IMG/VR virus record: IMGVR_UViG_3300046665_000368
Span: 1 to 35,979 of that record
DNA length: 35,979 nucleotides
Direction: 5' to 3' (one strand)
DNA from: a virus
Position 1 is the first letter of the stretch. Every line of letters starts with the position of its first letter. The notes beneath the pieces are model-generated. The model was not told where the DNA came from and searched no databases. It saw only the letters and a list, made by a program, of their open reading frames with translations. The position numbers and the translations under genes were made by a program. Below, in pieces: positions 1 to 35,979 of this stretch.

Positions 1-1
1 G

Positions 2-229
2 GTTGTGGCAGCTGCCAGTTATCCTATTTCTGTGGTACATGATTCCTTTGGTTGTCATGCAGGTAATATGGGCGATCTATTCATGCTGGTCCGTGAACAG
101 TTCGTCAAGTTTTATGCTCATGACCCGCTACTTAGCATCCTCACTGAAAATGATGCTGCTGACCTGCTTCCAGATCGTGGAAGTCTTGATGTGAACCAAA
201 TCCTGTTTAGTGACTACGCATTCTGCTGA
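2..229 (+). CDS. Single-subunit (T7-type) RNA polymerase, C-terminal fragment
   Basis: This is the last 75 codons of a gene that begins left of the window; the frame is open to the edge. The HDSFG motif near residue 12 of the fragment matches motif C of T7 RNA polymerase, whose Asp (D812 in T7) is a catalytic metal ligand. The extreme end, DYAFC, corresponds to the T7 C-terminal foot (DFAFA), where the final aromatic-Ala-Phe-Ala contributes to catalysis; here the last residue is Cys. By family knowledge this enzyme transcribes middle and late phage genes from short phage-specific promoters, and candidate promoters occur downstream in this window. The next gene starts one base after the stop. 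Confidence 0.9.
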   Translation, partial: VVAAASYPISVVHDSFGCHAGNMGDLFMLVREQFVKFYAHDPLLSILTENDAADLLPDRGSLDVNQILFSDYAFC

Positions 230-230
230 T

Positions 231-620
231 ATGACTTTTGCAAATAAAATTCGACACATCAATGGCGACATCTCTCTGTCCTATCCGATGAAGCCGGCCT
301 TCGTCAAGACAGATAAGTTTGTTCAAGGTGGATACGCCCGTGATGTAGCAAATGGCGCAAGCATCATGAAGGTGCTGGCTGTGGCCTCTGATGGCAGTGT
401 GAAGCTTGTCAAGATCTTCGACACTAACTACGGCCGCATCCTGGGTAAGCGTCATGGTGCCTACGCAAAAGGTCACAGGGGATTCTGGATTGAGCCGAAC
501 AATCCTCGATTCTGGACCCGGTACACTCCTGCAATGCCGACTAAGGAGTCTAAACTGTCGGTGGAGCGTCTTGAAAAGGCACTCTATGTTTATCGTTTCT
601 TTGCCCTGAATGGCGTCTAA
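231..620 (+). CDS. Hypothetical protein, 129 aa
   Basis: Not recognised. The ATG at 231 lies right behind the RNA polymerase stop; an upstream in-frame ATG at 210 would overlap the polymerase gene and add seven residues. The protein is basic and soluble-looking, with aromatic-rich central stretches (RGFWIEPNNPRFWTRYTP) and a predicted C-terminal helix. Its stop overlaps the next start as TAATG, so it is probably translationally coupled to its neighbour. Confidence 0.65.
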   Translation: MTFANKIRHINGDISLSYPMKPAFVKTDKFVQGGYARDVANGASIMKVLAVASDGSVKLVKIFDTNYGRILGKRHGAYAKGHRGFWIEPNNPRFWTRYTPAMPTKESKLSVERLEKALYVYRFFALNGV

Positions 621-823
621 TGAACACCAGATTTGTTGTCTGTCGTGGTGAATCTGCTGCAGGGCTCGCCGCAGAGGTGCAACATTACTTTAATGAGTAC
701 AATGTTGTTATTTTGAACAATCTGCAGGTGGTCACTGTAGATTTCGGTAATCGATGTGAGCTTCGTTTCTATCAATCACTGACATATGATGCAGACACTC
801 TCAAATCCGTTAACCGCAGCTGA
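620..823 (+). CDS. Hypothetical protein, 67 aa
   Basis: Not recognised. The ATG at 620 shares a base with the preceding TAA (TAATG). The sequence alternates hydrophobic and polar residues in a beta-alpha-beta-like way, with no transmembrane segment or metal motif. It overlaps the next gene by about 35 bases in another frame. Support comes from tight packing and codon use like the neighbours. Confidence 0.55.
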   Translation: MNTRFVVCRGESAAGLAAEVQHYFNEYNVVILNNLQVVTVDFGNRCELRFYQSLTYDADTLKSVNRS

Positions 824-1217
824 CTTCCCAGTTCCCAGCTTCTTTGATGAGTCACTGAAGTTGATGGGGATCGAGGCGCCTACTCCTGTTGACGTTAAAG
901 CACAGTGGTCTCTCTTCCTGGGTTGTAATCTTAAGGGATGGAATGATCACTGTAAGCCTTACCTGAGTGACATCCTTCAGAGGATTCGTAAGGCTATCCA
1001 GAAGGTAATCCATAGTAATGGTCGTTACCAGATCAGTATGGCAGGCGGTGATTGTCTCTATTGGATGAGAGATGGTCAAATGGTTGGTAATGAATACATG
1101 AACACTGATGCTGGCTGGGTTTTAATGATCAAACCAGTTAATATTGGTAGTGTGATCAGTAGTATGTTCCATGAGGAGTTCGATTGTGGATGGCATGTAG
1201 AACGTAGAGAACAATAA
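786..1217 (+). CDS. Hypothetical protein, 143 aa
   Basis: Not recognised. It starts at one of two adjacent in-frame ATGs (786, 789). The N-terminal third is helical; the C-terminal half is beta-rich with scattered cysteines (three between about residues 48 and 134) that do not form a clear zinc knuckle. It is the last gene before a 138-base intergenic stretch carrying a phage promoter candidate, so it closes the RNA polymerase-linked gene group. Confidence 0.65.
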   Translation: MMQTLSNPLTAADFPVPSFFDESLKLMGIEAPTPVDVKAQWSLFLGCNLKGWNDHCKPYLSDILQRIRKAIQKVIHSNGRYQISMAGGDCLYWMRDGQMVGNEYMNTDAGWVLMIKPVNIGSVISSMFHEEFDCGWHVERREQ

Positions 1218-1355
1218 TTTCCAATAGACCATTTCTTCAGTGGTCGACAGTAGTATCCGTATTAGGTTACATCCTTAGGCGTTCCACCAGGGGACGCTAA
1301 AGCTATTGGCACAGTGCCTACAGCTGTAAAAATATAATTAAAGGATTAAACTAAA
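1218..1355. other. Intergenic leader upstream of SSB
   Basis: This 138-base gap separates the early gene group from SSB. It holds a weak hairpin (GACCA/TGGTC arms near 1227-1245), the promoter motif ending at 1302, a short GGCAC/GTGCC palindrome just after it, and a clear ribosome binding site (AAAGGA, about 10 bases before the ATG at 1356). The arrangement suggests a dedicated transcript start for SSB. Confidence 0.6.
1285..1302 (+). promoter_or_regulatory. Candidate phage RNA polymerase promoter (site 1)
   Basis: The 18 bases CACCAGGGGACGCTAAAG are repeated exactly at 32874 and 33960, and nearly so at 10437 and 11518. Aligned on the T3 promoter, the shared CTAAAG puts the start at the final G (1302), so the conserved block covers -17 to +1, the expected length. 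It lies in intergenic DNA 54 bases before SSB. Confidence 0.75.
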
Positions 1356-1886
1356 ATGGCTATTCTGAAGAACGTTCAAATGTATTGGGTCAAGTGCGAT
1401 CCGGATCGTCCTAACGCAAAGATGGACAAGGACAAGCCCCAGTGGGAAGTCCAGATTCGAACGAAAGACAAGAACCAAGCTGCTGAATGGAAGGCCAACC
1501 ACATCAAGGTCACTCTGGTTGAGGGTGATGATGGTGTGTACTATCGTGCAAACCTGAAGAAGAAGGCGAAGAAGAAGGATGGTACGCCCAATACCGCCCC
1601 TGAGTTCGTCAATGGTAAGCGCGAGTATGTCGATCCCAATACCGTTGGTAATGGTAGCATCGGTAACATTCGTATTTTCAGCTATGAGTATCCGAGTGCT
1701 GCTGGTCCCAAGATGACGTCTATGCTGATGGGTGTCCAAGTGACGACCCTGAATGAGTATGTCCCCAAGAAGCGTGATGATGAATGGGATGAAGTTGAGA
1801 CCGTGGTCAATAAGGCCGGCGGTATGCAAGACAATTCTGATGAAGATGATGCCGTTCCCGGTGGCGGTGACGATCCCGCATTTTGA
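1356..1886 (+). CDS. Single-stranded DNA-binding protein, T7 gp2.5-like
   Basis: This 176-aa protein is probably the phage SSB. The body is a basic, beta-rich domain consistent with an OB fold. It ends in an acidic tail (about residues 140-176, ending GGDDPAF) with a terminal Phe, the arrangement by which T7 gp2.5 contacts DNA polymerase and primase-helicase. Its place near the RNA polymerase gene also fits T7 gene 2.5. It has its own promoter candidate and a good ribosome binding site, and its codons favour a restricted set, all consistent with high expression. Overall sequence similarity to T7 gp2.5 is low, so the call rests on tail, size and context. Confidence 0.75.
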   Translation: MAILKNVQMYWVKCDPDRPNAKMDKDKPQWEVQIRTKDKNQAAEWKANHIKVTLVEGDDGVYYRANLKKKAKKKDGTPNTAPEFVNGKREYVDPNTVGNGSIGNIRIFSYEYPSAAGPKMTSMLMGVQVTTLNEYVPKKRDDEWDEVETVVNKAGGMQDNSDEDDAVPGGGDDPAF

Positions 1887-1908
1887 TAACTGACTAGATA
1901 GTCGATAA

Positions 1909-1935
1909 AGCCTGCTCTTCGGAGTGGGCTATTTT
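1909..1935 (+). terminator. Rho-independent-type terminator after SSB
   Basis: A 9-bp stem (1909-1917 with 1922-1930, including two G-U pairs) is closed by a TTCG tetraloop and followed by ATTTT. It lies between the SSB stop and RtcB. The short T tract suggests attenuation rather than complete termination, with some readthrough into rtcB. Confidence 0.7.
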
Positions 1936-1944
1936 ACCAAACAC

Positions 1945-3162
1945 ATGCACGTAATTAAAGAAGATAAAGCAGCACCAATCAAGCTGTGGGTTGACACTAA
2001 AGATGAAACCCCCAATGTGGAGGATTCAGCCCTCACACAGTTGAAGAACCTTGCTCGACTGCCTCCAGGTATGATTCCCAGGAACGGCATCGCAGTCATG
2101 CCTGATGTTCATGCTGGAATCGGCTCCACTGTCGGTACTGTGATTGCACTCCGTAAAGCAGTCATCCCGGCAGCTGTGGGTGTCGATATCGGCTGCGGCA
2201 TGGTTGCAGTCCGGACCACACTGATGGCTGAGGATCTTCCTGAGAGTCTCAAGAAACTCCGGGATCAGATTGAGCGTGATGTCCCTGTTGGTTTTAACGC
2301 CTACAAGCGTGATACTGATATGGAGCAGAACTGGAATGGTCGTCATGGATTATTCAGTCGATTCAGCGAGCTCTCCAAGGAGTTCAGCCAGATCGAGATG
2401 AAAGAATCCAAAGTCACCGAACAACTCGGTACTCTCGGTGGTGGTAACCACTTCATTGAAATTTGTCTGGATAGGGCTGGTTGTGTTTGGATTATGTTGC
2501 ACAGTGGTAGCCGTGGTACTGGTAACATTATCGGTCGTCATTTTATCGGACGAGCCAAGGAAGACATGGAGCGTCATCACATCGATCTTCCTGACCCTGA
2601 TCTTGCTTACCTTGTTGAGGATGGCCGTTACTTTGGCGACTACCTGAAGTCAGTCAGCTGGGCTCAGGACTATGCGCGTGAGAACCGTGCTGTGATGCTT
2701 GAGCGTGTGATTGCTGCAATGCGTCGGGTCATCGGCAAGCCATTTGAGCTTTATGATGAAGCCATCAACTGTCACCACAACTATGTTGAACAAGAGTCCC
2801 ACTTTGGAGAAAACCTTTACGTCACTCGCAAGGGTGCTGTCCGAGCCCGATCTGGTGATCTTGGCATCATCCCTGGCAGCATGGGTCAGCGAAGCTACAT
2901 CGTTCGGGGAAGAGGCAACCCGGAGTCATATTGCTCATGCTCTCATGGCGCAGGTCGAGTCATGTCACGAAAAGAAGCTGGGCGTCGATTCACCATTGAG
3001 GATCTTCAGAAACAGACTGCAGGAGTGGAATGCAGAAAGGATGCGGAGGTCATCGATGAAATTCCTGGAGCGTATAAGGACATCGATCAAGTGATGGAAA
3101 ACCAGAGGGATCTGGTTGAGGTTGTTGCTGTGTTGAAACAAGTTCTCTGTGTCAAGGGCTAA
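1945..3162 (+). CDS. rtcB: RtcB-type RNA ligase
   Basis: This 405-aa protein is an RNA-splicing ligase of the RtcB family. The family joins 2',3'-cyclic-phosphate or 3'-phosphate ends to 5'-OH ends using GTP and Mn2+. The signature motifs appear in order: AVMPDVHAGIGSTVG, GVDIGCGM (metal-binding Cys), LGTLGGGNHFIE, LHSGSRGTGN, INCHHNY, IIPGSMGQRSYIVRG, and SHGAGRVMSR, whose His is the guanylylated nucleophile in studied members. It is full length. ATG 1945 is preferred over an upstream GTG at 1924, which lies inside the terminator stem. In phages RtcB is thought to repair tRNAs or other RNAs cut by host defence nucleases; a second RNA ligase is encoded at 21 kb. Confidence 0.95.
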   Translation: MHVIKEDKAAPIKLWVDTKDETPNVEDSALTQLKNLARLPPGMIPRNGIAVMPDVHAGIGSTVGTVIALRKAVIPAAVGVDIGCGMVAVRTTLMAEDLPESLKKLRDQIERDVPVGFNAYKRDTDMEQNWNGRHGLFSRFSELSKEFSQIEMKESKVTEQLGTLGGGNHFIEICLDRAGCVWIMLHSGSRGTGNIIGRHFIGRAKEDMERHHIDLPDPDLAYLVEDGRYFGDYLKSVSWAQDYARENRAVMLERVIAAMRRVIGKPFELYDEAINCHHNYVEQESHFGENLYVTRKGAVRARSGDLGIIPGSMGQRSYIVRGRGNPESYCSCSHGAGRVMSRKEAGRRFTIEDLQKQTAGVECRKDAEVIDEIPGAYKDIDQVMENQRDLVEVVAVLKQVLCVKG

Positions 3163-3333
3163 ATGTACAAGATTCTTATTGTGATCACTCATCCTGAGGG
3201 AGGCGTCTCTTCTCAAGTCATTTCGTTTGATGATCGGGATGAGGCAAACACGGCTGCTGAACAAGCCAACTCGATGGATATTGGCCGAGGTGATATTCAT
3301 GTGACGAAGCTTTATTCTCAATGGGGCTACTAA
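3163..3333 (+). CDS. Hypothetical protein, 56 aa
   Basis: Not recognised. The ATG directly follows the RtcB stop (TAAATG), and the stop overlaps the next start (TAATG). The protein is a small acidic alpha/beta-looking polypeptide starting MYKILIVITHPEG. It sits in an unbroken coupled run between rtcB and the Band-7 protein. Confidence 0.6.
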   Translation: MYKILIVITHPEGGVSSQVISFDDRDEANTAAEQANSMDIGRGDIHVTKLYSQWGY

Positions 3334-3503
3334 TGTTCCGAGCTCTTCTGGCCTTCCTGTTGCTGGCCACAACGTTCTACTTCCTCTTCACTAACTTGTC
3401 AATCCTCAAGGATGTCAAGCTGTGGAAAGTGGTGGGTCTGGCGGCCCTGAGTTCCGCCGTTGCAACGGTCTTTATGACTGCGTTTGTGTTCTTGTTTAAC
3501 TAA
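3333..3503 (+). CDS. Small membrane protein, 56 aa, two TM segments
   Basis: Two hydrophobic segments (about residues 3-20 and 34-54) are separated by a short polar stretch with basic residues (LKDVKLWK), the look of a helical hairpin in the inner membrane. Its start overlaps the previous stop, and the Band-7 lipoprotein gene begins nine bases after its stop. Band-7 proteins often work with small membrane partners, so the two may form a unit; this is inference. Confidence 0.65.
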   Translation: MFRALLAFLLLATTFYFLFTNLSILKDVKLWKVVGLAALSSAVATVFMTAFVFLFN

Positions 3504-3512
3504 TTGTTCAAA

Positions 3513-4307
3513 ATGAAAAAGATTTTTGCTGCTCTCGCAATCGCTATGTCTGTCGCTGCCTGCTCGCCGGTTCACACTGGCTACGTGGGTCTCCGGACGG
3601 ACTTCAACAACCAAGTTGTCGATCGCGAGATCACTGAGGGACAATGGGCTCAGCACCTGGTTGGATCGGTCGAGGAGTTCCCGATTCGAGAAGTCGGCAT
3701 TGTGTTGAATGATCGACGTCCAATCACCGCTGAGAACACTCCGCTGGGTGATTTCGATGCCACCATCACGTACAACATCAATCCCGGTAGCGTGAGTGAA
3801 CTCTGGGCCAAACGCAGCCGTACCTTCCATGGGTATCATGCTGATACGAGGGAGTGGCATCTGATGGAGACTCGTCTGGTGACCATGGCTGATAATGCCA
3901 TTCTCCGGACCATTCGACAATACAAGCAGCTTGAGGTGAACGACAAGCGTGATTTGATCGAAAAGGAGATCCTGTCGCATCTGAACGATGAGCTGGCCAA
4001 AGAGCATATTGATGGTAATATCGTGATCAATAGTGTTGTGGTTAAAGCCATGACGCCTCATCCGGATATTCTGAACTCCGCTCTGGCAGTGGTTCGTACC
4101 CAGAACGATCTGAAAGTCAAGCAGAATGAAGTTGACATTGCAAAGAAAGAAGCCGAGCGTATGGCTGCACTGAGTGCCAATAGCCAGCAATCAATCGCCT
4201 ACATGGATGCTGAGGCTCGTCGTATGATGGGTCAGGCCATGCTGGCTGGTAAGGTGAATACCATTGTGGTCCCGATGGACTTCAAGGGAATTGTGAATGT
4301 CAAGTAA
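3513..4307 (+). CDS. Band-7/SPFH (prohibitin-like) domain lipoprotein
   Basis: This 264-aa protein starts with a lipoprotein signal (MKKIFAALAIAMSVAAC, lipid-attachment Cys at about residue 17) followed by a prohibitin-like domain (about 20-190) and a charged Lys/Glu/Ala-rich helix (about 195-240) typical of SPFH proteins. Family members form large membrane rings; bacterial HflK/HflC regulate the FtsH protease. ATG 3513 is preferred to an upstream TTG because it yields a proper signal peptide. The last bases overlap the next gene. A phage Band-7 lipoprotein could shape host membrane or protease behaviour during infection, but its role is unknown. Confidence 0.8.
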   Translation: MKKIFAALAIAMSVAACSPVHTGYVGLRTDFNNQVVDREITEGQWAQHLVGSVEEFPIREVGIVLNDRRPITAENTPLGDFDATITYNINPGSVSELWAKRSRTFHGYHADTREWHLMETRLVTMADNAILRTIRQYKQLEVNDKRDLIEKEILSHLNDELAKEHIDGNIVINSVVVKAMTPHPDILNSALAVVRTQNDLKVKQNEVDIAKKEAERMAALSANSQQSIAYMDAEARRMMGQAMLAGKVNTIVVPMDFKGIVNVK

Positions 4308-4632
4308 AGAGCTTTGCCCATTGTATCTGGAGTGGGCTATCGAGCATATGGTGGCGATCAATAAAGCCATGTATGATCTATCCAGATTCTCCAATCTGAA
4401 TATGTCTGGCATTATTCAGGCAATTTTTGCAGAGCGGCAAAAGCTGATTGATACGGATGCCAATTACAAAAAGGCATACGAGATCCTTGTCAGTATTGGC
4501 CTTCAAATTCCAGAGGATGATAATGACAATTATGATGAAGATCTGGAATTGATCTACAACACACTGAGAACTAAACCGCACTGGTCATTCCAGCATAAAG
4601 ACAAGGCAGTTGAATCTGTCGTAGATGGTTAA
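4297..4632 (+). CDS. Hypothetical protein, 111 aa
   Basis: Not recognised. It is a largely helical acidic protein with an Asp/Glu-rich patch near residues 69-80 (PEDDNDNYDED). It starts inside the end of the Band-7 gene and overlaps the following gene by eight bases. No transmembrane or metal motif is seen. Confidence 0.65.
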   Translation: MSSKELCPLYLEWAIEHMVAINKAMYDLSRFSNLNMSGIIQAIFAERQKLIDTDANYKKAYEILVSIGLQIPEDDNDNYDEDLELIYNTLRTKPHWSFQHKDKAVESVVDG

Positions 4633-4915
4633 TAACTTCTACAAGATTGTCTTCAAGAAACCCGTCCCGAGCTTCATCATTGGATTCTTCAAGGATGGAC
4701 CCGGACGGGTTTTAGGATGCGAAGACGTGAGTTTGTCAATCGATAGGCTCACACTGAGGCTTGAGACCAGTCAATCCATTTACCATGTCATCAAGGAGAT
4801 TGCTCCCTGTGTGGATGTGGAGGACATTGGTCTTATTGTGCAAAAGACAACATTTGAACCCGATTGGTTGAAGCAGTTTGAAACCAAAATAGTACCGGGG
4901 CGACAAGCACCATGA
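4625..4915 (+). CDS. Hypothetical protein, 96 aa
   Basis: Not recognised. It is a mixed alpha/beta soluble protein; the basic N-terminus (NNFYKIVFKKPVP) is followed by beta-like strands. It overlaps its neighbours on both sides (4625-4632 and 4912-4915), so it belongs to the same coupled cluster. Confidence 0.6.
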   Translation: MVNNFYKIVFKKPVPSFIIGFFKDGPGRVLGCEDVSLSIDRLTLRLETSQSIYHVIKEIAPCVDVEDIGLIVQKTTFEPDWLKQFETKIVPGRQAP

Positions 4916-5337
4916 AAGAATTTACTGTATACCTCGGTGGCCCAATGGAGGGTGTCAGTCATGAACTAATGGTTGGTTGGAGACAACTGGCGAAGTTCCG
5001 GCTTGGTGATAATGGTATTGATTACCGAGATCCCTGCCGCCGAATTGCTTTCCATGCACCTGGAGAGCTTGTTGATCAGAATCGAGCACGAATGGTGTTC
5101 CGAGCTGATTTGAGAGACATTGATGAGTGCGATGCTGTACTCGCTGACGTCCGTCGTAAGCAAGGTCGCGGGACCGGCACCTCGATGGAAATAATGTATG
5201 CTTGGATGAAGCATAAACCAATCTTCCTGTGGGCTGACCCGGAAGATGAGATTCATCCCTTCTATGAGTCCATGTACACTGAGAAACACTTCACCCTTGA
5301 AGCGACTCTCAATTCTATCATCGATTTTAAGCAGTAA
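4912..5337 (+). CDS. Nucleoside 2-deoxyribosyltransferase-like protein
   Basis: This 141-aa protein matches the nucleoside deoxyribosyltransferase / DNPH1-like fold. The N-terminal YLGGPM is the nucleotide-binding loop; DECDAVLADVR (about 62-72) and GTSMEIMYAW (about 82-91) carry the Asp and the catalytic Glu seen in the family; KPIFLW begins the last strand. Members transfer or hydrolyse the N-glycosidic bond of deoxynucleosides or deoxynucleotides, salvaging bases. ATGA overlap with the previous gene indicates coupling. It could recycle host nucleosides, or act on a modified or signalling nucleotide; substrate cannot be read from sequence. Confidence 0.8.
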   Translation: MKEFTVYLGGPMEGVSHELMVGWRQLAKFRLGDNGIDYRDPCRRIAFHAPGELVDQNRARMVFRADLRDIDECDAVLADVRRKQGRGTGTSMEIMYAWMKHKPIFLWADPEDEIHPFYESMYTEKHFTLEATLNSIIDFKQ

Positions 5338-5343
5338 TCATAG

Positions 5344-5631
5344 ATGCCCTATATTGACATTGAATCCCAGCGTAAGTTTGCAGCCCTTGACGTCGCTCTT
5401 GAGAGTATCAAGCTGACGACTCCTGGAGAACTGAACTACGCACTGAGCCAGGTGATGATCAACTATCTCACCCGGAATGGAATCTGTTATGCGACCATGA
5501 ACGACATTGTTGGTGCCACTGAGGGTGCCAAGGCTGAATTCCAGCGACGGATCGTGAATCCGTATGAGAGCCAGAAGGCTTATGAAGCCAGTATGGTTGG
5601 TGGCGATATTTATGAGAAGGTGGCTCTGTGA
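5344..5631 (+). CDS. Conserved small phage protein (DUF6899-like), 95 aa
   Basis: The sequence pattern is a start MPYIDIESQRK, a middle block GELNYALSQVMINYL, then RRIVNPYE near the end. It is reminiscent of a small family common in phages and archaea that I recall as DUF6899; the name is from memory. The function is unknown. It ends with a TGA overlapping the next GTG. Confidence 0.65.
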   Translation: MPYIDIESQRKFAALDVALESIKLTTPGELNYALSQVMINYLTRNGICYATMNDIVGATEGAKAEFQRRIVNPYESQKAYEASMVGGDIYEKVAL

Positions 5632-5810
5632 AAGTAACGACTAAATTTGCTGTGGCTGTCCTGGTTACTGATACGTATAAGCTTGTCTGTAAGAAACAAG
5701 ACAGTGGTACGTATTGGTTCAGAGATGAGTTTGATGCTTATGCTCTGAAAGCTCGTATGGAGCTGAATTTCCCCACAGCTGAGTATGTAATTGTGAAACG
5801 CGTTAAGTAA
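5628..5810 (+). CDS. Hypothetical protein, 60 aa
   Basis: Not recognised. The GTG start overlaps the preceding TGA (GTGA). It is a small beta-rich basic protein, about 60 residues. Packing and lack of alternatives on the other strand support it; the start codon is uncertain. Confidence 0.5.
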   Translation: MKVTTKFAVAVLVTDTYKLVCKKQDSGTYWFRDEFDAYALKARMELNFPTAEYVIVKRVK

Positions 5811-5819
5811 GAGAAAAGA

Positions 5820-6314
5820 ATGAGCAATAACAATAAGAGCGCCGAGCACGGTGCCGCACTGACTGCCGTCAATAATGTTACGAACGGCGGTGTTGGAGAT
5901 TCTGGTGGCCGTAATTACTACAAGGACATTGTCCCAGGTTACGAATACATGCAGCTGATGGAGCATGTCCTGGGTCATGAAGGTGTGGTGGGCCATCTTA
6001 AAGGGCAGATCTTCAAGTATCTGTCACGAATGGGTAAGAAGGACAGTGGCGTCATGGAGGCGACCAAGGTTGCGTGGTACAGTGCATATCTCCGTGACTA
6101 CCTGCGTCGTCATGAAATTGGTGCAACTCCGTACAAACCTGCACCTCCTGAGCCGCAGCCGTACAGTCCGCTGATCAGGCACATCATCCCCACGGATGGT
6201 ATCTGTACTGCGCAGACTGGCCCGAGTGTGATGGACTTTGGCAGTACGAAGATTCGTGCCGCTGATTTCATCATGACTGGTACTGCTAGTGCCAATCTGG
6301 GCCATATTGCCTGA
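5820..6314 (+). CDS. DUF3310-domain protein
   Basis: This 164-aa protein carries a DUF3310-type domain at about residues 35-100, with the typical pattern of a Tyr-rich lead (NYYKDIVPGYEYMQL), then GHLKGQIFKYLSRMGKK, then a KVAWYSAYL helix. The same domain forms the C-terminal part of T7 gp1.7, a nucleotide kinase, so a role in nucleotide metabolism is possible, although the kinase activity is not assured here. The tail after 115 is Pro-rich and unrecognised. A purine-rich GAGAAAAGA precedes the ATG, and the stop overlaps the DNA polymerase start. Confidence 0.7.
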   Translation: MSNNNKSAEHGAALTAVNNVTNGGVGDSGGRNYYKDIVPGYEYMQLMEHVLGHEGVVGHLKGQIFKYLSRMGKKDSGVMEATKVAWYSAYLRDYLRRHEIGATPYKPAPPEPQPYSPLIRHIIPTDGICTAQTGPSVMDFGSTKIRAADFIMTGTASANLGHIA

Positions 6315-8185
6315 TGCGTCTCCTGTTCGACATTGAAGGTAATGGCCTTCTGCCCACGGTATCCATCATCTGGATGGTGTGCGTCACTGATCTCGATACT
6401 AAAGAAAAGTATGTGTTCTGTGATGGTGCATTTGAAGCTGGTGTGCCTGGTGCCCGACCGACGATCGAATTCAGACATCTGTTCGATCGTGCAACTTCGC
6501 TGACTGGTCATTTTATCCTTGGATATGACCTCCCAGCACTCAAGAAAGTTCTGAACTATGAGCCACCGAAGCATGTAAAGATCATTGATACGATGATCAT
6601 GTCTCAGGTCCTGAACTACAAGCGCTTTCCTGGCGCTCGACATAGTCTCAAGGTCTGGGGTGAACATCTGGGCTATCCGAAGGTGGTGCATGAGGAGTGG
6701 GACAAGTACTCACCTGAAATGCTTCACCGATGCGAGGTTGACGTTGAAATCAACCTGAAAGTTCTTGAGAAAGTCACTGGTGAGCTTAAGAGGCTCATGG
6801 ACAAAAAGCCGTATCTGGCAAAGTCGCTCCGAGTGGAGCATGATGTCCTTGAGTTCTGTAGTCTTGCTGAGCAGAATGGCTGGCTATTCGACATTGAAGG
6901 GGCTGAGAAGCTCGTCGAGGAACTGGCTGTTCGAATGAAAGAGATTGAGGACGAAGTTGAGCCCATGCTCAAAGTCGAAACCAAGCTCATTGACAAAGAA
7001 CCAAAGAATCCGAAATGGATTAAGAGTGGCAACTATGACGCCCACACAGCGCGCTATTTTGGAATCACTCCTGACCGAGGGAAGGAAGAGTTCCCTCCAA
7101 TCTGGGGGCCATATCAGCGATTTGAGTACGTCCAGCCAGATCTTGGTAACATCGACTCTGTCAAGGGGCTCCTGTACAGTTTTGGATGGGAACCTGATGA
7201 TTGGAATTGGACCAAGGGAGCCAACGGACGCCCTGAGAAGGGCTCTCCAAAGCTCACCAGTACTAGCCTCGCACTTATTGGTCCGGTCGGGGAAAAGCTG
7301 GATACCTACTATACCCTTAGAAGTAGGCACCAAATCGTCTCTGGATGGATTGCGAATGTGGATCGACGAACTCGCCGAGTCCACGGTGAGTGTTTCACGA
7401 TCGCAACGCCCACCGGTCGTGCACGCCACAACGGAATCGTTAACGTCCCGTCAGCAGATGGCAAGAGCCTCTACGGCAAAGAAATCCGCAAGCTCTTTAT
7501 TACAGAGCCTGGTTGGAAGATTATCGGAGCAGACAGTGCCGGTAATCAGATGCGAGCCTTCTGTCACTACCTAGGTAACGAGGAGTACACCAATGAAGTA
7601 CTTAATGGGGATGTTCACACAAAGAACATGCTCATCCTTCAAGAGATTGTCCCTACGGCAGAGCGTGGAAAACATGCAAAACCGTTCCTTTATGCTTTTC
7701 TGTTTGGTGGAGGCAGTGAAAAGCTTGGCCTCATTCTCACCGGTAAGCGTGATGCGAAAATTGGGAAGCGTGCTAAGGACAGGTTTGCAGAAAAGACACC
7801 GGGTCTAAAGCAACTAATCCAGAAGATTGGAGCAATTTATGAACGAACTTCCGAGGTTGGGGATGCCTGGATTCCGGCCCTGGATGGAAGACGGATCTAT
7901 ACTGACTCTCCGCATAAGTCGCTTAACTACCTGCTGCAATCGTGTGAGGCGATTACTTGCAAGGCAGCTGTATCTCAGATTATGCGCAAGCTTAGGGAAG
8001 AAAACATCCCCTGGCGAGCTCTTATCTTTTACCACGATGAAGTGGAATTTGAGGTACCTGAGGCATTTGCGGAAAGAGCTGCGATTATCGCAAAAGAGGC
8101 TTTCCGAGATGCGCCGAAGGAGTTTGGTGTGATGATCATGGATGGTGAAGCAAAAATTGGAGATAGTTGGTATGACGTCCACTAA
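6314..8185 (+). CDS. Family A (T7-type) DNA polymerase with 3'-5' exonuclease
   Basis: This 623-aa replicative polymerase has an exonuclease domain with D6 and E8 (FDIEGN), D72 (ILGYDLPAL) and D143. The polymerase domain keeps motif A as ADSAGNQMR with the metal Asp at 407, the FLYAFLFGGGSEK region of the fingers, NYLLQSCEA, and motif C as YHDEVEF with Asp 575. It is about 80 residues shorter than T7 gp5 (704 aa); whether a thioredoxin-binding insertion is present cannot be judged by eye. Exo motif III reads HRCEVD, which fits HxAxxD (DEDDh) better than T7's YxxxD. The ATG overlaps the upstream stop. Confidence 0.95.
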   Translation: MRLLFDIEGNGLLPTVSIIWMVCVTDLDTKEKYVFCDGAFEAGVPGARPTIEFRHLFDRATSLTGHFILGYDLPALKKVLNYEPPKHVKIIDTMIMSQVLNYKRFPGARHSLKVWGEHLGYPKVVHEEWDKYSPEMLHRCEVDVEINLKVLEKVTGELKRLMDKKPYLAKSLRVEHDVLEFCSLAEQNGWLFDIEGAEKLVEELAVRMKEIEDEVEPMLKVETKLIDKEPKNPKWIKSGNYDAHTARYFGITPDRGKEEFPPIWGPYQRFEYVQPDLGNIDSVKGLLYSFGWEPDDWNWTKGANGRPEKGSPKLTSTSLALIGPVGEKLDTYYTLRSRHQIVSGWIANVDRRTRRVHGECFTIATPTGRARHNGIVNVPSADGKSLYGKEIRKLFITEPGWKIIGADSAGNQMRAFCHYLGNEEYTNEVLNGDVHTKNMLILQEIVPTAERGKHAKPFLYAFLFGGGSEKLGLILTGKRDAKIGKRAKDRFAEKTPGLKQLIQKIGAIYERTSEVGDAWIPALDGRRIYTDSPHKSLNYLLQSCEAITCKAAVSQIMRKLREENIPWRALIFYHDEVEFEVPEAFAERAAIIAKEAFRDAPKEFGVMIMDGEAKIGDSWYDVH

Positions 8186-8198
8186 TGGAAGAAAAGAA

Positions 8199-8387
8199 AT
8201 GAAGCTTGAATTCAATCCGGATGAGCAGCAAACTTTCATGAAGGCTATGGTGACTTCTGAGAGGTACTACACTAGCGTGGCGAATGACCCTGAGATTCCG
8301 TATGAAGGTCAGAAGGCAGCACGGGAGATGAAATTGAAGTTCATCAAGCTGCAAGAGAAAATGGTTCACAAACAACTCGGTCTATAA
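8199..8387 (+). CDS. Hypothetical protein, 62 aa
   Basis: Not recognised. It is a small, charged, helical protein. ATG 8199 is chosen because a purine-rich GGAAGAAAAGAA sits just before it; in-frame starts at 8142 and 8172 would lie inside the polymerase gene. The stop overlaps the next gene as TAATG. Confidence 0.6.
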   Translation: MKLEFNPDEQQTFMKAMVTSERYYTSVANDPEIPYEGQKAAREMKLKFIKLQEKMVHKQLGL

Positions 8388-9241
8388 TGAATAATCTGGC
8401 TCTGTTCAATGGCCCTCTCCTGGACAATCCCACTCAGGAAGTGGAACTGGAATTCCGAACGTACTCTGGTGGTGAGGAGCATGTGCGCATTCTGGGTCGG
8501 CCCGGTGGCACTGCAAACTATGTCATTGTTGCTCGGTTGAAGAGCAGCAGTGATGTGATGCGTCTGGTGCTGTTAGTGGACGCAGTTCGACGCTGGGACC
8601 AAACCCAGCCCCGGATCGCCCTGCATCTTCCGTATCTGCCGTATGCCCGCCAGGACCGTGTCTGTAACCCTGGTGAGTCCCACGCAGTCGGCGCCTTCTC
8701 CCACATCATCAATGGTCTGAAACTTCATGCAATCCAACTCTGGGACTGCCACAGTGACGTCGGAGCTAGTCTCCTTGACAATGCGTTCAACAGTGGGCTC
8801 ACTGAAATCTGGACCAAATTCTGTGTCTACGATCAGTCATTCGGAAAGGTTATCGATGAGTCGATTCTTGTCAGCCCAGATGCAGGAGCTAATAAGAAAG
8901 TCTACGGAGTTGCACGGTCTTTCAATCGGGATTTCGTCCGAGCCGACAAAGTCCGAGACACCGCAACGGGTAACATTGTTGAAACCCAGGTGTACGGACT
9001 TGACGGACACAGCTCTGAAAGACCTCTCCTGGTCGTTGACGACATCTGTGATGGCGGGCGCACCTTCATCGAGCTAGCGAAGGTTCTGGAGAATCATGTT
9101 CATGAGCATGTTCCTCTGTATCTGTATGTGACCCATGGCATCTTCAGCCAGGGGTATGCACCGCTTCTAGCTCACTACGATAAGATCTTTGTTGCGAACA
9201 ATCTCCAAAATGACCGATTCTTCGAAGTTATCGAAAGGTAA
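8387..9241 (+). CDS. prs: Ribose-phosphate pyrophosphokinase-like protein (Prs or ADPR-PP synthetase)
   Basis: This 284-aa protein is of the PRPP synthetase family. The ATP-loop YLPYARQDRV lies at about residues 81-90, LWDCHSDVG at about 118-126, VSPDAGA near 165, and the phosphoribosyl-binding loop VVDDICDGGRTF at about 221-232. Classical Prs makes PRPP from ribose-5-phosphate and ATP. Close homologues in some phages (Adps of the NARP1 pathway) instead pyrophosphorylate ADP-ribose, and are often annotated as Prs. Its pairing with a Nampt-like gene makes both readings possible. It is slightly shorter than cellular Prs (about 310-320 aa). Confidence 0.88.
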   Translation: MNNLALFNGPLLDNPTQEVELEFRTYSGGEEHVRILGRPGGTANYVIVARLKSSSDVMRLVLLVDAVRRWDQTQPRIALHLPYLPYARQDRVCNPGESHAVGAFSHIINGLKLHAIQLWDCHSDVGASLLDNAFNSGLTEIWTKFCVYDQSFGKVIDESILVSPDAGANKKVYGVARSFNRDFVRADKVRDTATGNIVETQVYGLDGHSSERPLLVVDDICDGGRTFIELAKVLENHVHEHVPLYLYVTHGIFSQGYAPLLAHYDKIFVANNLQNDRFFEVIER

Positions 9242-9425
9242 GAAGGTTCATTACTACGATCCCAAGTTGAGCGTGGTAAATCCTCTCACCTTCCGTTCTG
9301 TTCTCCACAGGACTGATCCTCCTATGGCCCCTGGTCATATGTGTATCACGACTCCCGTCCTTCGCTATGACGTTGAAACTGGCGAAATTGAAACTCTCAA
9401 CACGATCTATAAAGTTCAAAAATGA
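9210..9425 (+). CDS. Hypothetical protein, 71 aa, between prs-like and nampt-like genes
   Basis: Not recognised. The ATG at 9210 lies inside the end of the prs-like gene (32-base overlap) and the TGA overlaps the nampt-like start (ATGA), so it is embedded in a three-gene coupled unit. It is a basic N-terminus followed by a beta-rich segment. Its place suggests a link to the pathway, but nothing in the sequence shows a function. Confidence 0.6.
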   Translation: MTDSSKLSKGKKVHYYDPKLSVVNPLTFRSVLHRTDPPMAPGHMCITTPVLRYDVETGEIETLNTIYKVQK

Positions 9426-10990
9426 CCATCCGTGTCTTTCCTCCCCACGCAACTGATTTCTACAAGACTGGCCACCCGTTCCAGTATCCCAAGCTGACTC
9501 AGGAAATCTACCAGAATATGACGCCTCGGAGCAATCGTCTCCTGAGCTATCATGGTCTGGACAACAAGCACGTTGTGTTCTGGGGTCTGCAGATGGTCAT
9601 CATGAACTATCTGATCAATACATGGGATGAGGAATTCTTCCAGAAGCCCAAGGAGTGGGTGCTGGGCCGCATCAAGCGTCGTATGGATCGTGCTCTCGGT
9701 GAGGGTGTGGTGACTGTGGACCACTTCGCACAACTGCATGATCTAGGCTACCTGCCGATCAAGATCAAGGCACTTCCCGAAGGTAGCCTGGTTCCGTACA
9801 AAGTCCCGATGTTCACCATCCGGAACACTCTCGATGAATTCTTCTGGCTTCCGGGCTACCTTGAAACTGCAATCAGTGCCGAACTGTGGAAGATCTGCAC
9901 GACTGCAACCACAGCTTATGAATTCCGAAAACTACTCAATTCCTATGTTGAACTCACCGGTGCTCCCAAAGAAGGGGCGGCTTTCCAGCTTCATGATTTC
10001 TCTGCTCGGGGCATGTCTGGCCTCATTGATGGCGCTATGTGTGGCACTGGCCACCTCCTTAGTAGTGCTGGCAGCGACACAATCCTGGCATACGATCTTG
10101 TTGAAGAATTCTATGGAGCGAATGCTGATGTCGAATTCATTGGTGGTGGCGTCCCGGCAACGGAGCACTGTGTCATGTGTGCAGGGATTGCAACGACTGA
10201 CGAACTGGAAACATATCGTCGTCTGCTGACCGAGACCTATCCTAAGGGTATCGTCAGTATTGTCAGTGACACCAATGACTACTGGGATGTGATCACTCGT
10301 ATCGTTCCGACGCTCAAGCCTGAAATCATGGCACGTCAGAAAGATGCTCTGGGATTCGCTCGGTTGGTTGTTCGTCCTGACAGTGGCAACCCCATTCATA
10401 TCGTTGCTGGCTATCTCCCGCACGAGTACAGCCGCCGACCTGGGGACGCTAAAGATACATTCGTGTGCAAGGCGACCGGCAACACGCTCACTGAGGCAGA
10501 GATCAAGGGTACTTATGAGTGCCTGTACGATACCTTCGGTGGGACGGTCAATGCCAAGGGCTTCATCGATCTTGATGAGCACATCGGTGTGATTTATGGT
10601 GACAGTATCACCTACGATACGGCACAGGAAATCTATCAGCGTCTTGCCCAGAAGAAGTTCAGTATCAGCAATCTGGTTCTGGGCATCGGCTCCTTCACTT
10701 ACAACTATGTGACTCGTGACACTCACGGGTTTGCCATCAAGGCAACGCATGGTATCTTTGGTGGTGAGTTCAAGGTCATGAAGAAAGACCCGAAGACTGA
10801 CATCAATCAAGTGAAGAAGTCCGCTGAGGGTTTCCTCCGTATTGAGATGGTTGATGGAGAGTACAAACTCTTCGACAATCAATCAACAATTCAGGAAGAA
10901 GAAGGTGAATTGAAAACCGTGTTTGAAGACGGCAAACTGGTTGGATTCACCACACTTGCAGATGCGAGGGCTCGACTTGGGGTTTTCTGA
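9422..10990 (+). CDS. nadV: Nicotinamide phosphoribosyltransferase-like protein (Nampt/NadV or Namat)
   Basis: This 522-aa protein aligns along its length with Nampt. It has LHDFSARGM (190-198), D219 in GSDT, PATEH with the catalytic-loop His at 249 (human H247), VVSDTNDYW-like SIVSDTNDYW (279-288), RPDSG with D320 (human D313), YGDS (391-394) and GIGSFTYNYVTRD (420-432). Nampt condenses nicotinamide with PRPP to NMN; the homologous phage Namat uses ADP-ribose pyrophosphate and makes NAD+ directly. Relative to human Nampt there are about 30 extra residues between D320 and YGD, where a promoter-like motif lies (10437-10454). The neighbouring prs-like gene supplies the likely co-substrate. Confidence 0.9.
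   Translation: MTIRVFPPHATDFYKTGHPFQYPKLTQEIYQNMTPRSNRLLSYHGLDNKHVVFWGLQMVIMNYLINTWDEEFFQKPKEWVLGRIKRRMDRALGEGVVTVDHFAQLHDLGYLPIKIKALPEGSLVPYKVPMFTIRNTLDEFFWLPGYLETAISAELWKICTTATTAYEFRKLLNSYVELTGAPKEGAAFQLHDFSARGMSGLIDGAMCGTGHLLSSAGSDTILAYDLVEEFYGANADVEFIGGGVPATEHCVMCAGIATTDELETYRRLLTETYPKGIVSIVSDTNDYWDVITRIVPTLKPEIMARQKDALGFARLVVRPDSGNPIHIVAGYLPHEYSRRPGDAKDTFVCKATGNTLTEAEIKGTYECLYDTFGGTVNAKGFIDLDEHIGVIYGDSITYDTAQEIYQRLAQKKFSISNLVLGIGSFTYNYVTRDTHGFAIKATHGIFGGEFKVMKKDPKTDINQVKKSAEGFLRIEMVDGEYKLFDNQSTIQEEEGELKTVFEDGKLVGFTTLADARARLGVF
10437..10454 (+). promoter_or_regulatory. Candidate phage promoter inside the nampt-like gene (site 2)
   Basis: GACCTGGGGACGCTAAAG differs from the exact motif at two positions, and the 13-base core GGGGACGCTAAAG is intact. 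The predicted start is 10454. It lies inside coding DNA and is read as RPGDAKD within a stretch that is extra relative to human Nampt. It would drive the downstream deaminase, exonuclease and primase-helicase genes. Confidence 0.55.
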
Positions 10991-11426
10991 AAAAGCAAAG
11001 AGGTATCACGAATTCCACATGGATGTGGCAAAACGTGCTGCCTTGCTATCATTCGCTGAACGGCGAAAAGTGGGATGTATTGCTGTTAAAGACGGCAACA
11101 TTCTTGGTTATGGATTCAATGGAACTCCTGCAGGACACGATAACAAATGCGAAGATGACAATGGAGTGACACTGGATACTGTGGTTCATGCTGAAGATAA
11201 TCTGATCAAGAAATTGGCTGCAGATGAAAAGAAGCGTGGTCGAGTAACAGGTTTAGTCCTTTACAACTGTGATGTCTATGTGACAAAAGAGCCATGCCTT
11301 AATTGTGCTAAACTTTTGCACAGTCATGATGTCAAACGAGTCTTCTTCACCGAAACAAGTCTGAGTAAGGCTGGTGAAGGCATCAAGTATCTGGAAGACA
11401 GGGGAGTTATGACTTACCAGTTCTAA
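10962..11426 (+). CDS. Deoxycytidylate (dCMP) deaminase-like protein
   Basis: This 154-aa zinc-dependent deaminase has the family motifs VVHAED (His ligand, Glu proton shuttle) and EPCLNCAKLL (PCxxC, two Cys ligands). The GYNG-type substrate loop appears as GYGFNGTPAGHD. T4-type enzymes turn dCMP into dUMP for thymidylate synthesis; no thymidylate synthase is visible here, so it may lie elsewhere or the host enzyme is used. A related ComE-type activity cannot be excluded. ATG 10962 overlaps the upstream gene by 29 bases; ATG 11019 is an alternative, and a TTG at 10923 would extend it. Confidence 0.82.
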   Translation: MRGLDLGFSEKAKRYHEFHMDVAKRAALLSFAERRKVGCIAVKDGNILGYGFNGTPAGHDNKCEDDNGVTLDTVVHAEDNLIKKLAADEKKRGRVTGLVLYNCDVYVTKEPCLNCAKLLHSHDVKRVFFTETSLSKAGEGIKYLEDRGVMTYQF

Positions 11427-11462
11427 TAATCTAAGTGAACAGCAACAATAAAAAGAATAACT

Positions 11463-12155
11463 ATGCTCGCCCTAATTGACGGAGACCCGATTGTATACGC
11501 TGCAGTCTGGGGCCGGTCACTAGGGGACGCTAAAGCACGTGTCCTATCGCTCATTGAGGAAAATGTCGAGGCTACTTACAGCAACGACTATATGATTGCG
11601 GTGGGCACCAGTTTCAACTTCAGGGATGACATTCATCCTTTCTACAAGAAGAGTGCAAGTCGAGAAAAGAGTCGTGAGTCTAAACCTGAGTGGTTCGGTG
11701 AAATTATTGAATTCCTTCGGGAACAACCAAACATCGTTAAATGCATCGGGTATGAGGCTGATGACCAACTTCGAATGTGGAGTGAGCAAGCAAGGTCTGC
11801 TGGTGATCCCTATGTGATCTGTTCCATTGATAAAGACCTTGACTGCATTCCAGGTACGCACTATTCGAGTAAGACACGAGAGACGTATGAAGTAACAGAA
11901 GAAGAAGCCAACCATTTTTACTGGCAACAGATGCTCCAAGGAGATAATGTTGACAATATTCCAGGTCTACCAGGTATTGGACCGAAAAAAGCTGCTAAAA
12001 TCCTTGAGGGGGCCAGCAGCAACGAAGAACGCCGCACGCGCGTAATTCAGGCGTATAAAGATAAGTACCCTGATGATTGGAAACATGCTTTGCTGTTTAA
12101 CGGTAAGCTGATCCATATGTGGCGTTTTAACAGTGATCATTTCGTTTTGAACTAA
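11463..12155 (+). CDS. 5'-3' exonuclease / flap endonuclease (T7 gp6-like role)
   Basis: This 230-aa protein belongs to the FEN/5' nuclease family. Acidic metal ligands appear as D6 (LIDGDP), E98-D100-D101 (YEADDQ), D123/D125/D127 (SIDKDLDC) and D161/D164 in QGDNVDNIPGLPGIGPKKA, which is also the helix-turn-helix that holds the DNA. In T7-like phages this enzyme removes RNA primers and degrades host DNA. It starts after a 36-base gap containing AAAAAGAATA. A promoter-like motif lies at codons 19-24 and is read as SLGDAKA. Confidence 0.9.
   Translation: MLALIDGDPIVYAAVWGRSLGDAKARVLSLIEENVEATYSNDYMIAVGTSFNFRDDIHPFYKKSASREKSRESKPEWFGEIIEFLREQPNIVKCIGYEADDQLRMWSEQARSAGDPYVICSIDKDLDCIPGTHYSSKTRETYEVTEEEANHFYWQQMLQGDNVDNIPGLPGIGPKKAAKILEGASSNEERRTRVIQAYKDKYPDDWKHALLFNGKLIHMWRFNSDHFVLN
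11518..11535 (+). promoter_or_regulatory. Candidate phage promoter inside the exonuclease gene (site 3)
   Basis: CACTAGGGGACGCTAAAG has one mismatch to the exact motif; the predicted start is 11535. It lies about 55 bases into the exonuclease gene and is read in the same phase (GDAK) as site 2. It would place the helicase, RNR and following genes under phage polymerase control. Confidence 0.6.
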
Positions 12156-12173
12156 TTTTAAAGAGATATATAC

Positions 12174-12788
12174 ATGACCGACATCAACAACACCCAAGTC
12201 CAAGAACAAGCCAACACCGACACCGCTGTCAAAGCGAAGCGTGTGAAGACGACCATCGAAAAGAAGGATCTGACGCTTGAGAAGGCCGCCGAAATGCTGG
12301 AAATTCGTTCGGTGGAAACGGGTGCTCCCGCTGGTGAGGACGGCGTTGTGCCGACCAGCAAATTCCTGTTCTGGAAGAAGGACACCGCTGTTGCCAAGGG
12401 AGGCAGCTTTGCGGGTTCGATTCGTCCCGCTGACAGCTACTACAGCGTGGTGCTCTTTGGCACGAACTACTCCGGCAAGCAACTGATTCATTTCCTGGAG
12501 AATGAAGGCAAGTGGCCGGAAGCTGTGCTGCGCACGAAGAAGGATGGTACGACTGCTGCGGCTAAGGAAGCCAAGCCGAAGGCCCTGCGTGAGTTCAAGC
12601 TTCCGACGGCGGAAGAGATCGCAGAAGCGAAGCGTCAAGCTGCTGAACGTGCTGCTGCTCGCAAGGCCGCTGCTCCGAAGAAGGATGCCCCGGCTGCTGA
12701 GACGGCTCCGGAAGTGGCTGGCGATGCCCCGGCTGCAGACTCTCCGGTTGCTGATACCACCGCTGACCTGGACAGCACGACGCTGTAA
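12174..12788 (+). CDS. Ala/Lys-rich hypothetical protein, 204 aa
   Basis: Not recognised. Residues 1-125 are mixed and contain an aromatic block (TSKFLFWKKDTAV, then ADSYYSVVLFGTNYSGK). From about 125 a Lys/Ala/Glu helix gives way to a low-complexity Ala-Pro-Glu tail ending in acidic residues. The gene has a purine-rich AAAGAGA before its ATG and noticeably more GC-rich, restricted codons than its neighbours, which suggests high expression. Its place among replication genes allows a DNA-binding or accessory replication role, but this is a guess. Confidence 0.7.
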   Translation: MTDINNTQVQEQANTDTAVKAKRVKTTIEKKDLTLEKAAEMLEIRSVETGAPAGEDGVVPTSKFLFWKKDTAVAKGGSFAGSIRPADSYYSVVLFGTNYSGKQLIHFLENEGKWPEAVLRTKKDGTTAAAKEAKPKALREFKLPTAEEIAEAKRQAAERAAARKAAAPKKDAPAAETAPEVAGDAPAADSPVADTTADLDSTTL

Positions 12789-12795
12789 TTCCTAA

Positions 12796-13242
12796 GTGAC
12801 CAATCCAAAACCGACGACAGAAGCGGTGGATAATGGTCACTGGAAATTTCCTGAGCAATTAGACTTTAATAAGGCCTTTGGTTTCATTTACTTGATTCGT
12901 GAACGTGAAAGCGGACTGATGTATATCGGTCGCAAGAACTTCAAGAGTCTCGCTAAAGCGACCAAAGGCCGTTCTAGTAACTGGCGAGTATACACAAGCT
13001 CGTCCAAGAAACTCAATGAACTAATCGAAGCAAAAGGTAAACAGGCTTTCCAATTTATTGTGCTTGAACAGTATTACACCGCTGGTGGAATGGGATGGGC
13101 AGAAGTGTGGTCACAATGTATTGTGGAAACACCAACCAATTCTAAGTTTCTGAACGGAAAGATCGAGGGGATCCAATGGAGCTCCAAAGAGGTAATCACA
13201 CAGAGGCACAGAGATAGATTGGCAAAGATTCTGACTTGGTAA
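12796..13242 (+). CDS. GIY-YIG nuclease-like protein
   Basis: This 148-aa protein shows FGFIYLIRERESGLMYIGRK, i.e. the GIY (here FIY) and YIG blocks about ten residues apart, with the catalytic-type Arg right after YIG. NWRVYTSSSKKL and a Glu-containing WAEVW helix follow, and an Asn (FLN) comes near the end. The family makes metal-dependent DNA cuts; it includes homing, repair and structure-specific nucleases. It sits between exonuclease and primase-helicase, where T7 has its junction resolvase gene 3 nearby, so a recombination role is as plausible as homing. Start is GTG 12796; the stop overlaps the helicase ATG. Confidence 0.75.
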   Translation: MTNPKPTTEAVDNGHWKFPEQLDFNKAFGFIYLIRERESGLMYIGRKNFKSLAKATKGRSSNWRVYTSSSKKLNELIEAKGKQAFQFIVLEQYYTAGGMGWAEVWSQCIVETPTNSKFLNGKIEGIQWSSKEVITQRHRDRLAKILTW

Positions 13243-14909
13243 TGGGACAGCTAAAAGGCAACTATCCGTGTTTGAACCCTGAGTGTGGCAGCAGTGATGC
13301 AATGAGGAAGTATGATGATGGTCATGCACATTGTTTCAGTTGCAACAAGCATTTCAAACTAGATGGCCAAGAACAAGAAGAATTTGAAGTTGTGAGCACT
13401 AGTAAACATGAGAGTCTTGAGGAAATCCAGTCCTATCCCGTAAGAGGATTCAAGGAGCGTGGCATCACCAAACAGGTGTGCGACTTCTTTAAGGTTAAAG
13501 TCGGATATGGTGAGTCCGGCGAAATTAATGAACATTACTATCCCTATGGTACAGGTGGTAATGTGACAGGTTATAAGGTCCGCAAGGTCGCAGATAAGAG
13601 TTTTTACTCTAAAGGCACTTTGACGGGCCTTTTTGGTCAATCGCAATTCAATGGTGGAAAGCGATTGATCATTACTGAGGGTGAGCTGGATGCCATGACC
13701 GTGGCCCAAGCAGCCTTAGATAAGTATGGTAAGATCTATCCAGTCGTATCGATTGCAAGTGCCACAAACATAAAAGAAGTTCTGGCGCAACGAGATTGGA
13801 TTCGTAGTTTTGATGATGTAGTATTGTGGCTTGATGCAGACGAGCCTGGACAGAAAGCAACTGAGGAACTTGCCCGTATTATCGGCATCGACAAGGCGCA
13901 TATTGCCAAGGCATCTGAGAAGGATGCAAGCGATGTATATACGAAGCATGAGGGTGACACCAAGGCTAAGGCCGAAGCTGTCATGTCAGTTGTGTTCAAT
14001 GCAAAGAAATGGTCTCCTGCAGGGATCATCAGTTCGGCTAATACTTGGGATAAGTATAAGAACCGAACAACGGGTGAATACATCCCGTACCCACCATTCG
14101 CTCAGACACTGAACGATAAGATTTATGGTCGCCGACTTGGCTCGATCACACTCATCACCTCTGGAACAGGTATGGGTAAGACGAGCTTTGTTAAGGAAGA
14201 CCAGTACCACTTGCTTAAGACTCGACCGCATGATGAGAGGATTGGTGTCCTTTCGCTTGAGGAAGATGTTGGAGAAGCAGTGGAGCTCATTATGGCTCTG
14301 GAGGCCAATAAGCGAATCTCCCTGCCTGATGTCAAGGCCCTGCTGACCGAAGACGAAGAACGGCGTTATTGGGAAGCAACTATGGCGAGTGATCGCTATA
14401 TGTTCCTTGATCATCAGGGCTCTGTCGGAGATGATAGTCTCATCAGTAAGATGGAGTTCATGATCCTGAGTGGTTGCAAGTTCCTATACTTGGACCACAT
14501 CACGATTGCAGTGAGTGAGAGCGGTGAGGGTGATAAGGTGAATGCTGCAATTGATAAGATGATGAGTGACATCCTCAAGCTTGTCAAGCGGTACAATGTC
14601 TGGATCTGCGTAATCAGCCACCTGCGTAAAACTCCGAACACTAAGAAGTCGTTCGAGATGGGTGCTGTCCCGACTGAGGATGATCTTAAGGGATCAGGTG
14701 CTCTCAAGCAGATTCCGATGCAGACATTTGCAATGAGTCGTAATAAGATGGAAGAAGATCCTCGTAAGAGAAACACATCCAAATTCTGGATTCTAAAGGA
14801 TCGATTCACCGGCCGTACTGGTTATGGCTGCTCGTTTATATTTAATGATACAACCGGACGGTTGAATGGTGTGACTGCAGAGTCTGAAGAGTTTGAGATT
14901 GAGATGTAA
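13242..14909 (+). CDS. Bifunctional primase-helicase (T7 gp4-like)
   Basis: This 555-aa replication protein has an N-terminal zinc ribbon (C10, C15, C31, C34; CX4CX15CX2C). A TOPRIM primase core follows (E147 in ITEGELDA, D198 and D200 in LWLDADEPG, then KDASDV). The C-terminal RecA-type helicase has Walker A SGTGMGKT at 307-314, Walker B CKFLYLDHI, and VISHLRK. It ends in an acidic, Phe-containing tail (SEEFEIEM), similar to the T7 tail that docks on DNA polymerase. T7 gp4 is 566 aa, so this is full length. The start overlaps the GIY-YIG stop; a TTG six bases upstream is less likely. Confidence 0.95.
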   Translation: MGQLKGNYPCLNPECGSSDAMRKYDDGHAHCFSCNKHFKLDGQEQEEFEVVSTSKHESLEEIQSYPVRGFKERGITKQVCDFFKVKVGYGESGEINEHYYPYGTGGNVTGYKVRKVADKSFYSKGTLTGLFGQSQFNGGKRLIITEGELDAMTVAQAALDKYGKIYPVVSIASATNIKEVLAQRDWIRSFDDVVLWLDADEPGQKATEELARIIGIDKAHIAKASEKDASDVYTKHEGDTKAKAEAVMSVVFNAKKWSPAGIISSANTWDKYKNRTTGEYIPYPPFAQTLNDKIYGRRLGSITLITSGTGMGKTSFVKEDQYHLLKTRPHDERIGVLSLEEDVGEAVELIMALEANKRISLPDVKALLTEDEERRYWEATMASDRYMFLDHQGSVGDDSLISKMEFMILSGCKFLYLDHITIAVSESGEGDKVNAAIDKMMSDILKLVKRYNVWICVISHLRKTPNTKKSFEMGAVPTEDDLKGSGALKQIPMQTFAMSRNKMEEDPRKRNTSKFWILKDRFTGRTGYGCSFIFNDTTGRLNGVTAESEEFEIEM

Positions 14910-15112
14910 TGGAAACACATAAAGTATTTGCATTTGATAGTGATACTGGTAAGTATGCGGAATATGTGTTCCCTACTTATGAAGAGGCCCGCGTGGCCTA
15001 CAATACATTCAAGGCAATTGAAGAAAAAGTGATGCTCTTGACATCTTATATGGGTGCAACCATCTCCGCTGATCTCCTGAATCTTAAGGGCAATAAGTGT
15101 CTGCACCATTGA
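14909..15112 (+). CDS. Hypothetical protein, 67 aa
   Basis: Not recognised. The TAATG overlap with the helicase stop shows coupling. It is a beta-hairpin-like start (HKVFAFDSDTGKYAEYVF) and a helix after about residue 24. Many phages carry a small gene behind the helicase, but no family is recognised. Confidence 0.6.
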   Translation: METHKVFAFDSDTGKYAEYVFPTYEEARVAYNTFKAIEEKVMLLTSYMGATISADLLNLKGNKCLHH

Positions 15113-15279
15113 TCCCACAGTGGGAATTAGATCTCCTGATTGAAACCATCCAGGATGAGGGTGAACTGGAGGCGTTCTTTAATGACCCTCAAAACACTGA
15201 TGGAATTTGGACTGATGAACAGCTTGAATTCCTGATTGTGTATTGGCTCAATGCCAACGGTTGGGTCGAAGTACAATAA
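15097..15279 (+). CDS. Hypothetical acidic protein, 60 aa
   Basis: Not recognised. GTG start at 15097 inside the end of the previous gene. It is a strongly acidic, mostly helical protein with several Trp residues. Codon use looks normal for the window; the start codon is uncertain. It ends five bases before the NrdA start. Confidence 0.5.
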   Translation: MSAPLIPQWELDLLIETIQDEGELEAFFNDPQNTDGIWTDEQLEFLIVYWLNANGWVEVQ

Positions 15280-15283
15280 TGAA

Positions 15284-17284
15284 ATGACAAAGTACTACGA
15301 CATTGAAATTGATTATGAGAGAGACAAACTTCTAACAAGTTACGCAGTTGACATGTTGATGGAGTTTTACTCACTTCCCGGTGAGAAGTCTCCTCAAGAA
15401 CTGTACGCCCGAGCTGCACGAGCTTGGAGTACTTATAAAGGGAAAATTGACTATGCTCTTGCTCAGCGCCTTTATGACTATGTCAGCAAGCGTTGGTTTA
15501 TGTTTGCTAGCCCTGTACTATCCAATGCACCGAGCATGGATGGTAAAGTGCGTGGAATGCCTATCAGCTGCTTCCTTGGCTATGTTCCTGATACTGTCCC
15601 TGGTCTCATTGATCACAGCACTGAGCTTCGATGGCTTAGTGTCATGGGCGGTGGTGTCGGTGGTCACTGGAGCGATGTACGGACTGTTAGTGAGTTGGCA
15701 CCGGGACCAATCCCGTTCATTCATACAGTTGATGCGGACATGTCTGCCTACAAGCAAGGTAAGACTCGAAAAGGATCCTACGCTGCTTACCTAAACATTG
15801 ATCATCCAGACATCCTGGAGTTCATCAGTATTCGGGTTCCCACTGGGGACTCTAATCGTAAGGCATTCTCGATCCATAATGCTGTGAACATCACAGATAA
15901 GTTCATGGATGCCGTCAGAGGAAATACGAAATATGAATTGGTCGATCCTAAGCGAGGTCCTACAGGTGAGTTTTTGGATGCTCGCACTGTATGGCATAAG
16001 CTCCTGGAGGTCAGGTTTCGTACTGGCGAGCCTTACCTTAATTTCATTGATACTGTTAATCGTGCATTGCCTGAGTCTCAGCGCAAGCTGGGCCTAAAGG
16101 TTCGAGGTAGTAATCTCTGTAATGAAATTCACCTTGTAACTAATGCAGAGCGGACTGCTGTCTGTTGTCTGTCCAGCCCCAATCTGGAACTGTATGATGA
16201 GTGGAAAGACTCCACCATGATTGCAGACCTCTTGACGATGCTTGACAACGTTCTGGAGTACTTCATTGAGAATGCTCCTGCAGCTCTAGCCAAGGCAGTC
16301 TACAGTGCAGTCCGTGAGCGGGCAATTGGTCTGGGTGGAATGGGTTTCCACAGCTATCTGCAGCGACTTGGTGTTGCTTACGAGAGTGATGAGGCCCTCG
16401 AAATTGGTGAAGATATTGTCCGAGAAATTCGTGGGCAAGGTCTGGCCATCAGTCGCATCCTTGCTGCTGAACGTGGTGTCCCGCCTGACATGGCAGGTAC
16501 TGGCCTACGCTGGTCCCACATGTTTGCCTGGGCTCCGAATGCAAGCAGCAGCATCCTGGTTGGTACCAGTCCAGCGAGTGAACCGTGGAAGGCTAATGCA
16601 TTCACACAGCGGACACGAGCAGGCAGCGTTCTTGTTAAGAACAAATATCTTGAAGCGATCCTGGAGAGGATCGGAAAGAATACTCCGGAAGTTTGGAGTA
16701 GTATTATCACCAATGGTGGTAGCGTCGAACATTTAGATTTCCTGGATGACCAAACAAAAGCAGTATTCCGAACAAGTTTCGAGATTCATCAGTTCTGGGT
16801 TGTTGACCACGCAGCGGTTCGACAGCCGCACATTTGTCAGGGCCAATCAGTTAACATCTTCTTTAAGGCGGGGGCTCAGCGCAAGTATGTCCGAGAAACT
16901 CATGAGAGAGCTTATGACAAGAGTCTTAAGGGGTTGTATTACCTCCGAACCGAGTCTAAGCAGAGGGCTGAGAACGTGAACAAAGAAGTGACCACTGAGA
17001 AGTTGGTGGATGATAAGAAGACAATTGTCTATGGAAAATCCAACTGTCCCTTCTGTGAGCAAGCCAAGCGAATCCTTGATTCTAAAGGGATTGCTTACGA
17101 ATATGTCGACATTACCACAACAGGCAAGACAGCTGCCGAAATCACTGGACGTCCAGGCGTCAGGACTGTTCCGCAGATTTATCTTGAGGGTGAGTACATT
17201 GGTGGATTCCAAGAGCTCTACAAGAAATTGACTGAGCCTGATAAGACGATCAGTGATGATGAATGCAAAGCCTGTGAGGGATGA
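15284..17284 (+). CDS. nrdA: Class I ribonucleotide reductase large subunit with inserted glutaredoxin domain
   Basis: This 666-aa protein reduces ribonucleoside diphosphates to deoxy forms. Key residues are C96 and C294/C295 (substrate-reducing cysteines), N277-C279-E281 (SNLCNE, radical Cys) and Y552-Y553 (radical-transfer pair). The N-terminal ATP cone of E. coli NrdA is absent, so dATP shut-off is probably lost. A glutaredoxin domain follows at about 578-652 with active site CPFC (588-591). The chain then ends in CKAC (661-664), the redox tail normally joined straight to the NrdA body. The reductant thus lies between body and tail. ATG 15284 is chosen; in-frame alternatives lie upstream at 15236 (TTG) and 15251. 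Confidence 0.95.
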   Translation: MTKYYDIEIDYERDKLLTSYAVDMLMEFYSLPGEKSPQELYARAARAWSTYKGKIDYALAQRLYDYVSKRWFMFASPVLSNAPSMDGKVRGMPISCFLGYVPDTVPGLIDHSTELRWLSVMGGGVGGHWSDVRTVSELAPGPIPFIHTVDADMSAYKQGKTRKGSYAAYLNIDHPDILEFISIRVPTGDSNRKAFSIHNAVNITDKFMDAVRGNTKYELVDPKRGPTGEFLDARTVWHKLLEVRFRTGEPYLNFIDTVNRALPESQRKLGLKVRGSNLCNEIHLVTNAERTAVCCLSSPNLELYDEWKDSTMIADLLTMLDNVLEYFIENAPAALAKAVYSAVRERAIGLGGMGFHSYLQRLGVAYESDEALEIGEDIVREIRGQGLAISRILAAERGVPPDMAGTGLRWSHMFAWAPNASSSILVGTSPASEPWKANAFTQRTRAGSVLVKNKYLEAILERIGKNTPEVWSSIITNGGSVEHLDFLDDQTKAVFRTSFEIHQFWVVDHAAVRQPHICQGQSVNIFFKAGAQRKYVRETHERAYDKSLKGLYYLRTESKQRAENVNKEVTTEKLVDDKKTIVYGKSNCPFCEQAKRILDSKGIAYEYVDITTTGKTAAEITGRPGVRTVPQIYLEGEYIGGFQELYKKLTEPDKTISDDECKACEG

Positions 17285-17472
17285 TGGCCAATAAAGAAGT
17301 TTTAGTTCCCACAAATAATGAAGAATTGCTCAAGTGGCTTGATGCAAGAGCCATTAAGCACTATTCATGGGATCATCTAAGCTTTGATCATAAATCTTTC
17401 TTCTTTGATGCCATGCGCGATTTAGGCATCGATGTCAAAGAGAGGCTGTATGAAATCGCAAGGGATTCCTAG
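17281..17472 (+). CDS. Hypothetical protein, 63 aa
   Basis: Not recognised. It begins ATGATG across the NrdA stop (ATGA overlap). It is a small helical protein rich in aromatic residues and His in the middle (KHYSWDHLSFDHKSFFFD). It lies between the two RNR subunit genes, so it is co-expressed with them, but no RNR-related motif is seen. Confidence 0.6.
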   Translation: MMANKEVLVPTNNEELLKWLDARAIKHYSWDHLSFDHKSFFFDAMRDLGIDVKERLYEIARDS

Positions 17473-17579
17473 CCATGTATGGTGGAGTATGGGCATAGAC
17501 CCAACCCACCCAGGAGATTGGGCTCTCATGAGCGCACTCTCTAGTGAATTAATTTTCGAAGACTATAACAATAAGAATA

Positions 17580-18533
17580 ATGTCTCTCCTAGAAGCAAGC
17601 AAGACCTACAAGCCGTTCCATTATCCTTGGGCAGTTGAACTGACCCGGAAACATGAAGAAATTCATTGGACGGAAGATGAGGCTGATCTGAGTGAAGATA
17701 TCCAGGATTGGAAGATCAAACTCAGTGAGAATGAGAAGGATTTCATCACTAACATCCTTCGACTGTTTACACAAAGTGATGCTCAGGTCGGTCAGAACTA
17801 CTATGACTACCTGATCCCTCGAATCAAGAACAACGAGACCCGAGTCATGTTGGGTTCGTTCGCCAGTCGAGAGGGTACGCATCAAAGGGCCTACGCTCTG
17901 TTGAATGATACTTTGGGTCTACCCGATGAAGAGTTTCATAAGTTCCTGGAATATAAAGAGATGTCTGACAAGATTGACTTTATGCAGGACAACAACATTG
18001 ATACAAAGCAAGGTATGGCGCTGGCCCTTGCAAAGAGTGTGTTCAGTGAAGGTGTGAGTCTGTTCGCCAGCTTCGTAATGCTCTTGAACTTCCAGCGTTT
18101 CGGGAAGATGAAGGGTATGAACACGATCGTCGAGTGGTCGATTCGAGACGAGACTCTCCATGTGGAGGGTAATGCTGCACTATTCCAGACGTTCTGTAAA
18201 GAGAACCCTGAGATTGTGAACGATGAGTTCAAAGCCAAGATTTACAGTATGGCCCGCCGTATTGTGGAACTTGAGGATAGGTTCATTGACCTCGCATTCA
18301 ATGGTGGTGCCCAGCAAGGCATCACAGCGCAAGAAGTAAAGACGTATATTCGGCTGGTCACTAACCGTCGACTTAAACAATTGGGCCTTAAGAATAACTA
18401 CCCGGACGAGAAGAACCCCTTCGACTGGCTGGAGTGGATTCTTAACGGGGTGTCCCATGACAACTTCTTCGAGAAGCGTGTCACGGAGTATTCCGTAAAC
18501 GGCATGAGTGGTGATTGGGGTTATGATGCATGA
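17580..18533 (+). CDS. nrdB: Class I ribonucleotide reductase small subunit
   Basis: This 317-aa ferritin-like protein provides the radical for NrdA. All metal ligands are seen: D67, E98, H101 (REGTHQRAY), E157 (FSEGVSLF), E191 and H194 (RDETLH). Y105, four residues after H101, matches the radical Tyr (Y122 in E. coli). The C-terminal tail after 300 is short. A 107-base gap before it separates it from the previous small gene; AATAAGAATAATG gives little ribosome binding sequence. Together with the Grx-bearing NrdA it makes a self-contained reductase needing only NADPH and glutathione from the host. Confidence 0.95.
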   Translation: MSLLEASKTYKPFHYPWAVELTRKHEEIHWTEDEADLSEDIQDWKIKLSENEKDFITNILRLFTQSDAQVGQNYYDYLIPRIKNNETRVMLGSFASREGTHQRAYALLNDTLGLPDEEFHKFLEYKEMSDKIDFMQDNNIDTKQGMALALAKSVFSEGVSLFASFVMLLNFQRFGKMKGMNTIVEWSIRDETLHVEGNAALFQTFCKENPEIVNDEFKAKIYSMARRIVELEDRFIDLAFNGGAQQGITAQEVKTYIRLVTNRRLKQLGLKNNYPDEKNPFDWLEWILNGVSHDNFFEKRVTEYSVNGMSGDWGYDA

Positions 18534-18813
18534 ACTGAATCGTTCCGCAAGGGACTATATGTTTGCATCAGGGGTTGGAGTAATTTGGGGCATGCTCCCG
18601 AATCTCATCGAACAGAGGTATGAACAGCTCGTCAAGAGTATGGTCTTCCCTGTTGTCAGTAACTCTAGCAAATTCCGCCTATATGAGCGTGCATGTGAAG
18701 ATTTGATCGCTATTGGGGATGGTGCCTACGGGCAGGAGATCAAAGACTACATGGATGGTTTCATTGCAGCGAAAGCAATTGAGTTTGGTATTGGCACCGA
18801 TGGGCAAGAATAA
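18523..18813 (+). CDS. Hypothetical protein, 96 aa
   Basis: Not recognised. It starts at ATGATG (18523/18526) in the end of nrdB. It is a helical protein with a hydrophobic N-terminal stretch (MFASGVGVIWGMLPNL) too polar to call a membrane segment with confidence. It overlaps the next start by 14 bases. Confidence 0.6.
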   Translation: MMHELNRSARDYMFASGVGVIWGMLPNLIEQRYEQLVKSMVFPVVSNSSKFRLYERACEDLIAIGDGAYGQEIKDYMDGFIAAKAIEFGIGTDGQE

Positions 18814-18994
18814 CAGCCGAGAGAAGCGCGATCTTAACGAACTTCAGGACGAAGATCGTAAGTATCGAGATAACAAGTCGCAACCAAAGCGACGAGAACC
18901 CTACAAACGAGATCGAAAGAGAATTGTTTATGAAGACCAAAGTGATGACAGCTATGAAGAAGCTGACGGACAAGATGAAGGGCATCAAAACTGA
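18800..18994 (+). CDS. Highly charged hypothetical protein, 64 aa
   Basis: Not recognised. Lys/Arg-rich in the first 45 residues and Asp/Glu-rich afterwards, probably disordered, as seen in small phage host-takeover or nucleic-acid-binding proteins. ATG 18800 overlaps the previous gene. An upstream extension to 18713 would be a shadow of the previous gene. Confidence 0.5.
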   Translation: MGKNNSREKRDLNELQDEDRKYRDNKSQPKRREPYKRDRKRIVYEDQSDDSYEEADGQDEGHQN

Positions 18995-19103
18995 TGTCGA
19001 AGGTACTGGACTTGCGATTAACAAGTTCGGGCACCAGGTGAATGATGTCAAGGAACGTGTTCAGAAGTTTAAAACTACAATTGAAAATGCAAGAGATCAT
19101 TGA
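18930..19103 (+). CDS. Small helical protein, 57 aa
   Basis: Not recognised. The frame opens with ATG 18930 (purine-rich GAAAGAGA before it), with an alternative ATG at 18954. It is a basic protein with heptad-like spacing, perhaps a short coiled coil. It overlaps genes on both sides in other frames, so confidence is moderate. Confidence 0.45.
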   Translation: MKTKVMTAMKKLTDKMKGIKTDVEGTGLAINKFGHQVNDVKERVQKFKTTIENARDH

Positions 19104-19455
19104 TCGAATCAAAGCCAAGTTTCCAGAGCTCACAAATGTCCGGGTTGGATTCGCCGGTCTAGAGAAGAACAGAGAATTGGCGATTAAGCTATTTGACATG
19201 GGAGCCACAGTGTATGTGTCTGATCCCGATGTAGCTGTCACCAATACCCTTAATAGGGTTATGTACGAAAGATCAGGCTCGATGTACCGGTATAAGGCCG
19301 TGGCATTTGAGGGTATCAACCGAGAAGTGTTGGACATCCTGATTACAGAACAAGAACCTGAAAAAGGCAGTACATGTAATGCGAAATTCCGAGTCCAGTA
19401 TGCTGTATCCACTGATGGCGGAGAAGCAAACAAATCCAAAGACAAAACCAAGTAA
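19087..19455 (+). CDS. Hypothetical protein, 122 aa
   Basis: Not recognised. The middle reads like a Rossmann-type beta-alpha-beta unit (NVRVGFAGLEKNRELAIKLFD then ATVYVSD), but no full nucleotide-binding glycine motif is present. The N-terminal helix and alternating hydrophobic strands look real. The end overlaps the protease gene by about 75 bases. Confidence 0.6.
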   Translation: MQEIIDRIKAKFPELTNVRVGFAGLEKNRELAIKLFDMGATVYVSDPDVAVTNTLNRVMYERSGSMYRYKAVAFEGINREVLDILITEQEPEKGSTCNAKFRVQYAVSTDGGEANKSKDKTK

Positions 19456-20020
19456 TGGTAGTATCGGCTCCAGTTTGAAGGGTGATCAACCCCTTTATGA
19501 TGAAGGCACACTGATGCTCACAGGCCCAATCACGAATGATTCGGTCCATGACGTCATTGCAGCAATCATCAGCTATTCCTTCATGCCGAAAGATGAGCGA
19601 CCGAGCCACATTACTTTGTTCATCAATTCAGTTGGTGGCGATCTTCATGCAGCCTTTGCGCTCGCTGATGTCATCAAGATGTCCCCAATTCCAGTGTGTA
19701 CCTATGCAGTGGGATGTGTGATGTCGGCTGGATTGATGCTGCTCATGTCCGGTGCTAAGGGAGGTCGGCTAATCACCGAGAACACCGTTGGTATGAGCCA
19801 CCAGTTTGCAAGTGGTAATTCCGGTAAGGAGCACGAGTTGATTAATGAACAGAAACAGTTTGTCATCTATGGCGACCTGATTCGAAATCATTATCGCAAG
19901 TGCACTGGTAAGAGTATCGCGTTTATTCGCAAGCATCTGCTCCCTGCACATGACGTGTATCTGACTGCAAAAGAGATCATTGATTACGGCATCGCAGATG
20001 AGTTGGTGAAGGTCTATTGA
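19379..20020 (+). CDS. ClpP-like serine protease
   Basis: This 213-aa protein has the ClpP fold signature. FINSVGGDL (91-99) forms the oxyanion strand. Catalytic Ser is at 116 (VMSAGLMLLMSG), His at 141 (GMSHQFASG) and Asp at 192 (HDVYLTAKEI), with spacings near those of E. coli ClpP (25 and 49). Full catalytic triad, so probably active. No ClpX/ClpA ATPase is seen, so it may use a host chaperone or act alone. It is not next to portal or capsid genes, unlike head-maturation ClpP relatives. Start 19379 has AAAGG upstream; ATG 19415 is an alternative. A strong terminator follows. Confidence 0.88.
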   Translation: MRNSESSMLYPLMAEKQTNPKTKPSNGSIGSSLKGDQPLYDEGTLMLTGPITNDSVHDVIAAIISYSFMPKDERPSHITLFINSVGGDLHAAFALADVIKMSPIPVCTYAVGCVMSAGLMLLMSGAKGGRLITENTVGMSHQFASGNSGKEHELINEQKQFVIYGDLIRNHYRKCTGKSIAFIRKHLLPAHDVYLTAKEIIDYGIADELVKVY

Positions 20021-20040
20021 CCTGTCCGGCGTAAGCCGTT

Positions 20041-20062
20041 TGGCCCCAAGTGGGCCTTTTTA
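20041..20062 (+). terminator. Rho-independent terminator after ClpP-like gene
   Basis: GGCCC (20042-20046) pairs with GGGCC (20052-20056) around a five-base loop, followed by TTTTTA. This ends the RNR-ClpP transcription unit. Confidence 0.8.
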
Positions 20063-20082
20063 TTCAAGTACGTCAACACGAT

Positions 20083-20259
20083 ATGCTTTGGGCTCTTGTT
20101 TATACAATTTGCAATCGATATTGCACACCATCATATGCTGATCTCTATCCAACCAGGGATGAGTGCGTGCAGGCAATGAAGGGTTATGAGAATAAGTGGG
20201 GCGGCACTCCTGAAAAAGCATGTATTCCCGTAGCAAAGAATGTCACCAAGACTAATTGA
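20083..20259 (+). CDS. Hypothetical protein, 58 aa
   Basis: Not recognised. The first gene after the terminator, starting at ATG 20083; an upstream GTG (20050) lies in the terminator. It has three Cys residues and a Tyr/Trp-rich middle. It overlaps the next gene by 20 bases. Confidence 0.5.
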   Translation: MLWALVYTICNRYCTPSYADLYPTRDECVQAMKGYENKWGGTPEKACIPVAKNVTKTN

Positions 20260-20494
20260 ACGACTTCTGGTTGGTGATTACACCGAAGACATCAACCTAT
20301 TCAATCAACATAACAAGCTGACTCGGGCACTGTTTGCAATGTGTCGAGCTCACATCATCCGCATTGAGCGGGTGTATAAAGAGCAGGAGCTCAGTGAGGC
20401 CCAGCAGACAGTATTGATGACAAAAGAGTTTCGAGAGGAATTCAATAAAGGAACATTTGACAGTGTCCTCAAAACTGCAAGAACAAACAAATAA
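20240..20494 (+). CDS. Hypothetical protein, 84 aa
   Basis: Not recognised. It is a helical, charged, soluble protein with two helices separated near residue 50 (SEAQQTVLMTKEF). It overlaps its neighbours on both sides, fitting the coupled small-gene cluster. Confidence 0.6.
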   Translation: MSPRLIERLLVGDYTEDINLFNQHNKLTRALFAMCRAHIIRIERVYKEQELSEAQQTVLMTKEFREEFNKGTFDSVLKTARTNK

Positions 20495-20675
20495 TCTCGT
20501 GAACGAAGTTGTGGCCAAGGGGCTACTTGATAAGGTCATCGAATTCCAGATGGCTGGATGTAAGGTCATGGATTCAAGTCTGGTCCATCTTTTCAGGAAG
20601 CACTTCCCTGAATTGCGTGGTGGTGAGATGCATGATCGGTTGAAGAAAATTGTTGATAATGGAGCTTTCTGCTGA
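20457..20675 (+). CDS. Hypothetical protein, 72 aa
   Basis: Not recognised. It is helical throughout (LVNEVVAKGLLDKVIEFQM, then FRKHFPELRGGEMHDRLKKI). The start is uncertain: TTG 20457, GTG 20463 or GTG 20499. The stop overlaps the next ATG (TGATG). Confidence 0.55.
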   Translation: MTVSSKLQEQTNNLVNEVVAKGLLDKVIEFQMAGCKVMDSSLVHLFRKHFPELRGGEMHDRLKKIVDNGAFC

Positions 20676-20842
20676 TGAAATTTATTATTACTCTGGCCCT
20701 TCTAGTTGGAATCGTTTGGGGTTGGGTCCTCAATATCAAGGCTATTATTGGTCTTGGTACGGATCACATTGGTGAACTAATCGTGCGTCTCTTTGGTGTT
20801 CCTGCATTTCCGCTTGGCGCCCTATTTGGATGGTTCCTGTGA
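20675..20842 (+). CDS. Small membrane protein, 55 aa
   Basis: Two hydrophobic segments (about 2-21 and 38-54) flank a short polar loop (GTDHIGELIVR), a hairpin topology. Its start overlaps the previous stop, and its end lies inside the next gene. Such small membrane proteins in phage middle regions are usually of unknown role. Confidence 0.6.
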   Translation: MKFIITLALLVGIVWGWVLNIKAIIGLGTDHIGELIVRLFGVPAFPLGALFGWFL

Positions 20843-21015
20843 CACCATTAAAGCTTGATGGCCGATACAATTGGAAAGGTCAACCTGAGCGGCTCATCTA
20901 TATTGGTCGTAAGGGCTCCTGGCACCAATTTGTGAAGGTGGACAACCCTAAGATGGTCTGGTGTGAAGTCCTGACCGAAGATCTCCATATGCTTGAAGAA
21001 ACTAAAAATGCGTAA
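20830..21015 (+). CDS. Hypothetical protein, 61 aa
   Basis: Not recognised. It is a small beta-rich protein (RLIYIGRKGSWHQFVKVDN). ATG 20830 or GTG 20839 (overlapping the previous TGA) could start it. It ends eight bases inside the RNA ligase gene. Confidence 0.55.
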   Translation: MVPVTPLKLDGRYNWKGQPERLIYIGRKGSWHQFVKVDNPKMVWCEVLTEDLHMLEETKNA

Positions 21016-22105
21016 ACTTGCAAGTCTCCGTCGTATTGATGCCATTTTCCCCATCCCCAATGCTGATGCAATTGAATGCGCTCAGGTTGGTGGCTGGCAG
21101 GTAGTTGTTAAGAAGGGTGAATTCCTTCCTGGTCAACTGGCTGTTTACTTTGAGATTGACAGCTTCATTCCATCCAAGCTGGCTCCGTGGTTGACCAAGC
21201 CGGGGCACGAAGCCAAGGTGTACAAGGATGTCTACGGCGAGCGTCTGCGCACGGTACGACTCCGGAAGCAGCTGTCCCAGGGGCTGCTACTACCCATCTG
21301 CCGTGGTGCATTCGCGGCGCCTAATGAGGCCTTCATTGAGGTGAGCAACGGATATGACCACAGCGTCTGGACCTTCCCATACGAAGAAGACACCGATCTG
21401 ACTGAGCTCCTTGAAATTCAATTGTGGGAACCGCCTGAGTCTGGAGCTCCTGGTGAACGCAAGGGCAACTTCCCGCATTTCATTCGAAAGACTGACCAGG
21501 AGCGAATTCAGAATCTGAGTCGAGTACTCCCCAAGTGGATTGAGGAGGGCCATCGATTCGAACGCACTGAGAAGCTTGATGGTAGCTCGATGACTGTGTA
21601 CTGCAAGATTGAGAATGAAGGCGATGAACAAATCCCTATCATTGGAGTGTGTAGTCGGAATATGGATTTGGTGCTGAATGAAGCCAACAAATTCTGGAAG
21701 GCTGCTCTTAATCAGAATCTGGTTAACAAGCTGAGCGATTACTGTCTGACCAATAATCGGAGTCTTGCACTGCAGGGGGAACTGATTGGTGAATCAATTC
21801 AAAAGAACCGTTATGCGGTCACTGGCCACTGGTTCTATCTTTACGCCATTTGGGATATTGACAATCAGTGCTATCTTCTTCCTGCTGATCGTCAGCGAAT
21901 CTCGGAGGGGCTAGATATTGATGATGTCCCAACAATTTCTGAGAGTACTCAAGTGTTTGGAATGGAAGGGCTTCTGGAGAGCGCCATTGGCTTCACTTGG
22001 TTTCGAAATGGAGTGCAGCGTGAGGGTGATGTCTACAAGAGTACCACTGATCCCACTGTGAGTTTTAAGGTTATCAGCAATAAGTACCTTGAAGAAGTAG
22101 GCTGA
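21008..22105 (+). CDS. RNA ligase, DraRnl/Rnl5-type
   Basis: This 365-aa protein resembles the DRB0094 (DraRnl, Rnl5) family. An N-terminal domain (about 1-150) typical of that family precedes the nucleotidyltransferase domain. Motif I is EKLDGSS with nucleophile Lys189, and the motif IIIa-like block is LALQGELIGESIQKNRY. The chain ends with motif V-like VSFKVISNKYL. Family knowledge: these ligases seal 3'-OH/5'-phosphate RNA nicks using ATP. With RtcB at 2 kb the phage has two complementary RNA-sealing chemistries. ATG 21008 is chosen over an upstream TTG. Confidence 0.88.
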   Translation: MRKLASLRRIDAIFPIPNADAIECAQVGGWQVVVKKGEFLPGQLAVYFEIDSFIPSKLAPWLTKPGHEAKVYKDVYGERLRTVRLRKQLSQGLLLPICRGAFAAPNEAFIEVSNGYDHSVWTFPYEEDTDLTELLEIQLWEPPESGAPGERKGNFPHFIRKTDQERIQNLSRVLPKWIEEGHRFERTEKLDGSSMTVYCKIENEGDEQIPIIGVCSRNMDLVLNEANKFWKAALNQNLVNKLSDYCLTNNRSLALQGELIGESIQKNRYAVTGHWFYLYAIWDIDNQCYLLPADRQRISEGLDIDDVPTISESTQVFGMEGLLESAIGFTWFRNGVQREGDVYKSTTDPTVSFKVISNKYLEEVG

Positions 22106-22146
22106 TTCAATAAGCTGAGATTGGCGAGCATGACGCTAATCAACAA

Positions 22147-22164
22147 GCTCTTTAGAGAAAGAGC
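22147..22164 (+). other. RNA hairpin upstream of 22196 gene
   Basis: Perfect 7-bp stem GCTCTTT/AAAGAGC with loop AGAG in an AT-rich 90-base gap after the RNA ligase gene. No T tract follows, so it may be a processing or stability element rather than a terminator. If the next gene started at ATG 22130 the hairpin would be coding. Confidence 0.45.
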
Positions 22165-22195
22165 AATAACTATTAACTCTTTAGAATTGAATCTC

Positions 22196-22432
22196 ATGCA
22201 AGTTTACGTTGAATCCGTCGCTCCTACCTTTACCGCTGTTCAATGGTTTAAGGAGGGTGACTATCCGGGTGTCCGGGTTGAGGAGGGTAGCAAGATTGGT
22301 ACGATCCAAACCAAGGCAGGCATTAAGGTCGTCCGACCTGGTGAATTTATTGTGCGCCGCCGCAGTGGGGATTTCAGTATCTATCAAGAAAAAGAGTTCA
22401 AGAACAAGTTCAAGCCTGCACTCACGCAATGA
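22196..22432 (+). CDS. Small beta-rich protein, PGDYxxxG-like family, 78 aa
   Basis: The block AVQWFKEGDYPGV, a GTIQTKAG strand and a RPGEFIVRRRSGDF end recall the small phage family with VQFTG ... VGDYIIKG ... (the gene at 34198 is a clearer member), so the two may be paralogues. Function unknown. ATG 22196 is used because the homologous pattern begins there; ATG 22130 and TTG 22121 are in frame upstream. Confidence 0.55.
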   Translation: MQVYVESVAPTFTAVQWFKEGDYPGVRVEEGSKIGTIQTKAGIKVVRPGEFIVRRRSGDFSIYQEKEFKNKFKPALTQ

Positions 22433-22857
22433 TGCACACCCACTATTTCCGACTCGGTGATCCGAGTGATGATGGTCATGGCCGACATAAAAGTTATGTC
22501 ATCCAATGTAATTTCGATTACAAGCAATTGAAGCTCCTGGTGGAGCAAGCACAGAAGACGCTGGACATCGATTTTGATAAGTGGTGTCATAAATATGAGG
22601 AATGGCGACTGCCTGTAAAGGATAGTGATATCCTCCGTAAGACTGGAATCTTGGAGACATTCTTCCGTGTCAAGGAATATGACATGGACCATGAAACAAT
22701 GCAGATGGGTACTGGCTATTACTTCGATGATGGCCTGGATGAGTTGTTTGAGTTGTGGCTGCATTGTCTTCAATTTGTGGACCCATCTTTCAAGTTTGAA
22801 GTGATTCCAATTTGCTGGTGGGATTATGGTATGGGTTACGGGCTCTTTAACGCATGA
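22429..22857 (+). CDS. Hypothetical protein, 142 aa
   Basis: Not recognised. It is rich in aromatic residues, acidic, with a His/Asp-rich start (HTHYFRLGDPSDDGHGRH) and many Trp residues. ATGATG start overlaps the previous TGA; the end overlaps the next gene as ATGA. Soluble and probably globular. Confidence 0.65.
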   Translation: MMHTHYFRLGDPSDDGHGRHKSYVIQCNFDYKQLKLLVEQAQKTLDIDFDKWCHKYEEWRLPVKDSDILRKTGILETFFRVKEYDMDHETMQMGTGYYFDDGLDELFELWLHCLQFVDPSFKFEVIPICWWDYGMGYGLFNA

Positions 22858-23171
22858 ATAAGCAAGAATATGATCAGCTCAAAGAATTCGCTGAGGTCCA
22901 ACTTGATGGAATCAGTGGAGATGAACTTATTCGATTGATTGATAAATTGTATGGAAAACAGCGACAAATCCCAGCCCTCTTCCGAAAGCCCTTCGGACGC
23001 ACCTCGGCTGGACATTCCGATGACGCCAGCACTCCGACAGGTATTGGCGGCGATTTCAGTCCTGCCTCAGTGGGATCAGGATTCGGTTACAAAAATTGCC
23101 TCCCGATTGCGCCAAGTAGTGAGCGCAGACAACCAGAATGCCATGATGGCGTTCAGTCTAGTGAGCTGTGA
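22854..23171 (+). CDS. Hypothetical protein, 105 aa, long overlap with next gene
   Basis: Not recognised. The first 40 residues (helical, starting MNKQEYDQLKEFAEVQ) look like a normal small phage protein, coupled to the upstream gene. The last 65 are low-quality, Ser/Gly/Pro-rich, and run in a different frame over the next gene for 221 bases. The true protein may end earlier by a frameshift, or the tail may be just overlap. Confidence 0.45.
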   Translation: MNKQEYDQLKEFAEVQLDGISGDELIRLIDKLYGKQRQIPALFRKPFGRTSAGHSDDASTPTGIGGDFSPASVGSGFGYKNCLPIAPSSERRQPECHDGVQSSEL

Positions 23172-23214
23172 GCTCGCATCTATTCTCGATATCTCTCTGC
23201 AACAACAAGATTAA
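22951..23214 (+). CDS. Hypothetical protein, 87 aa
   Basis: Not recognised. A Ser/Pro-rich start (residues 1-20) is followed by a helical domain (TPALRQVLAAISVLPQWDQD and beyond) with normal codon use. It overlaps the previous gene in another frame. A small helical phage protein of the replication/nucleotide region. Confidence 0.6.
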   Translation: MENSDKSQPSSESPSDAPRLDIPMTPALRQVLAAISVLPQWDQDSVTKIASRLRQVVSADNQNAMMAFSLVSCELASILDISLQQQD

Positions 23215-23221
23215 TCTCAAA

Positions 23222-23725
23222 ATGAATATGACTTTCTTCCCCAGCACGAAGCTCACTAAGGCCGCTGACCAATTCACCACCTCTGCTCTGCTGGTTGATG
23301 CCGCTGAGCGAGTTCTTGAAATTTCCACTCACAACCATGATGGCTCTCACCCTGAGATCAATGACGCAGTGATTTACGAGTTTACGGACTATCGTGGTTA
23401 TGGCCGATATACCAAGAATAAAGCGCTGCAGGCAATTAACTTGGTCATGTTCGATCTGCAGGGCCGCCAAGTTGATCATGGCAAGCGTTACAGCCAGAGC
23501 ATGAACGAGTTTGCAGTGACGACTGTCCGTCGCAACGCTGAGGCTCGGGCCTATGCACTTCTGCTGGCTGCTGAAGTCGCCAAGGAACGCTTCGTGAAAC
23601 CGCTGGAGCTTGCAACTGTGAGTGCCCGCAAAGTGGCGGAACAGCTGGATGTCAAGAGTGATAAGCTGATGAAGACCAAGCGTGCTCTAGCTGAGACCAA
23701 GGGCCTGCTGAAGAAAGCTGCCTGA
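23222..23725 (+). CDS. Hypothetical protein, 167 aa
   Basis: Not recognised. Mixed alpha/beta in the middle (VIYEFTDYRGYGRYTKNKAL) and strongly helical C-terminus rich in Ala, Lys and Glu from about residue 100, perhaps a coiled coil. ATG 23222 follows a short AT-rich gap. Its stop overlaps the next ATG. Confidence 0.65.
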   Translation: MNMTFFPSTKLTKAADQFTTSALLVDAAERVLEISTHNHDGSHPEINDAVIYEFTDYRGYGRYTKNKALQAINLVMFDLQGRQVDHGKRYSQSMNEFAVTTVRRNAEARAYALLLAAEVAKERFVKPLELATVSARKVAEQLDVKSDKLMKTKRALAETKGLLKKAA

Positions 23726-23895
23726 TGCTCGGTTGGTTCAAGAAACTTAAGCCTGAAAGCAGAATTGTGATTAGTGCCTCAACTGGGCTAATGTCCATTG
23801 GGCCTCTGTCACAACTTCCGTTTGCAATTGGTTTTCCAACATGGATCATGTTCTGCGTTGTGCTGACCGTGATCAATATTGAGATGAGAGAATGA
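23725..23895 (+). CDS. Small membrane protein, 56 aa
   Basis: A basic N-terminus (MLGWFKKLKPESR) is followed by two moderately hydrophobic stretches (about 14-30 and 34-51), the second clearly membrane-like (FPTWIMFCVVLTVI). Positive-inside rule suggests the N-terminus faces the cytoplasm. TGATG overlaps on both sides. Confidence 0.55.
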   Translation: MLGWFKKLKPESRIVISASTGLMSIGPLSQLPFAIGFPTWIMFCVVLTVINIEMRE

Positions 23896-24257
23896 TGGGG
23901 CCAGATGAGCGAAGGATTTGGTCCGACGCTTATGTCAGGACAATTGGGCTTGGGTGGAGACGCTCCACTCGCATTCAAGTCGCTGATGAAGCAGTGATGG
24001 ATTTTCAGAAAGCGAGAAGTTTTGAACGAGCAAGAAGTGCTGGCCTTCAAGCCAATGACCCTGTACAGGGAGAATCCTCCCTTCGAATCCCTGAAGTTCC
24101 CGTACATTGCCAGTCCCAAACTGGACGGGATTCGCTGTGCGATCTTCCAAGGGCGAGCAGTGACTCGTACATTGAAGGACATTGCAAATCGGGAAGTCCG
24201 GAAGCAGTTGTCCTCGATGAAGCTAAACTGTGTCGACGGAGAGCTAATCGTTGGTAG
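23892..24257 (+). CDS. Hypothetical protein, 121 aa, long overlap with DNA ligase
   Basis: Not recognised. The first 50 residues (SDAYVRTIGLGWRRSTRIQV...) look like a real gene, coupled by ATGATG to the previous stop. The remaining 70 residues lie over the DNA ligase gene in another frame and look like chance coding. The functional protein may be only the N-terminal part. Confidence 0.4.
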   Translation: MMGPDERRIWSDAYVRTIGLGWRRSTRIQVADEAVMDFQKARSFERARSAGLQANDPVQGESSLRIPEVPVHCQSQTGRDSLCDLPRASSDSYIEGHCKSGSPEAVVLDEAKLCRRRANRW

Positions 24258-24939
24258 CCCAGTGAGTCCCACTGTGTACCGAGACACTGATAGTTTCATC
24301 ATGTCTCACTTTCCTCCATTCCAGGAGTACACCTATTATCTCTTCGACGACTTCTCCTCTCCAGCGGATAGCTATCGTAGGAGGATTGACCGCCTCATTG
24401 AGCGCTTCTCTCTTGAAGAGTTTAATGGATTCCGAGTTAGATTGCATGATTGTCGACGAGTCGAATCCCTCGCTGAGCTCCTTGCCTATGAGGAGGAATG
24501 TCTTGAACTCGGATATGAAGGGCTCATTCTTCGATCGCTTCATGGACGATATAAGTTTAATCGCACCACCCTGCGAGAGGACATTGCCTTTAAGCTCAAA
24601 CGCTTTCAAGATTCCGAAGCGGAAATTATTGGCCTCGAAGAGGAAATGGAAAACACCAACGAGGCGGAGACGAATGAACTCGGTCGGACAAAGCGCTCGA
24701 CTGCGAAAGCGGGGCTTGTTGGTAAAGGCACACTTGGGGCGTTTCTTGTACGTGATCTGGTGACTGGTGTTGAATTCCGAATTGGTAGCGGTGCACTGCT
24801 GACCAAAGAGGGGCGAGCCAAGTACTATAATGAGAAGTACATTGGAAAAATTGTGACTTATAAGTTCTTCCCTGTTGGTGTCAAGGATAAGCCTCGACAT
24901 CCGATTGTGAAGGGTTTCCGTGATTTGAGTGATATGTAA
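24022..24939 (+). CDS. ATP-dependent DNA ligase
   Basis: This 305-aa protein is a small covalent nucleotidyltransferase ligase. Motif I is SPKLDGIR (Lys33 is the adenylylated residue), then the motif III-like YYLFDDFS, motif IV EGLILR, and motif V FKLKRF. An OB-fold follows (FRIGSG ... KYIGKIVTYKFF), ending in a basic KGFRD stretch. It joins Okazaki fragments with ATP. TTG 24022 gives the full N-terminus, with a GCGAGAAG ribosome binding-like site; the first ATG (24055) would still leave all motifs. Confidence 0.9.
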   Translation: MNEQEVLAFKPMTLYRENPPFESLKFPYIASPKLDGIRCAIFQGRAVTRTLKDIANREVRKQLSSMKLNCVDGELIVGSPVSPTVYRDTDSFIMSHFPPFQEYTYYLFDDFSSPADSYRRRIDRLIERFSLEEFNGFRVRLHDCRRVESLAELLAYEEECLELGYEGLILRSLHGRYKFNRTTLREDIAFKLKRFQDSEAEIIGLEEEMENTNEAETNELGRTKRSTAKAGLVGKGTLGAFLVRDLVTGVEFRIGSGALLTKEGRAKYYNEKYIGKIVTYKFFPVGVKDKPRHPIVKGFRDLSDM

Positions 24940-25217
24940 TGAGAATTGATCATACGTTGATGTCTTGGAAAGGGTCATTTGGTCTGCATACGATTGCAGG
25001 TGACCCGATGGTCTTCACTGATATTCTTCCTGTAGTTGGAATGTGTGTTGGACAATATTGCCGTCTTGAGGAATACGATAAGAAAGAAGAAACTTACACT
25101 GGTAGGTGGGCTCTCCTTCGTATTACTGGAATTAGACTTGCAAGAGTCAAAGAGGGTAAACTCCAAGCAATTGTTGATCACAAAATGATTGATCGAGGAG
25201 CAGATGCACATTGTTAA
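24939..25217 (+). CDS. Hypothetical protein, 92 aa
   Basis: Not recognised. A compact beta-rich protein with an RWALLRITGIRL strand pair. TAATG overlap with the DNA ligase stop shows coupling. It overlaps the following small gene by 14 bases. Confidence 0.6.
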   Translation: MRIDHTLMSWKGSFGLHTIAGDPMVFTDILPVVGMCVGQYCRLEEYDKKEETYTGRWALLRITGIRLARVKEGKLQAIVDHKMIDRGADAHC

Positions 25218-25347
25218 GGCTGCTGAACTCGGATATGGAACCGAGACTGTGGGACGCTATAGATGGCGTTGGCTGGCGGAGGTGGTCGCTGGCATGATCT
25301 GTACCTTTGGAGGAAGGTACGCCTGGGTAATTAGCATTAAACAATAA
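25204..25347 (+). CDS. Hypothetical protein, 47 aa
   Basis: Not recognised. ATG 25204 is inside the end of the previous gene. A basic, Trp-rich small protein (GRYRWRWLAEVVAG) with a hydrophobic C-terminal stretch that might touch the membrane. Packing is the main support. Confidence 0.45.
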   Translation: MHIVKAAELGYGTETVGRYRWRWLAEVVAGMICTFGGRYAWVISIKQ

Positions 25348-25367
25348 AAATAATTAGGGAGTTTCGT

Positions 25368-25454
25368 ATGTTCATGCTTGGTGTTGTGGTTGGTATCATG
25401 ATTGTTGTGGCACTGATCATTCAGATGAATAAAGGAAACAATGGCGGTCATTAA
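25368..25454 (+). CDS. Membrane micropeptide, 28 aa
   Basis: ATG 25368 has a clear TAGGGAG ribosome binding sequence five bases upstream. It encodes one hydrophobic helix (residues 1-20) and a short polar tail rich in Asn and Gly. It overlaps the next gene by 14 bases. Such single-helix peptides are seen in phages, but the role is not known. Confidence 0.45.
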   Translation: MFMLGVVVGIMIVVALIIQMNKGNNGGH

Positions 25455-25749
25455 GCCAGGAGTTAAGTGTCGAGTCATTGGTCGTGCAGACCCTGACAAG
25501 GGTTTTGATGATGTCATCTTTGATGGCAAGAGTCCAAATCATGGCAAGACAGTAATTGTTGTGAGTTGGCAAGGTGAAGGTCGAGGAGAACTCGGCAACA
25601 TCTGGCGATGCAGGAGTGATAGCGAGACACCACTGGTGCATCAAGCTGGCCTGTTGGCAACTCACTTGGATTTCAGTGAGCGTACACTGGAGGTTATCCC
25701 GGAATCGGATGCAACGGGATTGCGTCAGAAGGCTGTACTGGCAGCATAA
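25441..25749 (+). CDS. Hypothetical protein, 102 aa
   Basis: Not recognised. A beta-rich protein with KPGVKCRVIGRA at the start and a short VIVVSWQGEGRG strand, resembling a small SH3-like barrel. AAAGGAAACA upstream of the ATG is a fair ribosome binding site. Its function is unclear. Confidence 0.65.
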   Translation: MAVIKPGVKCRVIGRADPDKGFDDVIFDGKSPNHGKTVIVVSWQGEGRGELGNIWRCRSDSETPLVHQAGLLATHLDFSERTLEVIPESDATGLRQKAVLAA

Positions 25750-25829
25750 TCCAGTAGTCATCGAGGGGGATGACGCAATTAGCTGACTTATCTGTCGGCA
25801 ATCAACTTTATTGTTCTCAAGGTATACAA

Positions 25830-26075
25830 ATGTTCTTCCAAAAGCCCGCTAAGACCTTCAATTCCATCCTGGCCCAATTCCGTGAGGCCGCAGATGACAT
25901 GTTCAAGCTGCGTGATGAGAAAGAGGCAGAGGCAAGTCTCAAGCGTGATGAGGCTGAACGACTGCGTGCACAGGCAATCGTGAGTGATAGTGAGGCTGAT
26001 GGTCTGGATGCCGAAGCTGCGCAGGCCGACTCTGTTGGCACTAAGATCGATGCTCTGATCACGCCCACAGTCTAA
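25830..26075 (+). CDS. Coiled-coil protein, 81 aa
   Basis: A long charged helix spans about residues 12-60, rich in Glu, Lys, Arg and Ala, probably a coiled coil, preceded by a short aromatic N-terminus (MFFQKPAKTFNSIL). ATG 25830 with AAGGT upstream is preferred; ATG 25770 (GAGGGGG upstream) would add 20 residues. No family recognised. Confidence 0.6.
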   Translation: MFFQKPAKTFNSILAQFREAADDMFKLRDEKEAEASLKRDEAERLRAQAIVSDSEADGLDAEAAQADSVGTKIDALITPTV

Positions 26076-26102
26076 ATAAACAATAACAAAGAAAGAAGTA
26101 AT

Positions 26103-26288
26103 ATGTTCGCAATTCAACGTTTCCGTCCCCTCAAGTACATCAAGGCCCGTCGTCCCCACATCTATGATGCCAAGGGTAAACTGGCTATTCGCAGCAATGT
26201 TCTGGATGAGGCTGTGGAGGCAGCTGAGGCTGGTGATGGCGCTCGTCTGAAGCGTCTGGCCCAAGCTGTGGAGCAAGCCAAGGAATGA
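26103..26288 (+). CDS. Hypothetical basic protein, 61 aa
   Basis: Not recognised. The first 30 residues are basic, the last 30 helical and Ala/Glu-rich (EAVEAAEAGDGARLKRLAQA). AAAGAAAGAAG precedes the ATG. It overlaps the MazG-like gene (ATGA). Confidence 0.6.
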   Translation: MFAIQRFRPLKYIKARRPHIYDAKGKLAIRSNVLDEAVEAAEAGDGARLKRLAQAVEQAKE

Positions 26289-26554
26289 TCTTTAATCGGG
26301 AGAAGTTTTTCCGTGATGTTGAAGCAGAAGTGGCACGAGCACGAGTCTGCTATCCCGGAAATGCACTGCAGCAAGCCGCATTCAATGAGGAAGCTGGTGA
26401 GGTGACTAAGGCCCTTATTGATCACCACTACGGTAAAGACACTGAGGAACACATCTATGAAGAGATGGTTCAAACTGGTGCAATGATTGTTCGTCTGGCA
26501 GAAGAAGGCTCACAAGAGCTGAAGTTCCAAGGTTTTACACATGTCCAAGCTTAA
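26285..26554 (+). CDS. MazG-like nucleotide pyrophosphohydrolase domain protein
   Basis: This 89-aa helical protein has NEEAGEV (ExxE) and, after about 25 residues, EEMVQTGAM, the pattern of small phage MazG-like and MazZ-type enzymes. The family hydrolyses (d)NTPs to monophosphates with Mg2+. The usual final Asp is replaced by Gln (EEMVQ), as in a phage subgroup I recall. It could adjust nucleotide pools or remove (p)ppGpp-like signals. Coupled by ATGA to the preceding gene. Confidence 0.7.
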   Translation: MIFNREKFFRDVEAEVARARVCYPGNALQQAAFNEEAGEVTKALIDHHYGKDTEEHIYEEMVQTGAMIVRLAEEGSQELKFQGFTHVQA

Positions 26555-26783
26555 TCCCGAAGTCAAGGCCCGCATTGAGGCGGCATTCAAAAAGTACGCC
26601 GAGAACAATGATCTCAGGAAGGGCACTCAGACCTACAACAAGGCTGAGCGTGATTTCTTCCAGGGTGCATGCCAGACTCTTCAGGCTGTGTTTGAGGATC
26701 CTCTGCAACCCAGCAAGCTGGTCGAGGAAGTGCCCGTGATGTGGTCGATCAGCCTGTTTTCTGGGAGGCCCATCGTCGCATGA
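26541..26783 (+). CDS. Hypothetical protein, 80 aa
   Basis: Not recognised. Helical, charged protein (ARIEAAFKKYAENNDLRKG) with a more hydrophobic C-terminus. It overlaps the previous gene by 14 bases and the macro-domain gene by four (ATGA), so it is co-translated with the latter. Confidence 0.6.
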   Translation: MSKLNPEVKARIEAAFKKYAENNDLRKGTQTYNKAERDFFQGACQTLQAVFEDPLQPSKLVEEVPVMWSISLFSGRPIVA

Positions 26784-27232
26784 TCATTAATGTTGTTGGT
26801 GATGTTCTGGGTGCAAAGACAGGCATCATCGTTCATGGTTGCAATGCACAAGGGGTGATGAATTCGGGTGTTGCCCTTCAAGTGAAGCAGCAGTGTCCGC
26901 TTGCATACGACTACTACAAAGCTGGTCAGAAGAAGCTTGGTGAAGTGACGTGGGCTCCATTTGGAGATGAGCGTTTCATTGTCAATGCAATTACTCAAGA
27001 GTACTACGGCTACGATAAGAGGAAGTACGTTAGTTACGACGCCGTAGAGGAATGTTTCAAGAAGATCGTGATGATCGCGGAGACCGTTGAGGCTCAGTAC
27101 AAGTTCAAGCCTGCAATTCACTTTCCCCAAATTGGGGCGGGTCGTGGTGGTGGTGAGTGGGAGATCATTTCAAAGATCATCGATCATACCGTTCCACGTA
27201 AATTCACGAAGTATCTCTGGTTGATGAAATAA
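26780..27232 (+). CDS. Macro-domain (ADP-ribose-binding) protein
   Basis: This 150-aa protein is a stand-alone macro domain of the ALC1/TARG1/DarG-like type: a VVGDVLG strand, IIVHGCNAQGVMNSGVALQV with the Asn and Gly loop that holds ADP-ribose, AITQEYYG, and the second loop FPQIGAGRGGGEW. Members bind ADP-ribose and often hydrolyse ADP-ribosyl esters or Appr-1''-P. In a phage it could remove ADP-ribose marks or process ADP-ribose-derived signals, which would fit the Prs-like/Nampt-like pair at 8.4-11 kb. The substrate is not evident. ATG 26780 matches the family start. Confidence 0.85.
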   Translation: MIINVVGDVLGAKTGIIVHGCNAQGVMNSGVALQVKQQCPLAYDYYKAGQKKLGEVTWAPFGDERFIVNAITQEYYGYDKRKYVSYDAVEECFKKIVMIAETVEAQYKFKPAIHFPQIGAGRGGGEWEIISKIIDHTVPRKFTKYLWLMK

Positions 27233-27233
27233 C

Positions 27234-27551
27234 ATGACAACATTCGTCGCACTCCTGAATCTGGCACTTGGTAAGGCTCGTGAGGTCACTCCGAATCTCA
27301 ATAGCTGGGTGGCCCGCATCCGAAATGCCAACACAGGAGAGCAGTTGGATGGTATTCGCTTTGGGGAGTCCCCGAGTGAAGAACAGGCGATCAAGCTGCA
27401 TGAACTTGGTTTCCGTGAAAACGTTGCAATGCACACTCCAAGCGGAATGGATCGTGCACGGAATCGGGATTGGTTGATCCTGAATCTGGCAGTGTTTGAC
27501 AGTGAAGAAGAAATGCGGACCGCACATCTGATGCGGATCTGCGCAGCATAA
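27234..27551 (+). CDS. Hypothetical protein, 105 aa
   Basis: Not recognised. It starts one base after the macro-domain stop, so it may be part of the same unit. A helix-strand-helix composition (NSWVARIRNANTGEQLDGIR) with no metal or membrane motif. A terminator follows. Confidence 0.6.
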   Translation: MTTFVALLNLALGKAREVTPNLNSWVARIRNANTGEQLDGIRFGESPSEEQAIKLHELGFRENVAMHTPSGMDRARNRDWLILNLAVFDSEEEMRTAHLMRICAA

Positions 27552-27558
27552 GAGGAGT

Positions 27559-27576
27559 GGCCCTTCGGGGCCTTTA
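27559..27576 (+). terminator. Terminator after macro-domain unit
   Basis: GGCCC (27559-27563) pairs with GGGCC (27568-27572) around TTCG, followed by TTTAT. It lies between two genes. The T tract is short, so termination may be partial. Confidence 0.7.
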
Positions 27577-27577
27577 T

Positions 27578-27883
27578 ATGCGAGCACCAAGTAGAGAAGA
27601 ATCTGTTCGTTTTATGAAGCAGGCTATGGGCCAGGAACCGGTGAGGACCACTCCAGGTCTCAAGCTGGCTGCTCTGGACAAAGGCACTCTGTTCAGGGTG
27701 CTGGATCGGTTTGCTTATGGGAGTGACATCAACAACTTTCAGGTGTATCAGCGGGCTAATGGCATTCCCGCTGGTGCTGACTACCTTCCCTGCACTCGTT
27801 CCGATGGTGTGAGTGTGAGCATTTGTAGGTATACGAATGTGGAGATTGTTGAAAACCACAACTCAGTTCCTTTGCTGACATGA
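27578..27883 (+). CDS. Hypothetical protein, 101 aa
   Basis: Not recognised. ATG 27578 follows the terminator; an in-frame GTG at 27557 lies inside it. The protein is basic in its first third and beta-like later (GTLFRVLDRFAYGSDINNF). It overlaps the next gene by four bases (ATGA). Confidence 0.55.
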   Translation: MRAPSREESVRFMKQAMGQEPVRTTPGLKLAALDKGTLFRVLDRFAYGSDINNFQVYQRANGIPAGADYLPCTRSDGVSVSICRYTNVEIVENHNSVPLLT

Positions 27884-28398
27884 AGTACTATAGTGCAAAA
27901 CCTGGCTACATCTGGGGCTCTGGTGAGCAGACTGATGAGGAGGCTCGCAAGCTGAGGATTGAGAAATTCTCTCATCTTGGTTTGGAGATTGATGAAAATG
28001 GGTATTCCCCAATTGTCGTCAGTCAGGGCCAAATCGGTGCAATTACCGCAATGGGGTACAAACTTGAGGACATTAAACTTCTCAAGGATACTGACCCTGT
28101 TGGAAGTATTCTGGATGAAGTGCAAACTGTTGTTGATAAGGCATCAACCCCACCTCGTCCTGATGTGGCAATGAATCAGTTGGTTCAGGTGCACATTCCG
28201 AATATGGCACTGCTCTCATACAATGAGACGATGCTAATTGAAGATAGTTGCACTGATGTACTCCAAAACAAGCTGGATGGCGGATGGCGAATCCTAGCTG
28301 TGTGTCCCCAATCCCAACGCCGTCCCGACTATATTCTTGGTCGATTTAACCCCCAACGAGAAGAACAATTCGATAGCGGCGCACGCCGTGGATACTAA
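27880..28398 (+). CDS. Hypothetical protein, 172 aa
   Basis: Not recognised. An N-terminal region (YIWGSGEQTDEEARKLRIEK) is followed by a middle with QIGAITAMGY and a beta-rich C-terminal half with one Cys pair region (about 123-142), ending in an Arg-rich stretch. Length and codon use support a real gene. The next ATG directly follows its stop. Confidence 0.65.
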   Translation: MKYYSAKPGYIWGSGEQTDEEARKLRIEKFSHLGLEIDENGYSPIVVSQGQIGAITAMGYKLEDIKLLKDTDPVGSILDEVQTVVDKASTPPRPDVAMNQLVQVHIPNMALLSYNETMLIEDSCTDVLQNKLDGGWRILAVCPQSQRRPDYILGRFNPQREEQFDSGARRGY

Positions 28399-29103
28399 AT
28401 GAACGATATTAAGAAATTCCTGAATAGTTTCGACCAACGTGGTCGCATCATGGTCGGCATCATTGCTGTGCTGTTTGTCATTGTTGTTATGGTCAGTTGT
28501 TCTGGCCGCAAGGATCCATATGCAGGACCCGCTTACGTTCCCCAACCGGCCAATTATGCCACCCAAGCTCCGGCCGTTCCTCCGCCACAGTACGTTCCTC
28601 CGCCTGTCTCGCAACCGGCTCCCGTTATTGTACAGCAAGACCACGGTCCCGGCTGGGGTGCTGTTATCGGAGCGGGCATGCTTGGACACATGCTCGGTTC
28701 GTCTAACAATCAGCAACAACGAGTCGTTGAGCGAGAAGTCGTGCGAGAAGTGCCCGCTGCGGCAGCCCCTGCACCTGCTCCCGTAACTGCACCGGTTATT
28801 GGCTCTAAGGTGGCACCTGCGCAACCGGTTGTTAGCCCGACTCCCGCTGTAACCCGGTCCACGGCCACGGCAACCGCGCCGACTAACATCCCCGTTATTG
28901 CCCCGAAACCTGCGCCTGCACCTTACACAAGTAACTATGCTACCTCCTCCAATTCTGTTGCTCGTCCTAGCGTTCCTGCTCCTAGTAACACGAGCTCATC
29001 GAGCAGCTCTAATTATGCTCCTTCTCGCAGTAGCTATAGCTCTTCTGGCTCTGGGTCATCCCGCTCTAGCTCCTTTAGTAGTGTTCGAAGCAGCCGCCGG
29101 TAA
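28399..29103 (+). CDS. Membrane-anchored Pro/Ser-rich protein, 234 aa
   Basis: A 16-residue charged N-terminus is followed by a hydrophobic helix (about 18-33) ending VMVSC, which could be a lipid-attachment Cys. Next come a Pro/Val-rich spacer, a glycine-zipper-like GWGAVIGAGMLGHMLG (about 85-100), and a long low-complexity Pro-Ala then Ser-Arg tail. The architecture resembles envelope lipoproteins with a glycine zipper. The base composition is GC-richer than most neighbours. Cell-envelope location is inferred; no function is known. Confidence 0.7.
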   Translation: MNDIKKFLNSFDQRGRIMVGIIAVLFVIVVMVSCSGRKDPYAGPAYVPQPANYATQAPAVPPPQYVPPPVSQPAPVIVQQDHGPGWGAVIGAGMLGHMLGSSNNQQQRVVEREVVREVPAAAAPAPAPVTAPVIGSKVAPAQPVVSPTPAVTRSTATATAPTNIPVIAPKPAPAPYTSNYATSSNSVARPSVPAPSNTSSSSSSNYAPSRSSYSSSGSGSSRSSSFSSVRSSRR

Positions 29104-29106
29104 CAC

Positions 29107-29409
29107 ATGAAAGACCGTGAGATTGCAGATGTAGTCAATTACATTCGTGATCTCGCCGTTAAGTATCATGGACATCAGTGCTTGAGGGAATTAATCTCTC
29201 AGGCATTGGTGCCTATGCTCTCGGTGAGTGATTGTAATGTACATTTCCATCATGATGAGGTGGAGATTATTGTCAATAGGCCATTCTCATCGATGCGAGT
29301 AACTGCACAGAAAGAACCAGATGTGGAAAACATTGAAGAAGGTGCCGAGCCTATTGGGCATGGCTACGTTGACCAGGATGGATACAGCAGACAAATTGGA
29401 TGGGGTTAA
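29107..29409 (+). CDS. Hypothetical protein, 100 aa
   Basis: Not recognised. A helical N-terminus (residues 1-40) is followed by an Asn/His-rich strand (NVHFHHDEVEIIVN) and an acidic tail. It starts three bases after the previous stop. The two His pairs near 46-49 might bind metal, but no known motif is seen. Confidence 0.6.
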   Translation: MKDREIADVVNYIRDLAVKYHGHQCLRELISQALVPMLSVSDCNVHFHHDEVEIIVNRPFSSMRVTAQKEPDVENIEEGAEPIGHGYVDQDGYSRQIGWG

Positions 29410-29411
29410 GA

Positions 29412-29681
29412 ATGAAAATCGAAGTGGAAGTGCCCGACGGATTGAGCCCACTGGGCCAGGATCTGATTCAGAGGTTTGCCCGTGCGCTCGCTGTCAAAAT
29501 GGCGAGCAAACAGGAGCAATATGGTAACAGTTGGCGAGTCTATAATTGGCGAGCAGAGTGCCAGGCCCAGTTACAGAGGCATGTGTATAAAGGTGATCCG
29601 ATCGATGTGGGCCTTTACAGCGCATTCTGTTTCCATCATAGCTGGCCGACTGTTCCTGTCACGATGCGACCAATAGCATGA
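29412..29681 (+). CDS. Conserved small phage protein, 89 aa
   Basis: The pattern DLIQRFARALAVKM, KQEQYGNSWRVYNW, then GDPIDVGLYSAFCFHHSW resembles a small family scattered through tailed phages, in which the middle YG..W..W..E..A.L..H..KGDP..V..Y.AF..HH order is kept. Function unknown. ATG 29412 has GGGTTAAGA just upstream. The gene ends in ATGA overlap with the next. Confidence 0.65.
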   Translation: MKIEVEVPDGLSPLGQDLIQRFARALAVKMASKQEQYGNSWRVYNWRAECQAQLQRHVYKGDPIDVGLYSAFCFHHSWPTVPVTMRPIA

Positions 29682-29986
29682 TCAGGATGAATCCCGCGCA
29701 TGACACAGTGAATCCACCGGGCACTGTGCAGATCACGATCTTTCGTGAGTCGAAGGCCGTTAAGCAGTTCACCATCAAGAACTTGCAATATGACTTCGAG
29801 CATTGGTTTGAGGAAATTTATGGTGGTGGGCTTATGAGCGTTGGTCTGTTCCTTGAGGAGAGACAGATCTATGAAGACGCTGAAGTTCACCGCATGTGGT
29901 TGTCATATCAGGCAGCGTTTAACAAATATAAGAACACAAATGCTGATTCTGGAAGCAGAGAAACTGAAGGTAGCTCGTTTTGGTAA
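29678..29986 (+). CDS. Hypothetical protein, 102 aa
   Basis: Not recognised. A beta-rich first half (GTVQITIFRESKAVKQF) and helical second half. It overlaps the nucleotidyltransferase-like gene by 47 bases in another frame. Confidence 0.6.
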   Translation: MIRMNPAHDTVNPPGTVQITIFRESKAVKQFTIKNLQYDFEHWFEEIYGGGLMSVGLFLEERQIYEDAEVHRMWLSYQAAFNKYKNTNADSGSRETEGSSFW

Positions 29987-30533
29987 ACTCTATTCGGGTC
30001 TGTATGATCTGAAGGAGATGGGTGTCACTGGCCAACATCAAGTATGGCTTGCAGGTGGTGCCCTCCGCAGCATCCTCGATAAGAATGATGTTGTTTGTGA
30101 TTTTGATTTGTTCTTCCCGAATGTGGAGACACTTGAGGAGGTTAAGCGAAAGCTCACTGATTGGGGATATAAGAAAGTGTTCCAGTGCCCACAGGGTAAA
30201 CTGGCCACATTCAAGCTTGATGACACTAAGATCCAGTGCATCAGCCAGGCATTCTACAGTGATCCAGGAGAGTTGATTCACACATTTGACCTGAGTCCTG
30301 GGTATGGAGCCCTGGACCTACTCAATGGTCGATTGTATCTTCATGAGCAATTCATTCGAGATGTGAAACAGAAGAAGGCTCGTCTCATGAATCTGACTCA
30401 CCCGGTTGCGACATTCAATCGGATTGTGAAGTACAAGGATAAGGGTTATCATGTCCGTCCGGCCATTGAGGAGTATGTTCGACGATTGAACCCCACGATT
30501 GATGCTGAGGGTATGAGGTGGTACATTGATTAG
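29940..30533 (+). CDS. Nucleotidyltransferase-fold protein (poly(A) polymerase / CCA-adding head-like)
   Basis: This 197-aa protein carries LAGGALRS with Gly39-Gly40 and Arg43, then DFDLF with Asp54 and Asp56, the head-domain signature of class II poly(A) polymerase/tRNA nucleotidyltransferases. The short C-terminal domain includes a TFNRIVKYKDKGYHVRP stretch. It lacks the full length of a CCA-adding enzyme (about 400 aa), so the substrate is unclear. It might be part of RNA modification or a toxin-type nucleotidyltransferase. ATG 29940 is preferred over upstream in-frame starts. Confidence 0.7.
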   Translation: MLILEAEKLKVARFGKLYSGLYDLKEMGVTGQHQVWLAGGALRSILDKNDVVCDFDLFFPNVETLEEVKRKLTDWGYKKVFQCPQGKLATFKLDDTKIQCISQAFYSDPGELIHTFDLSPGYGALDLLNGRLYLHEQFIRDVKQKKARLMNLTHPVATFNRIVKYKDKGYHVRPAIEEYVRRLNPTIDAEGMRWYID

Positions 30534-30558
30534 TAGTGCACGATATGAACCTGCTGTG

Positions 30559-30819
30559 ATGCAGGAAATTTCTCCAGCCAAGATTATTCTTGAGATTGAT
30601 ATTGAGACTGCTGAAAAGTTGCAGACTCTGACTGGAGCAATGACTGGTCCAGAGGTTGTAAACATGAATCTCTTTGATATTCTTGATGAAGCTCTTAAGG
30701 AGCATCATAAGATCAATGGTAAGATGCCAATGGAGTCTAAATACGTAATCAGTGCAACAGATGGTAATACTGGCCGTGAGGTTCGAAGTGTTCATTTGAT
30801 TAGAATGACACGTAAATGA
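30559..30819 (+). CDS. Hypothetical protein, 86 aa
   Basis: Not recognised. A beta strand (AKIILEIDIETAEKL) and helices around NLFDILDEALKEHH. ATG 30559 is chosen; TTG 30526 or GTG 30538 are other in-frame starts. Stop overlaps the next ATG. Confidence 0.55.
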   Translation: MQEISPAKIILEIDIETAEKLQTLTGAMTGPEVVNMNLFDILDEALKEHHKINGKMPMESKYVISATDGNTGREVRSVHLIRMTRK

Positions 30820-30938
30820 GCGAATATTGGCTCCACAGTGATTGCATTGAATCACCAGTACATTTTGAGGAAGACGAATATGCTGGTGTTGTGATGGATG
30901 AAGAGCCAGATGCAGACAAAGAACCGGTACAGGAGTAG
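30816..30938 (+). CDS. Small acidic protein, 40 aa
   Basis: Not recognised. ATGA overlap with the previous gene. Very acidic (about one third Asp/Glu), probably unstructured. Small acidic phage proteins may mimic DNA, but nothing here shows it. Confidence 0.4.
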   Translation: MSEYWLHSDCIESPVHFEEDEYAGVVMDEEPDADKEPVQE

Positions 30939-31014
30939 CCGTAGAGGGCGCGGAACAGTCCTCAATAATGGTCCCATTCAATGGGGCGAAACTTCATACA
31001 AACAAGGAAATAAA

Positions 31015-31281
31015 ATGAGTCTCGCAGGTTATACCATTGGCCAACTGGAAGCTGAACTTGAGAACCGCAAGAAAGAGAATGAGCGTCGTGAGGCTATGAT
31101 CACGATTGAGCGTCTGAATGCAGACGTGAAGAGCCGCGTCACAGAGATGAAGGAACTTGCTGAGAAGCACAATATCGATTTTCAGATCAGTGTGCCTGGT
31201 ATGTATGAGACTCTGGACTTCCGTGCCTACAATGGTGGTGGACACTGGGACACTGATAAGTGGGCTGGGAGCAGCTGCTGA
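31015..31281 (+). CDS. Coiled-coil protein, 88 aa
   Basis: A helix of about residues 8-52 rich in Glu, Arg and Lys (GQLEAELENRKKENERREAM) is followed by a Gly/Trp-rich tail. AAGGAAATAAA gives a fair ribosome binding site before ATG 31015; the frame stays open upstream to 30898, so a longer form is possible. A 76-base gap precedes it. Confidence 0.6.
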   Translation: MSLAGYTIGQLEAELENRKKENERREAMITIERLNADVKSRVTEMKELAEKHNIDFQISVPGMYETLDFRAYNGGGHWDTDKWAGSSC

Positions 31282-31284
31282 TCC

Positions 31285-32244
31285 ATGGGCCGTATCCTTG
31301 TAATTGGATCGCAGGCCCTTAAAGCTAATCATGTGGCGATTGGCCGAATGCCTGCTGACATGGATATCATTGCCACATATGATGATACCATCGAGTTCGC
31401 AAAAGTGTTCCATAAGGGTGTCAAGTACACCACGCTCTCATTTGATGATGGTCAAAAGTTTGTGAGTCGAAGCAGTGAGGGTATCCTTGAAGCTGAGATT
31501 GCATGGGCGGGCTCGAATCAGATGCAGCTACTTGATCTCAGATGGGATCAGGCTATTCATGGTGAATTTGGTGTTCGGTTTGCCTCACTCGATGTGCTGT
31601 ATGCTCTCAAGATGAGTCATAGGTACAAGAAAAATAGCCCACACTTCCTCAAGACCATGAGGGACATTCAGGCTATTCGTAAGTACTACAATCCTGGACA
31701 GTCATGGGGAAATCCCATCCTCAAGGATTGGTATGCTCGTCGAGAGGCTGAGACCTATAGCTATAGTCATCCCAAACTGAATCAGACAAAGAGGGAGTTC
31801 TTCAATCCTATTGGTGCTGATGGTCAACCGTTGTATCGGTACGATCATGACAGTATTCATGAAGCAGTTAAGATTTCACATCAACCTGCATACAAGTACT
31901 ACAGCATCAAGGGGCAAGAGGTACTGAGTAGCCGAGAGAAATTTATGGCTCAGCCCCGATACATTCAATTGTATGGAGTGCTTGAGGAGTCGTATGTGCT
32001 GGCTCTTGAGAGGAGTCAGATTCCATTCGCTGGTAAGGTCAGCCACAAAGAGAGCTTCGATATGGCTCTTGAGAAGGTCTGCACAAGTATCACAAGTGGT
32101 TGGTTCCGGGAGTTTGCCTGGGAGAACTATGATGCTGTACAGAATCTCTATATCGGCGATTATGTCGATAAATTCAATACCGCTCTGAGTCGCGGTGTTA
32201 TTCGCCCTTTCATTGATAAGACCACATTGGTCCCGGAGTTTTAA
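31285..32244 (+). CDS. Nucleotidyltransferase-like protein, 319 aa
   Basis: Residues 1-30 read ILVIGSQAL then ADMDIIA: a Gly-Ser motif followed by DxD (Asp25, Asp27), the pattern of polymerase-beta-type nucleotidyltransferases. The rest is helical, with YALKMSHRYKKN near residue 110 and no recognised C-terminal domain. It is the second protein of this fold within 2.5 kb. It could act on RNA, tRNA or a small molecule. Starts ATG 31285, four bases after the previous stop. Confidence 0.6.
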   Translation: MGRILVIGSQALKANHVAIGRMPADMDIIATYDDTIEFAKVFHKGVKYTTLSFDDGQKFVSRSSEGILEAEIAWAGSNQMQLLDLRWDQAIHGEFGVRFASLDVLYALKMSHRYKKNSPHFLKTMRDIQAIRKYYNPGQSWGNPILKDWYARREAETYSYSHPKLNQTKREFFNPIGADGQPLYRYDHDSIHEAVKISHQPAYKYYSIKGQEVLSSREKFMAQPRYIQLYGVLEESYVLALERSQIPFAGKVSHKESFDMALEKVCTSITSGWFREFAWENYDAVQNLYIGDYVDKFNTALSRGVIRPFIDKTTLVPEF

Positions 32245-32727
32245 ATGTTCAACAATAGCTACCACCAGCGTGAGCAACTGATCACCCTTGTTGAGGAAAT
32301 CAAGAACCTGCTGATTGCTCAGGGTGTCCAGTCCAAAGATCATAGTGATCCCTTCAGTGGATGCATGTATCGTGCTGTTGTCAATAATTGCACAGTCAAG
32401 TGTGCAGCCGGTCACAAGATCTCTGATGAGGCCTACACGCCTGATCTTGAGAACAAAACCGTCGATCTCAAGATGGTTCAGGATGCCCTTGTTCAAAGTG
32501 GTGTGCCTCATTGGCAGCTACCTGTTATCTACCAGTGCCAGGTCATTCATGACTATATTGAGCCGGAACATTGGAGGGGAGCCTTCGAGGCTCTCATTGC
32601 ACAGATCAAGTATGGCCATGAGAATATCATCTTCAAGCTGAAGGATGATGTCTTCCAGCCCGATCTGAAGACCATTCACACCCTCGCTCCTGGTGCACAG
32701 GATCCTGATTATAACTCTGAAGATTAA
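32245..32727 (+). CDS. Hypothetical protein, 160 aa
   Basis: Not assigned a function. Residues 37-60 (DPFSGCMYR, then CTVKCAAGHKISDEAY) resemble a phage family with a conserved CxYR...KCAxG.xI.DExY core that could be structural or metal-binding. The C-terminal half is helical and then acidic. It starts directly after the previous stop and is the last gene before the large terminator. Confidence 0.65.
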   Translation: MFNNSYHQREQLITLVEEIKNLLIAQGVQSKDHSDPFSGCMYRAVVNNCTVKCAAGHKISDEAYTPDLENKTVDLKMVQDALVQSGVPHWQLPVIYQCQVIHDYIEPEHWRGAFEALIAQIKYGHENIIFKLKDDVFQPDLKTIHTLAPGAQDPDYNSED

Positions 32728-32769
32728 TCACTCCTAGTAGTACTTACTAAGCTGGCCACTTTCGGCCAC

Positions 32770-32837
32770 ACCCCTCCTATCATCATCTGGCCTTCGGGCT
32801 GGGTGGTGGTGGGAGGGGTACCCTCTTTTTTTTTTTT
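32770..32837 (+). terminator. Very strong rho-independent terminator
   Basis: A 23-bp stem (32770-32792 with 32797-32819; G-U pairs and one mismatch) is capped by TTCG and followed, after five bases, by 12 uninterrupted Ts (32826-32837). This is the strongest terminator in the window and lies just upstream of the promoter at 32874. Confidence 0.9.
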
Positions 32838-32873
32838 GTTTGTACATCGTAAACTATGTACGGCATAGCCCGC

Positions 32874-32891
32874 CACCAGGGGACGCTAAAG
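32874..32891 (+). promoter_or_regulatory. Candidate phage RNA polymerase promoter (site 4)
   Basis: Exact copy of CACCAGGGGACGCTAAAG; predicted start 32891. It sits 36 bases after the T tract of the big terminator and would start transcripts for the lysis/packaging genes. Upstream GCCC, also seen near sites 2, 3 and 5 as GCC-rich sequence, may extend the motif. Confidence 0.8.
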
Positions 32892-32917
32892 CAGGGTGCC
32901 TCCCCGGCTATATTTAA

Positions 32918-32938
32918 GGGTATCATTTAAATGATCCC
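32918..32938 (+). other. Palindromic hairpin in the 5' leader
   Basis: GGG, a bulged T, then ATCATTT/AAATGAT and CCC form an almost complete inverted repeat 27 bases after the predicted transcript start. Possible roles are RNA processing or mRNA stabilisation. Confidence 0.5.
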
Positions 32939-33025
32939 AAGGGTATAACTAAAGGGAGCCCTAAGAGATAGCAACTAGTCGCCATGATTCTATTGTGATG
33001 ACAATTAACAAATAAAAGGATACAC

Positions 33026-33343
33026 ATGCTAATGGATATTTTTAGTCCTGCAGTCCTTGATGTTGCCAAAACTGTCATCCCCGCTCTGATTGGAATCATC
33101 AGTGGTGCTGGTTACTGGAATTGGAAGATCAAGAAAGCTGAACTGGATTCTAAAGACAAGAATGAATTCAAGAAGGCTCTCCTGGATCAAGTCAAGGAAT
33201 TGCTTGAGAAGGTGGAGGCCCTGAGTGACACTAAGGCTGAACTCATGGGTAAGATTTATAAATTGGAAGCTGATCTCAAGATTGCTAATCAAGAGATCCA
33301 TAGTCTTAATACATTGTTGAAGAGTAATTACCATGGAAAATAG
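33026..33343 (+). CDS. Membrane-anchored coiled-coil protein (holin or i-spanin candidate)
   Basis: A hydrophobic segment (about residues 8-29: VLDVAKTVIPALIGIISGAG) is followed by a long Lys/Glu coiled coil to residue 105. A single N-terminal membrane helix plus periplasmic coiled coil is the i-spanin (Rz) layout, while the place just before a small terminase is that of the T7 holin gene 17.5. Either lysis role fits; topology alone does not decide. It has AAAAGG before its start. Confidence 0.6.
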   Translation: MLMDIFSPAVLDVAKTVIPALIGIISGAGYWNWKIKKAELDSKDKNEFKKALLDQVKELLEKVEALSDTKAELMGKIYKLEADLKIANQEIHSLNTLLKSNYHGK

Positions 33344-33815
33344 TACTAATGGTGGTAGTGGTCCTCGTCCCGACACAGATGTTGTTGAGGATAGTGGCTA
33401 TAAGGGTCGTGGTGGGTGGCGTGCAGGTGGTGGACGTCCCAAGGGTTCCAAGAACATCCACTCCAAGGAATCCATCAGAAAGCTTGAGGCTCTGGGATTC
33501 GATCCCATTGAGATGATGGTTGATAAGTACTGGGAGCTTGAAGCCCTGATCAATCGAATCATCTCCGGTCCGAAACCTAGTATGCAAGCTGTTGCAATGC
33601 TTGTTAATACACAACAGAAGATCAGTAATGATTTGATGTCTTATGGTTATAACAAGGTTCCTGATCGTCCTAAGGATGTTGAGGAAGAAGAGAAGAAGCA
33701 ACCTGTGAGATTGGTTCTGACTGATGATGTTAAGAGTGTTACTGCAACGACTGATTCTGACGGTTCAACTACAGTCACAGTCAAATCTAATCCCCAAGAA
33801 CCCCAACCCTTGTGA
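33333..33815 (+). CDS. Terminase small subunit-like protein
   Basis: A basic, disordered start with GGRPKGSKN (about 33-41) and the KLEALGFDPIEMMVD helix (about 50-64) recall small terminases, which bind phage DNA and start packaging. Later helices (MQAVAMLVNTQQKI) and a YGYNKVP element are followed by an acidic/Thr-rich tail. At 160 aa it is a usual size. Position next to a lysis-type gene parallels T7 gene 18. No large subunit is in the window. The start overlaps the previous gene by 11 bases. Confidence 0.6.
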   Translation: MENSTNGGSGPRPDTDVVEDSGYKGRGGWRAGGGRPKGSKNIHSKESIRKLEALGFDPIEMMVDKYWELEALINRIISGPKPSMQAVAMLVNTQQKISNDLMSYGYNKVPDRPKDVEEEEKKQPVRLVLTDDVKSVTATTDSDGSTTVTVKSNPQEPQPL

Positions 33816-33871
33816 TGCGATTGTTGAGCATAATTTAAGTTTACATAAGAAGTATAGAATTGGAGAGTGGA

Positions 33872-34003
33872 ATGCCCATGTTTATGAGGTTGTGGATGGT
33901 GAATCTAATGATGTTTGCCTCCTGTATGTTGCCCATCCCGGCTCACCCGCGCAGCCCGGCACCAGGGGACGCTAAAGAAGTACACACTACCGAGGTGGTT
34001 TAA
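33872..34003 (+). CDS. Candidate small lipoprotein (o-spanin-like), 43 aa
   Basis: GGAG six bases before ATG 33872 is one of the best ribosome binding sites here. The peptide has a hydrophobic start ending MFASC (lipobox-like Cys18), followed by a Pro-rich tail (LPIPAHPRSPAPGDAK). That is the layout of Rz1-type outer-membrane spanins, and T7 has its spanin genes right after gene 18. Against it: the peptide is Met-rich, a shadow-frame trait, and another frame over the same DNA looks more codon-like but has no start. Low confidence. Confidence 0.35.
   Translation: MPMFMRLWMVNLMMFASCMLPIPAHPRSPAPGDAKEVHTTEVV
33960..33977 (+). promoter_or_regulatory. Candidate phage RNA polymerase promoter (site 5)
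   Basis: Exact CACCAGGGGACGCTAAAG; predicted start 33977. It follows a short GC-rich stretch (CCCGCGCAGCCCGG) and lies 51 bases before the next likely start. Its TAA is the stop codon for one of the overlapping frames. Confidence 0.75.
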
Positions 34004-34027
34004 TGTTCAAGAAGCTTCGCTAATGTC

Positions 34028-34198
34028 ATGGACACTGATCCTCTTGTTGATCTCAGTGACCATCAACTTATTGTTTGTGGCTCTGATTTGGATCACTCTA
34101 AGGAAGTTATTCTCAACCAGACACTGGTTCTGAGTGACCATGATCTGTTCAAAGCTCGTATGAGAGCACATAGTATTGAAGACATGAGGGAAATTTAA
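34028..34198 (+). CDS. Small acidic protein, 56 aa
   Basis: Not recognised. The frame starts ATG 34028 and ends in a TAATG overlap with the following gene, the typical coupling in this genome, and has normal codon use (DPLVDLSDHQLIVCGSD). A hydrophobic 36-residue frame starting at 34023 overlaps it; only one of the two is likely to be expressed. Confidence 0.5.
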   Translation: MDTDPLVDLSDHQLIVCGSDLDHSKEVILNQTLVLSDHDLFKARMRAHSIEDMREI

Positions 34199-34491
34199 TG
34201 TCGATTGGTTTTTACCGTAAGAAGCCTGTTGTGATTAGTGCAGTCCAGTTCACTGGAAGCAATCACGATGAACTACGTGCCTTTGGTGCGATTGTTGTTG
34301 TTAATGGAGACAATACAATTATTGGTACACTTGAGGATGGTCCCATGGGCGAAGTTGTTCATGTGGCAACTGTTGGTGACTACATAATCAAGGGTGTTCA
34401 TGGTGAATTCTATCCATGCAAGCCTGATATCTTCAAAGAGACATATGATGCCTGTCTTCCTGTGTACAGTAGTCCTGAGGGTAATGTATGA
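34198..34491 (+). CDS. Phage PGDYxxxG-family small protein, 97 aa
   Basis: The pattern YRKKPVVISAVQFTG, GTLEDG, then VGDYIIKGVHGEFYPCKPDIF is the signature of a small protein family widely found in tailed phages and prophages. Its function is unknown. A more divergent relative seems to be encoded at 22196. Coupled to the previous gene by TAATG. Confidence 0.8.
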   Translation: MSIGFYRKKPVVISAVQFTGSNHDELRAFGAIVVVNGDNTIIGTLEDGPMGEVVHVATVGDYIIKGVHGEFYPCKPDIFKETYDACLPVYSSPEGNV

Positions 34492-34850
34492 ATGAGCATG
34501 GTAAGGGTCGTCATAAGATCCGCAACCTCAAAGATGTTGATCTGTCCACTCCAACAATCCTAAATAAGAATTCTGATAAGCGCATCCTCGCCACACTGGT
34601 TGAGGGACAGGACTATGTATTTGTTGGTCGTGGAAGCATCTATGGCAATCCATTCATCATCGATATTCATGGTGATCGAAATCATGTCTGTGATCAATAC
34701 AGTCGATATGTCTTGAATCGTCCGGGCCTGATCACTCAGATTGAGCGCAATCTACCTGGTAAACATCTGGTGTGTTATTGTGCACCATATCGTTGTCATG
34801 CAGAGACCCTCATGAAGATTGCTAATAGCCCTCACAGGTACAGTCTTTAA
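34488..34850 (+). CDS. DUF4326-domain protein, 120 aa
   Basis: The order YVFVGRGSIYGNPF, then a DRNHVCDQYSRYVLNRP helix, ending in GKHLVCYCAPYRCHAETL with three cysteines (the CxC...C group), matches the DUF4326 pattern seen in many phages. The biochemical role is unknown. ATG 34488 overlaps the previous stop. Confidence 0.8.
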   Translation: MNEHGKGRHKIRNLKDVDLSTPTILNKNSDKRILATLVEGQDYVFVGRGSIYGNPFIIDIHGDRNHVCDQYSRYVLNRPGLITQIERNLPGKHLVCYCAPYRCHAETLMKIANSPHRYSL

Positions 34851-35030
34851 ATGTCATTCAGATACTTCATTGTCGACCTGGATGAGCTGCGTCCAGTGGT
34901 TGGTACTAATAACGACCAACTCGCCCGTGAATTTGGGGCACAACAGAATTATGTCGTTATTGATGTGGTTGATAATAGTTACAATCATAACGATGAAGTT
35001 AGTCAGATTAGAGATATTCTGAGCTTATGA
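34851..35030 (+). CDS. Hypothetical protein, 59 aa
   Basis: Not recognised. The ATG directly follows the previous TAA. An acidic small alpha/beta-type protein (RYFIVDLDELRPVV; later NYVVIDVVDNSY). It is the last protein gene before the tRNA region. Confidence 0.6.
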   Translation: MSFRYFIVDLDELRPVVGTNNDQLAREFGAQQNYVVIDVVDNSYNHNDEVSQIRDILSL

Positions 35031-35215
35031 ACATGCAGGAATTATATTGGTACGTAACGATATATACTCCTTTGGTGAAGTCCAACGTCTGGCCGTGACG
35101 ATACATCGGACATGAACAATGATTACGCTCAGTAGGTCACTGAGTTGGGTTAACTTGGTTGTTAACCTTCTGTGTAAGTCAGACGTCTAGGGGACGATAC
35201 CATTCCTATAAACAT
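35031..35215. other. Non-coding structured leader before the tRNAs
   Basis: No credible ORF. Two hairpins are clear: CTCAGT/ACTGAG (35128-35144, five-base loop) and GGTTAAC/GTTAACC (35148-35167, six-base loop). A degenerate promoter-like TAGGGGACG lies at 35188-35196; it lacks the CTAAAG end. It could be the 5' part of a tRNA precursor. Confidence 0.5.
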
Positions 35216-35294
35216 ACCACACAACCCGAGCAAGGTGCATGGGCTTGACTGTTAATCAATGGATAGCTGGGTTCGATTCCTAGATGTGGTGCCA
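35216..35294 (+). tRNA. tRNA-Asn(GUU)
   Basis: The 79-base sequence folds as a tRNA with an encoded CCA end. Acceptor ACCACAC/ATGTGGT has one mismatch; the D arm is CCCG...TGGG; the anticodon loop CTGTTAA carries GTT; the T arm is CTGGG-TTCGATT-CCTAG. Position 26 is missing and one anticodon-stem pair is weak, so the structure is slightly unusual. It reads AAC/AAU codons. Confidence 0.82.
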
Positions 35295-35542
35295 AATTTG
35301 TGATCAGCACGAGAACTCACAGGTACTAGAGACAAAGCCTGCTTTGTGTGCAATAGTTTCCTAAACGGCTGTCGAGCAGTAAGGCGTGTGATGGTTTAAC
35401 AACGGGTGAGACCACCTTTTCGTTAGCCTGAGAACTGCATCTTATGAGAAGTAAAACGAGGCGTCTGTATACGCCAATAGTCGCTGTGTCACAATCTAGT
35501 GGGTTTCCTAATTCTTCACTTAAAACAAATTAGACAGATTTA
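35295..35542. other. Non-coding spacer with hairpins between tRNA-Asn and tRNA-Thr
   Basis: This 248-base spacer has no ORF or recognisable T arm. Hairpins include ACAAAG/CTTTGT (35332-35347), TGGTTT/AGACCA around 35392-35414, and GGCGT/ACGCC (near 35459-35474). It may be a precursor spacer or a small RNA. Confidence 0.45.
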
Positions 35543-35617
35543 GCCCTATTAGCACAGTGGTAGAGCAACTGCCTTGTAAGCAGTAGGTCGTCTGTTCGAT
35601 TCAGACATGGGGCACCA
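35543..35617 (+). tRNA. tRNA-Thr(UGU)
   Basis: A well-formed tRNA of 75 bases with encoded CCA. Acceptor GCCCTAT/ATGGGGC pairs fully; the D arm has AGTGGTAGAG; the anticodon stem ACTGC/GCAGT encloses CTTGTAA with anticodon TGT; the T arm is GTCTG-TTCGATT-CAGAC. It reads ACA. Confidence 0.92.
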
Positions 35618-35831
35618 AGAAGTAAGTCGAAGACTCGGGATTGAATCTAACATCCCTGAGGACACTACAATGAAGAACAATTGTAGCGGTGTAGATGTCA
35701 TCATTTATACACCTGAGTTCCAAGAATCAGAAATATGTTCAACCGGACCTGTCCGTTATACAGGAACTCTGTTGTGGGAGTAATGCCACATCCGCTTTTC
35801 TCGCTTAAGTGTGCGCAACAAATAAGCCAAT
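35618..35831. other. Non-coding spacer with hairpins between tRNA-Thr and tRNA-Glu
   Basis: No credible gene. Clear hairpins are CTACAAT/ATTGTAG (35665-35686, eight-base loop) and GGTGTA/TACACC (35688-35713). A short GGGAT/ATCCC hairpin precedes them near 35637-35656. Confidence 0.45.
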
Positions 35832-35907
35832 ACATCCATCGTCTAAAGGTTAGGACAGCTGGTTTTCAACCAACTAATCACGAGTTCGATTCTCTGTGGG
35901 TGTACCA
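35832..35907 (+). tRNA. tRNA-Glu(UUC)
   Basis: The 76-base sequence has acceptor ACATCCA/TGGGTGT (all paired), a Glu-like GTCTAAAGGTTAGGAC D arm, an anticodon loop TTTTCAA with anticodon TTC, and an encoded CCA. The anticodon stem has one mismatch and the T stem only about three good pairs (GAG-TTCGATT-CTC), so it may be partly degenerate. Confidence 0.75.
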
Positions 35908-35979
35908 TTGTACTTAAGTAAGAACATTTCTGTTTAGATAAGTAACGCGTCAATGCTATCTAACTGGACACTTCCCATT
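35908..35979. other. Right edge, non-coding
   Basis: The last 72 bases after tRNA-Glu show no ORF, promoter motif or tRNA. The tRNA/spacer region appears to continue past the window. Confidence 0.5.

Follow-up and report, generated by a model that had tools for sequence, protein, structure and literature searches.

A probable NARP1-type NAD+ restoration module with Adps and Namat homologues in a virus genome fragment

We find that a three-gene unit in IMGVR_UViG_3300046665_000368, a linear IMG/VR virus record of 35,979 nt that represents a genome fragment and was analysed over its full length (hereafter the window), is very probably the NARP1 module of an uncultured phage, in which homologues of Adps and Namat flank a 71-aa ORF (Table 1). 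NARP1 itself is already known and has been experimentally characterised, and the locus described here is another example of it, not a new system; the enzyme activities, substrate preference and anti-defence function proposed for this phage are predictions drawn from the sequence. In the proposed mechanism, Adps would use ATP to pyrophosphorylate ADP-ribose to ADPR-PP, and Namat would then combine ADPR-PP with nicotinamide to give NAD+ directly, without NMN or an NMN adenylyltransferase (NMNAT). Since ADP-ribose and nicotinamide are the leftovers of host NADase defences (TIR, SIR2 and SEFIR effectors), the pair would be expected to restore NAD+ during infection, and extra ADP-ribose may perhaps be released by a macro-domain protein encoded downstream.

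Table 1. Features of the predicted NARP1 locus and the downstream macro-domain gene in the window
Feature	Position	Strand	Basis and remarks
Adps homologue, predicted ADP-ribose pyrophosphate synthetase, 284 aa	8387..9241	+	ATG at 8387, stop ending at 9241; PHROG 619, Adps clade, motifs
71-aa ORF between Adps and Namat	9210..9425	+	ATG at 9210; alternative TTG start at 9189
Namat homologue, predicted nicotinamide ADP-ribose transferase, 522 aa	9422..10990	+	9w5x/9w5w kinship, clamp, Namat clade
Namat selectivity-clamp helix motif GSFTYNYVTRD, aa 423-433	10688..10720	+	Fits published consensus GSX(Phi)X(Phi)X(Phi)TRD
Macro-domain protein, 163 aa	26741..27232	+	PF01661, PHROG 335, DarG model; possible ADP-ribosyl hydrolase

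A sequence-only reading of the window had proposed a coupled three-gene unit, and all three ORFs were recovered at exactly the positions listed in Table 1, with an overlap of 32 nt between the Adps homologue and the 71-aa ORF and of 4 nt (ATGA) between the latter and the Namat homologue. PHROGs, Pfam and NCBIfam agree in assigning the outer two genes to the Prs and Nampt families. Scans for promoters and terminators near the operon returned counts close to the shuffled background. Adps and Namat adjoin in 237 fetched loci, with a median gap of 29 nt; the loci behind this and the other locus counts given here were retrieved by similarity to Namat or Adps and do not sample phages at random.

Namat, which converts ADPR-PP to NAD+, can be told apart from Nampt, which converts PRPP to NMN, by an adenine clamp described in a 2026 structural paper on SPbetaL1 Namat (PMC12774641). 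The first part of the SPbetaL1 clamp is loop residue R40 and the second is a helix, GSX(Phi)X(Phi)X(Phi)TRD, in which the aromatics F392 and Y396 contact adenine (PMC12774641). In an alignment of the window protein with 16 homologues from the phage collection, SPbetaL1 Namat and human NAMPT, window residues R39, F425, Y429, T431, R432 and D433 align with R40, F392, Y396, T398, R399 and D400 of SPbetaL1 Namat, all of them being identical. R39 occupies the position of the SCL stacking residue of Namat (Arg, or Lys/Tyr followed by a stacker), and F425 and Y429 are the aromatic residues of the window clamp helix. The clamp is missing from human NAMPT and from the Nampts of T4-like, Sinorhizobium and Sphingobium phages, which carry GxGGxLL or a similar sequence instead. 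The Nampt-like catalytic core is intact in the window protein (nicotinamide/ribose residues D12, Y14, F193, R196, D219, R318 and D320), with the invariant H249 as the catalytic histidine.

Kinship points in the same direction. The window protein matches PHROG 448 'nicotinamide phosphoribosyl transferase' (E = 7e-178), and its best solved relatives are 9W5X and 9W5W, both SPbetaL1 Namat, at 409 bits (182 bits for human NAMPT). A maximum-likelihood tree of 92 rows places it with Namat and not with NMN-making Nampt, within a clamp-bearing clade that includes SPbetaL1 Namat and homologues from ICP1, Felixounavirus and mycobacteriophages; human NAMPT and five NARP2-like Nampts of phages form a separate branch with 99% SH-aLRT support. 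The window Namat is at most 56% identical to any other row of this tree, an overlapping contig of the same phage being left out. Across the 92 rows the clamp motif is present in strict form in 73 and as a close variant in 11; the 8 rows with neither are the 6 of the Nampt group and the viral contigs L004 and L096. It is thus strongly supported that the Nampt homologue is a Namat-type enzyme, predicted to use ADPR-PP.

Since the structure of Adps is unsolved, the substrate of its homologue was assessed from kinship and motifs rather than residue by residue. The protein matches PHROG 619 'ribose-phosphate pyrophosphokinase' (E = 4e-70). In a quick tree of 112 rows it belongs to a starred set of 23 Adps rows, whereas the PRPP-making Prs of E. 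coli and Burkholderia are set apart by a stem of 2.4 substitutions per site with 100% support; it is at most 46% identical to any other row, again leaving out the overlapping contig. With two exceptions, the Adps-like proteins from outside E. coli share a stretch with a Namat. The window protein retains the catalytic lysine and arginines of Prs together with its histidine and double aspartate, but PDIGGVVR, KRRPRAN and DDMIDTGGTL of E. coli Prs are replaced by PDAGANKK, KVRDTATGNI and DDICDGGRTF, forms that are common to other NARP1 Adps. The signature of PRPP-forming Prs is therefore lost, the loop that binds the phosphate of ribose-5-phosphate having changed from DTGGT to DGGRT, and PDxGG to PDAGA. 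We suggest, as an unpublished proposal of our own, that the loop change may fit a substrate whose 5' phosphate lies inside a diphosphate. An AF2 model of the protein (pLDDT 94.5) adopts a PRPP-synthetase fold (Z 22.5 to 3mbi), and Foldseek against viral models and VIA-align against the PDB returned this fold again and nothing beyond it; the modelled fold does not settle the substrate.

One alternative is ordinary PRPP/NMN salvage, in which PRPP would be made from ribose-5-phosphate and converted to NMN, with a host NMNAT completing NAD+. Both families derive from Prs and Nampt, and the database names agree with such a role. Namat also retains PRPP-dependent NMN synthesis in vitro (PMC12774641), so some salvage activity is possible. 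However, the full adenine clamp, the position of the window proteins in the Namat and Adps clades and the loss of the Prs loop led us to reject salvage, which we consider very unlikely. The sequence-only reading had offered NARP1 as a serious alternative to salvage, and the clamp residues, both trees, the Adps motifs and the NMNAT controls described below favour NARP1.

NMNAT (PF01467) was found neither in the window nor in the overlapping contig, which is 99.99% identical to it over 10.6 kb and reaches 2,185 nt further upstream. The lack of NMNAT noted in the earlier reading is confirmed for the window, a fragment of an incomplete genome. The argument that it had built on this absence stands only in part: a fragment cannot prove that NMNAT is missing, and complete phage genomes were therefore examined as controls. 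All nine that carry a clamp-bearing Namat (W01-W09) lack an NMNAT, W09 being Acj61, with the variant clamp helix GSYSLNMISRD; NMNAT is also absent from DSS3_VP1 (W10). It is present in five of six Nampt-type phages (4/5 with a clampless Nampt, plus KVP40). This rule is not absolute, because L006 (7105-10322) has an NMNAT/Nudix gene in a row with Adps and a clamp-bearing Namat, so the presence of NMNAT would not in itself refute NARP1, contrary to what had been supposed. L006 is filed as Acinetobacter phage MD-2021a but looks chromosomal, and a close relative of its Namat occurs in many Acinetobacter genomes.

The same evidence was weighed against a NARP2-type pathway, in which the Nampt homologue would act together with a phage NMNAT encoded beyond the fragment. 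The record is indeed a fragment and an NMNAT gene could lie elsewhere, but neither the window nor the overlapping contig holds one, and NARP2 needs a clampless Nampt, whereas the clamp is present here and the NARP2-like Nampts form a separate clade that lacks it. NARP2 was rejected on these grounds and appears extremely unlikely.

The 71-aa ORF has no family match in Pfam, PHROG or NCBIfam, and tblastn in phages, an IMG/VR scan and phmmer on the fetched loci found no homologue beside any other NARP1 pair. Its sole relatives are weak matches to 24 C-terminal residues on two contigs, with no Adps or Namat in the stretches fetched. A single-sequence AF2 model has a low-confidence N-terminus and a C-terminal β-hairpin (residues 43-70). 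The suggestion that this protein is an extra component of the pathway is consequently not supported. In a three-component variant of NARP1 it would regulate, bridge or modify both enzymes. Such a role would accord with its overlap with both neighbours, which suggests translational coupling, and with the inserts of at least 140 nt that separate Adps and Namat in 46 of 203 distinct pairs (the gap is below 140 nt in 157). Against it, the ORF has no homologue in any other NARP1 pair, the 73-aa insert of PAK_P1 is unrelated, and Adps and Namat of SPbetaL1 are active as two purified proteins, with no stable complex and no third protein (PMC12774641); we regard the three-component variant as unlikely. 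Because the ORF has no NARP1-linked relatives and the SPbetaL1 pair works without a third protein, it is most likely a phage-specific accessory insertion that is dispensable for the chemistry.

Inserts sampled between Adps and Namat elsewhere encode macro-domain, HNH endonuclease, deoxyribosyltransferase-like and 'phosphoheptose isomerase'-like proteins. Homologous genes of 132-149 aa (PHROG 1238, 'phosphoheptose isomerase') occupy this position in the viral contigs L080, L033, L054, L204, L207, L212 and L239, and locus L067 has a gene of family PF15891 there; the window itself encodes a nucleoside 2-deoxyribosyltransferase of the related Pfam family PF05014 (4912-5337). In the 547-aa family PHROG 12872, with Shigella phage Ag3 protein C8XUN4, the beginning of the protein matches Adps and the end Namat, which may reflect fusion of a NARP1 pair or a deletion within one.

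The macro-domain gene lies ~16 kb downstream of the pair. Its product scores 25.7 bits against PF01661 (cut-off 22) and also matches PHROG 335 and a DarG model (E=5e-13). DarG-like macro domains take ADP-ribose off DNA. Among 226 distinct loci, all fetched by similarity to Namat or Adps, 25 have a macro homologue within ~5 kb of the Namat or Nampt gene, and in seven loci the homologue sits between Adps and Namat. Release of ADP-ribose for NARP1 by such a macro protein has been proposed in the Adele paper (PMC12846349), and the window protein may likewise supply ADP-ribose to NARP1; either activity, this release or removal from DNA, would feed the pathway. A more elaborate arrangement, with the 71-aa protein as a regulatory or scaffolding subunit coupling Adps to Namat and, together with the macro protein, forming an extended NARP1 that harvests ADP-ribose from ADP-ribosylated DNA or protein, is highly improbable.

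Four known systems come closest to the window locus. As in the Bacillus phage SPbetaL1 (PMC12774641), Adps and Namat lie in one operon, the clamp and core residues are identical and NMNAT would not be needed; unlike in SPbetaL1, the window Namat is ~21 residues longer, with a variable insert around aa 330-363, and the genes are separated by the 71-aa ORF. In the Pakpunavirus NARP1 (PAK_P1, Adele; PMC12846349), Adps and Namat likewise enclose a small ORF, of 73 aa in PAK_P1, and the genome also has a macro-domain gene, but that ORF is unrelated to the one in the window and the macro gene follows close behind Namat, in contrast to the distant one in the window. Mycobacteriophage DyoEdafos likewise has a two-gene NARP1, with an accessory enzyme that releases ADPR, RyDEP, encoded inside the operon (PMC13232231), whereas the accessory candidate in the window is the macro-domain protein outside the pair. 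The RyR domain of RyDEP (PF02026) had no match in the window, but the same search matched no control genome either and may be insensitive. The NadV and NatV of the NARP2 or KVP40 type share with the window a phage enzyme of the Nampt family in a route from nicotinamide to NAD+, but NARP2-like Nampts lack the clamp and are accompanied by NMNAT.

The surrounding genes encode a DNA polymerase, dCMP deaminase, exonuclease, primase/helicase, ribonucleotide reductase, RNA and DNA ligases and RtcB. The primase/helicase has its nearest relatives in marine Roseobacter and Pelagibacter phages (~40% identity), and a 740-aa ORF on the upstream extension of the overlapping contig, read by eye, looks like a T7-type RNA polymerase. 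An SPFH/Band 7 domain protein (3504-4307) is encoded within the phage replication region. The PHROG label 'NAD synthetase' on 12796-13242 was rejected and looks like a misannotation, since Pfam identifies the product as a SegE-type GIY-YIG endonuclease, not an NAD enzyme.

Our results add a divergent phage to the NARP1 set. They also indicate that NARP1 can be distinguished from NARP2 by the published Namat clamp motif in fragments that lack annotation, for which the names 'Nampt' and 'Prs' mislead. The recurring macro-domain neighbour raises the idea that some phages may recycle ADP-ribose from ADP-ribosylated targets into NAD+.
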